Source: a virus. Taken from it: a DNA stretch of 51,599 nucleotides. The stretch spans positions 1-51,599 of IMG/VR virus record IMGVR_UViG_3300048079_000024, one strand, 5' to 3'. Under the pieces are notes generated by a model. That model was not told where the DNA came from and did no database searches. It saw only the letters and a list, made by a program, of their open reading frames with translations. Below, in pieces: positions 1 through 51,599 of this stretch (within the stretch, counting starts at the first letter, position 1; each line of letters begins with the position of its first letter). The position numbers and the translations under genes were made by a program.

Positions 1-73
1 GAGCGATGCACAGGTGTTGACCGTGATCGTGCTGCTGTACGTCGCGGTGTCAATGCTGGCAAATCTTCGGTAG
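1..73 (+). CDS. Membrane micropeptide, 5'-truncated copy at the window edge
   Basis: This is the 3' part of the 24-residue peptide gene that is complete at 51394-51468. Only the G of its ATG lies in the window at this end. It reads SDAQVLTVIVLLYVAVSML and ends with TAG at 71-73. It is not a second gene: it is the same gene seen through the terminal repeat. Confidence 0.75.
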   Translation, partial: SDAQVLTVIVLLYVAVSMLANLR

Positions 74-87
74 CAGCAGCAGAGAAG

Positions 88-127
88 ATGCACAGGGGCA
101 GACCATCGCCCTTGTGCATTTTTTTTT
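88..127 (+). terminator. Rho-independent terminator (left copy)
   Basis: The 11-bp stem ATGCACAGGGG / CCCTTGTGCAT has one G-T pair and a loop of about 10 nt, and runs straight into nine T. It lies 14 nt after the stop of the membrane micropeptide. It would close the small rightward early operon before the late promoter at 321. Confidence 0.93.
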
Positions 128-165
128 ATTTGCGTCCCTGTTACTGTGATCGTTGCCACGAGCGA

Positions 166-180
166 GGGGGCAGGCCCCCC
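166..180. other. G5/C5 hairpin in the terminal repeat
   Basis: GGGGG at 166-170 and CCCCC at 176-180 flank a 5-base loop. There is no T run and no gene overlaps it. It may be structural or connected with genome ends; nothing in the sequence decides this. Confidence 0.35.
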
Positions 181-203
181 CAGGCGTGCGCGAGAACCGG
201 ACG

Positions 204-320
204 AAGTGCCTCCTATATCCGCGCTATATTTTTTCCGAAGCTGTCTGATGGGTGTGACGGATGCGACTGTCGAACGAAGGGTTCGATATATCAAACGATT
301 CGTCTGATGGAGGCCACCCC
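204..320. promoter_or_regulatory. Non-coding stretch with GTCTGATG and GTCGAAC motifs
   Basis: No gene is seen here. CTGTCTGATGGGTG at 241-254 matches CTGTCTGATGAGTG at 50310-50323 in 13 of 14 bases. GTCGAAC (269-275), GTTCGAT (281-287) and CGTCTGATG (301-309) are relatives of motifs spread through 50100-50800. The likely role is shared operator or origin sites on both sides of the early operon. Confidence 0.5.
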
Positions 321-350
321 TTGACACGCAACTTCGCAACCTGCTACTCT
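321..350 (+). promoter_or_regulatory. Sigma70-type promoter of the late/packaging operon
   Basis: A -35 TTGACA at 321-326 and a -10-like TACTCT at 345-350 are separated by 18 bp. The 30-bp block matches 20 of 30 positions of the block at 3618-3647, including GCAAC, AAC and TGC inside the spacer. This suggests a phage-specific promoter family. Transcription would start near 357 and read the structured leader and the terminase genes. Confidence 0.65.
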
Positions 351-397
351 CTACCCGACCAATGCTAGGGCTCCCCGCCCCGGCAAAGGTGCTCTAG

Positions 398-447
398 GGA
401 TGCAGCCCTCACGTGAGGGTCGGGCCTCCAACGCGGGGGTTGCATCC
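398..447 (+). promoter_or_regulatory. Structured leader RNA upstream of the terminase operon
   Basis: GGATGCA (398-404) pairs with TGCATCC (441-447). They enclose a perfect 14-bp palindrome CCCTCACGTGAGGG (406-419), and CAAC/GTTG can form a second small hairpin. The result is a possible three-way junction in the 5' leader between the promoter at 321 and the first start at 462. It could be a leader switch, an operator or a packaging-recognition site. No known riboswitch consensus was recognised. Confidence 0.45.
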
Positions 448-461
448 TGGACTCATACTCG

Positions 462-587
462 ATGGAGGCACGGGTGGATCTGTGGAGCAAGCAGCACGAG
501 GGTAAGTGGGTCGAGTGTAAGAAGTGCCACATACGGTACTGCTCGGAGTGCTACGCGAGATGCCCGCAATGCGCTGAGGGTGGGTGA
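462..587 (+). CDS. Zinc-ribbon micropeptide, 41 aa
   Basis: ATG at 462 opens a 41-residue protein with four CxxC-type pairs packed into its last 25 residues (CKKC, CSEC, CPQC). It probably binds one or two zinc ions. No strong Shine-Dalgarno sequence precedes it, but the stop overlaps the next start (TGATG at 585-589), so the three genes from 462 to 1155 look translationally coupled. Function unknown. Being next to TerS, it may be a packaging or transcription accessory. Confidence 0.65.
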   Translation: MEARVDLWSKQHEGKWVECKKCHIRYCSECYARCPQCAEGG

Positions 588-667
588 TGGGAGCAGCAGT
601 ATCGATCGCGGTGATGTTGATTGTCACGCTCACGTTCATGGTCGTCGCGCGGAGGAGGGGAGACTGA
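587..667 (+). CDS. Single-pass membrane micropeptide, 26 aa
   Basis: ATG at 587 is inside the stop of the zinc-ribbon gene, and its own stop TGA (665-667) overlaps the TerS start. The peptide has a hydrophobic helix (AAVSIAVMLIVTLTFMVVA) followed by ARRRGD, so it should sit in the inner membrane with a cytoplasmic basic tail. It resembles the 24-aa peptides at 51394 and 46224 in design but not in sequence. Its GC-rich 3' end also carries the TerS ribosome-binding site. Confidence 0.5.
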   Translation: MGAAVSIAVMLIVTLTFMVVARRRGD

Positions 668-1155
668 TGGCGTTCGCCGGAACGAAGCTCGCCCCCCGGC
701 ACATCCTCATGGCCTACATGCGCGCCAGCGGCGTCAAGCAGGTGGAGACCGCCCGTCGCTTGGGGATGAGCCCGAATGCAGTCTACATGATCTGCTCATC
801 CCCCTTGTTCCAGCTCCAGGTGCAAGAGATTCAGAAGCAGATCCGCGACGGGGCCGTGGAAGATGTGCTGGACCTCATTCGGCTCGAAGGCCCCGCTTCC
901 GTGCGGACACTCGTGGAGTGGCGCGATCAAGTTGACGAGCCTGCGGTCAGCCTCAACGCGGCGAACTCCCTCCTCGATCGCGGGGCTGCCCCGAAGAAGC
1001 ATCAGGTCGAGGAGGACCGCACGCTGCGGATTGTGATCGGGCGCGAGGAGTCAGAGGTGATGCGTGCCATCGTCAAGGAAGCCGGGTTCGCGATCGATGT
1101 GACGCCGCGCGGGCGATTGCTCGCAATGGTGCCAGACGAGGAGGACGGCGCGTGA
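667..1155 (+). CDS. Terminase small subunit-like protein
   Basis: This 162-residue protein has an N-terminal helix-turn-helix (about residues 12-40, with VETARRLGMSPNAVYMICSS). Helical segments follow and the C-terminus is acidic. The start at 667 is preceded by GGAGGAGGGG, stronger than any start further upstream in the frame. Small terminase subunits bind the packaging site through such an HTH and load the large subunit. Its position one gene before the TerL ATPase supports the call; the family is too variable for certainty. Confidence 0.7.
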   Translation: MAFAGTKLAPRHILMAYMRASGVKQVETARRLGMSPNAVYMICSSPLFQLQVQEIQKQIRDGAVEDVLDLIRLEGPASVRTLVEWRDQVDEPAVSLNAANSLLDRGAAPKKHQVEEDRTLRIVIGREESEVMRAIVKEAGFAIDVTPRGRLLAMVPDEEDGA

Positions 1156-1182
1156 TAGTAAACCTAAAAGGAGGGAAGGATC

Positions 1183-1530
1183 ATGGCGTACAAGAGTAAC
1201 CCAGCAAAGGGCAAGCCGTCCGAGACATTCTTTTTTCGCAAGGGTGCAACGCATGAGGAGACCAGGGCGCTCCAGCTCACCGATGCCGAGTTTGAAGCTT
1301 TCCGCGCCAACGAAGAGGCTCTGTCGATCGGTGAGCGGGGGCTAGGTAATCAAGTGCTCACCGTGGGCATGGACTGGGAGCACATGCTGTCCACGCTTCC
1401 CTTCGATCTGTCCACGGCTGACCCCGTGTTGCTGGCAGCATTCGAGCGGCTCGGGAAAGCTACCCTCACGCTGTCAGATCAGATCCGGGTGAAGTTCAAT
1501 CAGCCGATTGATCCTGGGTTTGGTGGTTAG
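1183..1530 (+). CDS. Hypothetical protein between TerS and TerL, 115 aa
   Basis: Strong ribosome-binding site AAAAGGAGGGAAGG upstream of ATG 1183. The protein is soluble and mixed-charge, with a basic Lys-rich start and a Gly-ending tail; no motif is recognised. Its place between the terminase genes suggests a role in packaging or virion assembly, but this is inference only. Confidence 0.75.
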   Translation: MAYKSNPAKGKPSETFFFRKGATHEETRALQLTDAEFEAFRANEEALSIGERGLGNQVLTVGMDWEHMLSTLPFDLSTADPVLLAAFERLGKATLTLSDQIRVKFNQPIDPGFGG

Positions 1531-1544
1531 GGGCAGAGTGACAG

Positions 1545-2720
1545 ATGAGCGTCCGTGAGTTCGTCGATGCGATTGCAAAGGGTGAGCTGGTCGAGGACGA
1601 GCTGCTCGTGGACCGCAAGACGGGTCTCGTCCGACAAGCGGGCACCGTCGATGGCGGGGATAGCAAGTTCATCCTGAAGTTCCGCGAGGCCGCTGAGCGA
1701 TCCCTGTACGTGTTTGCGAAGGCCGTGCTCGGGCTCGACCGGCTCACCCATCATTTACACTTGCCCGTCTGCCAACTGCTCACGCGCATCCCGCCCTATC
1801 GCAAGCTCGTGCTCCTGCCCCGCGATCACCTGAAGTCGAGCATCGTTGCGAAGGCTCTCCCCATCCACATCCTCATCCAGCCGAAGGAGAACAACATCTA
1901 CATCCCCAAGCTCGACGGGGCCTCGACGCGCATCCTGCTCTCGAATGAGACGGCCACGAACGCCGAGCACTTCCTGCGCTGGATTATGGCGAAGTTCGAG
2001 ACGAACAAGTTACTGCGGGCACTCTGGCCGCATCGGTGCTGGAACAACCCCCGCCGCGAATCGAAGAAGTGGCAGGAGAAGGAAATGATGATTCCGCGTG
2101 ATGAAGACTTCCCCGAAGCCAGCATCGAGACCATCGGCGTCGGGGGCGCGATCACCTCGCGGCATTACAATGTGCTCATCAAGGATGACTTGATCTCCAT
2201 TGAAGCCGCGAACTCCCCCGTTGTCATGCAGACCGCTGTGGAGTGGCACAAGGCATCGCGGGCGCTGATGGACGATCCTGATAAATCGCTGGAGTTCATC
2301 ATTGGCACACGCTGGGCGGTGTACGATCTGTACGAATACATCGAGCAGGAAGATCCCTCGGTGGAAGTCTACAAGCGAGCGGGTGTCGAGGATGGGGTCT
2401 CGATCTGGCCCGAGATGTTCTCCCTGGAGACCCACGCGCGCCTGCGAAAAGAGTTCGGGACGCTGTACCCGTTGTTGTATCTGAACAATGCCACAGACCC
2501 CGCGTTGACGGACTTCGACTTGGAGGAGATCCGCATCTTCAACGTCGAGGGAGACAAGATCACATTCGAGGAGACCGAGCAGGATTTGCTGCTGCACAAG
2601 GAACAGAACACGCCCGCGCAGTCCCCGGATCTCCCGCGCGGCACCGTGCTCACACGCGACACGTGGGGACAGATGATGGGACGAGGCAAGCAGGAATACT
2701 TGAGGCTCAAATATGGCTGA
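1545..2720 (+). CDS. Terminase large subunit, ATPase half (split TerL)
   Basis: The 391 residues match the N-terminal motor of phage terminases: a deviant Walker A region (PRDHLKSS, residues 92-99), an LLSNETATNA segment, Walker B with catalytic acid LIKDDL (D214, D215) and a coupling-type GTRW (254-257). The motor pumps DNA into the prohead. The protein stops before the RNase H-like nuclease, which is encoded by the next gene in another frame. The 8-nt overlap (2713-2720) suggests coupled translation and a two-chain enzyme. Confidence 0.88.
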   Translation: MSVREFVDAIAKGELVEDELLVDRKTGLVRQAGTVDGGDSKFILKFREAAERSLYVFAKAVLGLDRLTHHLHLPVCQLLTRIPPYRKLVLLPRDHLKSSIVAKALPIHILIQPKENNIYIPKLDGASTRILLSNETATNAEHFLRWIMAKFETNKLLRALWPHRCWNNPRRESKKWQEKEMMIPRDEDFPEASIETIGVGGAITSRHYNVLIKDDLISIEAANSPVVMQTAVEWHKASRALMDDPDKSLEFIIGTRWAVYDLYEYIEQEDPSVEVYKRAGVEDGVSIWPEMFSLETHARLRKEFGTLYPLLYLNNATDPALTDFDLEEIRIFNVEGDKITFEETEQDLLLHKEQNTPAQSPDLPRGTVLTRDTWGQMMGRGKQEYLRLKYG

Positions 2721-3351
2721 GCTAGACCTGAGCCTCTTGAGCACGTGCTATGCCTTCTGTGACCCAGCGGGAAAGAGAAAGCCGGGCGAGACCCTCAAGC
2801 GGGTGCGGGCACGTTCCGCCATCATCGTCGTGGCCCCCGATCACCTGTCGCGCATTTTCGTGTTGTATGCTTGGGCCAAACGCTGCTCGACGGACGAGAT
2901 GATCGAGCAGATCTTCGAGACCCAGGAGCGATTTCGCCCCCGGATCTTCGGGGTCGAGGCGAACGCGATGCAGTCCTTGTTCGCCGATGCGATTCGCCGC
3001 GAGTCCCGGATGCTCCAGAAGCGCATTGCTCTGCTCCCCGTCACACAGCCCACCGGCATCGATAAAGACTTTCGCATTCGGGCCGCACTCCAGCCGGTCA
3101 TCGCCTGGGGGCGTCTCTTCATCCAGGAGCACCAGACGGATCTGCTGCATGAGCTGACCTCGTTCCCGATGTCTGCGACCAAGGATCTCGTGGATGCGTT
3201 GGCGAGTGCGATCGCTCTCGTGCCGCAGAAGCCCACGCGCCGCCAGCATGACGAGGAGATCCAGAAGCTCGCTGCGTACTTGCGGAACTCGGGTGCGCCT
3301 GCGGCGTACATCGAGCAGCGAATCTCCGAACTCGCACTGAGGAAGAACTGA
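2713..3351 (+). CDS. Terminase large subunit, nuclease half (split TerL)
   Basis: The 212 residues fit the RNase H-fold nuclease of TerL. Three acidic clusters are at the expected order and spacing: D17 in FCDPA, E82 in GVEAN, and D158/D161 in KDLVDALA. It would make the headful or end cuts. It starts at ATG 2713, inside the end of the ATPase gene and in a different frame. Both halves keep their catalytic residues, so this looks like a stable gene split, although a single indel in the assembly must be excluded. Confidence 0.85.
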   Translation: MAELDLSLLSTCYAFCDPAGKRKPGETLKRVRARSAIIVVAPDHLSRIFVLYAWAKRCSTDEMIEQIFETQERFRPRIFGVEANAMQSLFADAIRRESRMLQKRIALLPVTQPTGIDKDFRIRAALQPVIAWGRLFIQEHQTDLLHELTSFPMSATKDLVDALASAIALVPQKPTRRQHDEEIQKLAAYLRNSGAPAAYIEQRISELALRKN

Positions 3352-3621
3352 ATGATTGAGTGGTTCCAGCTTGCTGTTGCCATCTTGAGTTTGATTGCAA
3401 TGGCGGTCGTCCTCCCACTGTATAATTCGATGCGGCGGCTTCGGTCGAACGAGATCCACGCACTCCAGGGAGACATCGCAGCACTCAAGCAGGATCTCGT
3501 CCGTATCGAGGCAACCCTCCATGAGCGGGTGGACGGGATCGTTCACCGCCTCGATACACACATCCAGTGGCATCTCAATCAAGCGATGAAGGGCAATCCT
3601 TCCACGCAGGAAGGCCCTTGA
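3352..3621 (+). CDS. Membrane-anchored coiled-coil protein, 89 aa
   Basis: ATG follows the TerL stop directly. One hydrophobic helix (about residues 5-25) is followed by a charged, heptad-like segment to residue 75. The topology suits an inner-membrane protein with a cytoplasmic or periplasmic coiled coil. It could be a lysis accessory or an antiholin-type protein; no family motif was recognised. Confidence 0.7.
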   Translation: MIEWFQLAVAILSLIAMAVVLPLYNSMRRLRSNEIHALQGDIAALKQDLVRIEATLHERVDGIVHRLDTHIQWHLNQAMKGNPSTQEGP

Positions 3622-3647
3622 CGTGCAACGATAGAACGTGCCACACT
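3618..3647 (+). promoter_or_regulatory. Possible internal late promoter
   Basis: TTGACG (3618-3623), 18-bp spacer, CACACT (3642-3647). The -10 is poor by the sigma70 rule. The block nevertheless shares TTGAC, GCAAC, AAC, TGC and AC at the same offsets with the promoter at 321-350 (20 of 30 bases). It would drive 3687 onward. Confidence 0.4.
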
Positions 3648-3686
3648 AGCAGCGACCATTAACCCTTCACCGTAGAGGAGATAGAC

Positions 3687-3854
3687 ATGGCAGATCGTGA
3701 AGCAGGACTCGCACGGGCCAAGTCCAAGGAGATGTCGAACCAGCCACAGGGACGGTCGGGCAGCGGCACGCAGAAGAACAAGGGGCCGGTTAAGTCCGCG
3801 CAGGGCAACCCCACGCGCTCGGGTGGGATCAACCGTCCGACAAAATCGGGGTAA
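3687..3854 (+). CDS. Small basic disordered protein, 55 aa
   Basis: ATG 3687 has a good ribosome-binding site (GAGGAG, 6 nt away). The protein is rich in Gly, Ser, Lys, Asn and Gln, with no hydrophobic core, so it is probably disordered. A protein of similar size and composition lies at 11291. Such Lys/Gly-rich phage proteins may bind nucleic acid or be minor virion parts; the function is unknown. Confidence 0.65.
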   Translation: MADREAGLARAKSKEMSNQPQGRSGSGTQKNKGPVKSAQGNPTRSGGINRPTKSG

Positions 3855-3860
3855 CAAGCC

Positions 3861-4286
3861 ATGATTCGATTGTGGCTTGCTGTATCTATTCTCGTTCTTG
3901 CCCTCTCCGCCAGCCCGCTGCTTGCCCAACCCCCGAGTATTGGCGGAGGACTCGTTGACGAAGTTGGCGTGTGGCGACCTGTCCAGCGATCTTTCGCGGA
4001 TGCGACCATTCTCGGGGATACCGAGATCGTCGCAGCGCAGGGGGCGGGCGTCCGCATCCGCGTGCTCGGTATCCATTGCCAATCGCTACTCGCGGTTACG
4101 TTGAAGCTCAAGAGCGCAGGAGCTAACATCATCAGTGCCGCGTTCGCGGTTGGGGCCGCCGGGAGTCTGTCAATGTCGTACAACCCGCACGGGTGGTTTC
4201 AGACGAACGCAAACGAAGCCCTGAACCTGAACCAGAGTGCCGCCGTGAATACGGGATGCCAGGTTGTGTGGGTGAGGGCAGCATAG
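3861..4286 (+). CDS. Secreted beta-rich protein with signal peptide, 141 aa
   Basis: Residues 1-22 form a classical Sec signal ending SPLLAQ. The mature part is rich in small and beta-forming residues, with repeated Ala/Asn-rich segments near the end (NEALNLNQSAAVNTG). The C-terminal part resembles short phage structural or fibre domains. An exported protein in this place could act in the periplasm before lysis, or the segment may be a membrane anchor. It lies immediately before the endolysin. Confidence 0.65.
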   Translation: MIRLWLAVSILVLALSASPLLAQPPSIGGGLVDEVGVWRPVQRSFADATILGDTEIVAAQGAGVRIRVLGIHCQSLLAVTLKLKSAGANIISAAFAVGAAGSLSMSYNPHGWFQTNANEALNLNQSAAVNTGCQVVWVRAA

Positions 4287-4287
4287 A

Positions 4288-4626
4288 ATGATCCGGTTGA
4301 AGGAAGGCGTCCGCGTCCACGGTATTCAGCCGGAGATTGTGCTCGCCATCGCGGTCGCCCGTGATGTCTGGCTCCGGCACAGTGCGGACGAGCTGGTGAT
4401 TACCAGCGTCACCGATGGCGTGCATAAGCGGGCGAGTTTTCACTACAGCGGCAATGCTGTGGATTTCCGGGTGCATAACTTGCCCGCTGTCTACCGTGCC
4501 GCTGCCGTCGTCGAACTGAAGGAGAGACTCGGGCCAGACTACGATGTGATTCACGAGTCGGCAGGACAGCCGAACGAACACGTCCACGTTGAGTTTGAAC
4601 CGAAGGAGCCATACCGTGCCGGTTAA
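4288..4626 (+). CDS. Endolysin-like peptidase (M15-type)
   Basis: The 112 residues carry the zinc-ligand pattern of M15-type peptidoglycan peptidases: SFHYSGNAVDF (H52, D59) and, 40 residues later, EHVHVEF (H98, H100). This family cuts peptide cross-links in the cell wall, as in T5 endolysin or VanX/VanY. There is no signal peptide, so release needs the holin, candidate at 11466. It is compact, a single domain, with no separate wall-binding domain. Confidence 0.75.
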   Translation: MIRLKEGVRVHGIQPEIVLAIAVARDVWLRHSADELVITSVTDGVHKRASFHYSGNAVDFRVHNLPAVYRAAAVVELKERLGPDYDVIHESAGQPNEHVHVEFEPKEPYRAG

Positions 4627-4804
4627 GGTTCGGAAGGCGAATGGCTACCGAGTGAGCACGCCGCACGGAACGAAGGCAAAGTCTACCTCGAAGAAGAAAG
4701 CGATGGCGCAGAAACGGCTGCTGAATGCTGTCGAGCATGGGTTCAAACCAACGGGCAAGCGTCGCGGTCGCCGCGCGCGCACCCGCCGTGTGAGGTCGAG
4801 CTGA
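4616..4804 (+). CDS. Small highly basic protein, 62 aa
   Basis: GTG 4616 is chosen because CGAAGGAG lies 8 nt upstream inside the endolysin end, an 11-nt overlap. About a third of the residues are Lys or Arg, ending in KRRGRRARTRRVRSS. Small proteins of this type, with an RRLLNAxEHG-like core, are common in environmental phages. A DNA- or RNA-binding role is plausible but not shown. Confidence 0.7.
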   Translation: MPVKVRKANGYRVSTPHGTKAKSTSKKKAMAQKRLLNAVEHGFKPTGKRRGRRARTRRVRSS

Positions 4805-5506
4805 TTGGCAACCGTCAGCGAACTCGGCGAGACGTGGAACACGACGGCGGGTAATAAAACTGTCGCAGCAACACCCGCTGTTGATGACCTTATCGTTGTC
4901 GTCCACGGCATGTCGGGATTCGCTGGCGGCGATACCAGTGTTATTACTGATGACCAGGGAGGCACGTACACGCAGATCGGGGCGAACCCGCTCTCCTCGG
5001 GAGGCGGTACTGCCTGTGCTCTCTGGATTTCGATTCGTAATGCTTTAATTGCCTCTGCTGTTTCAACAATTTTTACAGCAACGAATGTTGGAGATACCGG
5101 CGGCGGGTTGACTGTCCTGAAAGTCACGGGCATGACCCGAGCGGGCGGAAATGCAGCAAGGCAAAGTGTTGGAGAGAGCACACAAACCGAGAGCCCCGTT
5201 GTCTGCACGTTTCCTGCTGCCCCGCTCACAGCGAATCCCTGCATCGCTGGCGTATTCGGGGAGGACAATCCTGCGGCCCTTGGTGCGCCGACAAGCTGGA
5301 CAGAGACGACTGATACCGGGTGGGCAACCCCTGCTACGGGTATTTGGGTTGGCTTTAGAAGTTCGGGTGAAACGAGTGCGGCAATTACTTGGGCCTCTGG
5401 CGCATTCATTGACCACAATGAGGGCATGGTGGAACTGGACACATCGGTTGATCCAGTAGAGCTGCGGGCTGCAATTAAGCCACAGTTCTACGCGCATCAA
5501 TACTGA
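4805..5506 (+). CDS. Beta-rich virion/adhesin-like protein, 233 aa
   Basis: TTG 4805 follows the previous stop with no gap. The protein is rich in Thr, Ser, Gly and Val, with alternating beta patterns and no long helix, as in receptor-binding or decoration proteins. It resembles the 220-aa protein at 6534 in design (a GxxxVxVA-type beta core and TxTGWATP-like loops). Both flank the lectin-like protein at 5508, forming a putative fibre or tip cluster. Confidence 0.65.
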   Translation: MATVSELGETWNTTAGNKTVAATPAVDDLIVVVHGMSGFAGGDTSVITDDQGGTYTQIGANPLSSGGGTACALWISIRNALIASAVSTIFTATNVGDTGGGLTVLKVTGMTRAGGNAARQSVGESTQTESPVVCTFPAAPLTANPCIAGVFGEDNPAALGAPTSWTETTDTGWATPATGIWVGFRSSGETSAAITWASGAFIDHNEGMVELDTSVDPVELRAAIKPQFYAHQY

Positions 5507-5507
5507 G

Positions 5508-6533
5508 ATGAAAACAACATACACACTCCAGCACGGCCTGTGGCTCCCTAAGCGGCAACTGAGGCGAGGGTTCGGAGACGTGGTGGCATCCCTCACAAAG
5601 CGATTGAGCGTTACGGAGTGCGGAGGATGTTCACGCCGCCGAGCTACGCTGAATCGGTGGTTTCCATCCTTGGAGCCGTTTGCGCCTCCATCAGCGCAAA
5701 GAGGGTTTGCCGATGGCCCCGTTAGGCTTTTTGGTTCTAAAGTACGAACGGGATCAGGCGGAGCCGGTGCCGGAGGGGGCGGCGGTCCTGCTCTTGCAAA
5801 CTGCTGCCCAGGTGTCGGCGGAGGATGTCCAGGCAGCAACCCAAGTTACGTTCTACTGCGAGACAACTTCGACGATGTTGGTGGTTTCAGCGAGGACTGC
5901 TGGGCTGGTGGACTATGGAAGGAACCGACGCGGTGGACACAGGAAACAACCATCGTTGCTCAAGGGACGGGTTCGCTCCGGCTGGAGTACGCGGCAAATA
6001 GCACCGGACCCGGATTTGAGCAGGCCGATGATTATGCGGCCAATCGTGAAGTCTATGTCGCGTACAAGGAGCGTCTTTCGAGTGGATGGCAGGTAAGCGG
6101 TGTGGGTCAGAAAGGGATGAAGAACTTTGCAACTGGTGTTACGGAGAATCAGATTGAGATGCGCATGTCCCTTTTCGGTAATGGCTATCATTTCAATACT
6201 GAATCTGGTATCTCGCCGGAGCTGACCTCACCCAAGACGGTCAAAATGTGGTTGCCAGATAACACCTGGGTCTGCATCGAGGGGCGCATGAAGTGGAACA
6301 CAGCTGGGCAGTCTAACGGTGAGTGGCAAATGTGGAACGACGGAGTATCCCAATTCACGGAGACTGGCCTAAACTTTACAGATGATTCACGGCTGATGAC
6401 GGCTATTATGATTAGTGCCTACTACAACCAGCAAGACCCATGCACGGAAGCAAGCCCGTGTGCGCCAGCAGCGATCCAGTATCGTTACATCGACGATCTC
6501 ACGGTGAGTACGCAGCGAGTGGGGTGTACCTAG
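5508..6533 (+). CDS. Virion protein with CGGC motif and lectin-like domain, 341 aa
   Basis: Residues 20-52 hold FGDVVA...CGGCSRRRATLNRWFP, a motif I recognise from many phage tail-region proteins (GDVVA, CGGC, RR, LNR). A Gly-rich linker (about residues 80-100) leads to a C-terminal beta domain of about 225 residues. Its pattern (DNFDD start, WVCIEGRMKWN, GEWQMWNDG, YIDDLTVS end) fits a concanavalin A/LamG-type jelly roll found in sugar-binding or polysaccharide-lyase proteins. A receptor-binding or depolymerising role is inferred. Confidence 0.65.
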   Translation: MKTTYTLQHGLWLPKRQLRRGFGDVVASLTKRLSVTECGGCSRRRATLNRWFPSLEPFAPPSAQRGFADGPVRLFGSKVRTGSGGAGAGGGGGPALANCCPGVGGGCPGSNPSYVLLRDNFDDVGGFSEDCWAGGLWKEPTRWTQETTIVAQGTGSLRLEYAANSTGPGFEQADDYAANREVYVAYKERLSSGWQVSGVGQKGMKNFATGVTENQIEMRMSLFGNGYHFNTESGISPELTSPKTVKMWLPDNTWVCIEGRMKWNTAGQSNGEWQMWNDGVSQFTETGLNFTDDSRLMTAIMISAYYNQQDPCTEASPCAPAAIQYRYIDDLTVSTQRVGCT

Positions 6534-7196
6534 ATGGCATTCCCAGTTGTTGACTCGCGAGCTTTATCACAGACCACACCCGCCAATACTTCCCATGTGG
6601 TGACGCTGCCATCTGGATCGGGCGGTATCGTCATCATAGCGGCAGGGTTCAACGGAGAAGGCGGGCTGCCGGTTATTACATGGCCCGGCAGTATGACCGA
6701 GTTCTACACAGGCACCAATGTATTCATCAAACATGCTGGGGCCTATGGCACTCCGGGTGGAAGCAGCATCACAATTACTACGGACTTGAGTATCAAAGCC
6801 GCTTTCATCGCATGGCGTATTTCCGGGGCCGAAAACCCGGCAACACAACCGCCCGAGGCTGGCCTTGCAACTGGTACGAGCACCACGCCCGATCCTCCAA
6901 GCCTGAGTCCTACTGGGGGCGCAAAGGACTACCTATGGATTGCTGCGACTGCTGGTGTAAGCGGTCAGGATGTTACGGCGGCTCCTGCGAGCTACACGGA
7001 CTTTCAGGATTCTACTACTGGAATAGCAGGCGACGACGTTACGACAGCCAGCGGCGAAAGATCCCTGAATGCGGCCTCCGAAGATCCGGGCACTTTTACT
7101 GCCGTTGATTCAGAGCGTTGGGTCGCAGCAACCATTGCCGTGCATCCATCACCGGCAGTCGCCGTAGAACTCCTCGGCGCGATGGTCACGGGCTGA
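6534..7196 (+). CDS. Beta-rich virion/adhesin-like protein, 220 aa
   Basis: It abuts the previous stop. It is Thr/Ala/Gly-rich with alternating beta strands and ends in a hydrophobic AVELLGAMVTG. Similar in size and style to the protein at 4805, so the two may be paralogues around the lectin-like protein. Probable fibre or head-fibre component; no enzymatic motif seen. Confidence 0.65.
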   Translation: MAFPVVDSRALSQTTPANTSHVVTLPSGSGGIVIIAAGFNGEGGLPVITWPGSMTEFYTGTNVFIKHAGAYGTPGGSSITITTDLSIKAAFIAWRISGAENPATQPPEAGLATGTSTTPDPPSLSPTGGAKDYLWIAATAGVSGQDVTAAPASYTDFQDSTTGIAGDDVTTASGERSLNAASEDPGTFTAVDSERWVAATIAVHPSPAVAVELLGAMVTG

Positions 7197-7468
7197 TGGG
7201 ACATCTCATTTGCTGGGATGAAGGCGGCGGTAGCAAGCACACACGCGAGTACGATACGGTCTCATGCTCGCACTGTCAGAAGGTGATGGAGAAGAAACGG
7301 TGGAAGGCAGTCGGGCACTGGTGCTTCGTGTGCGGGAAGCCTGCGTGCGGTGAGGACAATCCTGCGTGCCATATCAAGTCACTGAAAGGCTGCGTCCCGT
7401 TTATGAAGAAGGTTGAGCAGGAGTTGGCGCGGAGTCGGTTCTATATCGAGGCTGGGGGGGTACGGTGA
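7196..7468 (+). CDS. Zinc-finger protein, 90 aa
   Basis: ATG 7196 overlaps the preceding stop (TGATG). Pairs CSHC (about residues 24-27) and CFVC (about 43-46), with further Cys and His nearby, suggest one or two zinc sites. The C-terminal third is basic and helical. Function unknown; one of several small zinc proteins in this genome. Confidence 0.65.
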   Translation: MGHLICWDEGGGSKHTREYDTVSCSHCQKVMEKKRWKAVGHWCFVCGKPACGEDNPACHIKSLKGCVPFMKKVEQELARSRFYIEAGGVR

Positions 7469-7590
7469 ACATAGTTGTTGGTCTTTATTTTTGCCTGGTG
7501 ATCCTCTACATCGTTTTTGCGGTTCGCCTTTGGAGGGAACAGGATAGGCTTATGAGAAAGATGGATAAGATTGAGCGGCGTCATGTATAA
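7465..7590 (+). CDS. Membrane micropeptide, 41 aa
   Basis: GTG 7465 overlaps the previous stop by 4 nt (GTGA). Residues 2-22 are hydrophobic (IVVGLYFCLVILYIVFAV) and the rest is strongly basic and helical (RLWREQDRLMRKMDKIERR). N-out/C-in topology is expected. The 3' end overlaps the start of the hydroxylase-like gene. Function unknown. Confidence 0.55.
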   Translation: MNIVVGLYFCLVILYIVFAVRLWREQDRLMRKMDKIERRHV

Positions 7591-8026
7591 GCGCATTGGC
7601 ACCTACAAAGGCGACGTGGATTTTCTGTTGTCCCAGGCAAGCCGCGTGGGAATGCACCCGAGTGGCAGCGGCTACACATGCAGTCCTCGGGATCAGACAA
7701 AGGAGTTGTATCTGCCGCTCGTCAAAGATGTGTTCCCCGGCAACTGCACCGGCTTGTTCCTCGCGATCATCTGGCCGCAGGGAAACATTCCGCCGCACGG
7801 CGCAAGTGGCATTGGCGAGGTCATCGCAGACGGCTCGATGCGTTATCATCTCATTCTCAAGACGAACCCGAAGTGCTGGAACATGCACGATGGCGACTGG
7901 CAGCAATTAGAGGAGCGCGGCATTTACGAGTTTGACCCGCGCAAGGTACACGCCTCAATCAACTGGGGCAAGGAGTGGCGGGTGCATCTCGTGGTGGACA
8001 TAGATGGAGGAATGAAGAATGGGTGA
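7583..8026 (+). CDS. Aspartyl/asparaginyl beta-hydroxylase-like 2OG-Fe(II) protein
   Basis: The 147 residues match the compact catalytic core of the AspH family. RYHLIL supplies the first Fe ligand (H89), KVHASIN the second (H123), and R133 in EWRVHLVVDI lies ten residues later, where the 2-oxoglutarate-binding Arg is expected. HGASGIGEV precedes them. Known members hydroxylate Asp or Asn side chains. ATG 7583 is preferred over TTG 7571. It may modify a phage fibre or a host protein; the substrate is unknown. Confidence 0.7.
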   Translation: MYKRIGTYKGDVDFLLSQASRVGMHPSGSGYTCSPRDQTKELYLPLVKDVFPGNCTGLFLAIIWPQGNIPPHGASGIGEVIADGSMRYHLILKTNPKCWNMHDGDWQQLEERGIYEFDPRKVHASINWGKEWRVHLVVDIDGGMKNG

Positions 8027-8327
8027 AGTAAACCTGCATTGGTGTAGCTGCGGCGAACGCTGGGGCCACGGACAACTCGCAGACGTATTGGAGGCAGAGC
8101 GCCATCATGGGATGGGGCACAAGTGCTATGTGAGCGAGTTGGGGGCGTATCTCATCGGCAAGGGGGTCGTGCTGGAGGATGTGCCCCAGGTGAACGATCC
8201 CTCACGGCCACTAGACGAACAGAAGAAAGGAGGAGGAACAGTCGTCGAGTTCTTGTCGCATGTAGATGTGGAGGACATGATGCAGATTCACCAAGGAATT
8301 GAATCCATGAAGCGAGGAGGTGAGTAA
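8019..8327 (+). CDS. Small Cys/His protein, 102 aa
   Basis: It overlaps the hydroxylase-like gene by 8 nt. The N-terminus has CSCGERWGHG and a later HHGMGHKC, enough for a zinc site. The C-terminal half is acidic and helical. Function unknown; it is coupled to the hydroxylase by overlap and could be its partner. Confidence 0.65.
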   Translation: MGEVNLHWCSCGERWGHGQLADVLEAERHHGMGHKCYVSELGAYLIGKGVVLEDVPQVNDPSRPLDEQKKGGGTVVEFLSHVDVEDMMQIHQGIESMKRGGE

Positions 8328-8329
8328 AC

Positions 8330-8788
8330 ATGGCAGGCTACAACACAAGCAGAGCAGCGTTCACACCTTCGGCCACGCAGAGCCTTCTGCTCGACGCCGA
8401 CACCGCTGGTGACTACGGGAAAGTCACGAAGGCCACATGGGGTGGGGAACTCGTCACCTCGACAGCGGCGCGGACACGATGGGTGCGGCCCTCGACTGCG
8501 GGATCTGGTATCTTCACCGCCGTCGTCATTCAAGGGAGCCATCCATCAAACACCGCTCGGCTGCGGACGGGAACCTACGCGACACCACCGACCATCCCGG
8601 CTGCGCCAGAAGCCCTTCTGGGTATTTCCTGGAACCAGCATGGCGGCGGTGGCATCTGGTCGGCCTCGCAGCCTGACGAGGAGTGGGCTTGTCTGAATGG
8701 CGTCGGCCAAGCGCAGATCTCGTGTGTGCAAGATGTGGGCGTCGCTGCAACATCCATGAGCACCAGCGTCCACTGGCGAGAAGACTAA
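8330..8788 (+). CDS. Virion-type beta protein, 152 aa
   Basis: Strong site GCGAGGAGGTGAG before ATG 8330. Thr/Ala/Ser/Gly-rich, with predicted beta strands and three Trp in the last third. Composition resembles small head-fibre or decoration proteins. No defined family recognised. Confidence 0.6.
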   Translation: MAGYNTSRAAFTPSATQSLLLDADTAGDYGKVTKATWGGELVTSTAARTRWVRPSTAGSGIFTAVVIQGSHPSNTARLRTGTYATPPTIPAAPEALLGISWNQHGGGGIWSASQPDEEWACLNGVGQAQISCVQDVGVAATSMSTSVHWRED

Positions 8789-8793
8789 CCCTT

Positions 8794-8833
8794 TGTAGAG
8801 TCGGACGGGAGTTCAAGCCTCTCCCGACCTACA
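8794..8833 (+). promoter_or_regulatory. Long bulged hairpin before the repeat-protein gene
   Basis: TGTAG/CTACA, bulge A, GTCGG/CCGAC, bulge AC, and GGGAG/CTCTC (one G-T pair) stack into 15 bp closed by the loop TTCAAGC. There is no T run, so it is not a classical terminator. It ends where the ribosome-binding site AGGAAG (8833-8838) of the next gene begins, so it may control translation or protect an mRNA end. The innermost part looks like a tRNA T-arm. Confidence 0.6.
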
Positions 8834-8846
8834 GGAAGCAAAGCAT

Positions 8847-10445
8847 GTGTCGTCATATAGCTATGCTGGAAACTATGGCTACAAATGGCGGCGATACCGA
8901 GAGGCGTCGTTCGTTCTCGGCCTCTCGAATAGTATCCCAGGCAAGATTGACGCTATCAGCCGGGGTCGATCCGGCCCCTCGCTGCCTTTGCGAAAGCCGT
9001 TCACTCCAGCATCAGCTATGTATGCTCCCCCACCTGAAGCAGCCGTGGTTGCCGATGATGTTGAGTTACGGCGATTCGCAACCGTGCAAGACCCACAGAG
9101 AGTTCGCCCGACTATTGGGTGGGTTCTCTCGCCCCAGGTTATCGAAGATGTCACGGTTGAGCTACGGCGATTCGCCGCTGGTCCAGATCGGTCACGGTCT
9201 ATCCTGCACGACAGATCTCAAATATACATTCCGCAGATTGCCGAAGAGTTCAGTGAGGATCTCCGACACTTCACTATTGCTGCTGACCGGCAGTTCGCTC
9301 GCCCTGTCATCGGATGGATACTTCCTCCGCAGCTTGCCGAAGCAGCCGCAGAGGTCGAGCGGCAGACATTCATTTCGTCCTCAGACTTGTCGCGTCGGGT
9401 CCTGCCGCTGCACTCGTGGGTTGTCGGCCCCCAGATCATCGAAGATCTCACCGAAGAACTACGGCGCTGGTTACTTCCCTCTGATAAGCAGCGTGGCATC
9501 CTCACCTACGACTCTCGCGCTTGGGCACCCCAAATTGAGGCAGTCGCTGCCGAGGAACTTGAGCTTCGTCCGTTCATCCTCACAGCAGACAGACAGCCGC
9601 GCATCCGATTACCCATTGCCTTTGTGCGAGGACATGCGGGGCCTGCTGGCGTCGTCGTCATGCCAGAGGAACTTCAGCGGTTCCTACTTGGGCAGGATCG
9701 CATCAAGGAGCCTTGGAAGCTATCGGGGATGTTCCCCTATGCTGTCGTTCCTGACGTGGTTCCAGAAGAGGCCATTATACGCTTCCTGCTCTCAGGACCG
9801 GCCAGGGCTCCCAGATATGCAGAGGATGTTTCCTGGTTCGCAGGCTCCCCACTCAGCGAGCCAGAGGATCTTGAGGTACTGCGGTTCCTTCTGTCTGCAC
9901 CACGCTCAACCGCATCTCGATTCACCGAGGCTGTCCAGGTACGACACCCTCAAATGCCGGAGACTCCGCTCCTGGAGGAGCTACGACGGTTCCTGGTTGG
10001 GCAGGATCGTCAGCCTGGGATTGAACCTCATCTTTGGGTGCTCGGTCCTCAAATCGCTGAGTCGGCGGATTTGCCAGAGCAGTTGCGTAAGTTTTTGTCA
10101 GGGAGCGACCGACAATTTGTTCGCCAAGTGCTCTCTTCAGTGCTCGGTATCCAGCGAGAAGAGGACATCTCTCCCGATCTACTGCGGTTCCTTGCTGGGA
10201 GCGACAGACAGCTCCACGTGCGCCCGGTCATTACATGGATGCTCCCGCCGCAGATTGGGGAAGTTGTCGAGATGCCCATTGAGCTGCTCAAGTTCGTTAC
10301 TGGTGCCGTTGCACTTCGCAGAGCGTTCTTCAATATCACCGGCATCTGGCTTCCAGAGGACTTCTTCTCAGCAGCCGCGCCGCCTGTCACTGTGCGGAAG
10401 GAATGGCGCAAACAGCAATCGTGGCACCGGCATAGGAGTCAATAA
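8847..10445 (+). CDS. Repeat protein of 13 x ~33 residues, 532 aa
   Basis: GTG 8847 has AGGAAG 8 nt upstream. After a 70-residue Pro/Arg/Tyr-containing head, residues 72-507 are about 13 degenerate units with the consensus ELRRFLxGxDRQ, a variable segment, then WVLxPQIxED. The last 25 residues are basic. No known repeat family comes to mind. It lies among virion genes, so an elongated fibre or spike is possible; an alternative is a modular scaffold. A long frame overlapping it on the same strand is treated as spurious. Confidence 0.75.
   Translation: MSSYSYAGNYGYKWRRYREASFVLGLSNSIPGKIDAISRGRSGPSLPLRKPFTPASAMYAPPPEAAVVADDVELRRFATVQDPQRVRPTIGWVLSPQVIEDVTVELRRFAAGPDRSRSILHDRSQIYIPQIAEEFSEDLRHFTIAADRQFARPVIGWILPPQLAEAAAEVERQTFISSSDLSRRVLPLHSWVVGPQIIEDLTEELRRWLLPSDKQRGILTYDSRAWAPQIEAVAAEELELRPFILTADRQPRIRLPIAFVRGHAGPAGVVVMPEELQRFLLGQDRIKEPWKLSGMFPYAVVPDVVPEEAIIRFLLSGPARAPRYAEDVSWFAGSPLSEPEDLEVLRFLLSAPRSTASRFTEAVQVRHPQMPETPLLEELRRFLVGQDRQPGIEPHLWVLGPQIAESADLPEQLRKFLSGSDRQFVRQVLSSVLGIQREEDISPDLLRFLAGSDRQLHVRPVITWMLPPQIGEVVEMPIELLKFVTGAVALRRAFFNITGIWLPEDFFSAAAPPVTVRKEWRKQQSWHRHRSQ
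9060..10367 (+). repeat. 13 degenerate tandem repeats of ~100 bp (coding)
   Basis: The units begin at each ELRRF-like block: VELRRFATVQD, VELRRFAAGPD, EDLRHFTIAAD, a diverged EVERQTFISSSD, EELRRWLLPSD, ELELRPFILTAD, EELQRFLLGQD, EAIIRFLLSGP, EVLRFLLSAP, EELRRFLVGQD, EQLRKFLSGSD, PDLLRFLAGSD and IELLKFVTGA. Spacing is 32-35 residues. DNA identity is low, so the array is old and kept by protein-level selection. Confidence 0.75.
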
Positions 10446-10990
10446 TGGCGAAAACACGTAAGGAACATTTGGAGGATCAGCAGAAGCTCGAAGAGTCGTG
10501 GCGGGCAGTCCATAACCTCTGCGCGGGGTTCGAGGGCATGCTCGATCTCCGGGATGCGCTCGTGGTCGCCCTAGAGGAGAGCAAGACCCGCATCGAACGG
10601 TTGGCTGAGCTTGACAAGTTGATCGAGTCAGCTCAGACTGAAGTAGGCCGGTTGTCCGATCAGAAGAAGAAACTCGATGTTGATGTGAAGAAGGCCGGTG
10701 AGCGTGTCGAGCAGACAGAGCGGCAGGCTCACGACAAAGTGAGGGCTGAACTGGACAAAGATCTCGCTGGCGTCAAGACTGCCCTAGATGCGGCTCGGAG
10801 TGAATTGAGGGCATTCGAGGAGAGTGCAGCAATCAAGAAGGTTGAATTGAACCGCGACTTCGATACGAGAAAGGCTGAGTTCAACAGTGCGCTCGTCGAG
10901 CTGAGCAAGGATGCCGCCAACAAGCGTCGAGAGCTGGATCAAGTCACGCAGCAGCTTCGTGCGCTTCGCTCTGGCATTCCTGCTGCATAG
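10445..10990 (+). CDS. Coiled-coil protein, 181 aa
   Basis: ATG overlaps the repeat-protein stop (TAATG). Residues about 40-175 are almost all Glu, Lys, Asp, Arg, Leu and Ala with heptad spacing, predicting one long coiled coil. There is no membrane segment. Being coupled to the repeat protein, it may be its assembly partner or a fibre stalk; both are inferences. Confidence 0.75.
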   Translation: MAKTRKEHLEDQQKLEESWRAVHNLCAGFEGMLDLRDALVVALEESKTRIERLAELDKLIESAQTEVGRLSDQKKKLDVDVKKAGERVEQTERQAHDKVRAELDKDLAGVKTALDAARSELRAFEESAAIKKVELNRDFDTRKAEFNSALVELSKDAANKRRELDQVTQQLRALRSGIPAA

Positions 10991-10999
10991 GAGGGGACG

Positions 11000-11281
11000 A
11001 TGGCGAACGATCTGACGAAGAATCCTTGGAGGGTGGACACCCCAGGAGCGTCTGTGCTCGCTGCCGATCGTATCTATGTCAAGGGTGTACGCTGGGTCGG
11101 GGCGACCACGGCGGGGCACGAAGCGATCATCCAGGATAAGAACAACCGTAACGTGTGGCGCTCTCTCGCAGCCGGGGCGAACAACGTCGAGTCCGACTTG
11201 ATCGAGAGCATCCCCGGCTACTGGGATGGCATGAAAGTGCCCACGCTCGGAAGTGGCGAGCTGTATATCACTTACGACTAG
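11000..11281 (+). CDS. Small conserved phage-type protein, 93 aa
   Basis: Strong site ATAGGAGGGGACG before ATG 11000. Compact beta-rich protein (ADRIYVKGVRWVGA, GHEAIIQDKN, then GELYITYD). Proteins of this form occur in many environmental phages as small virion or unknown proteins. Function unknown. Confidence 0.7.
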   Translation: MANDLTKNPWRVDTPGASVLAADRIYVKGVRWVGATTAGHEAIIQDKNNRNVWRSLAAGANNVESDLIESIPGYWDGMKVPTLGSGELYITYD

Positions 11282-11290
11282 GAGGCTGTG

Positions 11291-11446
11291 ATGCCGAAGA
11301 ATGTTGGGTACGGCTCGGACACTGCGTTCCCGCGCAAGAGCCCAACGATCCACGAGCAGACGCAATCGGTACGGATGAAGCGTGCCATCGGGAGCCAGAA
11401 TCGCAAGCCTGCGGGGAGCACGAAGACTCCTCGCAAGGCCATGTAA
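11291..11446 (+). CDS. Small basic disordered protein, 51 aa
   Basis: ATG 11291 with AGGAGG 7 nt upstream. Lys/Arg/Ser/Thr/Pro-rich with no hydrophobic core, ending KTPRKAM. Similar in character to the 55-aa protein at 3687. Likely nucleic-acid binding or a minor virion protein; unknown. Confidence 0.65.
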   Translation: MPKNVGYGSDTAFPRKSPTIHEQTQSVRMKRAIGSQNRKPAGSTKTPRKAM

Positions 11447-11465
11447 TGAAGGGAGGTGAGGCTGA

Positions 11466-11666
11466 ATGGATTGGATCACGTACATTCTCACGGGGGGATT
11501 CCTCAAGGGCTACCGGACGCAGATTGCCGCTGCGCTCTTGGTCCTCAACGTGGTTGCTGGGTATCTCATGGGCGACATTGGTTTTGTTGAGGCTCTCAAG
11601 CAAAGCTGGGAGCAGATCGTGATCGCCTTTGGGCTCCTGGCTTCGTCTGTCCACAAGGTGAAGTAG
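11466..11666 (+). CDS. Holin candidate, 66 aa
   Basis: Site GGGAGGTGAGGCTGA before ATG. Two hydrophobic segments (about residues 18-37 and 49-61) are separated by a short acidic loop, with a basic C-terminus (HKVK). Size, topology and position directly upstream of the spanin pair fit a class II holin that permeabilises the inner membrane at lysis. Confidence 0.65.
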   Translation: MDWITYILTGGFLKGYRTQIAAALLVLNVVAGYLMGDIGFVEALKQSWEQIVIAFGLLASSVHKVK

Positions 11667-11678
11667 GCAAGGTGGCAG

Positions 11679-11695
11679 CGGGGCTGCCAGCCCCG
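11679..11695 (+). terminator. GC hairpin after the holin gene
   Basis: CGGGGCT / AGCCCCG, a perfect 7-bp stem with a 3-nt loop, 13 nt after the holin stop. No T run follows, so it is at most a weak or partial terminator, or an RNA-stability element between holin and spanins. Confidence 0.4.
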
Positions 11696-11719
11696 TGGAC
11701 TCATAGGAGCGTGTGAACA

Positions 11720-12010
11720 ATGGACCCGATCACGGCGATTCTCGGCTCGAAGCTGATGATGTATATGATCTTCGGTACGTTCGCCGTACTGACTCTCTAT
11801 GGCACGTACCGTCTCATCCGACGTGCTGGACGCAAAGATGCCGAGAACGCCGCCATCATCGAGGGGCAGGATAAGGCCCTGCGTGGCTCCGAGGCTGCTC
11901 GGAGGATAGAGGGTGAAGGTGCGAAGGTCAGAGATCAGATTACTGGGGGCAGTCCTTCTCCTCATGTCAAGCTGCGCGACAGCAAGGTTGACAAAACTCC
12001 CCCTGCCTGA
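11720..12010 (+). CDS. Inner-membrane spanin (Rz-like), 96 aa
   Basis: One N-terminal membrane helix (about residues 11-33) is followed by a charged helical periplasmic stretch and a Pro/Ser-rich end. Its 3' part overlaps the lipoprotein gene in another frame, the arrangement of Rz/Rz1. The two proteins would bridge inner and outer membranes and fuse them at the end of lysis. Sequence is too divergent for a gene symbol. Confidence 0.7.
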   Translation: MDPITAILGSKLMMYMIFGTFAVLTLYGTYRLIRRAGRKDAENAAIIEGQDKALRGSEAARRIEGEGAKVRDQITGGSPSPHVKLRDSKVDKTPPA

Positions 12011-12194
12011 GTGTCCGCAGGATCGGGTGGAGCTGTCGCACGGCTGGGTCATGGGGACAGGGTTGATCCAGAATGGTGTGCAGGGAATATGGGGGATGAC
12101 TGTGCAGGATCGCAAGGATTATGAGCGGTGGGTGCAGGACTGGAAGACGTGCGCTCAGGCTAGAGGAGTTGTCATAGAGGAGGCAAATCGCTGA
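11913..12194 (+). CDS. Outer-membrane lipoprotein spanin (Rz1-like), 93 aa
   Basis: GTG 11913 (or GTG 11919) starts inside the i-spanin gene. A basic start and a hydrophobic stretch end in a lipobox, LLLMSSC (Cys at residue 21). The mature part is longer than typical Rz1 and lacks a strong proline run. Overlap of about 100 nt with the upstream gene, in a different frame, is the hallmark of spanin pairs. Confidence 0.68.
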   Translation: MKVRRSEIRLLGAVLLLMSSCATARLTKLPLPECPQDRVELSHGWVMGTGLIQNGVQGIWGMTVQDRKDYERWVQDWKTCAQARGVVIEEANR

Positions 12195-12574
12195 TGCCAT
12201 CCATCCGCATCGCACTCAGCGTCGAGGTTGACGGTCAGCCCGTGCCAGGGACGCCGATCGTCCGTCGTCTCACAGCGGATGAGGTGCAGCAGTTCGATTT
12301 CGAGAAAGCGGGCGATGCCGATGCTGTCACCTTTACGGCGCTTCCCGCCGATCAGCTCGCCGAGATCCAGATGCTTCTCTTGCAGTCCGACAAACTCATT
12401 ACCTTGCGTCTCCAGAACCAGTCTGACGCAGGATTGAAGATCAACCCTGGTGGTGTGGTCTTCTTACTCAACGTAGACATCGACGCAGGTGCGGGGGCTC
12501 TCAACGCGAAGATCAACAGCAATGTGGCAGCAGGCATCCTTGCAGCCATTCGCGGCCTCGCGGGAGGCACCTGA
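12194..12574 (+). CDS. Hypothetical beta-rich protein before portal, 126 aa
   Basis: Starts in the stop of the o-spanin gene (TGATG) and ends in the portal start (TGATG), so it is coupled to both. The N-terminal half looks like a beta domain (IRIALSVEVDGQPV...); the second half (LNVDIDAGAG) is Ala/Gly-rich. Probably a virion or assembly protein; family not recognised. Confidence 0.65.
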   Translation: MPSIRIALSVEVDGQPVPGTPIVRRLTADEVQQFDFEKAGDADAVTFTALPADQLAEIQMLLLQSDKLITLRLQNQSDAGLKINPGGVVFLLNVDIDAGAGALNAKINSNVAAGILAAIRGLAGGT

Positions 12575-14439
12575 TGCCTCGATACCTGGATTACTTCGAG
12601 CGACCGGAGCCCCTCGTTCTCAACGACGCGCAGGTGGTCTCGTTGAAGCAGTGGCTCATGGATGAGGTGGAGGCTGCGGTCTCTGCACGCATGGAGCAAG
12701 AGCGTGTCTGGCGTGACGTGCTCCGTATGTACGAGGGTGTCCCCAAAACTGAGGTGCGGAACGTCCCGATCGAGAATGCCCCGAACATCGAAGTCACGCT
12801 CGGGGCGATCGCCTCCGATGCCATCTACGCACAGGCTGTAGACACCCTCTTCAACATCTCGCCGCTCATCACTGTGCGGGCCACGGACAGGATGAATGTT
12901 CCGTCCGCCAAGGCGATGCAACGATGGGCGAATTGGGTCGCGGACAACCAATCGAAGCTCCGCCCGGCAGCCGAGTCCACCGTGCTCGATACTGTGCAGC
13001 TCGGCACGGGGGTCTACTACATCCCGTGGGTGGAATGGACGAAGAAGACCCGGATCGCCCGCGTGCTCAGTCGCGGTCCTGTCATCTTCAGCATCCCGCC
13101 CGAAGATGTCTTCGTACCGGGGGGTGCGAACGTCGATGTGCAGACGGCTCAGTGGGTCGGTGTACGCTTCTGGCTGTCTGAAGGCGAGTTTGCCTCGCGG
13201 GCCAAGCGTCACGAATGGAACACAGACGGCGTGATGCCTGCGGGCACCGTAGGCTGGGTCCGCTCGCACCGGGAGATGCTGGGGCGCACCTCATCGAGCC
13301 GCACGATTGGATTCAACTATGAAACCTTCGACATCTACGCACTCTTCGATATTGACGACGATGGCGAGGAGGAAGATCTGCTCATTCACTGGGATCGCTC
13401 CTCGCACAATATCATGGGTGTCTGGTACAACCCCTTCGACAACCGCCCGCTGGAGCCCATGCGCTACCAGTTGCGCCCGCACCTCTTCTACGGCATCGGT
13501 GTGATCGAGATGGTCAAGCCATTCGAGGAAGAGGCCACAGAGATCCACAATTACCGCATGCTCAACATGCTCCTGGCGAACTGTCGCTTCTGGAAGGGCC
13601 GCACCGGGACCACCGCAGATGGCGAGCTGCGGATTTGGCCTGGCAAATACTTAGAGATGCAAGATCCTGAAGATCTCAAAGGCGAAGCAATGGCCGAGGT
13701 CTATCCGTCCATCTTCCAATCTGAGTCCATCCCGATCGCGCTCGCTGAACGCCGCACAGGTGTCAACGAGATGTCGTATCCGCGTCCGTCCCAGGTGCTC
13801 GGCTCGCGCACGCCGGGGATCACCGCGCTCTCCATGATCCAGATGACCAATCGCCGGTTCACCCCTGCCTTCGATCAGATCCGCATTGGGTCGGCGAAGG
13901 CGATCATCCAGTGTATGTATCGTTATCAAGAACGCCTGCTCGCCAACGATACTCGGGTCGAGGAGAACATCCGTTCCGTGTTGGGCACACGAGATGGTGC
14001 CCTCGTCATCAATGCTTTGAAACGCCCCGACTTCGATGAAGCTGTCGCTATCGAGATGACGGCTTCCGGGGCCACGACAAACCGGGATGCTGATCGCCAG
14101 AATGCGATCATGCTCGTGAACATCCTATCGAGCTACTACCAGAAGACACTCGAACTCGTGATGATCGCCTCAAACCCGCAGACACCCCCTGAAGTTCGGG
14201 ATGTTGCTACGAAGATTTCAGGCGCGGCTTCTGAGATCATCGAGCGGACCATCCGCACGTTCGATCAAGTGCGCGATCCGCAGACGTTCATTATCGATGT
14301 GGAGCGGGAGATAGATGCGCTGCCCGGCCTGGACCAAGAGGGGGTGTCAGGATTGACAGGACTCGTCTCCCGTTTTGCACAAATGACAGCAGGGGAGGGG
14401 AATGGTGGCGCTATGGGCGGAGTACCTCAACCGGGATAA
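12574..14439 (+). CDS. Portal protein
   Basis: The 621 residues have the layout of a podovirus portal: an acidic helical start, a clip/stem-type core (PIENAPNIEVTLG, then IPPEDVFVPGG), LFYGIGVIEMVKPFEEEATEI-like segments for the stem, and an acidic helical C-terminal crown and barrel. It should form the 12-mer through which DNA enters and leaves. It is followed at once by scaffold- and capsid-type genes. Confidence 0.85.
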   Translation: MPRYLDYFERPEPLVLNDAQVVSLKQWLMDEVEAAVSARMEQERVWRDVLRMYEGVPKTEVRNVPIENAPNIEVTLGAIASDAIYAQAVDTLFNISPLITVRATDRMNVPSAKAMQRWANWVADNQSKLRPAAESTVLDTVQLGTGVYYIPWVEWTKKTRIARVLSRGPVIFSIPPEDVFVPGGANVDVQTAQWVGVRFWLSEGEFASRAKRHEWNTDGVMPAGTVGWVRSHREMLGRTSSSRTIGFNYETFDIYALFDIDDDGEEEDLLIHWDRSSHNIMGVWYNPFDNRPLEPMRYQLRPHLFYGIGVIEMVKPFEEEATEIHNYRMLNMLLANCRFWKGRTGTTADGELRIWPGKYLEMQDPEDLKGEAMAEVYPSIFQSESIPIALAERRTGVNEMSYPRPSQVLGSRTPGITALSMIQMTNRRFTPAFDQIRIGSAKAIIQCMYRYQERLLANDTRVEENIRSVLGTRDGALVINALKRPDFDEAVAIEMTASGATTNRDADRQNAIMLVNILSSYYQKTLELVMIASNPQTPPEVRDVATKISGAASEIIERTIRTFDQVRDPQTFIIDVEREIDALPGLDQEGVSGLTGLVSRFAQMTAGEGNGGAMGGVPQPG

Positions 14440-14641
14440 TACGGCACTCAGTGACTTCTTGGCTGAATTGAACAAGTTGGAGTTGGAACAGGTCGTGAAG
14501 ATGATGAGTGACCCGTGGGAGATGGTCCTGGAAGCGCGCGGCGCAAAGAAAATGCTTGCTTTGTTGCAGCGCATGGCTACACTGAAGCAAAGGGAGGAGG
14601 AGTCTCATGCCAGATATAGTAGACAAGCCCAAGGAAGGTGA
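14402..14641 (+). CDS. Small helical protein overlapping portal, 79 aa
   Basis: Starts 38 nt before the portal stop and overlaps the scaffold start by 35 nt. ATG 14402 has AGGGGAGGGG just upstream. It is almost fully helical (LAELNKLELEQVV, MVLEARGAKKMLALLQRM). Possible portal or scaffold chaperone. The unusually long overlaps at both ends are not shared by neighbours. Confidence 0.6.
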   Translation: MVALWAEYLNRDNTALSDFLAELNKLELEQVVKMMSDPWEMVLEARGAKKMLALLQRMATLKQREEESHARYSRQAQGR

Positions 14642-15386
14642 GGGAGCGCCAGTAGTGGCACCCGTTGTGAGTCCAGATGTCACTGCCCTCCAGACCACAC
14701 TGGCCGGGCTCGCAAACCAGATGCAGTCGCTCCAGACGGGGTTCAATGCACTCGTGGCTGATCGGCAAGCGGCTGCGGCCCGTGGCGAACCTATCAAGCT
14801 GGCCCCCCGCGTGACGGATGAAGAGATCAACGACGCCTACGCGCAGGGGAACGCGGCTCCGGTGCTCCGCCGATTGCTCGGAGAGGCTGTGGAGGATGTT
14901 GTGACGAAGCACGTCACCCCACTCCAGCAAATCGGCGTGCGGTCTATCTCGGGGCTGACTAAGGAACTCACCAAAGGGCAGATGAAGTATTACGAGCGGT
15001 TCAAGGACGAGATCGACAAATACATCGACCAGATGGACCCCGAGGCGCGGATGAACCCGGCAGCCCTGAAGATCGCGCACGATGTCGTCGTGGGCCAGAA
15101 GACAGATCTGCTCGTGAAGGAAGCCGTCGAGGCGGGTCTGCGTCAGGCAGCCGAGGGTGCTGGCGGGAAGCCAAATCTCCCTGGCTCCACGGTGAAGCGT
15201 GGCGAGGGCGAGGGGAAGATCCCCACCGCTGAGGAACTCTTTGGCAAGGATTCCGCAAACGCGCTGCTGTCGAAGGGTGTGACCGAAGACGAGTTCGCCA
15301 AGAGCCTCGGTCATGCAGATTGGCCCGCGTACGTGAAGCTGTATAACGAACAGGAGGCTGCGCTTTCAGGAGGGAAAGCGGCATGA
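14607..15386 (+). CDS. Scaffold-like protein, 259 aa
   Basis: Acidic, helical, Ala/Glu/Gln-rich, with low-complexity Pro/Val/Ala at the start and a basic patch before the C-terminus (STVKRGEGEG). It is located between portal and capsid genes. This is the composition and place of phage scaffolding proteins that shape the prohead and then leave. Confidence 0.7.
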   Translation: MPDIVDKPKEGEGAPVVAPVVSPDVTALQTTLAGLANQMQSLQTGFNALVADRQAAAARGEPIKLAPRVTDEEINDAYAQGNAAPVLRRLLGEAVEDVVTKHVTPLQQIGVRSISGLTKELTKGQMKYYERFKDEIDKYIDQMDPEARMNPAALKIAHDVVVGQKTDLLVKEAVEAGLRQAAEGAGGKPNLPGSTVKRGEGEGKIPTAEELFGKDSANALLSKGVTEDEFAKSLGHADWPAYVKLYNEQEAALSGGKAA

Positions 15387-16024
15387 CGAAGATCATCAAG
15401 AACCCGAACCAGCGTCCACTCCCTCCGCCTGGGGCTGCTCGCCAGGAGGAGTTATCCCGTCGTACGGACGAATTAGAGCAGCTCGCCGAAGAGATGGGCG
15501 AGAATGTGGGCGTGGTTGACCCCAGCGCATTCGAGGTAGACCCCGCTCTCTCTGCCCGGTTCAATGAGCTGGAGGTCTCAAACCGCGATTCCGCGTACGC
15601 CTACTGCTGGGTTTTCACCGGGCAGCTTGGCCGCATGGTCAAGATGAAGACAGTCGAGGGTTGGGAAGTTGTGTCCGGCGACATGGAAGAAGCTGCGGAC
15701 CTGAAGCAGCCAGATGGCACCCGTCGCCTGGGTGATGTGCTGCTCATGCGGATTCGCAAGGACCGGAAGCTCCTGCTCGATCGCAAGGACCGTGAAAGAC
15801 GCGATGCCCAACAGGGGGCGGTGACGGCGCAGCTTGAAGAGATGGGCGCGCAAGCTGCCAAGCATGGGGTCATCGTGCATACGGGTCAGAGTGTCAGCCC
15901 TGACATGCTGAAGAGAATGGAAGGCCGTGCGTCGGCACGTCGCGCAGCGGTGGGCGCTGTGGACCAGATGATCCGCAAAGGTCGTGTGCCGGGTGTTCCC
16001 ACGCCCGGTCGAAGAGGGAGGTGA
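15383..16024 (+). CDS. Conserved head-region protein, 213 aa
   Basis: 4-nt overlap with the scaffold gene. It begins with a Pro-rich basic stretch (NPNQRPLPPPGA), then a mixed fold with AYCWVFTGQLGRMVKMKTVEGWEVV-type beta segments, and a basic tail. Such proteins between scaffold and capsid are seen in other podoviruses, function undefined. It could be a head or packaging accessory. Confidence 0.7.
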   Translation: MTKIIKNPNQRPLPPPGAARQEELSRRTDELEQLAEEMGENVGVVDPSAFEVDPALSARFNELEVSNRDSAYAYCWVFTGQLGRMVKMKTVEGWEVVSGDMEEAADLKQPDGTRRLGDVLLMRIRKDRKLLLDRKDRERRDAQQGAVTAQLEEMGAQAAKHGVIVHTGQSVSPDMLKRMEGRASARRAAVGAVDQMIRKGRVPGVPTPGRRGR

Positions 16025-16029
16025 GATAA

Positions 16030-16524
16030 ATGGCAGTCGGTACGCTTCTGTCCAACGCATTCGGGATTGAGCCGCAACAGCGTGAGGGATTGTATTCCAC
16101 CCCTATGCGCGAGGCTACGGAGGGAGCCACGCAGGTGTTCAAGAAAGGGGCGCTTCTCATCAATTCGGCTGGGCATCTCATCGTTGCCGCTGCGGACGCG
16201 GTTGCAGGCATCGTCGGCGTCGCTGCTGAAGCTGGGCACAACGCGGGTGCAGGCGTGAAGACAGTCAAGTATTACCCCGCACACCCGCACGTGGTCTTCG
16301 AGGCAACTCTGGAGGACCAGCTCAACGAGAACCATGTGCTCGTCGCCGCGAATCGCTGGGCGGCATTTGCAATCCAGCTAGACACACCGGGGAACTTCTA
16401 CCTCGACGAGAACGATACGACCAACGTGGCCGCGCGCGTCGTGGCATTCAAGGATGCTCTCGGGACGACTCGGGCGCGCGTGCTGTTTCAATTCCTGATC
16501 GACACGACCATCTACGGTACATAA
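16030..16524 (+). CDS. Head decoration-like protein, 164 aa
   Basis: AGGGAGGTGAG precedes ATG 16030. Beta-rich, with an Ala/Gly/Val core and a central loop PAHPHVVFEATLED. Position just before the capsid gene and composition suit a capsid-stabilising decoration protein. Confidence 0.65.
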   Translation: MAVGTLLSNAFGIEPQQREGLYSTPMREATEGATQVFKKGALLINSAGHLIVAAADAVAGIVGVAAEAGHNAGAGVKTVKYYPAHPHVVFEATLEDQLNENHVLVAANRWAAFAIQLDTPGNFYLDENDTTNVAARVVAFKDALGTTRARVLFQFLIDTTIYGT

Positions 16525-16543
16525 AAGGAGGTGAGCAGACACT

Positions 16544-17440
16544 ATGCCAATCAATAGGGGAGGTTTTGCACCGCTCCTTGCCGTCGATCTGCGCCAGGTC
16601 TACATCGAGACCGGCAAGGAACGTCCGTTGGAATACCCGCTCCTGTTCAACGTGGACAACATGGAGTGGAACCCGGTCAAGGATCAGCAAATCGCAGGGC
16701 TCGGCACCATGCCCACGAAGCCAGAGGGCGAGCAGTTCAAGCTCGACGAGCCCGTGCTCGGCGGGACGAAGGAATACCTCGCGGACCCGTTCGGCCTTGC
16801 CACCGAAGTTACCTGGGAGATGTGGCGTGACGAGATGTACGGGATCATGCGGGAACTCGTCGCCGAAATGCAGCGGGCCTCACGGAACCGGCAAGAGGTC
16901 GATGCGTGGTCCGTGGTCAACAATGGCTTCGACAACGCTTTCCCCGGTTTCGATGGGGTGTCCCTGTTCAACACGGCGCACCCTGGCATCCGTGAGGGTG
17001 CTCAGGCCAACCGCCCATCGCCGGATGTGGGCTTCAGCATCACCGGCATCCAGAACTCGATCACCCGGTTCGAGGGGATGGTCAACTCGCGGGGTATGCC
17101 TCGGTTGATGACCCCAGTGATGGCTGTCATCACTGCGACCAACAAGTACGCGGCCCGCGAGATCCTGGGGTCGAGCGGAAAACCGTTCACGGCGGATAAC
17201 GAGATCAACGCGCTCGTGCAAGAGGATCTGTCGTGGATGATTGCCCACTACATCACCACACCGACCAACTGGTTCCTCGCCGCAGCGAAGGGCATCCACG
17301 ACCTCAACTTCCTGTGGCGGGATATGCCCATCTTCGACGCCTTCGATGACCCGTGGACGAAGAATGCTGTGTTCACGAGTTATCAGCGTCACACCAAGGG
17401 CTTCGGGTCATACCGAGGCGTGGATGGCTCAACCGGCTAA
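16544..17440 (+). CDS. Major capsid protein (Mu/HK97-type fold)
   Basis: Strong site AAAAGGAGGTGAG before the start. The 298 residues include an LFNTAHP motif (residues about 144-150), like the LF..(A/D)H(P/G) of Mu-type major head subunits, and a C-terminal DAFDDPWTKNAVFTS segment. No N-terminal delta or protease domain is seen. It should build the icosahedral shell with the scaffold at 14607. Confidence 0.82.
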   Translation: MPINRGGFAPLLAVDLRQVYIETGKERPLEYPLLFNVDNMEWNPVKDQQIAGLGTMPTKPEGEQFKLDEPVLGGTKEYLADPFGLATEVTWEMWRDEMYGIMRELVAEMQRASRNRQEVDAWSVVNNGFDNAFPGFDGVSLFNTAHPGIREGAQANRPSPDVGFSITGIQNSITRFEGMVNSRGMPRLMTPVMAVITATNKYAAREILGSSGKPFTADNEINALVQEDLSWMIAHYITTPTNWFLAAAKGIHDLNFLWRDMPIFDAFDDPWTKNAVFTSYQRHTKGFGSYRGVDGSTG

Positions 17441-17445
17441 CTGGC

Positions 17446-17482
17446 GTCTAGTGCCACACGGAGGATCACCGGCAGACTAGAC
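17446..17482 (+). promoter_or_regulatory. Hairpin after the capsid gene
   Basis: GTCTAGTGCC pairs with GGCA-GA-CTAGAC (10 bp, 2-nt bulge) around a 15-nt loop, starting 5 nt after the capsid stop. There is no T run. It may attenuate transcription or protect capsid mRNA so that capsid exceeds downstream proteins. Confidence 0.5.
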
Positions 17483-17507
17483 CTGCTACGCCTCCGAGGA
17501 GGGTCAC

Positions 17508-17939
17508 ATGGGTAGATCAACTTTCTCCGGCCCAGTTGCAGGCGCATACGTTCCGTTCCCGATTCCGATCATTGGCTCGGCTGAGACACCGGGTGCTGTC
17601 ACGATTACGCACCGGCTCCAGATCCCGTTCGCGTGTCGCTTGCATGAGGTGGGCATTGCCTGCCACTCATCGGCGGGTGGGGCGTCTCGGCCCACCGTGC
17701 AGATCACAGACGGCACGAACAACCTCTTCAGCGGTGCCGTGAGCGTGGTGAGTGCGGGTGCTGTTGCTGTCACGCCTACATCATCGCCGAGTCTCGTGGC
17801 AGCTCAGCGGACCCGCGCGAAAGGGGACATCCTCCAGATCGCAGTGACATTCGTGGCGACTGAGGCCGTACAGGGCTTGGTGATTACGCCCGTGTTCGCC
17901 ACGCGCGGGCACGTGGTCGCGCTGGCGGCTAACGACTAG
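17508..17939 (+). CDS. Beta-rich virion protein, 143 aa
   Basis: CGAGGAGG upstream of ATG 17508. Hydrophobic/Thr-rich beta pattern through the whole length (PFPIPIIGSAETPG, HRLQIPFACRLHEVGIA, then ILQIAVTFVATEAVQGL). Probably a head fibre or decoration protein; no close family named. Confidence 0.68.
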   Translation: MGRSTFSGPVAGAYVPFPIPIIGSAETPGAVTITHRLQIPFACRLHEVGIACHSSAGGASRPTVQITDGTNNLFSGAVSVVSAGAVAVTPTSSPSLVAAQRTRAKGDILQIAVTFVATEAVQGLVITPVFATRGHVVALAAND

Positions 17940-17949
17940 GAGCACACAC

Positions 17950-18144
17950 ATGGCTGGTCTCGGATTGTATGCTGTCGCCCGCGCCGTCGTGCAGGGCGAA
18001 CAGAAGATCGAGGACGTACCGAGGAACGTCCGGCAGAAGGTCGCCGACATCGCAAAGGTCATCCGTGCGTCCGAACCCAAGCTCGGCGCGGCTCCCATCA
18101 AGAACAAGCGTGCGGGCATGATTCGGCGCGTGCATTCGGCCTGA
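17950..18144 (+). CDS. Small basic protein, 64 aa
   Basis: Starts 10 nt after the upstream gene and ends 2 nt before the next start. Helical, Arg/Lys/Val/Ala-rich (VRQKVADIAKVIRASEPKLG), with a basic C-terminus. A possible head-tail assembly accessory. Unknown. Confidence 0.65.
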   Translation: MAGLGLYAVARAVVQGEQKIEDVPRNVRQKVADIAKVIRASEPKLGAAPIKNKRAGMIRRVHSA

Positions 18145-18146
18145 CC

Positions 18147-19079
18147 GTGGCAACCATCCTTGAGATTGCGCGATCGTCCCTCGCGGCGGTCAACACCGAT
18201 GCGAACGTGCTACTCGCGGCGCGGTGGGTGAATGATCGCTTCAGACAACTTGCTTCACGCGCCCGCCTCCGTAGTCTCCGTCAAGTTGGCAGTTTGGTTC
18301 TTCCCGCCCCCGTGACCGCTGGTGTTGCTACGATTACTCGCGGCTCGAAGTTCGTCACGGGGGATGCGACCGCACAGGCGGCGTGGTCTACAGCACTCGA
18401 AGGCCAGCACTTCAAGGCGCGCGTAGTCTGGTATCAAATCACCAAGGTCCAAGGGAATCAGCTCGAACTCGAAAACCCGTTTGCCGAGGATGATGTGGCT
18501 GATGGTTCGTACCGAGTGGTGCAGCGATACACGCCGCTCGATGAGACCGCCCGCTGGTTGGGGGATTTCGTCCACATGCGCCGCCGCATGCCGATCGATC
18601 GTGTGTCGCTGCCCGAGTTGAACATCTACGCCCCTGAGCGGCAACACGTCGGCGTGGGACCGTATGTGTATGTTGAGACCACCAGTGCAGCCTCCGGCGC
18701 GAAGCGGGTCGAGCTGTATCCGTATCCCTCGTTGACTGAGTTCATCAGTTACGTTTTCTGGTCTGTGCCTGCGAACATGGGGCCGCACGATCACGTGCCC
18801 GTCACGATCGACCCGTACATGCTGAAAGAGGGCACGCTGATCGACATCATGCGCTACGAGATGGCGAAGGCAGCGAATGCAGGCCGGGAGAACATGGCCG
18901 CATTCTGGCGTAATGAGTACCGGGCGCAGTCTACCACCTGGGAGAAGACGATGCTCGAAGCAATCCGCGCCGATCGGGGCAGTGATGACATGACTTTCAT
19001 CCTGGAGCGCCACGGGTTGCGCCCCGCTGGCGACATTCGTACTGCTCGGGACTATGTGCTGGCAAACTGGCCGAGGTGA
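18147..19079 (+). CDS. Neck/adaptor protein candidate, 310 aa
   Basis: GTG 18147 start. An N-terminal helical bundle (ARSSLAAVNTDANVLLAARWVNDRFRQL) looks like the adaptor fold that docks under the portal. It continues into a beta domain (KFVTGDATAQAAW, GSYRVVQRYT) and a helical end. It probably connects the portal to the tail, as adaptor/gatekeeper proteins do in P22 or T7. No diagnostic motif. Confidence 0.65.
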   Translation: MATILEIARSSLAAVNTDANVLLAARWVNDRFRQLASRARLRSLRQVGSLVLPAPVTAGVATITRGSKFVTGDATAQAAWSTALEGQHFKARVVWYQITKVQGNQLELENPFAEDDVADGSYRVVQRYTPLDETARWLGDFVHMRRRMPIDRVSLPELNIYAPERQHVGVGPYVYVETTSAASGAKRVELYPYPSLTEFISYVFWSVPANMGPHDHVPVTIDPYMLKEGTLIDIMRYEMAKAANAGRENMAAFWRNEYRAQSTTWEKTMLEAIRADRGSDDMTFILERHGLRPAGDIRTARDYVLANWPR

Positions 19080-19082
19080 GAC

Positions 19083-19412
19083 GTGTGGGTTATCGCTGCT
19101 CTGATGCTTCTGCTCGCGGGGTGCGGCCCGCGCGAAGTGAAGGTCATCCGCACCTACGAGTTCAGTCCGGGCGTGAACATGACGATGCCGAAGGGTCAGA
19201 TCATCCAGATCCGCGTGATGTATGTCCCCCGAGAGCAGATTCACGAGATTGCCCGCAATACCTTCGAGCGGGATGGACTGCCGTTCAACCCGGCGTATCG
19301 TTACGAGGGATTCTTCGACTACCGCACGCGCACGCTCTACTGCGAGAAGTGGGACGCGGTAATCTGTGGGCACGAGTTATTCCACGCGACTGATGGAGAT
19401 TGGCATAAATAA
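19083..19412 (+). CDS. Lipoprotein with HExxH motif, 109 aa
   Basis: GTG 19083. A signal sequence ends in the lipobox LLAGC (Cys14). The mature part is beta-rich and ends with CGHELFHATDGDWH, a HExxH zinc-metallopeptidase signature (H97, E98, H101). A third ligand is not obvious; D104, D106 or H108 could serve. A phage lipoprotein inserted between adaptor genes may change the envelope, for example in superinfection exclusion, or be an inactive protease. Overlaps the next start by 1 nt. Confidence 0.65.
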   Translation: MWVIAALMLLLAGCGPREVKVIRTYEFSPGVNMTMPKGQIIQIRVMYVPREQIHEIARNTFERDGLPFNPAYRYEGFFDYRTRTLYCEKWDAVICGHELFHATDGDWHK

Positions 19413-19996
19413 TGTCGTTCACGGCACAAGAACTGACGGATGATCTGCTGAGGCGTGTACGCGACGCTGGTGGAGGGATGCACTCGCGTACGTTTGCCCG
19501 CAGTATTCTGTCCAAGGTGCAGCAGTCGGTCAATGCGAAGTACCGTAATGCACTAGAGTTTACGTTCCTCACTACTGAGAAGCTCCGACAGATTTATTCG
19601 ATCTCTGTCTCACTACCCTCTGCTCTCTTCGTGGATGCTGTTCGGGTGCCCGGTTTTGATACTGAGGGGGGGCGTGACATCCCCTTCACCCGCTGGCGCG
19701 AGTTGTCGCAGGGTGATCCACAGTGGTTCCGCCGCCAGGGTGATCGTATCGAGGTTTTCTCACTCATCGGTCGAGATCTCCTCGTGCTGCACCCCGCGTT
19801 GCCGGTTGCGACTACGGTGAATGTGCTGTATACGAGGATTACTACCGCTTGGACGAGTGAAACAGACGTGACCGAGATCGACGATGATCTCGTGCCCGAG
19901 ATGATGCGGTTGTCGGAAGCAGTGTTGCTCACAGTTGGCAGGCGTCTTGAGCAGGTGAAGGCCATGATCCAGCCGGAGGGAGCTGCTGTTGCCTAA
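19412..19996 (+). CDS. Head-tail adaptor-like protein, 194 aa
   Basis: Starts in TAATG at the lipoprotein end. A helical N-terminus (TAQELTDDLLRRVRDAGG), a beta core and a final helix that would insert near the portal (LVPEMMRLSEAVLLTVGRRLEQ) resemble gp11/gp4-type adaptors. Function by position and shape only. Confidence 0.62.
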   Translation: MSFTAQELTDDLLRRVRDAGGGMHSRTFARSILSKVQQSVNAKYRNALEFTFLTTEKLRQIYSISVSLPSALFVDAVRVPGFDTEGGRDIPFTRWRELSQGDPQWFRRQGDRIEVFSLIGRDLLVLHPALPVATTVNVLYTRITTAWTSETDVTEIDDDLVPEMMRLSEAVLLTVGRRLEQVKAMIQPEGAAVA

Positions 19997-20630
19997 GTTA
20001 GATGTCCTCAGCTTGGCGAATGATCTCTCGCTGGCTCAAGCAGACCAGACGATCCTCGGGGATCTGTACGATGATCTCATGCTCGAACTCGGTCGAATCG
20101 AGCCGTGGCTCACCTCTGTTGCCATGATACAGTCACTCAACGGAACATCGTCGTACGTGCCGCAGCCAGAAGTCATTGAGATTCTATCAATCTTCTACGA
20201 TGAGAATCATCTCTCGCAGGTGGGCGAGCAGGAACTCGAAGATACCGAGGAATTGTGGCGTGACATCAAGGGGCATCCGATCGTTTTCACCATCGATGAT
20301 GAGAACCGCAAGGTGTTCCGTGTCTATCCGAAACCGGACGCGGACGGTGCTGCCTTCGGCGGGGGACTCGGCGAGATTACCTATGCTGAGGCGATCTATG
20401 GCGGGGATGTTCCTCTTGGATCTGCATTTTCAACAGGAGCGATCTCGTTGTTGTATTCCTCGAAGCGTGCGAGCTTTCTCCCGTACATGGAGTTCCCAGT
20501 TGCCTTCCTGCTCCTTCAGCGTGAGTTCATGCTGGAATCCGCCCACCGCGATGAGGGGTTCGCGTCCGCATGTGGAGCGTTGGGCACCCTATTCATGGAG
20601 ATGATCCGCGATGGCCGTGGGGTCTTCTGA
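19989..20630 (+). CDS. Head-tail/tail tube-like protein, 213 aa
   Basis: TTG 19989, 8-nt overlap with the upstream gene. Begins with helical segments (LSLANDLSLAQADQTILGDLYDDLMLELGRIEPWL), then beta hairpins, then LLLQREFMLESAHRDE. The layout is similar to the preceding protein, so the pair may be two adaptor rings. Unknown in detail. Confidence 0.62.
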   Translation: MPKLDVLSLANDLSLAQADQTILGDLYDDLMLELGRIEPWLTSVAMIQSLNGTSSYVPQPEVIEILSIFYDENHLSQVGEQELEDTEELWRDIKGHPIVFTIDDENRKVFRVYPKPDADGAAFGGGLGEITYAEAIYGGDVPLGSAFSTGAISLLYSSKRASFLPYMEFPVAFLLLQREFMLESAHRDEGFASACGALGTLFMEMIRDGRGVF

Positions 20631-20760
20631 AATCAAACCGATCACGCGCCAGGTGAACACGGTCGAGGATCTCCGCCGCGAGGTGAATGAGATCGTTGTC
20701 CAGATGAACCGAGTGATCGCTGAGATCATCATGCGGCTCAGCGTGGGGCCAAGGGGGTAG
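20611..20760 (+). CDS. Helical micropeptide, 49 aa
   Basis: ATG 20611 lies inside the end of the upstream gene in another frame. The peptide has a helical, heptad-like middle (VEDLRREVNEIVVQMNRVIAEIIMRL), typical of trimeric coiled coils at fibre bases. It ends 3 nt before the next start, so it fits the operon spacing. Confidence 0.55.
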   Translation: MAVGSSEIKPITRQVNTVEDLRREVNEIVVQMNRVIAEIIMRLSVGPRG

Positions 20761-20763
20761 CGT

Positions 20764-21309
20764 ATGTCCGTACTTGGTGCAGGGGCAGGCAGCGGATACC
20801 CGACCGCGATCGATACGAAGCAGACGTTCACGAACGGGCCGAATCCACTCCCGGACACGAGCACACGCATCGACTCTGAGGCGATGAATGACGCGCTCGA
20901 TGCAATCGTGAAGCTCCAAACAGAGCTGGGGATCAACCCGTCCGATGCTGCCGATGACAGTGTGACCCCTGCTGACGCTGCGGCAACTGTGCTCGTGAAG
21001 TTGAATATGATCTTGACTCGCTTGAAGGAGATCATCAGTGGCAGCGATTGGAAGGATGCCGTCTCGATCACGTTGAATGCTCTCGCGGCGCACCGCGCGC
21101 GGCACATCTCGGGTGGCGCGGATGCCTTCTTGAGCACGGATGTTCTGGAATCAGCAGCAAGGAGGGTCCAAGAGTCGGGTGGCCCTACAATACTGTCATT
21201 TGCTGCAATCCCGGATGGCACGTTTCCCAAGCGTGTTGGTGCTGAGTTTGTAGGTGTGGCTACGCCAACAACTGATACGCTGGCGAGAATCATGGCGCTC
21301 GTGATGTAG
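20764..21309 (+). CDS. Tail fibre/virion-associated protein, 181 aa
   Basis: The Gly/Ala/Thr-rich start (GAGAGSGYPTAIDTKQTFTNG) and a helical part with IDSEAMNDALDAIVKLQTELG match the N-terminal layout of many podovirus fibres: anchor plus coiled coil. A SGGADAF-type loop follows. The protein is short, so it may be a base to which other fibre proteins attach. Confidence 0.65.
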   Translation: MSVLGAGAGSGYPTAIDTKQTFTNGPNPLPDTSTRIDSEAMNDALDAIVKLQTELGINPSDAADDSVTPADAAATVLVKLNMILTRLKEIISGSDWKDAVSITLNALAAHRARHISGGADAFLSTDVLESAARRVQESGGPTILSFAAIPDGTFPKRVGAEFVGVATPTTDTLARIMALVM

Positions 21310-21319
21310 GAGGAATGAA

Positions 21320-21811
21320 ATGGCTGTTCAGTTTTTCAGGGCAGGTGCATTCGGAACTGATGTCATTACTGATTTCATTGTCTTGTGGGGAAAGGTGTCG
21401 GTGGACAACAATGTTACGCACTTGAGAAAGTTCCACGCGACTAGTGGGTATCAGGTAACTGCGGGTAAAACGCTACATCTGGTTAAGCTCAGATACTCTT
21501 TTGATTTTTCAAGCACATTTTCTGTTGCCCTGAAGATGGGGTATGCTGATAACGATGTAGGCTTGGATACGGCGACTGCCCGCACGAACCCTGTGATGGC
21601 GTTCGGACTAGATGACACCTCCAAGAATGGCATCACTGAAGTTGTGTCTTATGGCTCTGCTGGTATGGTAGTTGATGGGCTCAAAGATGCAGACCACGCC
21701 TTCGTTGGACCCCTTTCTGTTGCTTCAAAGTTTCCTTTCGCCCGAGTTAATTCTGGTGCATTTGCCTCTTCAGGGATTTTCTCAATCTTTGCGTGGTGTA
21801 TCGAGGCGTAG
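21320..21811 (+). CDS. Beta-rich receptor-binding candidate, 163 aa
   Basis: Site TAGGAGGAATG overlapping the start region. A beta-dominant protein with many Phe, Val, Ser and Gly and aromatic loops, lacking helices; local AT content is higher than in neighbours. Together with the protein at 20764 it may form the fibre stalk and tip. Local base composition suggests recent exchange, as is usual for receptor-binding genes. Confidence 0.55.
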   Translation: MAVQFFRAGAFGTDVITDFIVLWGKVSVDNNVTHLRKFHATSGYQVTAGKTLHLVKLRYSFDFSSTFSVALKMGYADNDVGLDTATARTNPVMAFGLDDTSKNGITEVVSYGSAGMVVDGLKDADHAFVGPLSVASKFPFARVNSGAFASSGIFSIFAWCIEA

Positions 21812-23482
21812 ATGGCTCTCAAACAATTCAACAATTTCGACCGTCGCCTCTGGCTCAGTGGGCCGAAGGAGACGATGCCGCGTGATGCGCTCCGCCGAGC
21901 CCGTGGCGTGCAGCCTCGGTGGGCTCGTTCCATTCGATCTCGGCCTGGCTCGGTGGATCTGTTCTCCATCTCGGCCCACTCGCTCATGCGATTTGCTGGA
22001 TCTCGGTTCCAAGGGTCCAGCGGTGAGTTCTACCGGAGCGGGATCTCGATCAAGTCAGGACTGAACGGCAACCGTCTCGCGTTCCTTCGTATGCCTCCGA
22101 CCCCTGGCACGATCGACTTCCTCTTTGTCGCTGGTGGCGGGATGCTGTTCAAAGTAGATCAGGCAGGTCTCGTCTCAAATTGGGGTATTGCAGCTCCCGC
22201 AGATGGTATGACTGCGGCGGATGGCGGCGCGGGAGCACTGAGTGGTGTCTACAAGTATCGTGTCACATTCAAAAACACAGTCACGGGACATCGATCGAAT
22301 GCGAATCCTACTACTGTCACCACGGCGAGCTTGACCAACCGAGCTGTTCTTCTCAGCAGCATACCCACGTCATCAGATCTACAAGTGGACGCGCGGGAGA
22401 TTTGGCGAACGGTCACAAATGGATCAGTCTTCTTCCTGTTGACGACGATTTTCGGGAACACGATCACCACGCTGACGGATAACATAGTTGACGCGAACCT
22501 CTCTCCTACGCAGCTTCCCACCGATAACCTGCCCCCTGATGCCACATTCTTCGACGTAGCAGGTCCGCACGCTGGCCGGGCGTGGTGGCTCGATTCAACG
22601 GCGGGCAAACGGGGGCGGATTCTCTACTCGCCCATCGGTCGGCCTGAGTCCATCGTCGGCTTCATCGAGCCCACCAATGACGATGATCCCATGCAGAAGA
22701 TCGTCTCGTGGGGCGGCTCTCTGTGGGGATTCAGTGCGACACATCTGTTCCAGATTCTCGGCGATGATGAGCCTTTCGTGTTCGTTGAAGTGTCTGGCGC
22801 GCAGGGAACGGGGAGCCCGCACACGGTCACACCAACACGCATCGGTATCATGTATCAGTCAGAAGATGTCATGCTGTTCGATGGGGCGCGATCCAACCCA
22901 TTCGCTCACGATGCGATTCACCCAATCTTCCACGGGGAGACTGTCGAGAACATCTCTAGCTTCTCGGGTATCGTGGCGACTGAGACAGAGAATGAATACG
23001 TCATCTCTGATGGCTCTCAGACTCTTGCTGTGGATCTCACCGAGGGGACATGGCGGGATCTCGGCATTGGATGCAGTGCGCTCTTCTACGAACGGGATAC
23101 CAAGAGCTTCATTGCCTCGTTCGCCAGCAAGGTGCGTCGGCTCGAAGTCCAGGGTCAAATATCAGATGGGGGTACACCCATTCCTTTCGAGGTGGAATCA
23201 CCGGGTGAGCAGATCGGCTTCGAGCAAGAGGGTATAGTGCAAATGGTCATCATCGATGCGATCACGAACGGGCAGACATTGACCCCGCGCCTCATTTTGG
23301 ATGACGTGGAGACTGTGCTCGCTGCTGTCAACACGGCGTCTCGGCAACGGGTGGAGTACCCGATCGGCAAAAAAGGCAAGATTGTCAGCGTACGGCTCAC
23401 CGGCAGTCTGTCCGATAAGGTTGAGGTTTTCAGCATCGGCATCGAGCACGTGGCGGGCGTCCCTGCCCTAGCGAGGGCGTGA
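21812..23482 (+). CDS. Tail nozzle/DNA-stabilisation protein candidate, 556 aa
   Basis: The sequence is almost all beta, with propeller-like repeats (GSLWGFSATHLFQILG, SEDVMLFDGARSNPF, EYVISDGSQTLAVDLTEGTW). This is the pattern of P22 gp10 and T7 gp12-type nozzle proteins, which close the short tail. The N-terminal FNNFDRRLWLSGPKETMPRD helps: GxxP-type starts are common in this family. Starts directly after the previous stop. Confidence 0.7.
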   Translation: MALKQFNNFDRRLWLSGPKETMPRDALRRARGVQPRWARSIRSRPGSVDLFSISAHSLMRFAGSRFQGSSGEFYRSGISIKSGLNGNRLAFLRMPPTPGTIDFLFVAGGGMLFKVDQAGLVSNWGIAAPADGMTAADGGAGALSGVYKYRVTFKNTVTGHRSNANPTTVTTASLTNRAVLLSSIPTSSDLQVDAREIWRTVTNGSVFFLLTTIFGNTITTLTDNIVDANLSPTQLPTDNLPPDATFFDVAGPHAGRAWWLDSTAGKRGRILYSPIGRPESIVGFIEPTNDDDPMQKIVSWGGSLWGFSATHLFQILGDDEPFVFVEVSGAQGTGSPHTVTPTRIGIMYQSEDVMLFDGARSNPFAHDAIHPIFHGETVENISSFSGIVATETENEYVISDGSQTLAVDLTEGTWRDLGIGCSALFYERDTKSFIASFASKVRRLEVQGQISDGGTPIPFEVESPGEQIGFEQEGIVQMVIIDAITNGQTLTPRLILDDVETVLAAVNTASRQRVEYPIGKKGKIVSVRLTGSLSDKVEVFSIGIEHVAGVPALARA

Positions 23483-23952
23483 TGTTAGTCTACAAGCCAT
23501 CTCCCGAGCACGACATGGCCCTCGTGCGCTGGTGGATGGACCTGTATAACAGTGGCGAGATCGAGCGGGTCTTCTCACAGAGTGTCGTATCCTTCGTGGA
23601 CTTCCTCTCGCTGTTCCTGCCCCCGAAGACGCTCGTGTTCGAGCACGACGAGCTGGGAATCTGGCTCGCAGCCTGGTTCGATCCCGTCATGTCGGGCGCG
23701 TTCATGGGCTTCTGGATCGCTGAGCGAAAACGACGCACCCGAGATGCGTATAGAGCAGCCATGAAGATCTACGACCTCGCTCTCGCGGAGTGGCCGGTCC
23801 TCATCGGCGTCACGCGACAGAAAGAATTGCTGGACATCCACGAGAACATGGGCTACGTTTCCAATGGCACGATTCCCCACCTGTGGGATGGTCAGGACGC
23901 GTATGTGCTTTGTCTAACCAAGGAGAGTTTGCGTGGCAAAAGGCGGCGGTAA
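23482..23952 (+). CDS. GNAT-like protein (T7 gp13-like position), 156 aa
   Basis: ATG 23482 overlaps the nozzle stop (TGATG). Length and strand/helix order (ELGIWLAAWFDPVMSGAFMG, then RDAYRAAMKIYDLALAE) fit a GNAT fold. Phage proteins with this fold stand directly upstream of internal-core genes, as with T7 gp13 relatives. Catalytic acetyltransferase activity is not evident, because no clear Q/RxxGxG/A acetyl-CoA loop is seen. Confidence 0.65.
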   Translation: MLVYKPSPEHDMALVRWWMDLYNSGEIERVFSQSVVSFVDFLSLFLPPKTLVFEHDELGIWLAAWFDPVMSGAFMGFWIAERKRRTRDAYRAAMKIYDLALAEWPVLIGVTRQKELLDIHENMGYVSNGTIPHLWDGQDAYVLCLTKESLRGKRRR

Positions 23953-24466
23953 GGGTGGCGGCGGGGCTTCAACGAGTGGCAGTCAAGCCCTCGAAAACCT
24001 GACATCGCAGCTCACGGCTGAATCGGCTCCCTCACGCCAGGAGATGTTCCGTCAGGTGCTCGAAGGCTTGCAGACGGGAGGCATCGGCGCGCGCATTCCG
24101 ATTGTGTCGGCTGGTCAAGAAGCCTCCCGGCTTGCTACGTCTCGTGCGCTCCAGGGCACCACGGAAAGCCTGTCGCGCTCTCGCCTCGTCGGCACCCCAT
24201 TCGGGGAGCGCGTGCTTGCAGAGACTCGGATGGCTGGCGAGTTGGAGACGGCTGGTATTCCCACTCGTGATACTGCCCGCATCATCGAGACGTTTCCAGG
24301 GATCGCTACGGGCACAGCGACTCCCATCATTGGAGGGTTGGGCTCCCTTGCACAGACTCAAGCTAGCATGGTGAACACGCAGACTGCGGCGAAGGCGAGT
24401 CAGACGGGTGCCATGCTGAGTGCTGGCGGATCGATTGGTCGTGGATTCGTTGGCAGACCAAAGTAG
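23933..24466 (+). CDS. Internal virion protein B-like, 177 aa
   Basis: GTG 23933, preceded by AAGGAG within the end of the upstream gene. A Gly/Lys/Ser-rich N-terminus (AKGGGKGGGGASTSG) precedes Ala/Gly/Thr-rich helices, suiting a small ejected protein that enters the membrane, like T7 gp14. The function is assigned from order and composition. Confidence 0.6.
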   Translation: MAKGGGKGGGGASTSGSQALENLTSQLTAESAPSRQEMFRQVLEGLQTGGIGARIPIVSAGQEASRLATSRALQGTTESLSRSRLVGTPFGERVLAETRMAGELETAGIPTRDTARIIETFPGIATGTATPIIGGLGSLAQTQASMVNTQTAAKASQTGAMLSAGGSIGRGFVGRPK

Positions 24467-24476
24467 GAGGTGACGT

Positions 24477-25652
24477 ATGCCTGTTAGAGCAATCATGCCG
24501 CTGCTCGCTGTGCTTGGCCTGGGTGCTGCTGGGGGTTTCTCCGAGCGCACCGGGGAGATCCGCGAGGAACAACGGCGCAAGGACTTCGATTCGTTCAACG
24601 CCATCGTGAAAGCTGCGTCCGCTGCGGGTGAGACAGATTTCTTCACCCAAGAAACGATGAAGAGCTACAAGAAACTCGGAGGAGATGAGGGCTCATTCGA
24701 TGTGTTCCGACAGGTTGCCGCCGCCCCGCTCACACAGGAGCATCGTCAGACAATGCTCGCATCGATTCTTGCCGAGCGGGAGCAAGCAAAGACCAAGGGT
24801 GCCGTCGCTGGCGCGCAGCGTCAGGCTGTCGAGGAAGGTGGGCTGGAGGGGTTGACTCGTGAAGAGCGGGTCGGCCTCATCTCACCTGCGGCTGCTCAGG
24901 CTGGCATCGGCGCGAGACAAGTCACCGTGCAGGAGCAAGAGTTACCGATCAAGAGACAAGAAGTAGCAGTCAGGAGCCGACTCGCGGACATCCAGGATCG
25001 CCAGCTTACGCTCGAAGCCAAACTTGGGTTCGGGAAACTTGATGTAGCTAAGCAACTTGCAAATCTGGAGGGAACCAAGACTAAGCTACTAGGAGAACAA
25101 CTCCGTGGAAATCTCTCCGGCGAACTCATTACGAAAGGGGGGTTCCCTGCTGGTGAGGCAGCCGCACTCGCTGACCACATGCTCGGTCGCAAGACGATCA
25201 CTGATGAGAAACTGCTTGCGAAAGTGCCCGCAGCTCGTGCAGCTATGAGTGATGTCAACGGCAGGCTCTCGCAATCGCTCAACTTGAACCAGGAAGCGAA
25301 TAAGCTACTCGACAAGATCCAGCGTCCGGGTAAGGGCGTGACGATCTCTGCGGCGGATAAAGCGAGTGATGTTTCCCAGTTCAACTCGCTGATGATCGAG
25401 AGCTTGAAGCTGCGCGCGTCCGTGCAGCAGATGGACGACGCTGAGATCACTCGATACCTGAGAAACAATCTGAGGTTCTTCACGAAGAAGGGCGACATCG
25501 TTTCGTTCAATGAAGGTGAAGCGATGAAGCTTGGAGTAGAGGATTACATCACAGATCCCCGGCAATTCGGGCTCGGTGCTGAAAGCCTCGGTGACAGGCC
25601 GGGTTCGCGGAAGTTCCTCGGAGAGTTCACAGGCACAGCAGCGGGGCCGTAG
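24477..25652 (+). CDS. Internal virion protein C-like, 391 aa
   Basis: AGGAGGTGACGT upstream of ATG. After an N-terminal hydrophobic stretch (residues 5-20) the protein is mainly helical and charged, with Gln/Glu/Lys/Arg-rich middle repeats (QEQELPIKRQEVAVRSRLADIQ). T7 gp15-type core proteins have this character. It stops right at the start of the giant ejection protein. Confidence 0.62.
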   Translation: MPVRAIMPLLAVLGLGAAGGFSERTGEIREEQRRKDFDSFNAIVKAASAAGETDFFTQETMKSYKKLGGDEGSFDVFRQVAAAPLTQEHRQTMLASILAEREQAKTKGAVAGAQRQAVEEGGLEGLTREERVGLISPAAAQAGIGARQVTVQEQELPIKRQEVAVRSRLADIQDRQLTLEAKLGFGKLDVAKQLANLEGTKTKLLGEQLRGNLSGELITKGGFPAGEAAALADHMLGRKTITDEKLLAKVPAARAAMSDVNGRLSQSLNLNQEANKLLDKIQRPGKGVTISAADKASDVSQFNSLMIESLKLRASVQQMDDAEITRYLRNNLRFFTKKGDIVSFNEGEAMKLGVEDYITDPRQFGLGAESLGDRPGSRKFLGEFTGTAAGP

Positions 25653-28600
25653 ATGCCAGATCCGCATCCGCTCTTCCTGCAACTCCAGAAGATCACCCGC
25701 AGTCCCGAGTTTGCCCAAATCCCCGACCGCGAGAAGGTTGCCTCCGTCAGATCCTTCCTCGCTGCGAATCACGAACAGTTCGGTCAATTCAGTGATATGG
25801 ACCAATCGCTGCTCGCAGCGGACATCTTAAAGCAGGCTGCTCCAGGCATGGCCGAGCGCGTCGGGTCTGCTTTCCCGATACTCAGCAGCAGGGCCATTGC
25901 GGCGTACCGAGGCGAGGCAGTCCCCGGTGCGATGGGCATGGGTCTGGAACGTGGGCAAACATCGGGCGTCGTCGGCGTCGGTGAGGGGATAGCAGGCATC
26001 GAGATCCCTGAGACCGATCAGACCCGCGAACAGATTATCGCTGAACGCCGGAAAGCAATCGCAGAATCCCCCGCGTGGTCTCGTGCGGCTCTCTCAATGG
26101 TAGGCGAGATCACCGAACTCGCTGCCATCTTCGCCGTCGCGGGTCCAGTAGCCGACAAGATCGTGAGCACCGCCATGCGTCCCGTAGCCTCGATGACTGC
26201 CGAGGCATTCTTGAAGGGCTCCGAGACGTTGGCGCGCCAGGCGGCAACCCAAGCCTTCAAGACCCACGTTGCCAAGCGACTGACCACGGACGTACTCGCG
26301 GGCGAGATGTTCGGCATCCTCGATGCGATGGAGACTCAGCAGATCCGCCCGCTCGATCAGTTCATTGTGAACCCGCTGGCGATGGCGTCCCTTGGTGCAG
26401 CATTCATGGGCGCAGGTCGAGCGATGCGTCGATTCGGTCCCCTTCGCATTCAGGAAGCTCAGCAGTTCACACAGATCGATCCCAGCCTCCAGGGTGTCGC
26501 GCGCGAGGGCCAGCGATTCGTGAACCTCCTGGCCGATCGCATGAAGATGCCCCGTGATGAGGCGGGCGAGATGGTCTTCAAGACGATGACGGGCACCGCG
26601 TCTGTTGATGAGATGTACGTCGTCCGCAATTTGCTACAGGCCAACCCTGAGTTCCTGAAAGATGAGTTCGGGCTGCACCTCGTCCGCATGATGAAGCCCG
26701 TGTTGCAGACGAACATTCGCGTTGCTGATGTCTCCCCGTCTATCACTTTCGAGGAGGTTCGCACACGGCGCGAGCAGACGGTGCGCCCCCGCAGCGTGGA
26801 CGTAGCCGAGTTTGAAACGCTGGCTCAACGTGCTCGGAATGGAGAGATCCGTATTCTGAACGCAGAAGGCCCCGAAGAGTTAGTCGGTCGCTTCCGTCCG
26901 ACCGGGCCGACCGCTGAGGCTCCCGTGCCCACCGTTGCACAGGGCACCGAACCCTTCCCGACTGCCGCGAGTGTCGCTGCGGGCCGGACTGAGGGCGCAC
27001 CTGGGCCTCGCCCAATGGAGCCTGAGCCCACGATCCTCGGTCAGCGTCCTGAGCCAGCACTGGCTCCCACAGCCGCCGATGTCGCTCGTCAGAGGGCCGG
27101 GATGCCTCCCACACCGGCCCCCATCGGTCCTGAGCCATCTCCCATCCTTGGACCCTCTGGCGAGCGGCTGTTTCGTGACCGGCTGATCGAGTCGCCCCGT
27201 GCCACCGAGATGTCTCCTGCTGAGAGCATCGAGCGGGTTGTCCTGATGCCCACGGCGTTTGATGTGGCGGCTGCGCGGGCCGATCGGATCACTACGCCCG
27301 CCCTGACGGACCCCACACGCCTACCCCCGAACCCCGAGGGCTTCCTGCTGGATCTAGGCTATAACGTGTCAGCCTTGCAACCCAGCCAAAAGACGCGGTT
27401 TCTCGCCGATGTTGACCGCCTAATGGACATCGAGCTGGCTTACCGAGGCGTCGATTCAACCGGCATGAGCCAGGCCGAGAAGACGAGGCTCATCCAGATT
27501 GTGCCCCGCGAGCCCCCAGGCCCCTCTCCTGGGGCGATCATCCCCGTCACCACCACAGATGCTCCGTCTGGTCCCCTGGTCCCTGGAGGTCAGGCCAAGG
27601 TCATCAGTGTGGGAGATCCCCGAGGGGTGGCCCTGACTAGCCGGGGAAGAACGATCGTCACCCCACCCCGAGCAGACGGCAGCGTGACCATGCCCAAGGA
27701 GCTGCTGGCCGAGGGAGCCCGACCAGGCGCACCCGTGGGGGAGATCCCCCTCGAACTCGTCAGCAAGCTCCGCCAGGGTTCAGAGGTCGTCACGATCCCG
27801 CGTACTCGACCTGGAGATCCTGAGCGTCGGCTCATCACGAATCCCACACCCGAGAGCGACACCCTCACTGTGACCGATCAGGTGACAGGCGAATCTTTCA
27901 CCGTGACGATGGATCACATGGTAGATCTCCTGCGCTCGGGTCAGATTGCCCCGTGGCGTCCGGGCATTTCATTCTCGACCAGCGAGCAGCTTGTCGGGGA
28001 TGCCCGCACGATCAATCAGACGATGCGGGGCATGAAGAAGTCTGACCCCGCACAATTCCGCGAGCTGGACAATCGCCTGTCTGCGATCATCACCGAGTTG
28101 CAGCGTCGCTCGGGTCGCCTCGGAGATCCCATCCCTACAACCGAGAAGAAAGTCAGCTCGATGTTGAAGATTCTGTCTGAGCAGCGGGGCGCGGTGAACT
28201 TTGGCACGCAGGGCGAACCCCTGCCCACTCGCTTGACCCGACTCCCCAAGGATAGCCTCGTGGGGTCTGAGGCAGGCGTGATCGGCGGCACGGCATCTAT
28301 GGCCGAAGATGGCCGCATCGTCGTGAAGATCCCGTTCGGGGGTGATCGAGGCACGATGACCGTGGTGTATGCCAACGAAGCTGCCGCCGACATGGGCCTG
28401 CGGGACATCATGGCGCAGCAGCTAGAACACACCCGCCTGACCGAGATCGCCGAGCGTGCGGCCACCACGCGACGGCTGACGCCCCCCTCATCGAACCCGC
28501 CCCCGAGCGTGCTTGATCCCACGGGCGAACTTGATCGTGTCATCCACGGGGAGAACGCCGCTCCCATGAACAGCCCTGCCTGGTTTGCCAACGGCAAAGA

Positions 28601-30452
28601 GTTTCCCCTGGAGAAGTTCATCCTGCCTGCGGAGTCAAAGCTGATCCGCCTCGGCGAAGAGGGCCGCAAGCTCCGAGACTTGCTCGTGCAGACCCGTGAT
28701 ATGTGGGAGATGTCCACGGGCCGGGATGTCGTCGCTACCGAGCGCACCCTTGCTCGATTGAACAAAGCTGACATCTTGCCTGGACCCAAGGGTGAGAAGA
28801 GTCTGTTCTACCGTATGATTGAGGACGGCGAAGCAGGCCCCGCAGAGGTCCACGGCGCGTACCGTGAGCTGCGGGCCATCCTCGATCGTCAGTACGAGTC
28901 AGGCCGCATGCTGCTTCCCGACCTCGCCCCCTTCGAGGCGAACTACATGCCCCACCGTTTCGAGTGGGAGAAGATCACGAACGTCCGCTCGCGGGAGTTT
29001 GGGCGATTCGTGCAGGGGCTCATGGACAGCCAGAGCATCTCGAAGGGAGAAGCAGAGAATCTTGCTGCCCGCATCCTAGAGAAGCGTCGGGGTGCGCGCA
29101 TTAGTGGGTCACTGGAGAAGGACCGAATCAATCTACCCGGCTACATCACGGACACCCGGCGCGCGATGGTGGCGACGATCAGTATGAACAATCGCCGACT
29201 CGCGGAGGCTCAGGTACTCGGGCCGAACTATGAGCGTGCCCTCGATGCCATCAGCAAGATCCGCAATCAGTACGGAGACTACGCAGGGGACTACGCGAAA
29301 TCCATCTTCGAGCTGGAGACAGGACTGCGCCAGCCACAGATGTCCTCGATCACCCGTGGGCTCATCAAGTGGCAGGCGGCGAAGCTCTCTCTCTCGGTGA
29401 TGGCGAATGCTACCCAGCCTGCGAACACCCTCATGCGGACGAACCTCTCCGCTTTCTCTCGCGCACTGTTTGACGTAGTGAAGAATCCAAAGCGTGCTGC
29501 CGAGGAGGCGCGTGGCGTTGGTGCGGTCGCCTACGACCTACTCTCGGAACTGATGGGAGAAGGAATCCGCGTCCCTTACGAGGGGACCGCAGCGACCGTG
29601 TTCGGGAAGGGGAAAGCTGCCATCGAGCAGATGTCCACGTCATTGTTCAACCTCGTCGAGACGTACTCGAATCGTTCCATTTCTGTGAAGGCAGGTCAGT
29701 ATTACTTCGATCAGCAAGTGGCTGCGCTCAAGCTGAATCCCACGCATGCTCGGACGATCGCCCGCCTGCGTGAGATGGGCTTCTCGAAGGATACTGTATT
29801 GAAGGCTGCCGAGGGTGATCTGAATGTGATGCGGGATCTCGCCGGGAAGCGGATCTCCGACTCGACCCAGTTCCGGGGCACCCCGTTGAAGATGCCTCTG
29901 TTCGCCAGCGAATCCGAGTTCGGGCGTCTCGCATACCAATTCAAAACTTTCGCCGTCAACCAAGCTCGGTTCGTCATCAACGAGCTGACGGCGTACAAGC
30001 GGGGGGATTTGCCACGGACGCTGCGTGCCCTCGCGGTCCTGACGACGGTGTACCCGACTGCGGGCATCGGCATCAACCGTGCGCGCAAGTTCCTCATGGG
30101 GCCAACTATTGCCTCAGACGCCATCGACCAAGCGTTTGAAGACCCCACCTTCCGTAACTGGCTCATCGCGGGCACCTACGCGCTCACCATGTCCGGCGCA
30201 CTCGGGATCACTGCTGACATCGCGGCAACTGCGGCCAGCGGCAATGAGTTTGCCCTGCGGCAGTTCGCTATTCCACCTGCGGCGAGTACCATGTTGAACA
30301 TGGCGAGCATTGCTGGCTCTGTGGTCCGTGGCACCCTGAATCAAGATCCCGAAGACTTCGAGAAAGCCTCACGCACATTCGCCCGCGAGTTCGGTGGACT
30401 CGGGCTCACCGCCAGCAAGGCAGTGTTCGGGGAGGCAGGTCTCGGCGAGTAG
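25653..30452 (+). CDS. Giant internal virion/ejection protein, 1599 aa
   Basis: The largest gene of the window. The N-terminal 400 residues are helical. Residues about 400-680 hold Pro/Ala/Thr-rich linkers with repeats of PTAxxVAxxR. The C-terminal 600 residues are helical, with hydrophobic segments near the end (WLIAGTYALTMSGALGITADIAA). Order and size match T7 gp16-type ejection proteins, which form a channel across the cell envelope. No lytic transglycosylase motif was noticed. It ends with TAG directly against the opposite operon. Confidence 0.75.
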   Translation: MPDPHPLFLQLQKITRSPEFAQIPDREKVASVRSFLAANHEQFGQFSDMDQSLLAADILKQAAPGMAERVGSAFPILSSRAIAAYRGEAVPGAMGMGLERGQTSGVVGVGEGIAGIEIPETDQTREQIIAERRKAIAESPAWSRAALSMVGEITELAAIFAVAGPVADKIVSTAMRPVASMTAEAFLKGSETLARQAATQAFKTHVAKRLTTDVLAGEMFGILDAMETQQIRPLDQFIVNPLAMASLGAAFMGAGRAMRRFGPLRIQEAQQFTQIDPSLQGVAREGQRFVNLLADRMKMPRDEAGEMVFKTMTGTASVDEMYVVRNLLQANPEFLKDEFGLHLVRMMKPVLQTNIRVADVSPSITFEEVRTRREQTVRPRSVDVAEFETLAQRARNGEIRILNAEGPEELVGRFRPTGPTAEAPVPTVAQGTEPFPTAASVAAGRTEGAPGPRPMEPEPTILGQRPEPALAPTAADVARQRAGMPPTPAPIGPEPSPILGPSGERLFRDRLIESPRATEMSPAESIERVVLMPTAFDVAAARADRITTPALTDPTRLPPNPEGFLLDLGYNVSALQPSQKTRFLADVDRLMDIELAYRGVDSTGMSQAEKTRLIQIVPREPPGPSPGAIIPVTTTDAPSGPLVPGGQAKVISVGDPRGVALTSRGRTIVTPPRADGSVTMPKELLAEGARPGAPVGEIPLELVSKLRQGSEVVTIPRTRPGDPERRLITNPTPESDTLTVTDQVTGESFTVTMDHMVDLLRSGQIAPWRPGISFSTSEQLVGDARTINQTMRGMKKSDPAQFRELDNRLSAIITELQRRSGRLGDPIPTTEKKVSSMLKILSEQRGAVNFGTQGEPLPTRLTRLPKDSLVGSEAGVIGGTASMAEDGRIVVKIPFGGDRGTMTVVYANEAAADMGLRDIMAQQLEHTRLTEIAERAATTRRLTPPSSNPPPSVLDPTGELDRVIHGENAAPMNSPAWFANGKEFPLEKFILPAESKLIRLGEEGRKLRDLLVQTRDMWEMSTGRDVVATERTLARLNKADILPGPKGEKSLFYRMIEDGEAGPAEVHGAYRELRAILDRQYESGRMLLPDLAPFEANYMPHRFEWEKITNVRSREFGRFVQGLMDSQSISKGEAENLAARILEKRRGARISGSLEKDRINLPGYITDTRRAMVATISMNNRRLAEAQVLGPNYERALDAISKIRNQYGDYAGDYAKSIFELETGLRQPQMSSITRGLIKWQAAKLSLSVMANATQPANTLMRTNLSAFSRALFDVVKNPKRAAEEARGVGAVAYDLLSELMGEGIRVPYEGTAATVFGKGKAAIEQMSTSLFNLVETYSNRSISVKAGQYYFDQQVAALKLNPTHARTIARLREMGFSKDTVLKAAEGDLNVMRDLAGKRISDSTQFRGTPLKMPLFASESEFGRLAYQFKTFAVNQARFVINELTAYKRGDLPRTLRALAVLTTVYPTAGIGINRARKFLMGPTIASDAIDQAFEDPTFRNWLIAGTYALTMSGALGITADIAATAASGNEFALRQFAIPPAASTMLNMASIAGSVVRGTLNQDPEDFEKASRTFAREFGGLGLTASKAVFGEAGLGE

Positions 30453-30623
30453 TCACTGTTTTCTTTCCTTCCATGCCTTCACCAAATCTAAGATACTGTC
30501 TATCCTCCTCAAGATTGCGTCCTGAAATGGCCCAGGTTGGAGTCCCCCAGCTACGCCGAGAAGCTGATCTATATATTCCTTAATCCACTCTAAGGAAATG
30601 GTGCTCTCTACCACGTAGACCAC
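30453..30623 (-). CDS. Small helical protein at the operon end, 56 aa
   Basis: GTG 30623 (or GTG 30614) gives VVYVVESTISLEWIKEYIDQ followed by a second amphipathic helix ending KAWKERKQ. It overlaps the upstream gene by 16 nt. Its stop abuts the late operon stop with no gap. No ribosome-binding site is convincing, so expression would rely on coupling. Confidence 0.45.
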   Translation of the reverse strand: MVYVVESTISLEWIKEYIDQLLGVAGGLQPGPFQDAILRRIDSILDLVKAWKERKQ

Positions 30624-30790
30624 CCTGCCATGTTCGCTTTCAGGAAGCAGCCTGTCTTCACCAGGCCATCCGACACCGCCGTGTACGTGAAGATGAGCAT
30701 GGTTTCGTTGTCCACGGTAATGTGGACGCTCCTGAATGTGTACGTCTCCCCCATCTGTGTGAAGATGCACAATCCCATTGCTAGCCCCAT
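30608..30790 (-). CDS. Small protein downstream of the DUF3987 gene, 60 aa
   Basis: ATG 30790 overlaps the upstream stop (TGATG), with GGAGGAG about 10 nt before it. Composition is mixed hydrophobic, with predicted beta strands (FRSVHITVDNETMLIFTYTAV) resembling a small beta domain. Unknown function. Confidence 0.6.
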   Translation of the reverse strand: MGLAMGLCIFTQMGETYTFRSVHITVDNETMLIFTYTAVSDGLVKTGCFLKANMAGWSTW

Positions 30791-32004
30791 CACTTCTGCT
30801 CCTCCTCCACCTCCACCTTCCTGACCCCACGCCAGGCGTACAGTGTTCCCCCTCGTCCCGTCTCCGTCGTGCTCCGCATGATTTGCTTCCCTTGCAGAAG
30901 CGTATTGATGGCCGACCGCACTTGATCCGCTGTTGCCCCCGTGGTCCGCAGCAAATGTGAATGCGTGATCCGCCCGTGCCGCTTGATGAGATCCGCGATC
31001 TTGTACGCCATCTCATTGTCCGGGGTGATCTTCGCGGCTTGCATGACCCGTGGTAGGTTTCGGGAGGCATCCGCTGCGAGCTTCTGTCCTGCGGCAATAT
31101 GGTGCTTGTCAATCACGAGTGAGCTGTTGTCCGCGAGGGACGCCACCATCGCAAACTTCAGCAGCATGTCGTGTTCCCGGCTCCAGGTGGCCTCCATCTG
31201 TGGGCTGTCTGGCTTCGGGCGTTGCATGTACCAGTAGTGCTCTCGCTCGATCGCCTGCGCTGTCTTCTGGAATTGCCCTTTCAGCATGGTGATCTCATGC
31301 AGCCGGGCGACGAGATGCTCGGACACCTCCTCCACATCAGGCGGGTACGTGATCTCGGGCACCCGCTTTTCGTAGTCGCGTGTAGCATGAATGACAGAGA
31401 TCCGGGCGAACGCGCCCCCATGCACCTCATCAGGTCTTACTGAGTGCATCAGCCAATCTAACGTGGAGCCTGCGATCCAGTTCAAGCACGGACTCTTCAC
31501 CACCACGTGCCCGGATGTCACCGTACCCTCGTGTATATCCCCGTAGTCCTCGCCCTCCCACAGTTTCGTCATGGTCTTCATAAAAGCCTGAGCGACATCA
31601 CCGCTCCCTACATCAGCGGATAGTTCAGGATTGACGAGGTACATTACTCGCCGCTCTTTCTTGCTCAAGTATCGGGTGAGATGCTGCCCCGTGGTCTTGC
31701 CCACGTACCGATGCACGAGGGGCACCCGCTCGATGAGCCGGAGCGCGGTCTTGATCGCCTGCCCCTTGCCCGAGCCTGAAGCCCCAACGAGGATCGTATA
31801 CATGTTCGGGAAGATCCGGGCGGTACGAAACTTCTGCGTCCACACGCGGTCCCCGGCACACGCGGCGATCATCGAGATGCAGGACCAGAGGTAATACTCG
31901 TCTGGTACTTCGCTCTCGCCGACGTGGTGCATGAATAGAGATATAAGGTTGCCCGTCTCCTCAAGCGCACTTTTCATCGGGTCGCTTCGTCTTGAAGGGG
32001 ACAC
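30790..32004 (-). CDS. DUF3987-like P-loop ATPase / replicative helicase-type protein
   Basis: Of 404 residues, the N-terminal half carries Walker A GASGSGKGQ (about residues 74-82) and later acidic motifs in an RecA-like order. The C-terminal part ends in a winged-helix-like region (HGRITHSHLLRTTGATADQVRSAINTLL). DUF3987 proteins stand near phage replication genes and are thought to be helicases or helicase-primase partners. GTG 32004 or ATG 31977 may start it; neither has a strong ribosome-binding site. Confidence 0.72.
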   Translation of the reverse strand: MSPSRRSDPMKSALEETGNLISLFMHHVGESEVPDEYYLWSCISMIAACAGDRVWTQKFRTARIFPNMYTILVGASGSGKGQAIKTALRLIERVPLVHRYVGKTTGQHLTRYLSKKERRVMYLVNPELSADVGSGDVAQAFMKTMTKLWEGEDYGDIHEGTVTSGHVVVKSPCLNWIAGSTLDWLMHSVRPDEVHGGAFARISVIHATRDYEKRVPEITYPPDVEEVSEHLVARLHEITMLKGQFQKTAQAIEREHYWYMQRPKPDSPQMEATWSREHDMLLKFAMVASLADNSSLVIDKHHIAAGQKLAADASRNLPRVMQAAKITPDNEMAYKIADLIKRHGRITHSHLLRTTGATADQVRSAINTLLQGKQIMRSTTETGRGGTLYAWRGVRKVEVEEEQK

Positions 32005-32058
32005 CGAGGGCGACCATCAATTTACACCTGTGGTGGAGAATGCTCCTTACGTCTTGGT

Positions 32059-32100
32059 GGCAGTATGAGCAGTGATGTAGTCTGTCCTCACAATACTGCC
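32059..32100 (-). terminator. Inverted repeat after the polymerase gene
   Basis: GGCAGTAT and ATACTGCC (perfect 8 bp) flank 26 nt that can form an inner GTGA/TCAC stem. It touches the polymerase stop. There is no T run. It may lower read-through into the ATPase gene or stabilise the mRNA. The rest of 32005-32099 holds no clear gene. Confidence 0.45.
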
Positions 32101-34592
32101 TATGATTCTTTTTGAAGGTCCAGCAGGGAGAACGCGGCATCCGTGAACTCCTTTCTGTTGGGCAACCGCTTGTATTCCAGCTCAGCCTTCCACATGGAGC
32201 CCAGCGAGAACTCAGTCCAGATCGTCACTGGCTCACCGTAGTAATAGATTGGCTGCTCCAAGCTGGACTGCAAGAACACGGCGATGTCCCAGGCATGCTC
32301 GGGTGGCGTGGAGATCCAGAGCCCGTCCTGCATGTGCAGGTTGATCGCAGGCTTGATCCCCGCGTGCGAGTGTGCGTGGCAGCAAGGTTTCAGTAGATAC
32401 TCGTCGGCGGGAATGAACCCCCACAGGTTCATCAGGATGGCAATGTCCGACTGCGGCCTCCAGGCATACGCGCGCCGGTACAGGTCATCGTCCAGCCGCT
32501 CGTACTCGAAATCGATGATCGCGCCCCAAATGTTCGAGAGGCATCGATTCCGCATCACCTCCGATCGGGTCTCCTTGTGGTAGACCTCCTTGATCTCCGG
32601 GGAATCTGCGTGCAGCTTGTCAATGATCCGTTGTGCCTCCTCGGAGGGGATGACGTAGCCTTCCTTCAACAGTTCATCGGAGAGCCGCCGCCCGTGCATG
32701 TCATAGTTCGTGGCATGCTTCGCTCGTTTGCCCAGGTATCGCTGATCGTAGTCCACCTCATCGATCGGTGTCCCGAACGCCACGTGCGCCGAGTGCTTGT
32801 GCGCGTCCCACTCATCCGGGTGCAGTCGCGCGAGATTGATGAGCCGCTTTGACCGTGTGAGCATCTTCACCACGCGATCTTCTGCCTGGCTCAGATCCAC
32901 ACCCAGGAAGACGCACCCCGGATCTGGCTTCACGATGTCTCGGAGTTCGCGGTCGAAGTTGTGGGGGCTAGCTCCTCGCTTGGCGGGGTTCTTCGAGGCC
33001 CGCATACGACACGTCTCAGCATACGGCCCCATTGTGAAACGCCAGCGGCCATCCGGGTCCAGACGCTCTTCCTTGAGGAAGCGGGCCACGGTGGCTGTTC
33101 GCCTATGGTCCAGGATAAGTGCTCCAGCCTCCGCAAGTTGGGGCTTGTTTGGATAGCGAAGTAGCAATCGTCGGACAGCAACCTCGTTGGTAGTGGCTCG
33201 TCCCGTCTTTCGATTGAGTATAGGGGGAAGCCGAAGCGTAGTGTAGAGGAAATGCTTGAGCTTTTTCGTGGAGAGATCCGTCTTCCCGTAGAGCGGTTCG
33301 CCTGCGATTTCCGTGAGCCGATCTTGCGCGTTGATGACCCGCGCCTGGAGCGCCGCGAGCTTGTGCCGTCTCTGATGGTCATCGAGACCCACGCCATGCA
33401 GCATGATTCGCAGAATTGGAGCGAACAGTTGTCGATAATATCGGTTGTAAAACTCCATCCGTCCGGCAGCAGCGAGCCGCACGTGCAGCGTGTCGCTAAG
33501 TTCTCGCTCGACGGCGGCATCAATACCACAGTAGGTCCAAAGGGCTTCCTCGTCTGAGGCATACTTCATCACCTCCTCGGGATCTTTCGTCTCATCCTTC
33601 CAGTATGGTTGCCGCGTGAAGATGCTCGCCATGTACGCCAGATCGTGATTATCCACGGGATCGAGGCAGTGATGTTGTGCGAGGCAATCCCACACGAAGT
33701 TGGTGATCTCACACCCGTTACGCGAGAGGTGCCAGGCGTCATAGAGCCAGTTCTGTCCGATCTTCTCCAGGCCACTCGCCATCAGTGTGCGGATCGCATC
33801 CCACACGTGGCGCAGTACGTAATCATCTTTCCAGTATGAAGGCGTCGTCGGGACGGTCATGCTGAACGCGGGGTCGTTAGAGAAGCCAACGCAGAGGATG
33901 AAGTCAGGGAGGTTCTCGATGTCTACAGCGATGGGTTCGCCGAGCTTGATCGCGCCATGCACGTAATCGTACACATCATCGAGTGTGGGCCGGATGAAGT
34001 GCTCACGCTGGGGCAGGCGTAGCTCCCGAAACGTGGCGTCGTCTGCAATCCGTGTCCAGTCGAGGATGCACGCCCGCTCCCAATTCCGCTGCTCGACCAC
34101 GCCCTCGTCGCGTTTGCGAGACGCGCGCCACAATGTGTGCGCCGGATGGATGGTGGGGATGACCTTGATCTCGCGTCCACGTCTGTCTGTGTAACTGTAG
34201 ATCGAGCCCCGATGCGAGGTGATCCCAGGCTTCTTTTCGCCCTGCCGAAACTTCCCTTGACCCGTGAGTGCGTATAGCGCCTTGTTGCCAGTCGGAACGA
34301 TGAGCCACGGATCTGTCAAGGCAGCCAGGCGATCGTGCAGCTCGTTGATCCAGTGCTCGATCTCATCCTTCGGGACAGCATCGATCCCTTGACGCGGCCA
34401 GTATGGATAGACATTCGTGATGTAGAAGTTGCTGCGAAGGAGCCCGACACGCGGCCACCAATTCTGTTCGAGTTTCTGGCCGCTCGGGCCGACGAATGGG
34501 CGCAGGAGTTGATTCTCCCAGCGACCGGGGGCTTCCCCGACGAGGACGATCCGGGCGTTCGGGCTGCCCTCATCAGGGACGAAGTTTGTCAT
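32100..34592 (-). CDS. Uracil-DNA glycosylase / 3'-5' exonuclease / family A DNA polymerase fusion
   Basis: 830 residues in three parts. Residues 1-175 match family 4 UDG (GEAPG 19-23, PFVG 32-35, IHPAHTL from 148). Residues 215-370 are a DnaQ-type proofreader (D224/E226, D285, D358 in YCGIDA). Residues 400-830 are PolA: motif A DLSQAEDR (D566), motif B R618-x3-K622-x3-H626-x3-Y630, motif C HMQD (D756). Motif B has His where Phe, Tyr or Leu is usual; motif C has QD for HD. It should copy the genome and inspect for uracil. Confidence 0.9.
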   Translation of the reverse strand: MTNFVPDEGSPNARIVLVGEAPGRWENQLLRPFVGPSGQKLEQNWWPRVGLLRSNFYITNVYPYWPRQGIDAVPKDEIEHWINELHDRLAALTDPWLIVPTGNKALYALTGQGKFRQGEKKPGITSHRGSIYSYTDRRGREIKVIPTIHPAHTLWRASRKRDEGVVEQRNWERACILDWTRIADDATFRELRLPQREHFIRPTLDDVYDYVHGAIKLGEPIAVDIENLPDFILCVGFSNDPAFSMTVPTTPSYWKDDYVLRHVWDAIRTLMASGLEKIGQNWLYDAWHLSRNGCEITNFVWDCLAQHHCLDPVDNHDLAYMASIFTRQPYWKDETKDPEEVMKYASDEEALWTYCGIDAAVERELSDTLHVRLAAAGRMEFYNRYYRQLFAPILRIMLHGVGLDDHQRRHKLAALQARVINAQDRLTEIAGEPLYGKTDLSTKKLKHFLYTTLRLPPILNRKTGRATTNEVAVRRLLLRYPNKPQLAEAGALILDHRRTATVARFLKEERLDPDGRWRFTMGPYAETCRMRASKNPAKRGASPHNFDRELRDIVKPDPGCVFLGVDLSQAEDRVVKMLTRSKRLINLARLHPDEWDAHKHSAHVAFGTPIDEVDYDQRYLGKRAKHATNYDMHGRRLSDELLKEGYVIPSEEAQRIIDKLHADSPEIKEVYHKETRSEVMRNRCLSNIWGAIIDFEYERLDDDLYRRAYAWRPQSDIAILMNLWGFIPADEYLLKPCCHAHSHAGIKPAINLHMQDGLWISTPPEHAWDIAVFLQSSLEQPIYYYGEPVTIWTEFSLGSMWKAELEYKRLPNRKEFTDAAFSLLDLQKES

Positions 34593-34752
34593 CTCGATGC
34601 GCGAGTTCGTACTTCGTCAGAATGTAAATGATGCCTTCGCGTACCATCTCGCCGATCGACCTTCCTTGTTTCCGGGCGAGTGATTTCAGCTCTGTATGAA
34701 TGCTCGGGGTTATTCGTATATTCAAGTCGTGTGTTCTGCCTTCTGTTTCCAT
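34573..34752 (-). CDS. Ribbon-helix-helix DNA-binding protein, 59 aa
   Basis: Reads LNIRITPSIHTELKSLARKQ, then GRSIGEMVREGI: a beta strand followed by two helices, as in Arc/CopG repressors. ATG 34752 is chosen because the RHH starts soon after it and a G-rich site lies upstream; the frame is open to 34815. Overlaps the polymerase start by 20 nt, so it may repress the replication genes. Repeated ATGGAC sites upstream are candidate operators. Confidence 0.7.
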   Translation of the reverse strand: METEGRTHDLNIRITPSIHTELKSLARKQGRSIGEMVREGIIYILTKYELAHRDDKLRP

Positions 34753-34817
34753 CCCAGCCCCCATCGTAGTTCGGGCGGAAAGCACACAAAGCACGCGAAT
34801 GGTTCGCTCGGCCACAT

Positions 34818-34862
34818 CATGCTATGTCCATTTATACAGGTCCATTCGTACCATAGTACTGC
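34818..34862 (-). promoter_or_regulatory. Candidate operator/promoter of the RHH-polymerase segment
   Basis: On the minus strand, GTACTATGGTAC (inverted GTAC arms) is followed by ATGGAC, 8 nt, ATGGAC, with TATAAA between the repeats as a -10. The -35 is weak. Direct repeats at this spacing next to an RHH gene suggest autoregulation inside the long operon. Confidence 0.4.
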
Positions 34863-34869
34863 CACCCCA

Positions 34870-35112
34870 TCACCCTCCCTCCATAATCTCCAATACCTGC
34901 TTGACCATCGTGCGCCAGCCCCCTGGTCTTCCTGGGCGATGGAACATGGGAGACTTTCGCGTGATGCAGAGCAGATCGTAGGCCCGCTGCAAACGATCTT
35001 TCAGGATTGCTAGACCAAGATCATCGAATCGTCCAACAGTGGTCTTCTGAATAGTACGAGACGAATCGTCAGTTGCTCTCCCATCTCGTGGTGGTGTGCG
35101 GAGTCCGGTCAT
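34870..35112 (-). CDS. Hypothetical protein, 80 aa
   Basis: AGGGAGGGG stands 6 nt before ATG 35112. A polar N-terminus precedes two likely helices (RFDDLGLAILKDRLQRAYDLL, then TMVKQVLEIMEGG). No motif recognised. It starts 2 nt after the upstream gene, within the coupled series 36112-34870. Confidence 0.65.
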   Translation of the reverse strand: MTGLRTPPRDGRATDDSSRTIQKTTVGRFDDLGLAILKDRLQRAYDLLCITRKSPMFHRPGRPGGWRTMVKQVLEIMEGG

Positions 35113-35113
35113 C

Positions 35114-35407
35114 TTATCCCCCTCCCTGACGGGCGCGGATGGCGGCGGCTATTGAGATTGGACAATATGTTAAGCCGATGCATTTGTTGTCTTCTTTGGT
35201 TAAAAGATAGCAATAACAACCCAACTGCTCGATCTTGGCCGCCTCCTCCATCACGGCGGCGGTGATGGCTTCTTCGTGCTCCTGCTTCACTCTAAGGAAC
35301 TCAATATCTGTCAGCACCTTTCGTGCCTTGAGGGCGTCGATGACGGCTTGGCATTGAGCGCAGCAGAAATCGCAATCTATTCCATGCGTACCAGTTTTAA
35401 GCATCAT
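35114..35407 (-). CDS. Cys-rich zinc-binding protein, 97 aa
   Basis: ATGATG at 35407 with GGAGGGG upstream. CDFCCAQC at residues 11-18 and C-x-C/C-x6-type Cys in the last third (GCYCYLL, KCIGLTYC) flank a helical, acidic centre. At least one zinc or Fe-S site is likely. Function unknown. Overlaps the upstream gene by 4 nt. Confidence 0.65.
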   Translation of the reverse strand: MMLKTGTHGIDCDFCCAQCQAVIDALKARKVLTDIEFLRVKQEHEEAITAAVMEEAAKIEQLGCYCYLLTKEDNKCIGLTYCPISIAAAIRARQGGG

Positions 35408-35667
35408 CTCCCCTCCACAGCCTTGCGGGCGGCGGCGAAGGCGTGATCCCACGGAGCAGGGCCAGCCCACCACGGACCTTGTTCGTGTGGCTCCTCCATC
35501 AACTGAATAAATCTCTCCCACTGCTCAGGTGGTGATTGTCGCGCCATCGCATCCACGACGAGGCCGATGCCGTGCCAGGATTGCAACTGGCCTTGCGATA
35601 CAAACCCCTCAGTATAGGGCCACCTCAACAACTCCTCGGCCACCCACTTGAGCAACGTGTCAGTCAT
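35404..35667 (-). CDS. Hypothetical Trp-rich protein, 87 aa
   Basis: Small acidic helical protein with seven Trp (WVAEELLRW, EQWERFIQ, PWWAGPAPWDH). Overlaps both neighbours by 4 nt. No family recognised. Confidence 0.65.
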   Translation of the reverse strand: MTDTLLKWVAEELLRWPYTEGFVSQGQLQSWHGIGLVVDAMARQSPPEQWERFIQLMEEPHEQGPWWAGPAPWDHAFAAARKAVEGR

Positions 35668-35891
35668 AGGCGATGGGCTCCTTGCGGCTTTTGGGGCGGC
35701 TTACCAGTGAACCTAACGGCGATCCGAAAAGTGGATCTGTTATCTTCGGGCCATTTTTGCAACTCGACTGGTCCGATCACGACGACCTTGCCCCCATTAG
35801 CTAATATGTAAGCATTGGCGGCTTCGAGGAGACCGTCCAGTTCATTGCCTTGGCCTATCCACACTGCTTTAGCCAACCTTCGCTTTGCCAT
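35664..35891 (-). CDS. Hypothetical protein, 75 aa
   Basis: ATG 35891 is preferred over an earlier start at 35942, because the GGAGGATATGGGGTG site lies next to it and the stop of the upstream gene overlaps it. It looks like a small alpha/beta domain (GGKVVVIGPVELQKW, then TFRIAVRFTG). Unknown. Confidence 0.62.
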   Translation of the reverse strand: MAKRRLAKAVWIGQGNELDGLLEAANAYILANGGKVVVIGPVELQKWPEDNRSTFRIAVRFTGKPPQKPQGAHRL

Positions 35892-36112
35892 CACCCCATA
35901 TCCTCCCCGCCACTGTCGGCGTCGGCAGCAATTGCAAGACACTCCGTTGCTTCACGAGATGGGATGGAGTCCTTGAACACCATTCGGGTGCTATGAGACG
36001 TCTCTGCGAGGCGGTTTCTAATCAATAGGTCAAGGTCTCGTTCAAACTCCTCCCACAACCCAACGTCTCCTGGCCCCCATTTCACGAAAAAGATGTCAGG
36101 CGTCATCGTCAT
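35891..36112 (-). CDS. Hypothetical acidic protein, 73 aa
   Basis: ATG at 36112 or 36106. Overlaps the upstream gene by 17 nt and the downstream ATG by 1 nt. It reads DIFFVKWGPGDVGLWEEFERDLD, then a polar end with many acidic residues. No motif recognised. Confidence 0.6.
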   Translation of the reverse strand: MTMTPDIFFVKWGPGDVGLWEEFERDLDLLIRNRLAETSHSTRMVFKDSIPSREATECLAIAADADSGGEDMG

Positions 36113-36488
36113 GGTCTGGCCTTTCTCCTTGATGCACCGAGTTCTCCCTGTCCTCTGGGGTCTCTCGTTCCCCTACCGCAGGCGTGGACACCCCCCTGGC
36201 GAAGGCGAGAGCTTCCGCTACGTCGTTGGCATGGGCCTCAATGAACGTCCACTCGTCCGTATCGGGGCGACGCATAAGGGCGTTTTGACACGCCCCCACC
36301 ACCCGCCGCAGGGCTTCTTTGGCAGCATCGCGTTCGTTTATAAGTCGCGCCTGCTCACTAATGTTTGTCGTATTGCATCCTTGCAACCGCTCGACCTCAG
36401 CCTTGTGGACGGCAATCAATTCTTCACACTTCTTGGCGTATCCCTTCAGGGCCGTGTTGGCAATCTCGTATCGTGCGAGGTCGTCCAT
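36096..36488 (-). CDS. Coiled-coil protein, 130 aa
   Basis: ATG 36488 is picked for its GCGAAGGAGGAGTG site. Helical heptads over residues 5-80 (ALKGYAKKCEELIAVHKAEVERLQ) and a disordered acidic C-terminus ending DHDDDA. Common form among small phage proteins; function unknown. Confidence 0.68.
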   Translation of the reverse strand: MDDLARYEIANTALKGYAKKCEELIAVHKAEVERLQGCNTTNISEQARLINERDAAKEALRRVVGACQNALMRRPDTDEWTFIEAHANDVAEALAFARGVSTPAVGERETPEDRENSVHQGERPDHDDDA

Positions 36489-36533
36489 CACTCCTCCTTC
36501 GCCAACGCCTGCCGTATCTATGTATAATTCCAT

Positions 36534-36596
36534 CCGCGCACGGGCCAGATTTGAACTGACGAGTCGAGTCTACGTGGTCCCACTCGCCGTGCGCGG
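36534..36596 (-). ncRNA. tRNA-like three-way junction
   Basis: Read on the minus strand, a 10-bp outer stem (CCGCGCACGG/CCGTGCGCGG) encloses a 5-bp hairpin (CGAGT/ACTCG, 12-nt loop), a 4-nt link and a canonical T-arm (GTCAG, loop TTCAAAT, CTGGC). The T-arm joins the outer stem without a gap, as in tRNA. Only one arm lies between, so it is 15-16 nt too short for a full tRNA. It lies between two genes of the leftward operon. It could be a relic tRNA, a tRNA mimic or an mRNA-processing element. Confidence 0.6.
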
Positions 36597-36601
36597 GTTC
36601 C

Positions 36602-36796
36602 CTACTTCTTCACTGCTGCTGGTGCCGGTGCCTTGTCATAGATGCCTCCCACCGGCTGACAGTTGCTCGGCCAATACTTGACGCCATCCCTCATCAGGGG
36701 CGGCTCCTGACCAAACTGGGTCTCGCAGTAATACTTCGGCGCGCAACCCACCAACGCCACCGCGATCAGGACAATCATGGGAATGAGCCTCTTCAT
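36602..36796 (-). CDS. Small lipoprotein, 64 aa
   Basis: ATG 36796 with AGAAGGGAGGTGAG upstream. A short basic start and hydrophobic helix end in the lipobox ALVGC (Cys18), followed by a 46-residue mature part with two further Cys (YYCETQFG, SNCQP). An early-operon lipoprotein could block reinfection at the envelope, by analogy with other phage lipoproteins; unproven. Confidence 0.72.
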   Translation of the reverse strand: MKRLIPMIVLIAVALVGCAPKYYCETQFGQEPPLMRDGVKYWPSNCQPVGGIYDKAPAPAAVKK

Positions 36797-36812
36797 GTCT
36801 CTCACCTCCCTT

Positions 36813-37625
36813 CTATTTCTTGGCTGGTGCTGGCACACTCACCGGCGTAAAAGGCTTGGCGAACCCGGTGATGTGTACGATCAGCTCACCTTCAACCCTC
36901 GTTGAGCTAAACCCGGTGCCCCCACCGATCGCCGGGGCAACCCCATACGGGCTGTTCTGCGAGGCAGCAGAGGGGATGACGGATGCAGCGATGGAAGGGC
37001 CGATGGAGAACCCCTTATAGGTGCTGACCCCTCGAATAGCAAAGGTCACTTCGCCGATCTCCACGCCTTCCTCCATTGCTCGGTATGCAGCCTCGCAGAC
37101 GACCGTAGTAAACGCGGGATCGTCGTCGTCTCTCGCCTTCGCTGTGCCCAAGAACCTACCCGTTGGTACTGAGGTATCCTTTTGAAGCTGCGGGTACATC
37201 AGCTCGATCACGCGGTCTTCCCTCTTCGCTGTGATGATCGCCGGAGATGTCCCGTCCCACGAGTCGGATATTCCAGACCTGCGGCACCGTGCAGCTTCCT
37301 CGAACGTCAACCGTGTCGGCACGAACCGCCCTGGAGAGCTGATCCATCCATCCGGCTTATATGGCTGGACGGCATCAGGTAGCCACATGAACCACGGTGC
37401 GTCCAGGAAATCCCGAGGTGTCTCTACGACCTGGACGTTATACACGTCAGACCTCTGGCTTTGGCCCTGTCCCTGCTGTACGTCCACGTCCACCTTCTGC
37501 TTGACATCGACATCGACATTCCCCCGCCGATGCCCTGGCGGATCATGGTCCGGTCGATGGTGTGCATAGGCGTGATCGAAACCTAACAGCGTCATTGCTG
37601 CTAGCAGTACGAGAATCCTTTTCAC
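36813..37625 (-). CDS. Exported protein, 270 aa
   Basis: GTG 37625 is taken because GGAGGCCCGA lies just upstream and a Sec signal follows (VKRILVLLAAMTLLGFDHAYA). After a His/Asp/Pro-rich linker with DVDVKQKVDVDVQQGQGQ repeats comes a folded domain with RPF-like turns and three Cys, then a Gly-rich barrel-like end. It lies 16 nt before the lipoprotein gene, so the pair could act together in the envelope. No family identified. Confidence 0.68.
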   Translation of the reverse strand: MKRILVLLAAMTLLGFDHAYAHHRPDHDPPGHRRGNVDVDVKQKVDVDVQQGQGQSQRSDVYNVQVVETPRDFLDAPWFMWLPDAVQPYKPDGWISSPGRFVPTRLTFEEAARCRRSGISDSWDGTSPAIITAKREDRVIELMYPQLQKDTSVPTGRFLGTAKARDDDDPAFTTVVCEAAYRAMEEGVEIGEVTFAIRGVSTYKGFSIGPSIAASVIPSAASQNSPYGVAPAIGGGTGFSSTRVEGELIVHITGFAKPFTPVSVPAPAKK

Positions 37626-37733
37626 TGTCGGGCCTCCTGTGTGAAATGTGAAGGCGCGGGCCGGACTGCTTCCGTTGGCAAACGAGGCGTCATCCACCAA
37701 CCTTCCGCCCTCGACACCCGCGCCCCCACTGGT
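37626..37733. other. Intergenic gap in the leftward operon
   Basis: About 108 nt between the SSB-like gene and the exported protein gene. It holds the GGAGGCCCGA initiation element (37628-37637, minus strand). The frame of the exported protein is open through it, but that extension would hide the signal peptide, so it is not annotated as coding. Confidence 0.5.
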
Positions 37734-38483
37734 TTACTCTTCGCCTCCCCCGTGCGCCTGCACATGCTGTGCGAACTCCGCGCGCGGGACACTCTCTCCG
37801 CACACCGCGCACTTGGTCATCGCTCCCGCTGCTCCACCCTTCTTCGGGTTCGCCGGAGGTGGCGCAGGTGCCGCTGGTCGCCCCGGAGCTGGTCGGGCCG
37901 CAGGGGCAAGACGCTGCGGGGGAGCAGCCGGAGCAGCAGCTCGTGGTGCAGCCGCCGTCCTCGGTGCCGCCACTGGAGCACGCGCCGGGACACGACCGCG
38001 CGCCGCAGCAGGCTTCTGTTCCAACCCCACTTCACGCTCACCGAGTGCGTAGTACCCGTTGATCTGGTTCATGGGCGTGCCCCGCTTGGTGATCTGCTGG
38101 CCCACCACAGCAATGAGCTGCTGCCCTGTCGCCACCGCGCACATCTCATCGATGTCGTCGGACATCGGCACCTGGGCAGCTTTGAACATCCGCTTCAGTT
38201 GACGCGCCCCGATGGAGTTCTTCCAGGTCTCGGGATCTTCCGCTTGCGGGTCGTCTGCCGTACCGATCACGAAGTAATCGTACTGCGGGTAGCCCACGTA
38301 CGGCTCCGGCTCGGCAATCGAATACTGGGCACGGTACATCAGACATCCCGCAGGGAGCACAGCTTCGGGGCCACCCGCCGTCTCTGTCTCGACGGCCTCA
38401 ACGATCTGGAGAGCGTAGGCCCCATCGGGGACGAGAACCATCCCCTCTGCAATGTTGTCATGCGGCCATTGTCTCGGACTCAT
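37734..38483 (-). CDS. Single-stranded DNA-binding-like protein with zinc finger, 249 aa
   Basis: The N-terminal 150 residues look like a DUF669-type OB-fold (GAYALQIVEAVETE, then MYRAQYSIAEPEPYVGYPQYDYFVIG). A Pro/Ala/Arg-rich linker (about 160-215) leads to a small zinc finger (CAVCGESVPRAEFAQHVQAH). Phage DUF669 proteins act as SSB partners of recombinases. It lies two genes from the Sak4-like ATPase. Start supported by GGAGGCCCGATTACC. Confidence 0.68.
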   Translation of the reverse strand: MSPRQWPHDNIAEGMVLVPDGAYALQIVEAVETETAGGPEAVLPAGCLMYRAQYSIAEPEPYVGYPQYDYFVIGTADDPQAEDPETWKNSIGARQLKRMFKAAQVPMSDDIDEMCAVATGQQLIAVVGQQITKRGTPMNQINGYYALGEREVGLEQKPAAARGRVPARAPVAAPRTAAAPRAAAPAAPPQRLAPAARPAPGRPAAPAPPPANPKKGGAAGAMTKCAVCGESVPRAEFAQHVQAHGGGEE

Positions 38484-38498
38484 GGTAATCGGGCCTCC

Positions 38499-38699
38499 TT
38501 AGTCGAGTGGTGTGCTTGCCAACTTCTGTCCCTTGGTCTTGACCTTCGCCCTGCTAGTTCGGCTCGGATTACTCTTTCTCTTGCTGCGGGTGTTCGCCCG
38601 CCGCTTCGGACGGAGCAGCCCGGACTCCTTGACGGAATCCAGGATTGCCTGGCCGATCTCAGCCAGCAGAGCGGTCCTCTCGATCGGGCTCTTTGCCAT
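38499..38699 (-). CDS. Small basic protein, 66 aa
   Basis: Helical N-terminus (ERTALLAEIGQAILDSVKESG), then a basic Arg/Lys/Ser-rich tail. Overlaps the upstream gene by 41 nt, which is unusual for this operon. Possible nucleic-acid binder; unknown. Confidence 0.6.
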   Translation of the reverse strand: MAKSPIERTALLAEIGQAILDSVKESGLLRPKRRANTRSKRKSNPSRTSRAKVKTKGQKLASTPLD

Positions 38700-38952
38700 C
38701 GTCTCTCACCTCCTTTCTTTTCAAATGTTCGGGCGAGTAGCAATACAGGATCGTTCCCCACCTGATAACGAACTCCTGGTCGCCCTCGCTATCGTACTCG
38801 CCATCGACGCGAATGACCTCCTCGACGATGTGGCGAGCACGGATGATCGTTCCGTCCTCCAGCATCAATCGACACCACGGCTCCTCGAAGAAGACGGGCG
38901 TGATGAGGGTGCCCTCGCGCTTCTCACCGCGCCATGTGATCGGGCGTTTCAT
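38659..38952 (-). CDS. Hypothetical beta protein, 97 aa
   Basis: ATG 38952 overlaps the ATPase stop by 4 nt. The beta pattern with WRGEKREGTLITPVFFEEPW, then RARHIVEEVIRVDG, fits a small SH3- or OB-like domain. The C-terminus is acidic and disordered. Function unknown. Confidence 0.65.
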   Translation of the reverse strand: MKRPITWRGEKREGTLITPVFFEEPWCRLMLEDGTIIRARHIVEEVIRVDGEYDSEGDQEFVIRWGTILYCYSPEHLKRKEVRDDGKEPDREDRSAG

Positions 38953-39812
38953 CCCTCCCACTCCCCCCACAGTGCTTGATAGTGCTGCGGGCAGCGATCG
39001 GGCGCACTCACCTGCGTCGAGCAGTTCCACATGTTATCCATGCGGGTCTGCAACAGATGTAGCCGCTCGTTCGCTTCGCCCTTGTCCACGTAGGCCCGGT
39101 AGAACTCCCCGTACGCCGCCGCAAAGCTCTTCCGCATGCGCCCAGGCAGCGCGGGATTCCGCACGAAGAACCCGTGGGCCTCATCCTTGGCCTCATCGAT
39201 GTGACAGAGCACGACCACGTTCATCGGAAATCCCCCGAACCGGATCATCAGCATCTCTTCGAGGGCATCCGTGCTGCTGGCCCACCATTGCCGGGGATCT
39301 CCGGTCATCGGGTTCATAATGTATTGATCGTACTTCCGCGCGGCGATCTCCATGAACGTCGTCGAGTCCGCGACCACCGTGGCCCACTGGTCATACTCCT
39401 TCTGGAAGATCGACATGCGGTGCAGAAATCGCCAGTACGCATCCACGAGGGTCTGATCGGTCACATCGTACATGATGCGCCCGCGCTCCTTGCCACTCTC
39501 TTTCCCCGAGCGCAGGGCCAAATGCGGCGTACTGAACTCATTGTGATAATACTCGATCTGGATAATCATCTCGCCCGTCTTGCGCGACTTCACGTGGCGA
39601 ATGGGTGTTCCAAATTGGTCCACCATCAGCTCAGAGGGATCGCCCCGCTTCAGGTACGGGGTTTCCTTGCCGAAGGGATCGAAACAGAAGACGATCATCG
39701 GCTTCGGCCACGTCGCGGCGAAGGTGGATTTTCCGGCACCACTATCGCCGTACGTCGCGCAGTGTACGGGCGGGAAGATGATCGGTTGCTCGGGGATCTG
39801 CGCTTCAGCCAT
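38949..39812 (-). CDS. Sak4-like RecA-family ATPase
   Basis: The 287 residues open with Walker A YGDSGAGKST (about residues 21-30). A hydrophobic Walker B follows (WATVVADS, around 145-152), then VVVLCHIDEA around 200. This is the minimal RecA core of phage Sak4-type proteins and related AAA_24 ATPases, which pair complementary strands with help from SSB. The neighbouring SSB-like protein and Cas4-like nuclease support a recombination role. Confidence 0.75.
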   Translation of the reverse strand: MAEAQIPEQPIIFPPVHCATYGDSGAGKSTFAATWPKPMIVFCFDPFGKETPYLKRGDPSELMVDQFGTPIRHVKSRKTGEMIIQIEYYHNEFSTPHLALRSGKESGKERGRIMYDVTDQTLVDAYWRFLHRMSIFQKEYDQWATVVADSTTFMEIAARKYDQYIMNPMTGDPRQWWASSTDALEEMLMIRFGGFPMNVVVLCHIDEAKDEAHGFFVRNPALPGRMRKSFAAAYGEFYRAYVDKGEANERLHLLQTRMDNMWNCSTQVSAPDRCPQHYQALWGEWEG

Positions 39813-39978
39813 TGGGAGCCTCCTCTGCTGGTGCTCGCTGCGGGCGCTGTTCTCGGCACGTCTGCGAATGAGTAATCACGTCAGCTCCCATCAACAAACA
39901 ACCGCACGCTCTGCACTTTGCGACTACCACGATGTAGTTACCTGTTGCCCCCTGCTGGGGAGATTCGTACTCAATCAC
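39805..39978 (-). CDS. Zinc-finger micropeptide, 57 aa
   Basis: GTG 39978 is selected for CGGAGG 6 nt upstream. CRACGCLL and ITHSQTCRE can bind one zinc (C-x2-C...H-x3-C). A disordered basic and acidic tail follows. Overlaps both neighbours by 8 nt. Confidence 0.58.
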   Translation of the reverse strand: MIEYESPQQGATGNYIVVVAKCRACGCLLMGADVITHSQTCREQRPQRAPAEEAPNG

Positions 39979-40207
39979 TGGGGGCCTCCGTGTCCGTATA
40001 GAACAGATCGATGCGGACCTGCGCGTTGCCGATGCGGTAGATGACAGCGCGGGGTAGACCCTCCTGTTGTGCAATCTCGATCTTCTGCATCTTCGTGGTC
40101 CGCACGAGGTCTACAGCTCGATTGATTCCAGCCACCATTCCGTCGCACCTCTTCTGTATCTCTCTTATTTTATCTGGTGGACACATCGTGCTCCCTCCGA
40201 CTGTCAT
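39971..40207 (-). CDS. Hypothetical protein, 78 aa
   Basis: ATG 40207 has GGAGGACGTG upstream; ATG 40186, with GGAGGG, is also possible. Helical, with KIREIQKRCDGMVAGINRAVD, then a beta hairpin with AQVRIDLFYTD. Directly follows the Acb2-like gene. Confidence 0.6.
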   Translation of the reverse strand: MTVGGSTMCPPDKIREIQKRCDGMVAGINRAVDLVRTTKMQKIEIAQQEGLPRAVIYRIGNAQVRIDLFYTDTEAPSD

Positions 40208-40416
40208 CACGTCCTCCGCGCCACGCCAGCGTTGGCCCACATCACCACTTGCTCCAGGTACGTGATGGCAAGAGATTGCTCCCGAGACTCGGGCGTGTTG
40301 TAGACGATATACAGCGCGAGAGCCTTCGCTTGGTCCCGGATGCGCGTATAGGTGTCTAGCTGCTGCGAACTCGGGGGATGGTGCGTGAACCGGGTCTCGA
40401 TCTCTTTGTCATCCAT
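40207..40416 (-). CDS. acb2: Acb2/Tad1-type cyclic-nucleotide sponge (anti-CBASS)
   Basis: This 69-residue, all-helical protein has the signature I recognise from Acb2-family proteins: RFTHHPP at residues 9-15 and SREQSLAITYLEQVVMWANAG (44-64), with AKALALYI between. Known Acb2 forms a hexamer that binds cyclic di- and trinucleotides and keeps CBASS effectors off; the hairpin domain is shared with Tad1. The start has GGAGGCCCGA upstream. It lies in the early operon, where anti-defence genes are expected. Confidence 0.8.
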   Translation of the reverse strand: MDDKEIETRFTHHPPSSQQLDTYTRIRDQAKALALYIVYNTPESREQSLAITYLEQVVMWANAGVARRT

Positions 40417-40600
40417 GTCGGGCCTCCTCTTTCGATTTCATTGTCAGCAGCACATGGATCAAGGTCTTGTCAGCTCGCTGGTAGACGACTGCCTTCTCGA
40501 CGATGCACCCTCCCCGAACCTCGATGACCTCTTCTGAACCTTCATCGTGGATCTTCTTCACAGCCTCAGTGATTCGACTGATGAGCCCGTTTCTGCCCAT
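40409..40600 (-). CDS. Small protein upstream of the sponge gene, 63 aa
   Basis: 8-nt overlap with the sponge start. An amphipathic helix (LISRITEAVKKIHDEG) and two or three beta strands (EEVIEVRGGCIVEKAVVYQ, LIHVLLTM). Function unknown; the overlap suggests joint expression. Confidence 0.62.
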   Translation of the reverse strand: MGRNGLISRITEAVKKIHDEGSEEVIEVRGGCIVEKAVVYQRADKTLIHVLLTMKSKEEARHG

Positions 40601-40609
40601 GTCTGCTCC

Positions 40610-40825
40610 CTACCCTGTGCAAATGCAGCCGCGCACGATGGGGCCGCACCATCCATAGTCCTGCTCGGCGCAGCACATTCCGCTGAAGGTGCGACAGCAA
40701 CAGGTGATCTTGCCATCTGCATCCTTCGCGCACACTCGACGTGGTATGTCTGCGAAGATCATCGCGCCTGCAAACAGCAACCCAATCAGAGCTATAGTTA
40801 CTAGCACCATTCTCAACATCATCAC
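40610..40825 (-). CDS. Cys-rich exported or membrane-anchored protein, 71 aa
   Basis: An N-terminal hydrophobic helix (residues 5-24) is followed by a short domain with nine Cys among about 40 residues (KITCCCRTFSGMCC, DYGWCGPIVRGCIC). Disulfides in the periplasm are likely. It may be a toxin-like or envelope-blocking peptide; no family recognised. Overlaps the nuclease gene by 4 nt. Confidence 0.65.
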   Translation of the reverse strand: MMMLRMVLVTIALIGLLFAGAMIFADIPRRVCAKDADGKITCCCRTFSGMCCAEQDYGWCGPIVRGCICTG

Positions 40826-41790
40826 GGACTCCTATGCGTTGCGAGCGTCGGCTGATCTCTCAACTGCCACGGATGCCACGGATCTTGCACGAGCATGCTG
40901 TCCACCATCTGCGCCTGTCTGCCCGTGGAGCAGAAGTCATAGAACCCGCAGAACGTACACGCCCCGTTGAACTTCCCTTGTGTCCGTACCTTCTGGATCA
41001 GTTCGATGTCCCCATACTTATACAGCAGATCTCGATACCGCTTCGCCAGGTGGATCGCTGTCTTGTGCCACTCCTCGATTTCCTCGGGCGTGCGCGTGAC
41101 GGGGAACAACTCGAACTTTGCGTGCAGATCTCCGCACTCTGCGTATACCGTCCCGTGCTCCTTGCACTTGCGCGAGTCATCGCTGGGTAGCTTGCTCAAC
41201 TGAACGGCATCGATGAACGCCCCGCCGATCGGATGCTTGATGTGCTGCTCCGCTGCCCAAATGTACCCCGAGATCTGCGAGCCCATCTTGAACTGCCGCT
41301 TCCACCAGTCTGAGATCTGCCCGCGAAACTTCCGATCAACGATCCACGGGAAGTCATGCGTCTTGGAATGCACGATGGCATCCATGCGCCCCACGAACAG
41401 GAACTCCCCCGCGTCGTCGAGCGGATAGCCGAACCCCACCTCCACGAGCTTCGGGTCCGCCGTGAATGGCAACGTCGAGAGCGGGTGCGTCTCCAGGTAA
41501 CGCCCGAGCACCCGTGCCACATTCCAGTACGCCAACCGATCGTCGGGCATCACGTTCTCGTCGGCCCACTCTTTGTAGAGATCCTGGAAGTGGGCTAGCA
41601 CATAGGCATCGGGATACCCCCGCAGATGCATGGCGAGGGCTTGATGTCCCGCATCGCCCGAGCGCAGGGTGGCCCGCTCTTCCGCCGAGGCGTAGTCCAG
41701 AATGTACCGGAGCACGGCCTGCGTCGAGCACTCAGCGACGGACTTCAGGATCGAGTTGTCAACGTGAATCGGGCCTCCATCAAGCTGCAT
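40822..41790 (-). CDS. Cas4/RecB-like PD-(D/E)xK exonuclease
   Basis: The 322 residues include GRMDAIV (Asp around 137), WIVDRKFRGQ with the D-x-K core (around 149-155), and QISGY downstream, in the RecB/Cas4 order. A C-terminal CTFCGFYDFC Cys group could hold an Fe-S cluster. Paired with Sak4-like and SSB-like proteins, it would give resected ends for annealing. A GGAGGCCCGA element sits 4 codons inside the annotated start, so the true start may be slightly downstream. Confidence 0.75.
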   Translation of the reverse strand: MQLDGGPIHVDNSILKSVAECSTQAVLRYILDYASAEERATLRSGDAGHQALAMHLRGYPDAYVLAHFQDLYKEWADENVMPDDRLAYWNVARVLGRYLETHPLSTLPFTADPKLVEVGFGYPLDDAGEFLFVGRMDAIVHSKTHDFPWIVDRKFRGQISDWWKRQFKMGSQISGYIWAAEQHIKHPIGGAFIDAVQLSKLPSDDSRKCKEHGTVYAECGDLHAKFELFPVTRTPEEIEEWHKTAIHLAKRYRDLLYKYGDIELIQKVRTQGKFNGACTFCGFYDFCSTGRQAQMVDSMLVQDPWHPWQLRDQPTLATHRSP

Positions 41791-41795
41791 GATCC

Positions 41796-41939
41796 CTACC
41801 CCTTGCCCTCTTGAGACTTGCCGAAGGCAACCAAAAGCCAGATCAAGTCTTCAGCATCTTGCTCGGTTGCCTCGGGAAACCGCTTGAGAAAGTTATGTGC
41901 TGCAACACTAGGGTCAAGCGTTATCCGTATTGGCTCCAT
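41796..41939 (-). CDS. Helical micropeptide, 47 aa
   Basis: ATG 41939 gives MEPIRITLDPSVAAHNFLKR and then an acidic helix (EATEQDAEDLIWLLVAFG). It fills the 150-nt gap between the nuclease gene and the next gene. The ribosome-binding site is weak. Function unknown. Confidence 0.5.
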   Translation of the reverse strand: MEPIRITLDPSVAAHNFLKRFPEATEQDAEDLIWLLVAFGKSQEGKG

Positions 41940-41944
41940 CTCTG

Positions 41945-42187
41945 TCACGACTGCGGCATCGTTCCAGGCAGGAAGATCGCAGGCGTCACCCGCTTCTCGC
42001 CCACGATGCGGCTGGCAATCTGCGCCTCAGCGATCATCTTCACCATCTCCATCATGCCGAACAGGTGTACGTAATTGTCCGGCTCCACCTTGAAATGGAT
42101 CTGCCCCGTTTCATCCATCGTGATGAGCACCTGGGCGATGACCTTCTTCGGTTGCAGCTGCGGACCAGTTCCCTCGTTCGTGCTCAT
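41945..42187 (-). CDS. Hypothetical protein, 80 aa
   Basis: ATG 42187 with GGGGGGA upstream. A beta hairpin (VIAQVLITMDETGQIHFKV) followed by a helix (HLFGMMEMVKMIAEAQIASRI). It resembles small phage proteins of unknown function near recombinases. Confidence 0.65.
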   Translation of the reverse strand: MSTNEGTGPQLQPKKVIAQVLITMDETGQIHFKVEPDNYVHLFGMMEMVKMIAEAQIASRIVGEKRVTPAIFLPGTMPQS

Positions 42188-42196
42188 GCTCCCCCC

Positions 42197-42391
42197 CTAT
42201 CCCGCCAGACTGCGCGTGCCTCGGGCCTTGAACACTTGATCCTCGACCACCTTCAGGCCGATGGACAGCCCCTCGGTGACGATGGACTCCATCGTGGTGT
42301 CCTTCAAAGACGCCAGCACTCGAATACGGCTCCGCATTTTCGCGGGAAAGTTTCGATGCGTATAGATCACCGTCTCAGCCTTGTTTGCCAC
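42197..42391 (-). CDS. Ribbon-helix-helix-like protein, 64 aa
   Basis: The order THRNFPAKMRSRIRVLASLKD, then TTMESIVTEGLSIGL, fits the helix-helix part of RHH regulators. Possibly a transcription factor for part of the leftward operon. GGGGGTGAG precedes ATG 42391. Confidence 0.62.
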   Translation of the reverse strand: MANKAETVIYTHRNFPAKMRSRIRVLASLKDTTMESIVTEGLSIGLKVVEDQVFKARGTRSLAG

Positions 42392-42548
42392 CTAGCTCAC
42401 CCCCTCCCACTGGTAGCTCTAGCAACCGTTCGATGTTCCGCAGCCGCTCCTCTGCGACGAGGAGCACGGTCTGCATGACGGCGAGGCAATTCGTCATTGC
42501 TGCCCCTACCTGACGTAACAGATTGATCTCATCCTGGATTGGTGGCAT
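42375..42548 (-). CDS. Helical micropeptide, 57 aa
   Basis: ATG 42548 with GAGGAGGAGGGCATTC upstream. Heptad-like helix across residues 4-45 (QDEINLLRQVGAAMTNCL, VLLVAEERLRNIERLLELP), then a Gly-rich end overlapping the next gene by 17 nt. Coiled coil; function unknown. Confidence 0.58.
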   Translation of the reverse strand: MPPIQDEINLLRQVGAAMTNCLAVMQTVLLVAEERLRNIERLLELPVGGGELGGKQG

Positions 42549-42563
42549 GAATGCCCTCCTCCT

Positions 42564-42812
42564 CTATAGTGCGTGCCCCTCATACTGCCGCTGCGGAAAC
42601 TTTGGCCTCCCTGGCTTGAGTCCTCGCAGCATTTCAATCTCGTACTTCGCCCACAGGACCGCCGAGTAGGCATCCCATGTGGCCTCGTTGCACGCGCGGA
42701 CGTTCGCCCTCGCTTCGTCGATGGCGACTACGGCATCGAAGACGAACACCCCGAGCCAGAGAACAAAACCTGCTGCCAGCGCGATTGCGGCTGCTGCCGC
42801 TGCTCTGTTCAC
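42564..42812 (-). CDS. Membrane protein, 82 aa
   Basis: One hydrophobic helix near the N-terminus (residues 5-30, AAAAIALAAGFVLWLGVFVF) and a helical, charged C-terminal part that ends RQYEGHAL. Overlaps the upstream gene by 4 nt. Could be a membrane-targeted regulator; unknown. Confidence 0.68.
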   Translation of the reverse strand: MNRAAAAAAIALAAGFVLWLGVFVFDAVVAIDEARANVRACNEATWDAYSAVLWAKYEIEMLRGLKPGRPKFPQRQYEGHAL

Positions 42813-43204
42813 GATGCCCTCCGCAGTTGCACGGCTGTCTTCATGCTCGACCGCTCACGCACAGACACCCGCGCGAATTGCCCGCGCATGATGTCCTCAT
42901 AGTCTGGCCCGCCCTTGCCACCCTCGGGGTTCTTGCACGGCGCACACAGGGGGCCAGGGTTCTTGTCGCGTAGGTAACACGCGCATCGGCGACAGCGACC
43001 ATTCTCCCGTACAGCCCCCTGCGTGAACCGTCTGACTTCTTCCACCGTGTACCACCGCGATTGCTTCCGTGCTTTCGGGGTGACAGTGGCCCTTAGCTCT
43101 CCTGCGCGGGTCATCTTGTTCACCACCCAGCGAGAGCGACCGAGCAGCTCCGCGACCTGCGCGGTGCTCAGCAGGCCGTTCTCATCACTTCGCTTTCTCC
43201 GCAA
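42809..43204 (-). CDS. Excisionase/MerR-like HTH protein with zinc knuckle, 131 aa
   Basis: Residues about 10-60 (LLSTAQVAELLGRSRWVVNK, then WYTVEEVRRF) match the winged HTH_17 found in excisionases and phage regulators. Two Cys pairs (CRRCACYL, PLCAPC) follow, giving a zinc knuckle. The C-terminus is basic. Probably a DNA-binding regulator of the leftward operon. Confidence 0.7.
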   Translation of the reverse strand: MRRKRSDENGLLSTAQVAELLGRSRWVVNKMTRAGELRATVTPKARKQSRWYTVEEVRRFTQGAVRENGRCRRCACYLRDKNPGPLCAPCKNPEGGKGGPDYEDIMRGQFARVSVRERSSMKTAVQLRRAS

Positions 43205-43499
43205 GAACGATCAGCTCCTTCTTCGGGACGGTGACTCGGCTAGCGAGTTCCTCATCCACGACTCGGGGGCCACACCGCTTTGCGACCACTTCCTTCCAGG
43301 ACACACGCTCGGCCACGTGCTTCGTCTCTACTCCCGCATGCAACGGGCCGCGCTCTTGCTTCTCGCCCTTCTCGATGCGGTCGATCAGGGCACCCTCGTT
43401 GAGACGCTCTTCGATCTCCAGGAGTTCAAGATCCTTCTTCATCTGCGCGATGTTCCGGCGCAGCTTCTCGATGCCTTTCAACTCTTGCTGCTTCACCAT
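43185..43499 (-). CDS. Coiled-coil protein, 104 aa
   Basis: ATG 43499 has GGAGGCCCGAAC immediately upstream. Residues 5-45 form a charged coiled coil (LRRNIAQMKKDLELLEIEER); the C-terminus is Lys/Val-rich with a beta pattern. Unknown. Confidence 0.68.
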   Translation of the reverse strand: MVKQQELKGIEKLRRNIAQMKKDLELLEIEERLNEGALIDRIEKGEKQERGPLHAGVETKHVAERVSWKEVVAKRCGPRVVDEELASRVTVPKKELIVLAEKAK

Positions 43500-43627
43500 G
43501 TTCGGGCCTCCTTCTTTATTACCTCGCGCCACTTCCTCCACCTGGGACGATCTACCCTCTTGCGGGACGGCAGTAGCCCTTTGGCTTTGGCGATCCGCCT
43601 CTCGTATGTCCGTAGCAGGTTACTCAA
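43493..43627 (-). CDS. Basic micropeptide, 44 aa (TTG start)
   Basis: TTG 43627 with GGAGGCCCGATT upstream, the same initiation element as other genes here. A very basic peptide (NLLRTYERRIAKAKGLLPSR, then WRKWREVIKKEARTW). First gene after the promoter at 43659-43688. The stop overlaps the next start (ATGGTGA). Probably nucleic-acid binding. Confidence 0.55.
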   Translation of the reverse strand: MSNLLRTYERRIAKAKGLLPSRKRVDRPRWRKWREVIKKEARTW

Positions 43628-43658
43628 AATCGGGCCTCCTTTTTCGGTTGGTGCGATG

Positions 43659-43688
43659 AGTTTACTTTATCCGATTCGCCTATGTCAA
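43659..43688 (-). promoter_or_regulatory. Internal leftward promoter
   Basis: Minus strand: TTGACA (43688-43683), 18-bp spacer, TAAACT (43664-43659). It leads into the gene at 43627. The -35 TTGACA contains the TGA stop of the upstream gene (43685-43687). It would strengthen transcription of the nuclease, sponge and replication genes. Confidence 0.65.
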
Positions 43689-43864
43689 GCATTTTTTTCG
43701 CCTGTAGATTCGGCTACTTGCGGCTCCCCAATTCCCGGCGTCAGCTTATCCTTGGCTTGGGCGTACTCCCGATCCCATCGCCCAACGATCTCGGTCAGAT
43801 TCTCGACGGCGACAGCGATCCGATCTAAGGATCGACACATCCAGATTTCATGGTCGATATTCAC
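43685..43864 (-). CDS. Small helical protein, 59 aa
   Basis: GTG 43864, with GGGAGGAA 7 nt upstream, overlaps the stop of the zinc-ribbon gene (GTGA). It reads EIWMCRSLDRIAVAVENLTE, then a disordered polar tail. Found by reading the coupled start. Function unknown. Confidence 0.6.
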   Translation of the reverse strand: MNIDHEIWMCRSLDRIAVAVENLTEIVGRWDREYAQAKDKLTPGIGEPQVAESTGEKNA

Positions 43865-44073
43865 GCGCGCTTCCTCCCCCTGGCGACCGGCCTGACCGCC
43901 AGTACGGCCACGATCCGCCGCGTCTGCTTGTTATCTGAACACTCCAGGCACAGCCGCTCGTCGATCTTCTCCCAGCCTGTACGGTGGCCTGGGTTGCGTG
44001 TCACCCACATCTCGATCTTGTTCCTGCGGTAGTACCACTTCCCGCAATTCGTGCATGCTCGCTGTGCCATCAC
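43861..44073 (-). CDS. Zinc-ribbon protein, 70 aa
   Basis: CTNCGKWYYRR near the start and CLECSD (about 43-48) form a two-pair zinc ribbon; a basic tail follows (RPVARGRKRA). 4-nt overlaps on both sides. Perhaps a small nucleic-acid-binding protein. Confidence 0.65.
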   Translation of the reverse strand: MMAQRACTNCGKWYYRRNKIEMWVTRNPGHRTGWEKIDERLCLECSDNKQTRRIVAVLAVRPVARGRKRA

Positions 44074-44312
44074 TTCCTCCCATGCGCCTGCCGCATGTGC
44101 AGGTACATCCCGATCTTCTTGTACCGCTTCTTGCAGATCGTGCAGGTTGCGTATTTGTATTTGCGCTTCGTGCTGTTCTTCTTCTCCTCACTCGGGCGCA
44201 GAGCGCGCCGGAAGTACGTCAGCGCGATCTCGTGCCCCCCGACGACGAGGGTGAGTCCCTCCTTCTTCAGAAGGCTCACGTCTCCAGAGTTTAGCTCGAT
44301 GATCTGTCTCAT
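44070..44312 (-). CDS. C2H2 zinc-finger protein, 80 aa
   Basis: The C-terminal YATCTICKKRYKKIGMYLHM, followed by RQAH, is a clean C-x2-C-x9-H-x4-H finger with basic residues around it. The N-terminal part has a beta-helix unit (LTLVVGGHEIALTYFRRAL). A regulator or nucleic-acid binder seems likely. Confidence 0.7.
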   Translation of the reverse strand: MRQIIELNSGDVSLLKKEGLTLVVGGHEIALTYFRRALRPSEEKKNSTKRKYKYATCTICKKRYKKIGMYLHMRQAHGRK

Positions 44313-44318
44313 ACGCTC

Positions 44319-44543
44319 TCACCTCCTCTGCCGCCGCAGCATTCGCAGCATGCGCTTGGTCTCTTCGATGCGCGCCATGATCCCGATAGCCTGATTGCTC
44401 CCAACAGGGACGCTCTCCAGCACGATCATCAGCGTCCCGAGCCGCGCCTCCAGTGCGCGTATAGAGTCATTCAGGGCTTGCCGTCGCCGTTCTGCTTCCT
44501 GCGTGGGCAAGCGTGATCCCCTGAGCGGTTCGGTCATAGTCAT
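44319..44543 (-). CDS. Helical protein, 74 aa
   Basis: ATG 44543 with GGAAGGGGGG upstream; starts further upstream have no site. Arg/Glu/Leu-rich coiled coil (AERRRQALNDSIRALEARLG, then RIEETKRMLRMLRRQRR). Function unknown. Confidence 0.62.
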   Translation of the reverse strand: MTMTEPLRGSRLPTQEAERRRQALNDSIRALEARLGTLMIVLESVPVGSNQAIGIMARIEETKRMLRMLRRQRR

Positions 44544-44737
44544 CCCCCCTTCCTCAATGCTCGCTCGTACTCTACTGTCCATCCTGCCCAGGTGAATTGT
44601 GGGCAGGGGCAAGTAGTGCATGCGCCGTGTCCCTCAGCGAAACGAGGCTTGTGCTGCGAATGCGGCCCATCTCCCGTATGTCCGCACGCGCACACGGAAT
44701 GTGGGGCGTCATACTCTGCGGGCTTCTTCGCCATCAT
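44540..44737 (-). CDS. Zinc-binding protein, 65 aa
   Basis: VCACGHTGDGPHSQH and ACTTCPCPQFTW give enough Cys and His for one or two zinc sites, similar to small phage and actinobacterial zinc proteins. Overlaps neighbours by 4 nt each. Confidence 0.65.
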   Translation of the reverse strand: MMAKKPAEYDAPHSVCACGHTGDGPHSQHKPRFAEGHGACTTCPCPQFTWAGWTVEYERALRKGG

Positions 44738-44964
44738 CGCTCCCTCCGCAGCGTCATCGTCACGCGGTACGGGCCGTCACCCATCTTGAGCTTGATCCCT
44801 GTGATCCGCGTGAAGTAATCCGAGCACACGGCCCCCGAGATACGGCGTGTTGACTCGTTGAAGTACGTGAACCCCCCATCCACCCTCTTCTTCGGTTTTG
44901 CTGGGAAGGCGCGTACTACAGCCGAGCCGCGAGACCTCGCCACCCAAAACGTTTTCGCTTTCAT
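44734..44964 (-). CDS. Hypothetical basic protein, 76 aa
   Basis: GAAAGGAGGCAACG upstream. A beta-rich basic protein (KTFWVARSRGSAVVRAFPAK, then YRVTMTLRRER). No motif recognised. Confidence 0.65.
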   Translation of the reverse strand: MKAKTFWVARSRGSAVVRAFPAKPKKRVDGGFTYFNESTRRISGAVCSDYFTRITGIKLKMGDGPYRVTMTLRRER

Positions 44965-44976
44965 CGTTGCCTCCTT

Positions 44977-45393
44977 TCACACCATCTCATCCATGCCGCT
45001 TGCCATCACTTCATCCTCGAACGTGCCTTCTGTCTCCTCGCCGCAGGAGCATTTCACCTGAGCCTGCACGGACACTCCATAGTACGAGCGCATGTAGCGC
45101 GCCAGTTTGATCTTGCGCCCGTGTCGGTCGTGCGTCTGCGAACGCTGGGTCATCTCGCTGTTGCTAGCTTCAACTTCCAGCGAATGTTTCTCACCCTGGT
45201 GTTTCTCCGCCCAATCGGAGAGATCAACCTCTGCGTCAAAGTTAGCCTCTTTCAATTCCGTGCCGCACTCCGCGCACGTGAGCACGATTCGCGCTGTGCC
45301 CGTGACCATGCCATCCTCGTCCACCTCCAGGTCCACTTCTGGCTCGGTGGAATCATCGTAGCTCACGAACTTGTTACAGTCGGGACACCGCAT
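44977..45393 (-). CDS. Zinc-ribbon protein with two Cys sites, 138 aa
   Basis: ATG 45393 with AGAAGGGGGTGACG upstream. CPDCNKFV at the start and CAECGTEL around 40 form one ribbon. VKCSCGEETEG near the end adds more Cys. The middle is acidic. It may be a transcription-type zinc protein. Confidence 0.68.
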   Translation of the reverse strand: MRCPDCNKFVSYDDSTEPEVDLEVDEDGMVTGTARIVLTCAECGTELKEANFDAEVDLSDWAEKHQGEKHSLEVEASNSEMTQRSQTHDRHGRKIKLARYMRSYYGVSVQAQVKCSCGEETEGTFEDEVMASGMDEMV

Positions 45394-45481
45394 ATCGTCA
45401 CCCCCTTCTGGAGTGGAGCCAGCCCGCCGTGCGGTCATTTGGTGCCAAGGGCACACATGCGAACGAGCCAGCCCCTCTCGT
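45394..45481. other. Short gap without a gene
   Basis: 88 nt between the DUF932 gene and the zinc-ribbon gene. No long frame and no convincing promoter; the ribosome-binding site of the 45393 start is in it. Confidence 0.5.
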
Positions 45482-46210
45482 CTAGCTGCTGAAGAACCGC
45501 CCGAGCCGCTGCAAGTGGGCCATCGCGGCTTGTGGCGGGGCACCCTTCAGTGCTCGCGTGCAGGCGTTATGCGCACCCCACTGTGAACGGGGTATACAGT
45601 CTTCATACCCCAACTCCTGCGCCTTGAAGAAGTTACTCGCCACCTCGTTGAACAGCGTGTGCGACAGGATGCCCTGCTGGAAGATGTCGAAGATCAGGGC
45701 CTTCGCTGCCTCGCCGTCCACGCGCGCTGACTTCATCGCCCCCACGGAGTGATCGAACACCCGGCACGCCTGAAAGTACCGATCCAGGCCACTGTCGATC
45801 TCATAATTCAGTGACAGTCGCCGGTAGTGGGCCGCGCGCACGATTTGGCTCTCCCCGCTGAGGGCCAGGTTGTCACAGATGAAGATCCGCGCGCCGACCA
45901 CGAGATGAATTGCCAGGCTCCGATCATGCGACGTGCGGAATCCGAGGGACCGTCCGTATTCTTTCTGACCGTTCGCACCCGTCAAATCGAACAGCCCGAA
46001 CAGCTTGTTATTCGACGGATTCAGGGCCAACTGTTCCCGCTCGATGGTGATGCCCTTTGCCGCGAGCCGGTCAGAGATGACCTCGACTAGCTCGGGAAAC
46101 GCCACGGCACGATAGGTGCGCGTGGTCACAGGCGTCTCCACCTGGGCCAGTTCCGCCCGTGTCACCAGACGTGAGCCACGATGCAGGACGATGTTTGACT
46201 TCGCTTCCAT
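45482..46210 (-). CDS. DUF932 family protein, 242 aa
   Basis: The core LGFRTSHDRSLAIHLVVGAR, followed by IFICDNLALSGE, is the diagnostic centre of DUF932, a family carried by phages and plasmids with unclear function. A helical C-terminus (SQWGAHNACTRALKG) is typical as well. Earlier proposals link it to plasmid or phage DNA metabolism; I cannot refine this. Start has GAGGAGGCCCACA upstream. Confidence 0.8.
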   Translation of the reverse strand: MEAKSNIVLHRGSRLVTRAELAQVETPVTTRTYRAVAFPELVEVISDRLAAKGITIEREQLALNPSNNKLFGLFDLTGANGQKEYGRSLGFRTSHDRSLAIHLVVGARIFICDNLALSGESQIVRAAHYRRLSLNYEIDSGLDRYFQACRVFDHSVGAMKSARVDGEAAKALIFDIFQQGILSHTLFNEVASNFFKAQELGYEDCIPRSQWGAHNACTRALKGAPPQAAMAHLQRLGRFFSS

Positions 46211-46223
46211 TGTGGGCCTCCTC

Positions 46224-46298
46224 TCACCCTCGTATGAGGGCGATCACGATTGCCGTTGCTAGGATTGCTAGCCACGCCAGTATGTACCTCCATACCAA
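46224..46298 (-). CDS. Membrane micropeptide, 24 aa (TTG start)
   Basis: TTG 46298 with GGGGAGGTG 5-6 nt upstream gives MVWRYILAWLAILATAIV plus IALIRG: a single hydrophobic helix with a basic end. It is the same size as the 24-aa peptide at 51394. The stop is 13 nt before the DUF932 start. Expression is probable but not certain at this size. Confidence 0.5.
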   Translation of the reverse strand: MVWRYILAWLAILATAIVIALIRG

Positions 46299-46302
46299 GG
46301 CA

Positions 46303-46617
46303 TCACCTCCCCTTCGCGCGCTTCCAGATGTTGTGCTTCTCTGTTGCAAGAGCCTTAGCGTATTCCTCGAAGCCATTGGTGGCATCACCCACGGTGAAGC
46401 CAAGGTGCCCCTGCACATCGTCCAAAGCCTCCCGCGCGATTTGGGGGTAGCTGTGGTGATCGACTGGCTTGTATTCACCATCCTCTGTGCGGAACGGGCA
46501 CCCGCGCGACCGCGCGACCTTCGCCGCCGGTCACAGGCCCACGCCCACTTTGCCCCACAGGCGACCGAAATACCGTGCTGTCTTGGCAAGAGCGATCTCT
46601 TTCTCAGTCAGCGGCAT
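46303..46617 (-). pseudogene. Gene with an in-frame TGA at codon 29
   Basis: ATG 46617 starts MPLTEKEIALAKTARYFGRL and reaches TGA (46533-46531). The same frame then continues for 75 more codons of protein-like sequence (CPFRTEDGEYKPVDHHSYPQ, EEYAKALATEKHNIW), ending at TGA 46303. No ATG, GTG or TTG start lies between the stop and this segment, apart from one late TTG. It could be a nonsense mutation, a base error, or read-through (TGA C context). Other genes use TGA as a true stop, so general recoding is unlikely. Confidence 0.55.
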
Positions 46618-46618
46618 G

Positions 46619-46975
46619 TCAGTCCCTCACCCTGCGCTCCACGTCCCGCGCGTAGTCGAACTCTCGTGCTTGCAGAATCTCCCACAGACCAGGATTCAGC
46701 ACGACGGGCTTGTGCTCCTCGTGCGTGATTGTCGTCGGCGTCTGCACGTCCAAGAATCGCGCCGTCAGCACGGGCACCCGACCGCGCGCTTCCCTGGTCC
46801 ACTGTTCCTCGTACCGCTCCAGGATCGCCGCTTCGCCCTCCGTGATGCGGTGCGCGTGGCCTGTGGCTTCCCCACGCTGAATGATGCGGGACTCGTTCTG
46901 CTTCAGGTTGTTCAAATACTCGCCGCGCTCCGAACGCCGAAACAGCATGTCTCCGTGCCTCACGAGATCCTTCAT
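46619..46975 (-). CDS. Conserved phage-type His-rich protein, 118 aa
   Basis: ATG 46975. Contains RHGDMLFRR, GEATGHAHRI and HEEHKPVVLNPGLWEI, then YARDVERRVRD. I recognise this combination from proteins widespread in phages and plasmids but without known function. The two His-containing motifs (GHAH, HEEH) inside a beta framework suggest a cupin-like metal site. Confidence 0.72.
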   Translation of the reverse strand: MKDLVRHGDMLFRRSERGEYLNNLKQNESRIIQRGEATGHAHRITEGEAAILERYEEQWTREARGRVPVLTARFLDVQTPTTITHEEHKPVVLNPGLWEILQAREFDYARDVERRVRD

Positions 46976-47184
46976 GGTGTCCCCCTTTTCAGTATACGTG
47001 CGAGTTTCTCGTTCCATGCTCTCTCCCGAATGATCCGGCTTGCCTCGTCTCGGTACTTATACAACGCTTGGTACAGTGCCTCGGCCTCCTTTCTCTTGGC
47101 TTCGAGCGCGTCGATGCGCGCGGCCAAGTCTTTGAGAAACGGTGTCGGGCATTTCTGCAAATCTGCGAGACTCTGAATGCTCAT
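46972..47184 (-). CDS. Helical protein, 70 aa
   Basis: ATG 47184 with GCGGAGG upstream. Coiled-coil composition (LKDLAARIDALEAKRKEAEA, LYQALYKYRDEASRII). 4-nt overlap with the downstream gene. Unknown; may assist the protein at 46975. Confidence 0.65.
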   Translation of the reverse strand: MSIQSLADLQKCPTPFLKDLAARIDALEAKRKEAEALYQALYKYRDEASRIIRERAWNEKLARILKRGTP

Positions 47185-47185
47185 G

Positions 47186-47974
47186 CTACGCCTCCGCTGC
47201 GATCCGTTCCAGATACTTCGGCGTCTGAAACATCCAATCGAGCGCGTCCGAGACTGTGGCACACCCTGGCTGCACGGGGTGAATGTACGTCACCTGCGTA
47301 CTCGGACAGACCATCTTCAGCGCGGTGATGGACTGCATTCGACTCAAGGAATACGAGATCAACTGGTACTCCCCGTGCGTGTCGATCACTGCCGCCTCTA
47401 CGTCAGTCAGGAACCGCTCGATCCCGTACACCTTCGCCATTGCCATGCGAACCGTCACGTTCTGCTCACTCTGGATCATGCCCAGCGTCAACGGCTTGCG
47501 GAGTTTACCCCCGCGTCGCGCTTTGAGAATCCAGAATCGCTCTTTGTACCGCTCCCGTCGCTGTGCGTTGACCTCTGCGCGATGCTCCTTCATCGCCTCG
47601 GCAGGATCAGTGCCACCCTCGATTTCACCCTCGGGCGTGATGGTGATAACATCGTGCGAATCGAACACTGTCTGCGCGCCACGCTGCCACCCTTGCCCGA
47701 GCGCGACGTATCCCCCGTACATGCTCGCATGCGACCATACCTGCCACGGGCGAGGGAGAAACCTGTTCAGCCGATCCTTGGTTGTGATAGTATTCCACCC
47801 ACCCATGCAGAGCCGCACCGTCCCGTCTGCACGCAGCGTGATGATGCGCGTGCTGTGGAGACGCACGTAGATCGCTGTCCCGACTGCATCCCGCTCCAGG
47901 TACGTGTTTCGTGCAATGCGGCGCGACTTCTTACATCGCCCCTGCAACTGTCGGTCTGCCTCGGCGTAGGTCAT
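47186..47974 (-). CDS. Conserved phage protein, DUF6745-like C-terminus, 262 aa
   Basis: The N-terminal half (NTYLERDAVGTAIYVRLHST, VRLCMGGWNTITTKDRLN) and the C-terminal half (DTHGEYQLISYSLSRMQSIT, TQVTYIHPVQPGCATVSDAL) match a two-part protein found in many phages and actinobacteria. The C-terminal part has the P-G-x3-V-x-A-L-x-W-x-F-type ending of DUF6745. Function unknown. It overlaps the upstream gene by 4 nt. Confidence 0.68.
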   Translation of the reverse strand: MTYAEADRQLQGRCKKSRRIARNTYLERDAVGTAIYVRLHSTRIITLRADGTVRLCMGGWNTITTKDRLNRFLPRPWQVWSHASMYGGYVALGQGWQRGAQTVFDSHDVITITPEGEIEGGTDPAEAMKEHRAEVNAQRRERYKERFWILKARRGGKLRKPLTLGMIQSEQNVTVRMAMAKVYGIERFLTDVEAAVIDTHGEYQLISYSLSRMQSITALKMVCPSTQVTYIHPVQPGCATVSDALDWMFQTPKYLERIAAEA

Positions 47975-48183
47975 CGCTTCGCCCTCCGTGGGGTGAATGG
48001 AGTCGCGTCAATGCCGATCTGCTCTGCGATGGTGGGCCTCCCGTACTCCATTGTCATCCCCGCTGCGTCAGTGATTAACTCCACGAGCGCACGGTCATAC
48101 TCAGGGTTCTCGCCGTCCTCAGACTTGAGATCTCGCGCCAGCTTGATTAGACGCGCGATGCTCACTGCGTTGGTTGCCATCAC
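47971..48183 (-). CDS. Hypothetical helical protein, 70 aa
   Basis: ATG at 48183 or 48180, after GGGAGGGATGTG. Helix-rich (SIARLIKLARDLKSEDGE, then YDRALVELITDAAG). 4-nt overlaps. No motif recognised. Confidence 0.65.
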   Translation of the reverse strand: MMATNAVSIARLIKLARDLKSEDGENPEYDRALVELITDAAGMTMEYGRPTIAEQIGIDATPFTPRRAKR

Positions 48184-48395
48184 ACATCCCTCCCCACAAT
48201 CGGCACGTCACTCGCCGATGAAATGCTCACCTGACTGCCGCGTGCCTCGAACTCCACGTCCTCGCCGTTGGGCCTCTGGAGCTTCTTCGCAGTCTTTTCG
48301 AGCGGCTCAATGAGCGCACGGCTGGCATTGACCATGACCACGCGCCACAGTTTGCTCTGGTAGCGTATGATGTCACCCTTGCGGAGTCTCAGCAT
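48180..48395 (-). CDS. Small beta-barrel-like protein, 71 aa
   Basis: ATG 48395 is preferred; GAGGGGG lies upstream in the neighbour. KGDIIRYQSKLWRVVMVNAS and ALIEPLEK resemble a small SH3/Hfq-like barrel. Shares the A of its ATG with the stop of the next gene upstream. Unknown. Confidence 0.62.
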   Translation of the reverse strand: MLRLRKGDIIRYQSKLWRVVMVNASRALIEPLEKTAKKLQRPNGEDVEFEARGSQVSISSASDVPIVGRDV

Positions 48396-48613
48396 TATGG
48401 CAACCCCCTCACTCTGCACTCGTTCTCGAATGCACGCGCCCGTCCGAGCGGCCACGAGCCGATCACTGCTTGCTGGAATTGACGAGCGATCAGCCGCCGC
48501 AACTCGTGCCCGTCCCATTCCTCGGGCCACTTCTCGCAGTCTCGAATCAGGTCACGCCTCACGTTCTCAACTAGCTCATTGACAAACTGCACCTTTGCAC
48601 CCAGGTCTAACAT
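48395..48613 (-). CDS. Hypothetical protein, 72 aa
   Basis: ATG 48613 (GTGGGGGCGGG upstream). Helical, with KVQFVNELVENVRRDLIRDC and HELRRLIARQFQQAV. Overlaps the neighbouring start and stop slightly. Unknown. Confidence 0.6.
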   Translation of the reverse strand: MLDLGAKVQFVNELVENVRRDLIRDCEKWPEEWDGHELRRLIARQFQQAVIGSWPLGRARAFENECRVRGLP

Positions 48614-49182
48614 CCCGCCCCCACTTTCTCGGCGTAGTGCTTCGCCGCGTTGCGCGCTTCCTCCAGGGCATACTTCCCCCCATAGAAGCCCCAACACGAG
48701 TCTATGTGATCCCCGCCTGTGTCCTCGATGACGTACCCGTACACGTCGCCGCTCAGGTATTGGTCATACGTGTCCACTTCCTGCTCCAGCACGCGCTCAA
48801 CCTTCGCACGCAGAGCCTTGGTCATGCGCTTCGCTTTGTATTCCTTCAGGGCATCCTCCGCGGTGACGTAGATGAACCCGACCTTGCCCGAGTCGAACTC
48901 TGCGTGGCCTTGTGACAGCAATCCCTGGAATGAGCCCACCTTCATCCGCAGCCCCGAGTGATCGTACAGGTACAGAGGCAAAGAGATGTTGTTGTCTGCC
49001 ACCTCGACCAGCATTGCCTCCTCGATGCTGAGCCCGTGTTTATCCCCTAGCTCATACCGCCGGTGAAAGCACACCATCGTCCCGAGATTGTCCCACTCAC
49101 GCGGGCTCTCAGGCTGCTCGTCCTGGTACAGCTTGATCGTGAGTCCTTGGTACTGCTCCGTCTCGACTGCTTGCTGCCTCAT
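48607..49182 (-). CDS. Conserved phage protein, 191 aa
   Basis: ATG 49182 with GAAAGGAGGACCGAGC upstream. The N-terminal IKLYQDEQPESPREWDNLGT and MVCFHRRYELGDKHG segment is a form I recognise from many phages. The C-terminal part includes DVYGYVIEDTGGDHIDSCWGFYGG. No enzymatic assignment is known to me. Probably an early accessory protein. Confidence 0.72.
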   Translation of the reverse strand: MRQQAVETEQYQGLTIKLYQDEQPESPREWDNLGTMVCFHRRYELGDKHGLSIEEAMLVEVADNNISLPLYLYDHSGLRMKVGSFQGLLSQGHAEFDSGKVGFIYVTAEDALKEYKAKRMTKALRAKVERVLEQEVDTYDQYLSGDVYGYVIEDTGGDHIDSCWGFYGGKYALEEARNAAKHYAEKVGAGC

Positions 49183-49337
49183 GCTCGGTCCTCCTTTCTC
49201 AGCACCGCGTTGATGTGCTTGTCCAGCTCTGCCCGATTCTCGCGCACGAATGCGGTCAGGTTCTTGCGCGCTCCTTTCCACGTCAGGTACAGCGTCTCGT
49301 CGTTCAGCACCCACAGCTTGCGCTCGTCATCGTTCAC
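49179..49337 (-). CDS. Small conserved phage protein, 52 aa
   Basis: GTG 49337 with GGTGAGGAGGTG upstream. NDDERKLWVLNDETLYLTWK plus FVRENRAELDKHINAVL matches a small protein common in phages (WVxNDExLYxWW...FxRENRxELD). It overlaps the next start by 4 nt. Function unknown. Below the usual 60-codon cutoff. Confidence 0.72.
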   Translation of the reverse strand: MNDDERKLWVLNDETLYLTWKGARKNLTAFVRENRAELDKHINAVLRKEDRA

Positions 49338-49349
49338 GCGGGCACCTCC

Positions 49350-49658
49350 TCACCGTTCGATGGGCACACAAATACAATTCGTGAGGTGCAACTTGCACCC
49401 TTCACAGATCACCAGCGGACACTCACTCGCCGCGTGCCAGTGGTGCGCGTAGAAGGTTGTGATCTGGCTGTAGTCATACAGCCCATGCTTCACGGGCACC
49501 CTGAACTCATTGGGCCGTGTTTTCCACGTCTGCGTCTGTCCGTTGCGCCGCCAGATTTCTTGTTTGATGGTGACGCCGCCCCGTGGTCCGACGATCCGCT
49601 TGCATGTGCCCACATGAAACTCCTGCTCGGTCATCGCTTGCGCTTTGGTCAGCATCAT
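49350..49658 (-). CDS. Conserved phage early protein, 102 aa
   Basis: ATG 49658 with ACAGGAGGCACC upstream. A TWKTRPNEFRVPVKHGLYDY motif (WKxxPxxFRVPxKHGLY) is shared by many small phage proteins. Cys-x2-Cys and Cys-x-Cys near the end (ICEGCKLHLTNCIC) may bind zinc. Function unknown. Confidence 0.7.
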   Translation of the reverse strand: MMLTKAQAMTEQEFHVGTCKRIVGPRGGVTIKQEIWRRNGQTQTWKTRPNEFRVPVKHGLYDYSQITTFYAHHWHAASECPLVICEGCKLHLTNCICVPIER

Positions 49659-49846
49659 GGTGCCTCCTGTCTCAGTGGAATGCCCTTGAAGTCGCTTCGT
49701 TTGTATCCCCAACTCTTTATCATTGTACGGCGGTGCTCGGGGTCGTCACACTTGCATGATCCATCCTCGCGGTAGTGCTCAGGTATCAGGATGACGAACC
49801 GACACTTCAGGATGTCGGACTGTCGAATGATCTTCACGTCCATCAT
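49655..49846 (-). CDS. Small protein, 63 aa
   Basis: ATGATG at 49846 with GATGGAGGTGCG upstream. KCRFVILIPEHYREDGSCKC and DDPEHRR, then TMIKSWGYKRSDFKGIPL. It may hold a zinc site (C-x-C-x4-H). 4-nt overlaps with both neighbours. Unknown. Confidence 0.65.
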   Translation of the reverse strand: MMDVKIIRQSDILKCRFVILIPEHYREDGSCKCDDPEHRRTMIKSWGYKRSDFKGIPLRQEAP

Positions 49847-49974
49847 CGCACCTCCATCACCGTCTTGATCCACCCGTACCAAGCCAAGCACCAATCACAC
49901 AACACGCTCGGCTTATCCTTTCTCCGCGTGATCCGTGGGTAGCATCCGTGGCACCAGACCTTGCGATTTACCAT
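49843..49974 (-). CDS. Zinc-ribbon micropeptide, 43 aa; first gene of the leftward operon
   Basis: ATG 49974 follows GGAGGCCCGATC. VWCHGCYP and VLCDWCLAWYGW form a four-Cys zinc ribbon. It is the first gene behind the leftward promoter at 50034-50062 and is coupled to the next gene. Very early position suggests host takeover or transcription control; unproven. Confidence 0.65.
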   Translation of the reverse strand: MVNRKVWCHGCYPRITRRKDKPSVLCDWCLAWYGWIKTVMEVR

Positions 49975-50033
49975 GATCGGGCCTCCTCTCTGTGTGCTGC
50001 TTATCACCTAAACGGGGATTTCCGCTCGCCTAA

Positions 50034-50062
50034 AGTATCGTACAGGGGTCGAATCTTGTCAA
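50034..50062 (-). promoter_or_regulatory. Main leftward early promoter
   Basis: Minus strand: TTGACA (50062-50057), 17-bp spacer, GATACT (50039-50034). It matches the rightward promoter at 51151 in both boxes. The spacer contains the GATTCGAC motif (plus strand GTCGAATC), so a regulator binding this motif could shut the operon. The mRNA would begin about 60 nt before the zinc-ribbon start. Confidence 0.85.
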
Positions 50063-50265
50063 GAAAAATCGTAAAACCGCTCTCGATTCGCGGGCTTTGC
50101 TAGCATTGTCAGGCGCGTCCGACTCGTCTGATTTGCCTCGAAAAACCGATTTTCGGCCCCGGTGCCCGAACACAGCATTCGCAGATCCAGCAGCATCCGT
50201 GCGTGTTTGTCTGTCAGTGTCAGATGTGACAGTTTCGATGCGTGGGTGAGGGCTACTTTGCCCAA
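50059..50265 (-). CDS. Doubtful small protein, 68 aa
   Basis: TTG 50265 opens a frame with KLSHLTLTDKHARMLLDLRM and a basic C-terminus ending at a TGA inside the -35 box. No ribosome-binding site precedes it. The protein-like composition and the stop/-35 overlap, also seen at 43685, are in favour; the lack of a start site is against. Confidence 0.3.
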   Translation of the reverse strand: MGKVALTHASKLSHLTLTDKHARMLLDLRMLCSGTGAENRFFEANQTSRTRLTMLAKPANRERFYDFS

Positions 50266-50799
50266 TGCTCACACGCACATGCCAGTCATCGCTTAGACGG
50301 AAAATCGAACTGTCTGATGAGTGCGAAGGCTTGTGAAATCACACACATGCTTGTCCATCATTCGACGGCGAACGTTCGACGTGAGATCGAGGCACCCTTG
50401 GGGGTAGCTAAAGAGATCTAGCTAGAGAGCTAATCACACTTGTCTGATATTGAGACCTAGAGAGTATATTGAGTAGTAGAGTTAGTTAGTTAGTTAGTAG
50501 ACTCCATTTCTTCGCGATGAGTGGTATAAGGGGGTGCTTATCATACGTCGAATGGATGACATCGAATGGATGACAGCGAGGTGCGCGTGAATAATGCGTT
50601 TACAGCGTTCGGACATTCGATAGCAAGTCGAATGATGGACATGGAAGCGTATAGAACTGTTCACGTATAGAGCATTTCAGAAACAGTCGAATGAGACAGA
50701 TCGCACGTATACAGGTAAAGTGCTGCTGGTACTGGGCTATGTGATGATCCCACCCTGGACCTGGGTTCGGGAAAATGGTCGAATCTTTGTCTGACGAGC
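50266..50799. other. Non-coding control/origin-like region
   Basis: No credible gene in about 530 nt. It contains GTCGAATG-type motifs in both orientations (50359-50366, 50547-50554, 50561-50568, 50614-50621, 50627-50634, 50686-50693, 50778-50784) and GTCTGA at 50312, 50442 and 50788. An AT-rich patch with CTAGAGAG repeats and (GTTA)n lies at 50413-50500. This combination is typical of a replication origin or a repressor-controlled switch. Confidence 0.65.
50548..50575. repeat. Tandem 14-mer
   Basis: TCGAATGGATGACA occurs twice head to tail. It contains the GTCGAATG core of the dispersed motif. A tandem protein-binding site is likely. Confidence 0.8.
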
Positions 50800-50828
50800 T
50801 TGACAAGTCAGATGCCCCGTCTTATACT
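50800..50828 (+). promoter_or_regulatory. Rightward early promoter 1
   Basis: TTGACA (50800-50805), 17 bp, TATACT (50823-50828): close to the sigma70 consensus. GTCGAATC and GTCTGACGAG lie just upstream of the -35. It would transcribe the 82-aa gene at 50900. Confidence 0.9.
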
Positions 50829-50899
50829 TTGGGCGAGGGCGAAAACGGCGTCGGGCCGTTCCCGACATGTAGTTAGCTGATAAGCATGGGAGGCGTACC

Positions 50900-51148
50900 A
50901 TGAACGGGAAAGACCAGATCGTGCATGCTCAGGCCGTGGCGACGTACAAAGAGTTCCTGGAGTCAGCATCAGAGCAGACCGAGAGGGGCATCAACATCGC
51001 CCTGGCAAATCCTGACTTGTTCGAGGTGGAGAGGTGGACTGGTATGGGTATAGAAGTTGGCGAGATCCACATCAAGTGCCCTGCCATGTTCACCGAGGCC
51101 GTGGCGATGTACGGGACGGAGCAACAGAGAGCGGCGATTCTCAACTGA
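50900..51148 (+). CDS. Early rightward protein, 82 aa
   Basis: ATG 50900 with ATGGGAGGCG upstream, 70 nt after a strong promoter. Acidic, helical (AQAVATYKEFLESASEQTER), with a small beta part (GIEVGEIHIKCPAMF). No family recognised. Early timing and strong expression suggest a host-interaction role. Confidence 0.75.
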   Translation: MNGKDQIVHAQAVATYKEFLESASEQTERGINIALANPDLFEVERWTGMGIEVGEIHIKCPAMFTEAVAMYGTEQQRAAILN

Positions 51149-51150
51149 GC

Positions 51151-51179
51151 TTGACAAGTCCGACGTGTCGCACGATACT
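51151..51179 (+). promoter_or_regulatory. Rightward early promoter 2
   Basis: TTGACA (51151-51156), 17 bp, GATACT (51174-51179). The first 10 bases, TTGACAAGTC, equal those of promoter 1 at 50800. It starts 2 nt after the stop of the 82-aa gene. Confidence 0.88.
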
Positions 51180-51227
51180 GTCGGCGATGGTCGCAATACC
51201 GCGACCCTCACACAAGGGAGGATCGAC

Positions 51228-51392
51228 ATGAAGGCAACATTGAAGGGCAACATGCTAGTGATCGAGATAGCACTGGACAAGGGCAAGCCGAGTAGCACGG
51301 GGAAGAGCATCATCCGCTTCTCGTCTCGGGGATTCCAGCATGTCTCCGATGGACTGCGGGCGAACGTCACGGTGATCGCGCCGGTGAAGTAG
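51228..51392 (+). CDS. Small early protein, 54 aa
   Basis: ATG 51228 with AAGGGAGGATCG upstream. KATLKGNMLVIEIALDKGKP plus SSTGKSIIRFSSRGFQ is a beta-rich form seen in many small bacterial and phage proteins (MKATLKGNxLxIEI). It has its own strong promoter, so it is probably abundant. Function unknown. Confidence 0.75.
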   Translation: MKATLKGNMLVIEIALDKGKPSSTGKSIIRFSSRGFQHVSDGLRANVTVIAPVK

Positions 51393-51393
51393 C

Positions 51394-51468
51394 ATGAGCG
51401 ATGCACAGGTGTTGACCGTGATCGTGCTGCTGTACGTCGCGGTGTCAATGCTGGCAAATCTTCGGTAG
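51394..51468 (+). CDS. Membrane micropeptide, 24 aa
   Basis: ATG 51394 lies 1 nt after the stop of the 54-aa gene, so translation is probably coupled. MSDAQVLTVIVLLYVAVSML then ANLR: one membrane helix. It spans the assembly junction, since the same gene starts the window. It is the last gene before the strong terminator. Possible inner-membrane modulator; unknown. Confidence 0.7.
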   Translation: MSDAQVLTVIVLLYVAVSMLANLR

Positions 51469-51599
51469 CAGCAGCAGAGAAGATGCACAGGGGCAGACCA
51501 TCGCCCTTGTGCATTTTTTTTTTATTTGCGTCCCTGTTACTGTGATCGTTGCCACGAGCGAGGGGGCAGGCCCCCCCAGGCGTGCGCGAGAACCGGACG
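51396..51599. repeat. Terminal direct repeat, right copy
   Basis: Second copy of bases 1-203, one base longer because its T run has 10 instead of 9. Joining the copies yields a circle and restores the membrane-peptide gene at the junction. Confidence 0.97.
51483..51523 (+). terminator. Rho-independent terminator of the early rightward operon
   Basis: Same 11-bp stem as at 88-127, here with ten T. It closes transcripts from the promoters at 50800 and 51151, before the late promoter. Confidence 0.93.

Follow-up and report, generated by a model that had tools for sequence, protein, structure and literature searches.

A tandem-repeat protein with an undescribed 33-residue module in the terminase-to-portal cassette of a tailed phage

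Tandem-repeat modules are a frequent means by which phages build rods and binding surfaces, and orphan repeat proteins are common in phage accessory cassettes. In the roughly 9-kb interval between the terminase and portal genes of one virus, a sequence-only reading had pointed to a gene for a repeat protein of no recognized class, which raised the questions of whether the repeat is real, whether it is new, and what the phage might use it for. The window that we analyzed is the whole stretch of 51,599 bases (IMG/VR virus record IMGVR_UViG_3300048079_000024), and it encodes a terminase, an SU10-type portal, a capsid protein, a family A polymerase, and a primase-like protein (Table 1).

Table 1. 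Coordinates of the repeat-protein gene, its parts, and its neighbors in the window
Feature	Position	Strand	Remarks
Terminase large subunit, left conserved border	1545..3351	+	two ORFs
Aspartyl/asparaginyl beta-hydroxylase domain protein	7571..8026	+	PF05118, 2.8e-9
Fiber-like small protein, 152 aa	8330..8788	+	upstream of repeat gene; no family match
+1-frame open stretch, candidate overlapping ORF	8677..10461	+	594 codons; ATG at 8845
Repeat-protein gene	8847..10445	+	GTG start, TAA 10443-10445, 532 aa; weak SD-like "aggaag" upstream
N-terminal nonrepeat part, residues 1-71	8847..9059	+	basic, pI 9.7, Y/S/P-rich
Repeat units 1-6, residues 72-273	9060..9665	+	each unit supported in leave-one-out scoring
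Repeat unit 7, residues 274-306	9666..9764	+	supported by leave-one-out profile
Repeat units 8-9, residues 307-376	9765..9974	+	degenerate; unit 8 unsupported, unit 9 marginal
Repeat units 10-12, residues 377-477	9975..10277	+	supported; units 10 and 12 have the top two scores
Repeat unit 13, residues 478-507	10278..10367	+	weak support
Basic C-terminal tail, residues 508-532, and stop	10368..10445	+	pI 12
Coiled-coil protein, 181 aa	10445..10990	+	directly downstream of repeat gene
93-aa protein	11000..11281	+	syntenic, conserved; 61% identity in L006, 42% in L027
Right conserved border	12194..14439	+	small syntenic protein 12194-12574; SU10-type portal 12574-14439
Capsid protein, Mu gpT/Phage_capsid_4-type	16544..17440

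The coordinates and reading frame first proposed for the gene held from the GTG start to the TAA stop. The GC contents at the three codon positions (0.68, 0.46, and 0.58) speak for this frame rather than either of the other forward frames, the codon log-likelihood is +0.07 compared with -0.32 and -0.44 for the others, and the frame is the better-supported coding frame. Its coding signal is lower than that of the packaging and capsid genes (about 0.3 to 0.45) and similar to that of the cassette genes at 5508, 6534, and 8330 (0.07 to 0.11).

The internal repeat claimed for residues 72 to 507 was confirmed by self-comparison and by profiles tested against shuffled sequences. In an ungapped self-comparison, the best diagonals scored 122 (offset 99) and 119 (offset 240), whereas 100 shuffles reached no more than 54, and the top 20 diagonals summed to 1,279, compared with at most 582 in shuffles. 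After segmentation by hand into 13 units of 30 to 37 residues (a module of about 33), each unit was scored against a hidden Markov model of the remaining units and against 2,000 shuffles of itself. Units 1 to 7 and 10 to 12 scored 16 to 42 bits, with 0 of 2,000 shuffles as good, while shuffles reached the score of the real unit in 3 of 2,000 cases for unit 9, 12 for unit 13, and 136 for unit 8. Scores of 31 to 49 bits, obtained for all 13 units with a profile built from every unit, were discarded as circular in favor of the leave-one-out values. The repeat is real, and 10 units are statistically firm; the spacing justifies the earlier count of about 13, which includes the marginal unit 9, the weak unit 13, and the unsupported unit 8. 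The proposed consensus, xELRRFLxGxDRQ...WVLxPQIxE, is correct, with L, F, and D each reaching at least 90% in 11 aligned units, and the Asp of GxDRQ is kept in 10 of the 13 units.

At the DNA level the units have drifted far apart. Identity between similar segments is 0.53, 0.55, and 0.32 at codon positions 1, 2, and 3 (random, 0.25 to 0.28), and identical residues in different units use the same codon in 129 of 338 cases, compared with 128.6 expected from codon usage, both of which bear out the view that the DNA diverges while the protein pattern persists. Because synonymous sites are saturated and protein similarity is kept, the units are old at the DNA level and have been held by selection at the protein level. 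The repeats are thus old duplications under purifying selection on the protein, which means that the module pattern matters. Ten firm units with saturated synonymous sites also vary enough among themselves for the module to be defined from one gene, without a known homologue.

Whether the module is new was addressed with family, homologue, and structure databases. The whole protein matched zero Pfam-A families, ankyrin, TPR, HEAT, LRR, pentapeptide, WD/Kelch propeller, and PPR included, with hmmscan at E values up to 1, a search by sequence profiles that may miss divergent repeats. PHROGs (hmmscan) gave no family, tail and fiber families included, and NCBIfam and PADLOC gave no match. Comparison with PDB sequences produced only chance-level matches; those to steroid 21-hydroxylase (E value, 0.013) and MESD (E value, 0.24, over nine residues) were judged to be chance. 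Close relatives of the whole protein were absent from IMG/VR, INPHARED, and PLSDB, and blocks of units found no homologue in IMG/VR or in 85k cellular genomes (GTDB genome contigs), where the scans rely on short exact peptide or DNA patterns that distant relatives may escape. The alignment of all units was too variable to be used as a search query, and a DNA pattern for W-V-x-x-P-Q...L-R-R/K-F, which recovers two units of the window, had only chance matches in short ORFs of IMG/VR. A literature search found nothing on this 33-residue repeat. Within the reach of the family libraries and PDB sequences searched, these results support the original description of the repeat as undescribed, and they show no sign of ankyrin, TPR, HEAT, LRR, pentapeptide, or propeller repeats; Pfam gave no clear match to a known repeat family. 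Judged by its sequence, the 33-residue module has no description in these libraries, and any new type of module may represent a new fold.

AlphaFold2 models of unit blocks (mean pLDDT, 40.5) and of the full-length protein (mean pLDDT, 32.4) were uninterpretable. Column-averaged propensities weakly suggest that the unit begins with a helix-prone stretch (EELR in EELRRF), turns at GxDRQ, and continues into a strand-prone WVLxPQ. Each unit may consist of a short amphipathic helix, with an E/D-rich N-cap and L, F, and L at positions i, i+3, and i+4, followed by an extended segment. It has the same length as TPR, PPR, ankyrin, and TAL-effector-like units (33 to 35 residues) and, by eye, shares a short N-capped helix at the unit start, but it carries W-x-x-x-P-Q with a conserved proline where those folds have the second helix, and it lacks their matches in Pfam (E values up to 1) and any credible match in PDB.

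The genomic setting bears on the possible use of the protein. The cassette that holds the gene includes an endolysin-type peptidase gene (4288), a sugar-lyase-like gene (5508), adhesin-like genes (4805, 6534, and 8330), and small genes that look holin/spanin-like on visual inspection of the sequence. Searches with the portal yielded homologues in 28 IMG/VR loci and none in cellular genomes. In two related loci, L006 and L027, the order of coiled coil, 93-aa protein, border protein, and portal recurs, with the coiled-coil gene directly before the gene for the 93-aa protein, and another coiled-coil gene occurs in L002, although the coiled-coil genes of these three loci were matched by position and sequence type only. 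The small protein of the right border also recurs in related loci. Upstream of the coiled coil, gene content differs between the window, L006, and L027, and in a distant phage (vir526; portal 22% identical) the terminase adjoins the portal. Since the content between terminase and portal varies among relatives, the repeat gene sits in a variable cassette. The repeat protein was absent from all related loci searched by tblastn and with the unit profile, many of these records being fragments, and the only match of the profile in the window and related loci was the repeat protein itself.

We tentatively favor, at somewhat less than an even chance, a lineage-specific tandem-repeat protein that gives the virion or the host-contact apparatus a modular rod or a multivalent surface for binding, which would be its likeliest use. 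Some 12 or 13 copies of the module, each with a short ELRRFL segment, a GxDRQ turn, and a hydrophobic W-V-L-x-P-Q-I segment, would make up a mildly acidic domain of elongated shape, flanked by the basic N terminus and the basic C-terminal tail. The phage would produce the protein jointly with the coiled-coil protein of the next gene downstream, the two perhaps being working partners. This reading is consistent with the strong internal repeats and their protein-level constraint, with the location of the gene in a fiber/lysis cassette of a tailed phage, the 3' part of which is syntenic with relatives, and with the presence of other short tandem-repeat proteins before the portal in L010 (22-residue YTGK units), L002 (FTGK units related to those of L010), and L004 (NPTVTV-like). 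However, the cassette also contains nonstructural genes (hydroxylase, peptidase, and lysis type), so position alone is no proof of a structural role. Most phage fibers are beta-structured, whereas the conserved ELRRFL with its acidic N-cap looks helical; the searches brought up no relative with an assigned function, and AlphaFold2 yielded no usable model.

The YTGK and FTGK proteins (L010:2-844 and L002:3084-3602 and 7200-7538) have no credible Pfam family, and those at L010 and L002:3084-3602 had no homologue in the phage collection by tblastn. Like the repeat protein, they consist of tandem short modules in the same general region before related portals, and in both unit types a G is followed by a motif containing K, Q, or D. 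However, their units have 20 to 22 residues, the gene order is different, and the L010 repeats are far more regular than those of the window; comparison of the profiles detected no kinship between the window repeat and YTGK-type units (hhalign probability, 0.1%). The fiber/adhesin modules of the cassette (window 4805-7196, L006 3367-5727, and L027 1589-4051) share the same variable terminase-portal setting but look beta-rich, being rich in G, T, S, and A, and are without the 33-residue repeat.

If the unit does resemble a short amphipathic helix with an extended segment, the protein might instead be an accessory host-takeover or adaptor protein that acts inside the cell, as an alpha-rich or alpha/beta solenoid binding a host protein or nucleic acid. 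We consider this unlikely but deserving of some weight: no signal peptide is apparent by eye, both termini are basic, and the same cassette holds accessory genes such as the hydroxylase gene, whereas the neighbors are mostly fiber and lysis genes and the Pfam search at E values up to 1 returned no solenoid repeat of the ankyrin, TPR, HEAT, LRR, PPR, or any other type. A different role, that of an assembly helper or scaffold acting with the adjoining coiled-coil protein, draws on the one-base overlap between the repeat-gene stop and the coiled-coil gene (TAATG at 10443-10447). This overlap, already noticed in the sequence-only reading, suggests coupled translation of the two genes, and L006 and L027 both retain a coiled-coil gene at the corresponding position. 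Both of those loci, however, keep the coiled coil and lack the repeat protein, which means that the partnership is not obligate. Scaffold and protease genes usually lie between the portal and major capsid genes, but the repeat gene comes before the portal, and the portal-to-major-capsid interval (14607-16524) is filled by other genes, which are unassigned. Thus, a helper or scaffold role appears very unlikely, and of the earlier proposal of a modular virion fiber or a scaffold, the fiber fits the fiber/lysis context while the scaffold has become the less likely part because the gene precedes the portal.

The protein might also be a substrate of the phage's own aspartyl/asparaginyl hydroxylase, whose gene precedes the repeat gene by about 0.8 kb on the same strand, with the conserved Asp of GxDRQ being hydroxylated in many units. 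There is a parallel in FIH, an asparaginyl hydroxylase described in one report as modifying residues in ankyrin repeat domains (PMC3569879). Relatives of the PF05118 hydroxylase were absent from 15 related viral records and from the phage collection, and this phage has both the hydroxylase and the repeat protein, neither of which was found in the related records. Nevertheless, this co-occurrence comes from a single genome and many of the related records are fragments, and of the roles considered for the protein we find modification by the hydroxylase the hardest to credit.

The repeat gene is also open in the +1 frame, where an overlapping gene is possible: in addition to the repeat protein, the DNA from the ATG at 8845 to position 10461 may encode a second protein of about 538 aa. 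The +1 frame has 0 stops in 531 codons, compared with 9.9 ± 2.3 expected from synonymous-codon permutation (0 of 5,000 permutations as low; minimum, 3), and the units are effectively independent in this test because synonymous sites between them are saturated. In 476 such tests, which covered long ORFs from the window and from the other records analyzed, this was the most extreme result, the only z value below -4 and the sole case of zero stops where at least 4 were expected, with the repeat gene entered by hand over the longer +1 ORF and the other genes taken as the longest ORF. Other genes of the window (31 tested) were unbiased in +1, with 275 stops observed and 272 expected, and the ATG, two bases before the GTG, is spaced closer to the shared weak SD-like site. 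On the other hand, codon usage in the +1 frame is poor (-0.32, within the range of ordinary out-of-frame reading), and the product departs from a chance composition only in having C and Y in place of stops. The phage collection contained no homologue of this product, and between units the third codon positions of frame 0 carry no additional constraint. The null distribution is somewhat broader than normal (+1 mean, 0.23; standard deviation, 1.25), and with this spread and about 238 genes taken into account, the probability of such a frame by chance is roughly 2%. We regard a second protein as quite unlikely, and still more so the full combination of a new repeat fold with a dual-coding gene whose 33-residue repeat protein and +1 protein of about 538 residues are both used; if true, the +1 frame would be an unusually long overlapping gene.

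Some other features of these phages were observed. Fiber-like proteins with 49-residue repeats (EAFTxGNFDxDTxxxxSQDDFYDRxHLFDxDDDG) are encoded directly before the portal at L024:2199-3503 and L029:8546-9988. The terminase large subunit of the window is split into overlapping ORFs at 1545-2720 and 2713-3351, corresponding to the ATPase and nuclease parts, and termN and termC matches are likewise apart in L017, L023, and L029. On the minus strand of the window, at 32100-34592, a uracil-DNA-glycosylase-type domain is fused to the family A DNA polymerase in one ORF of 830 aa.
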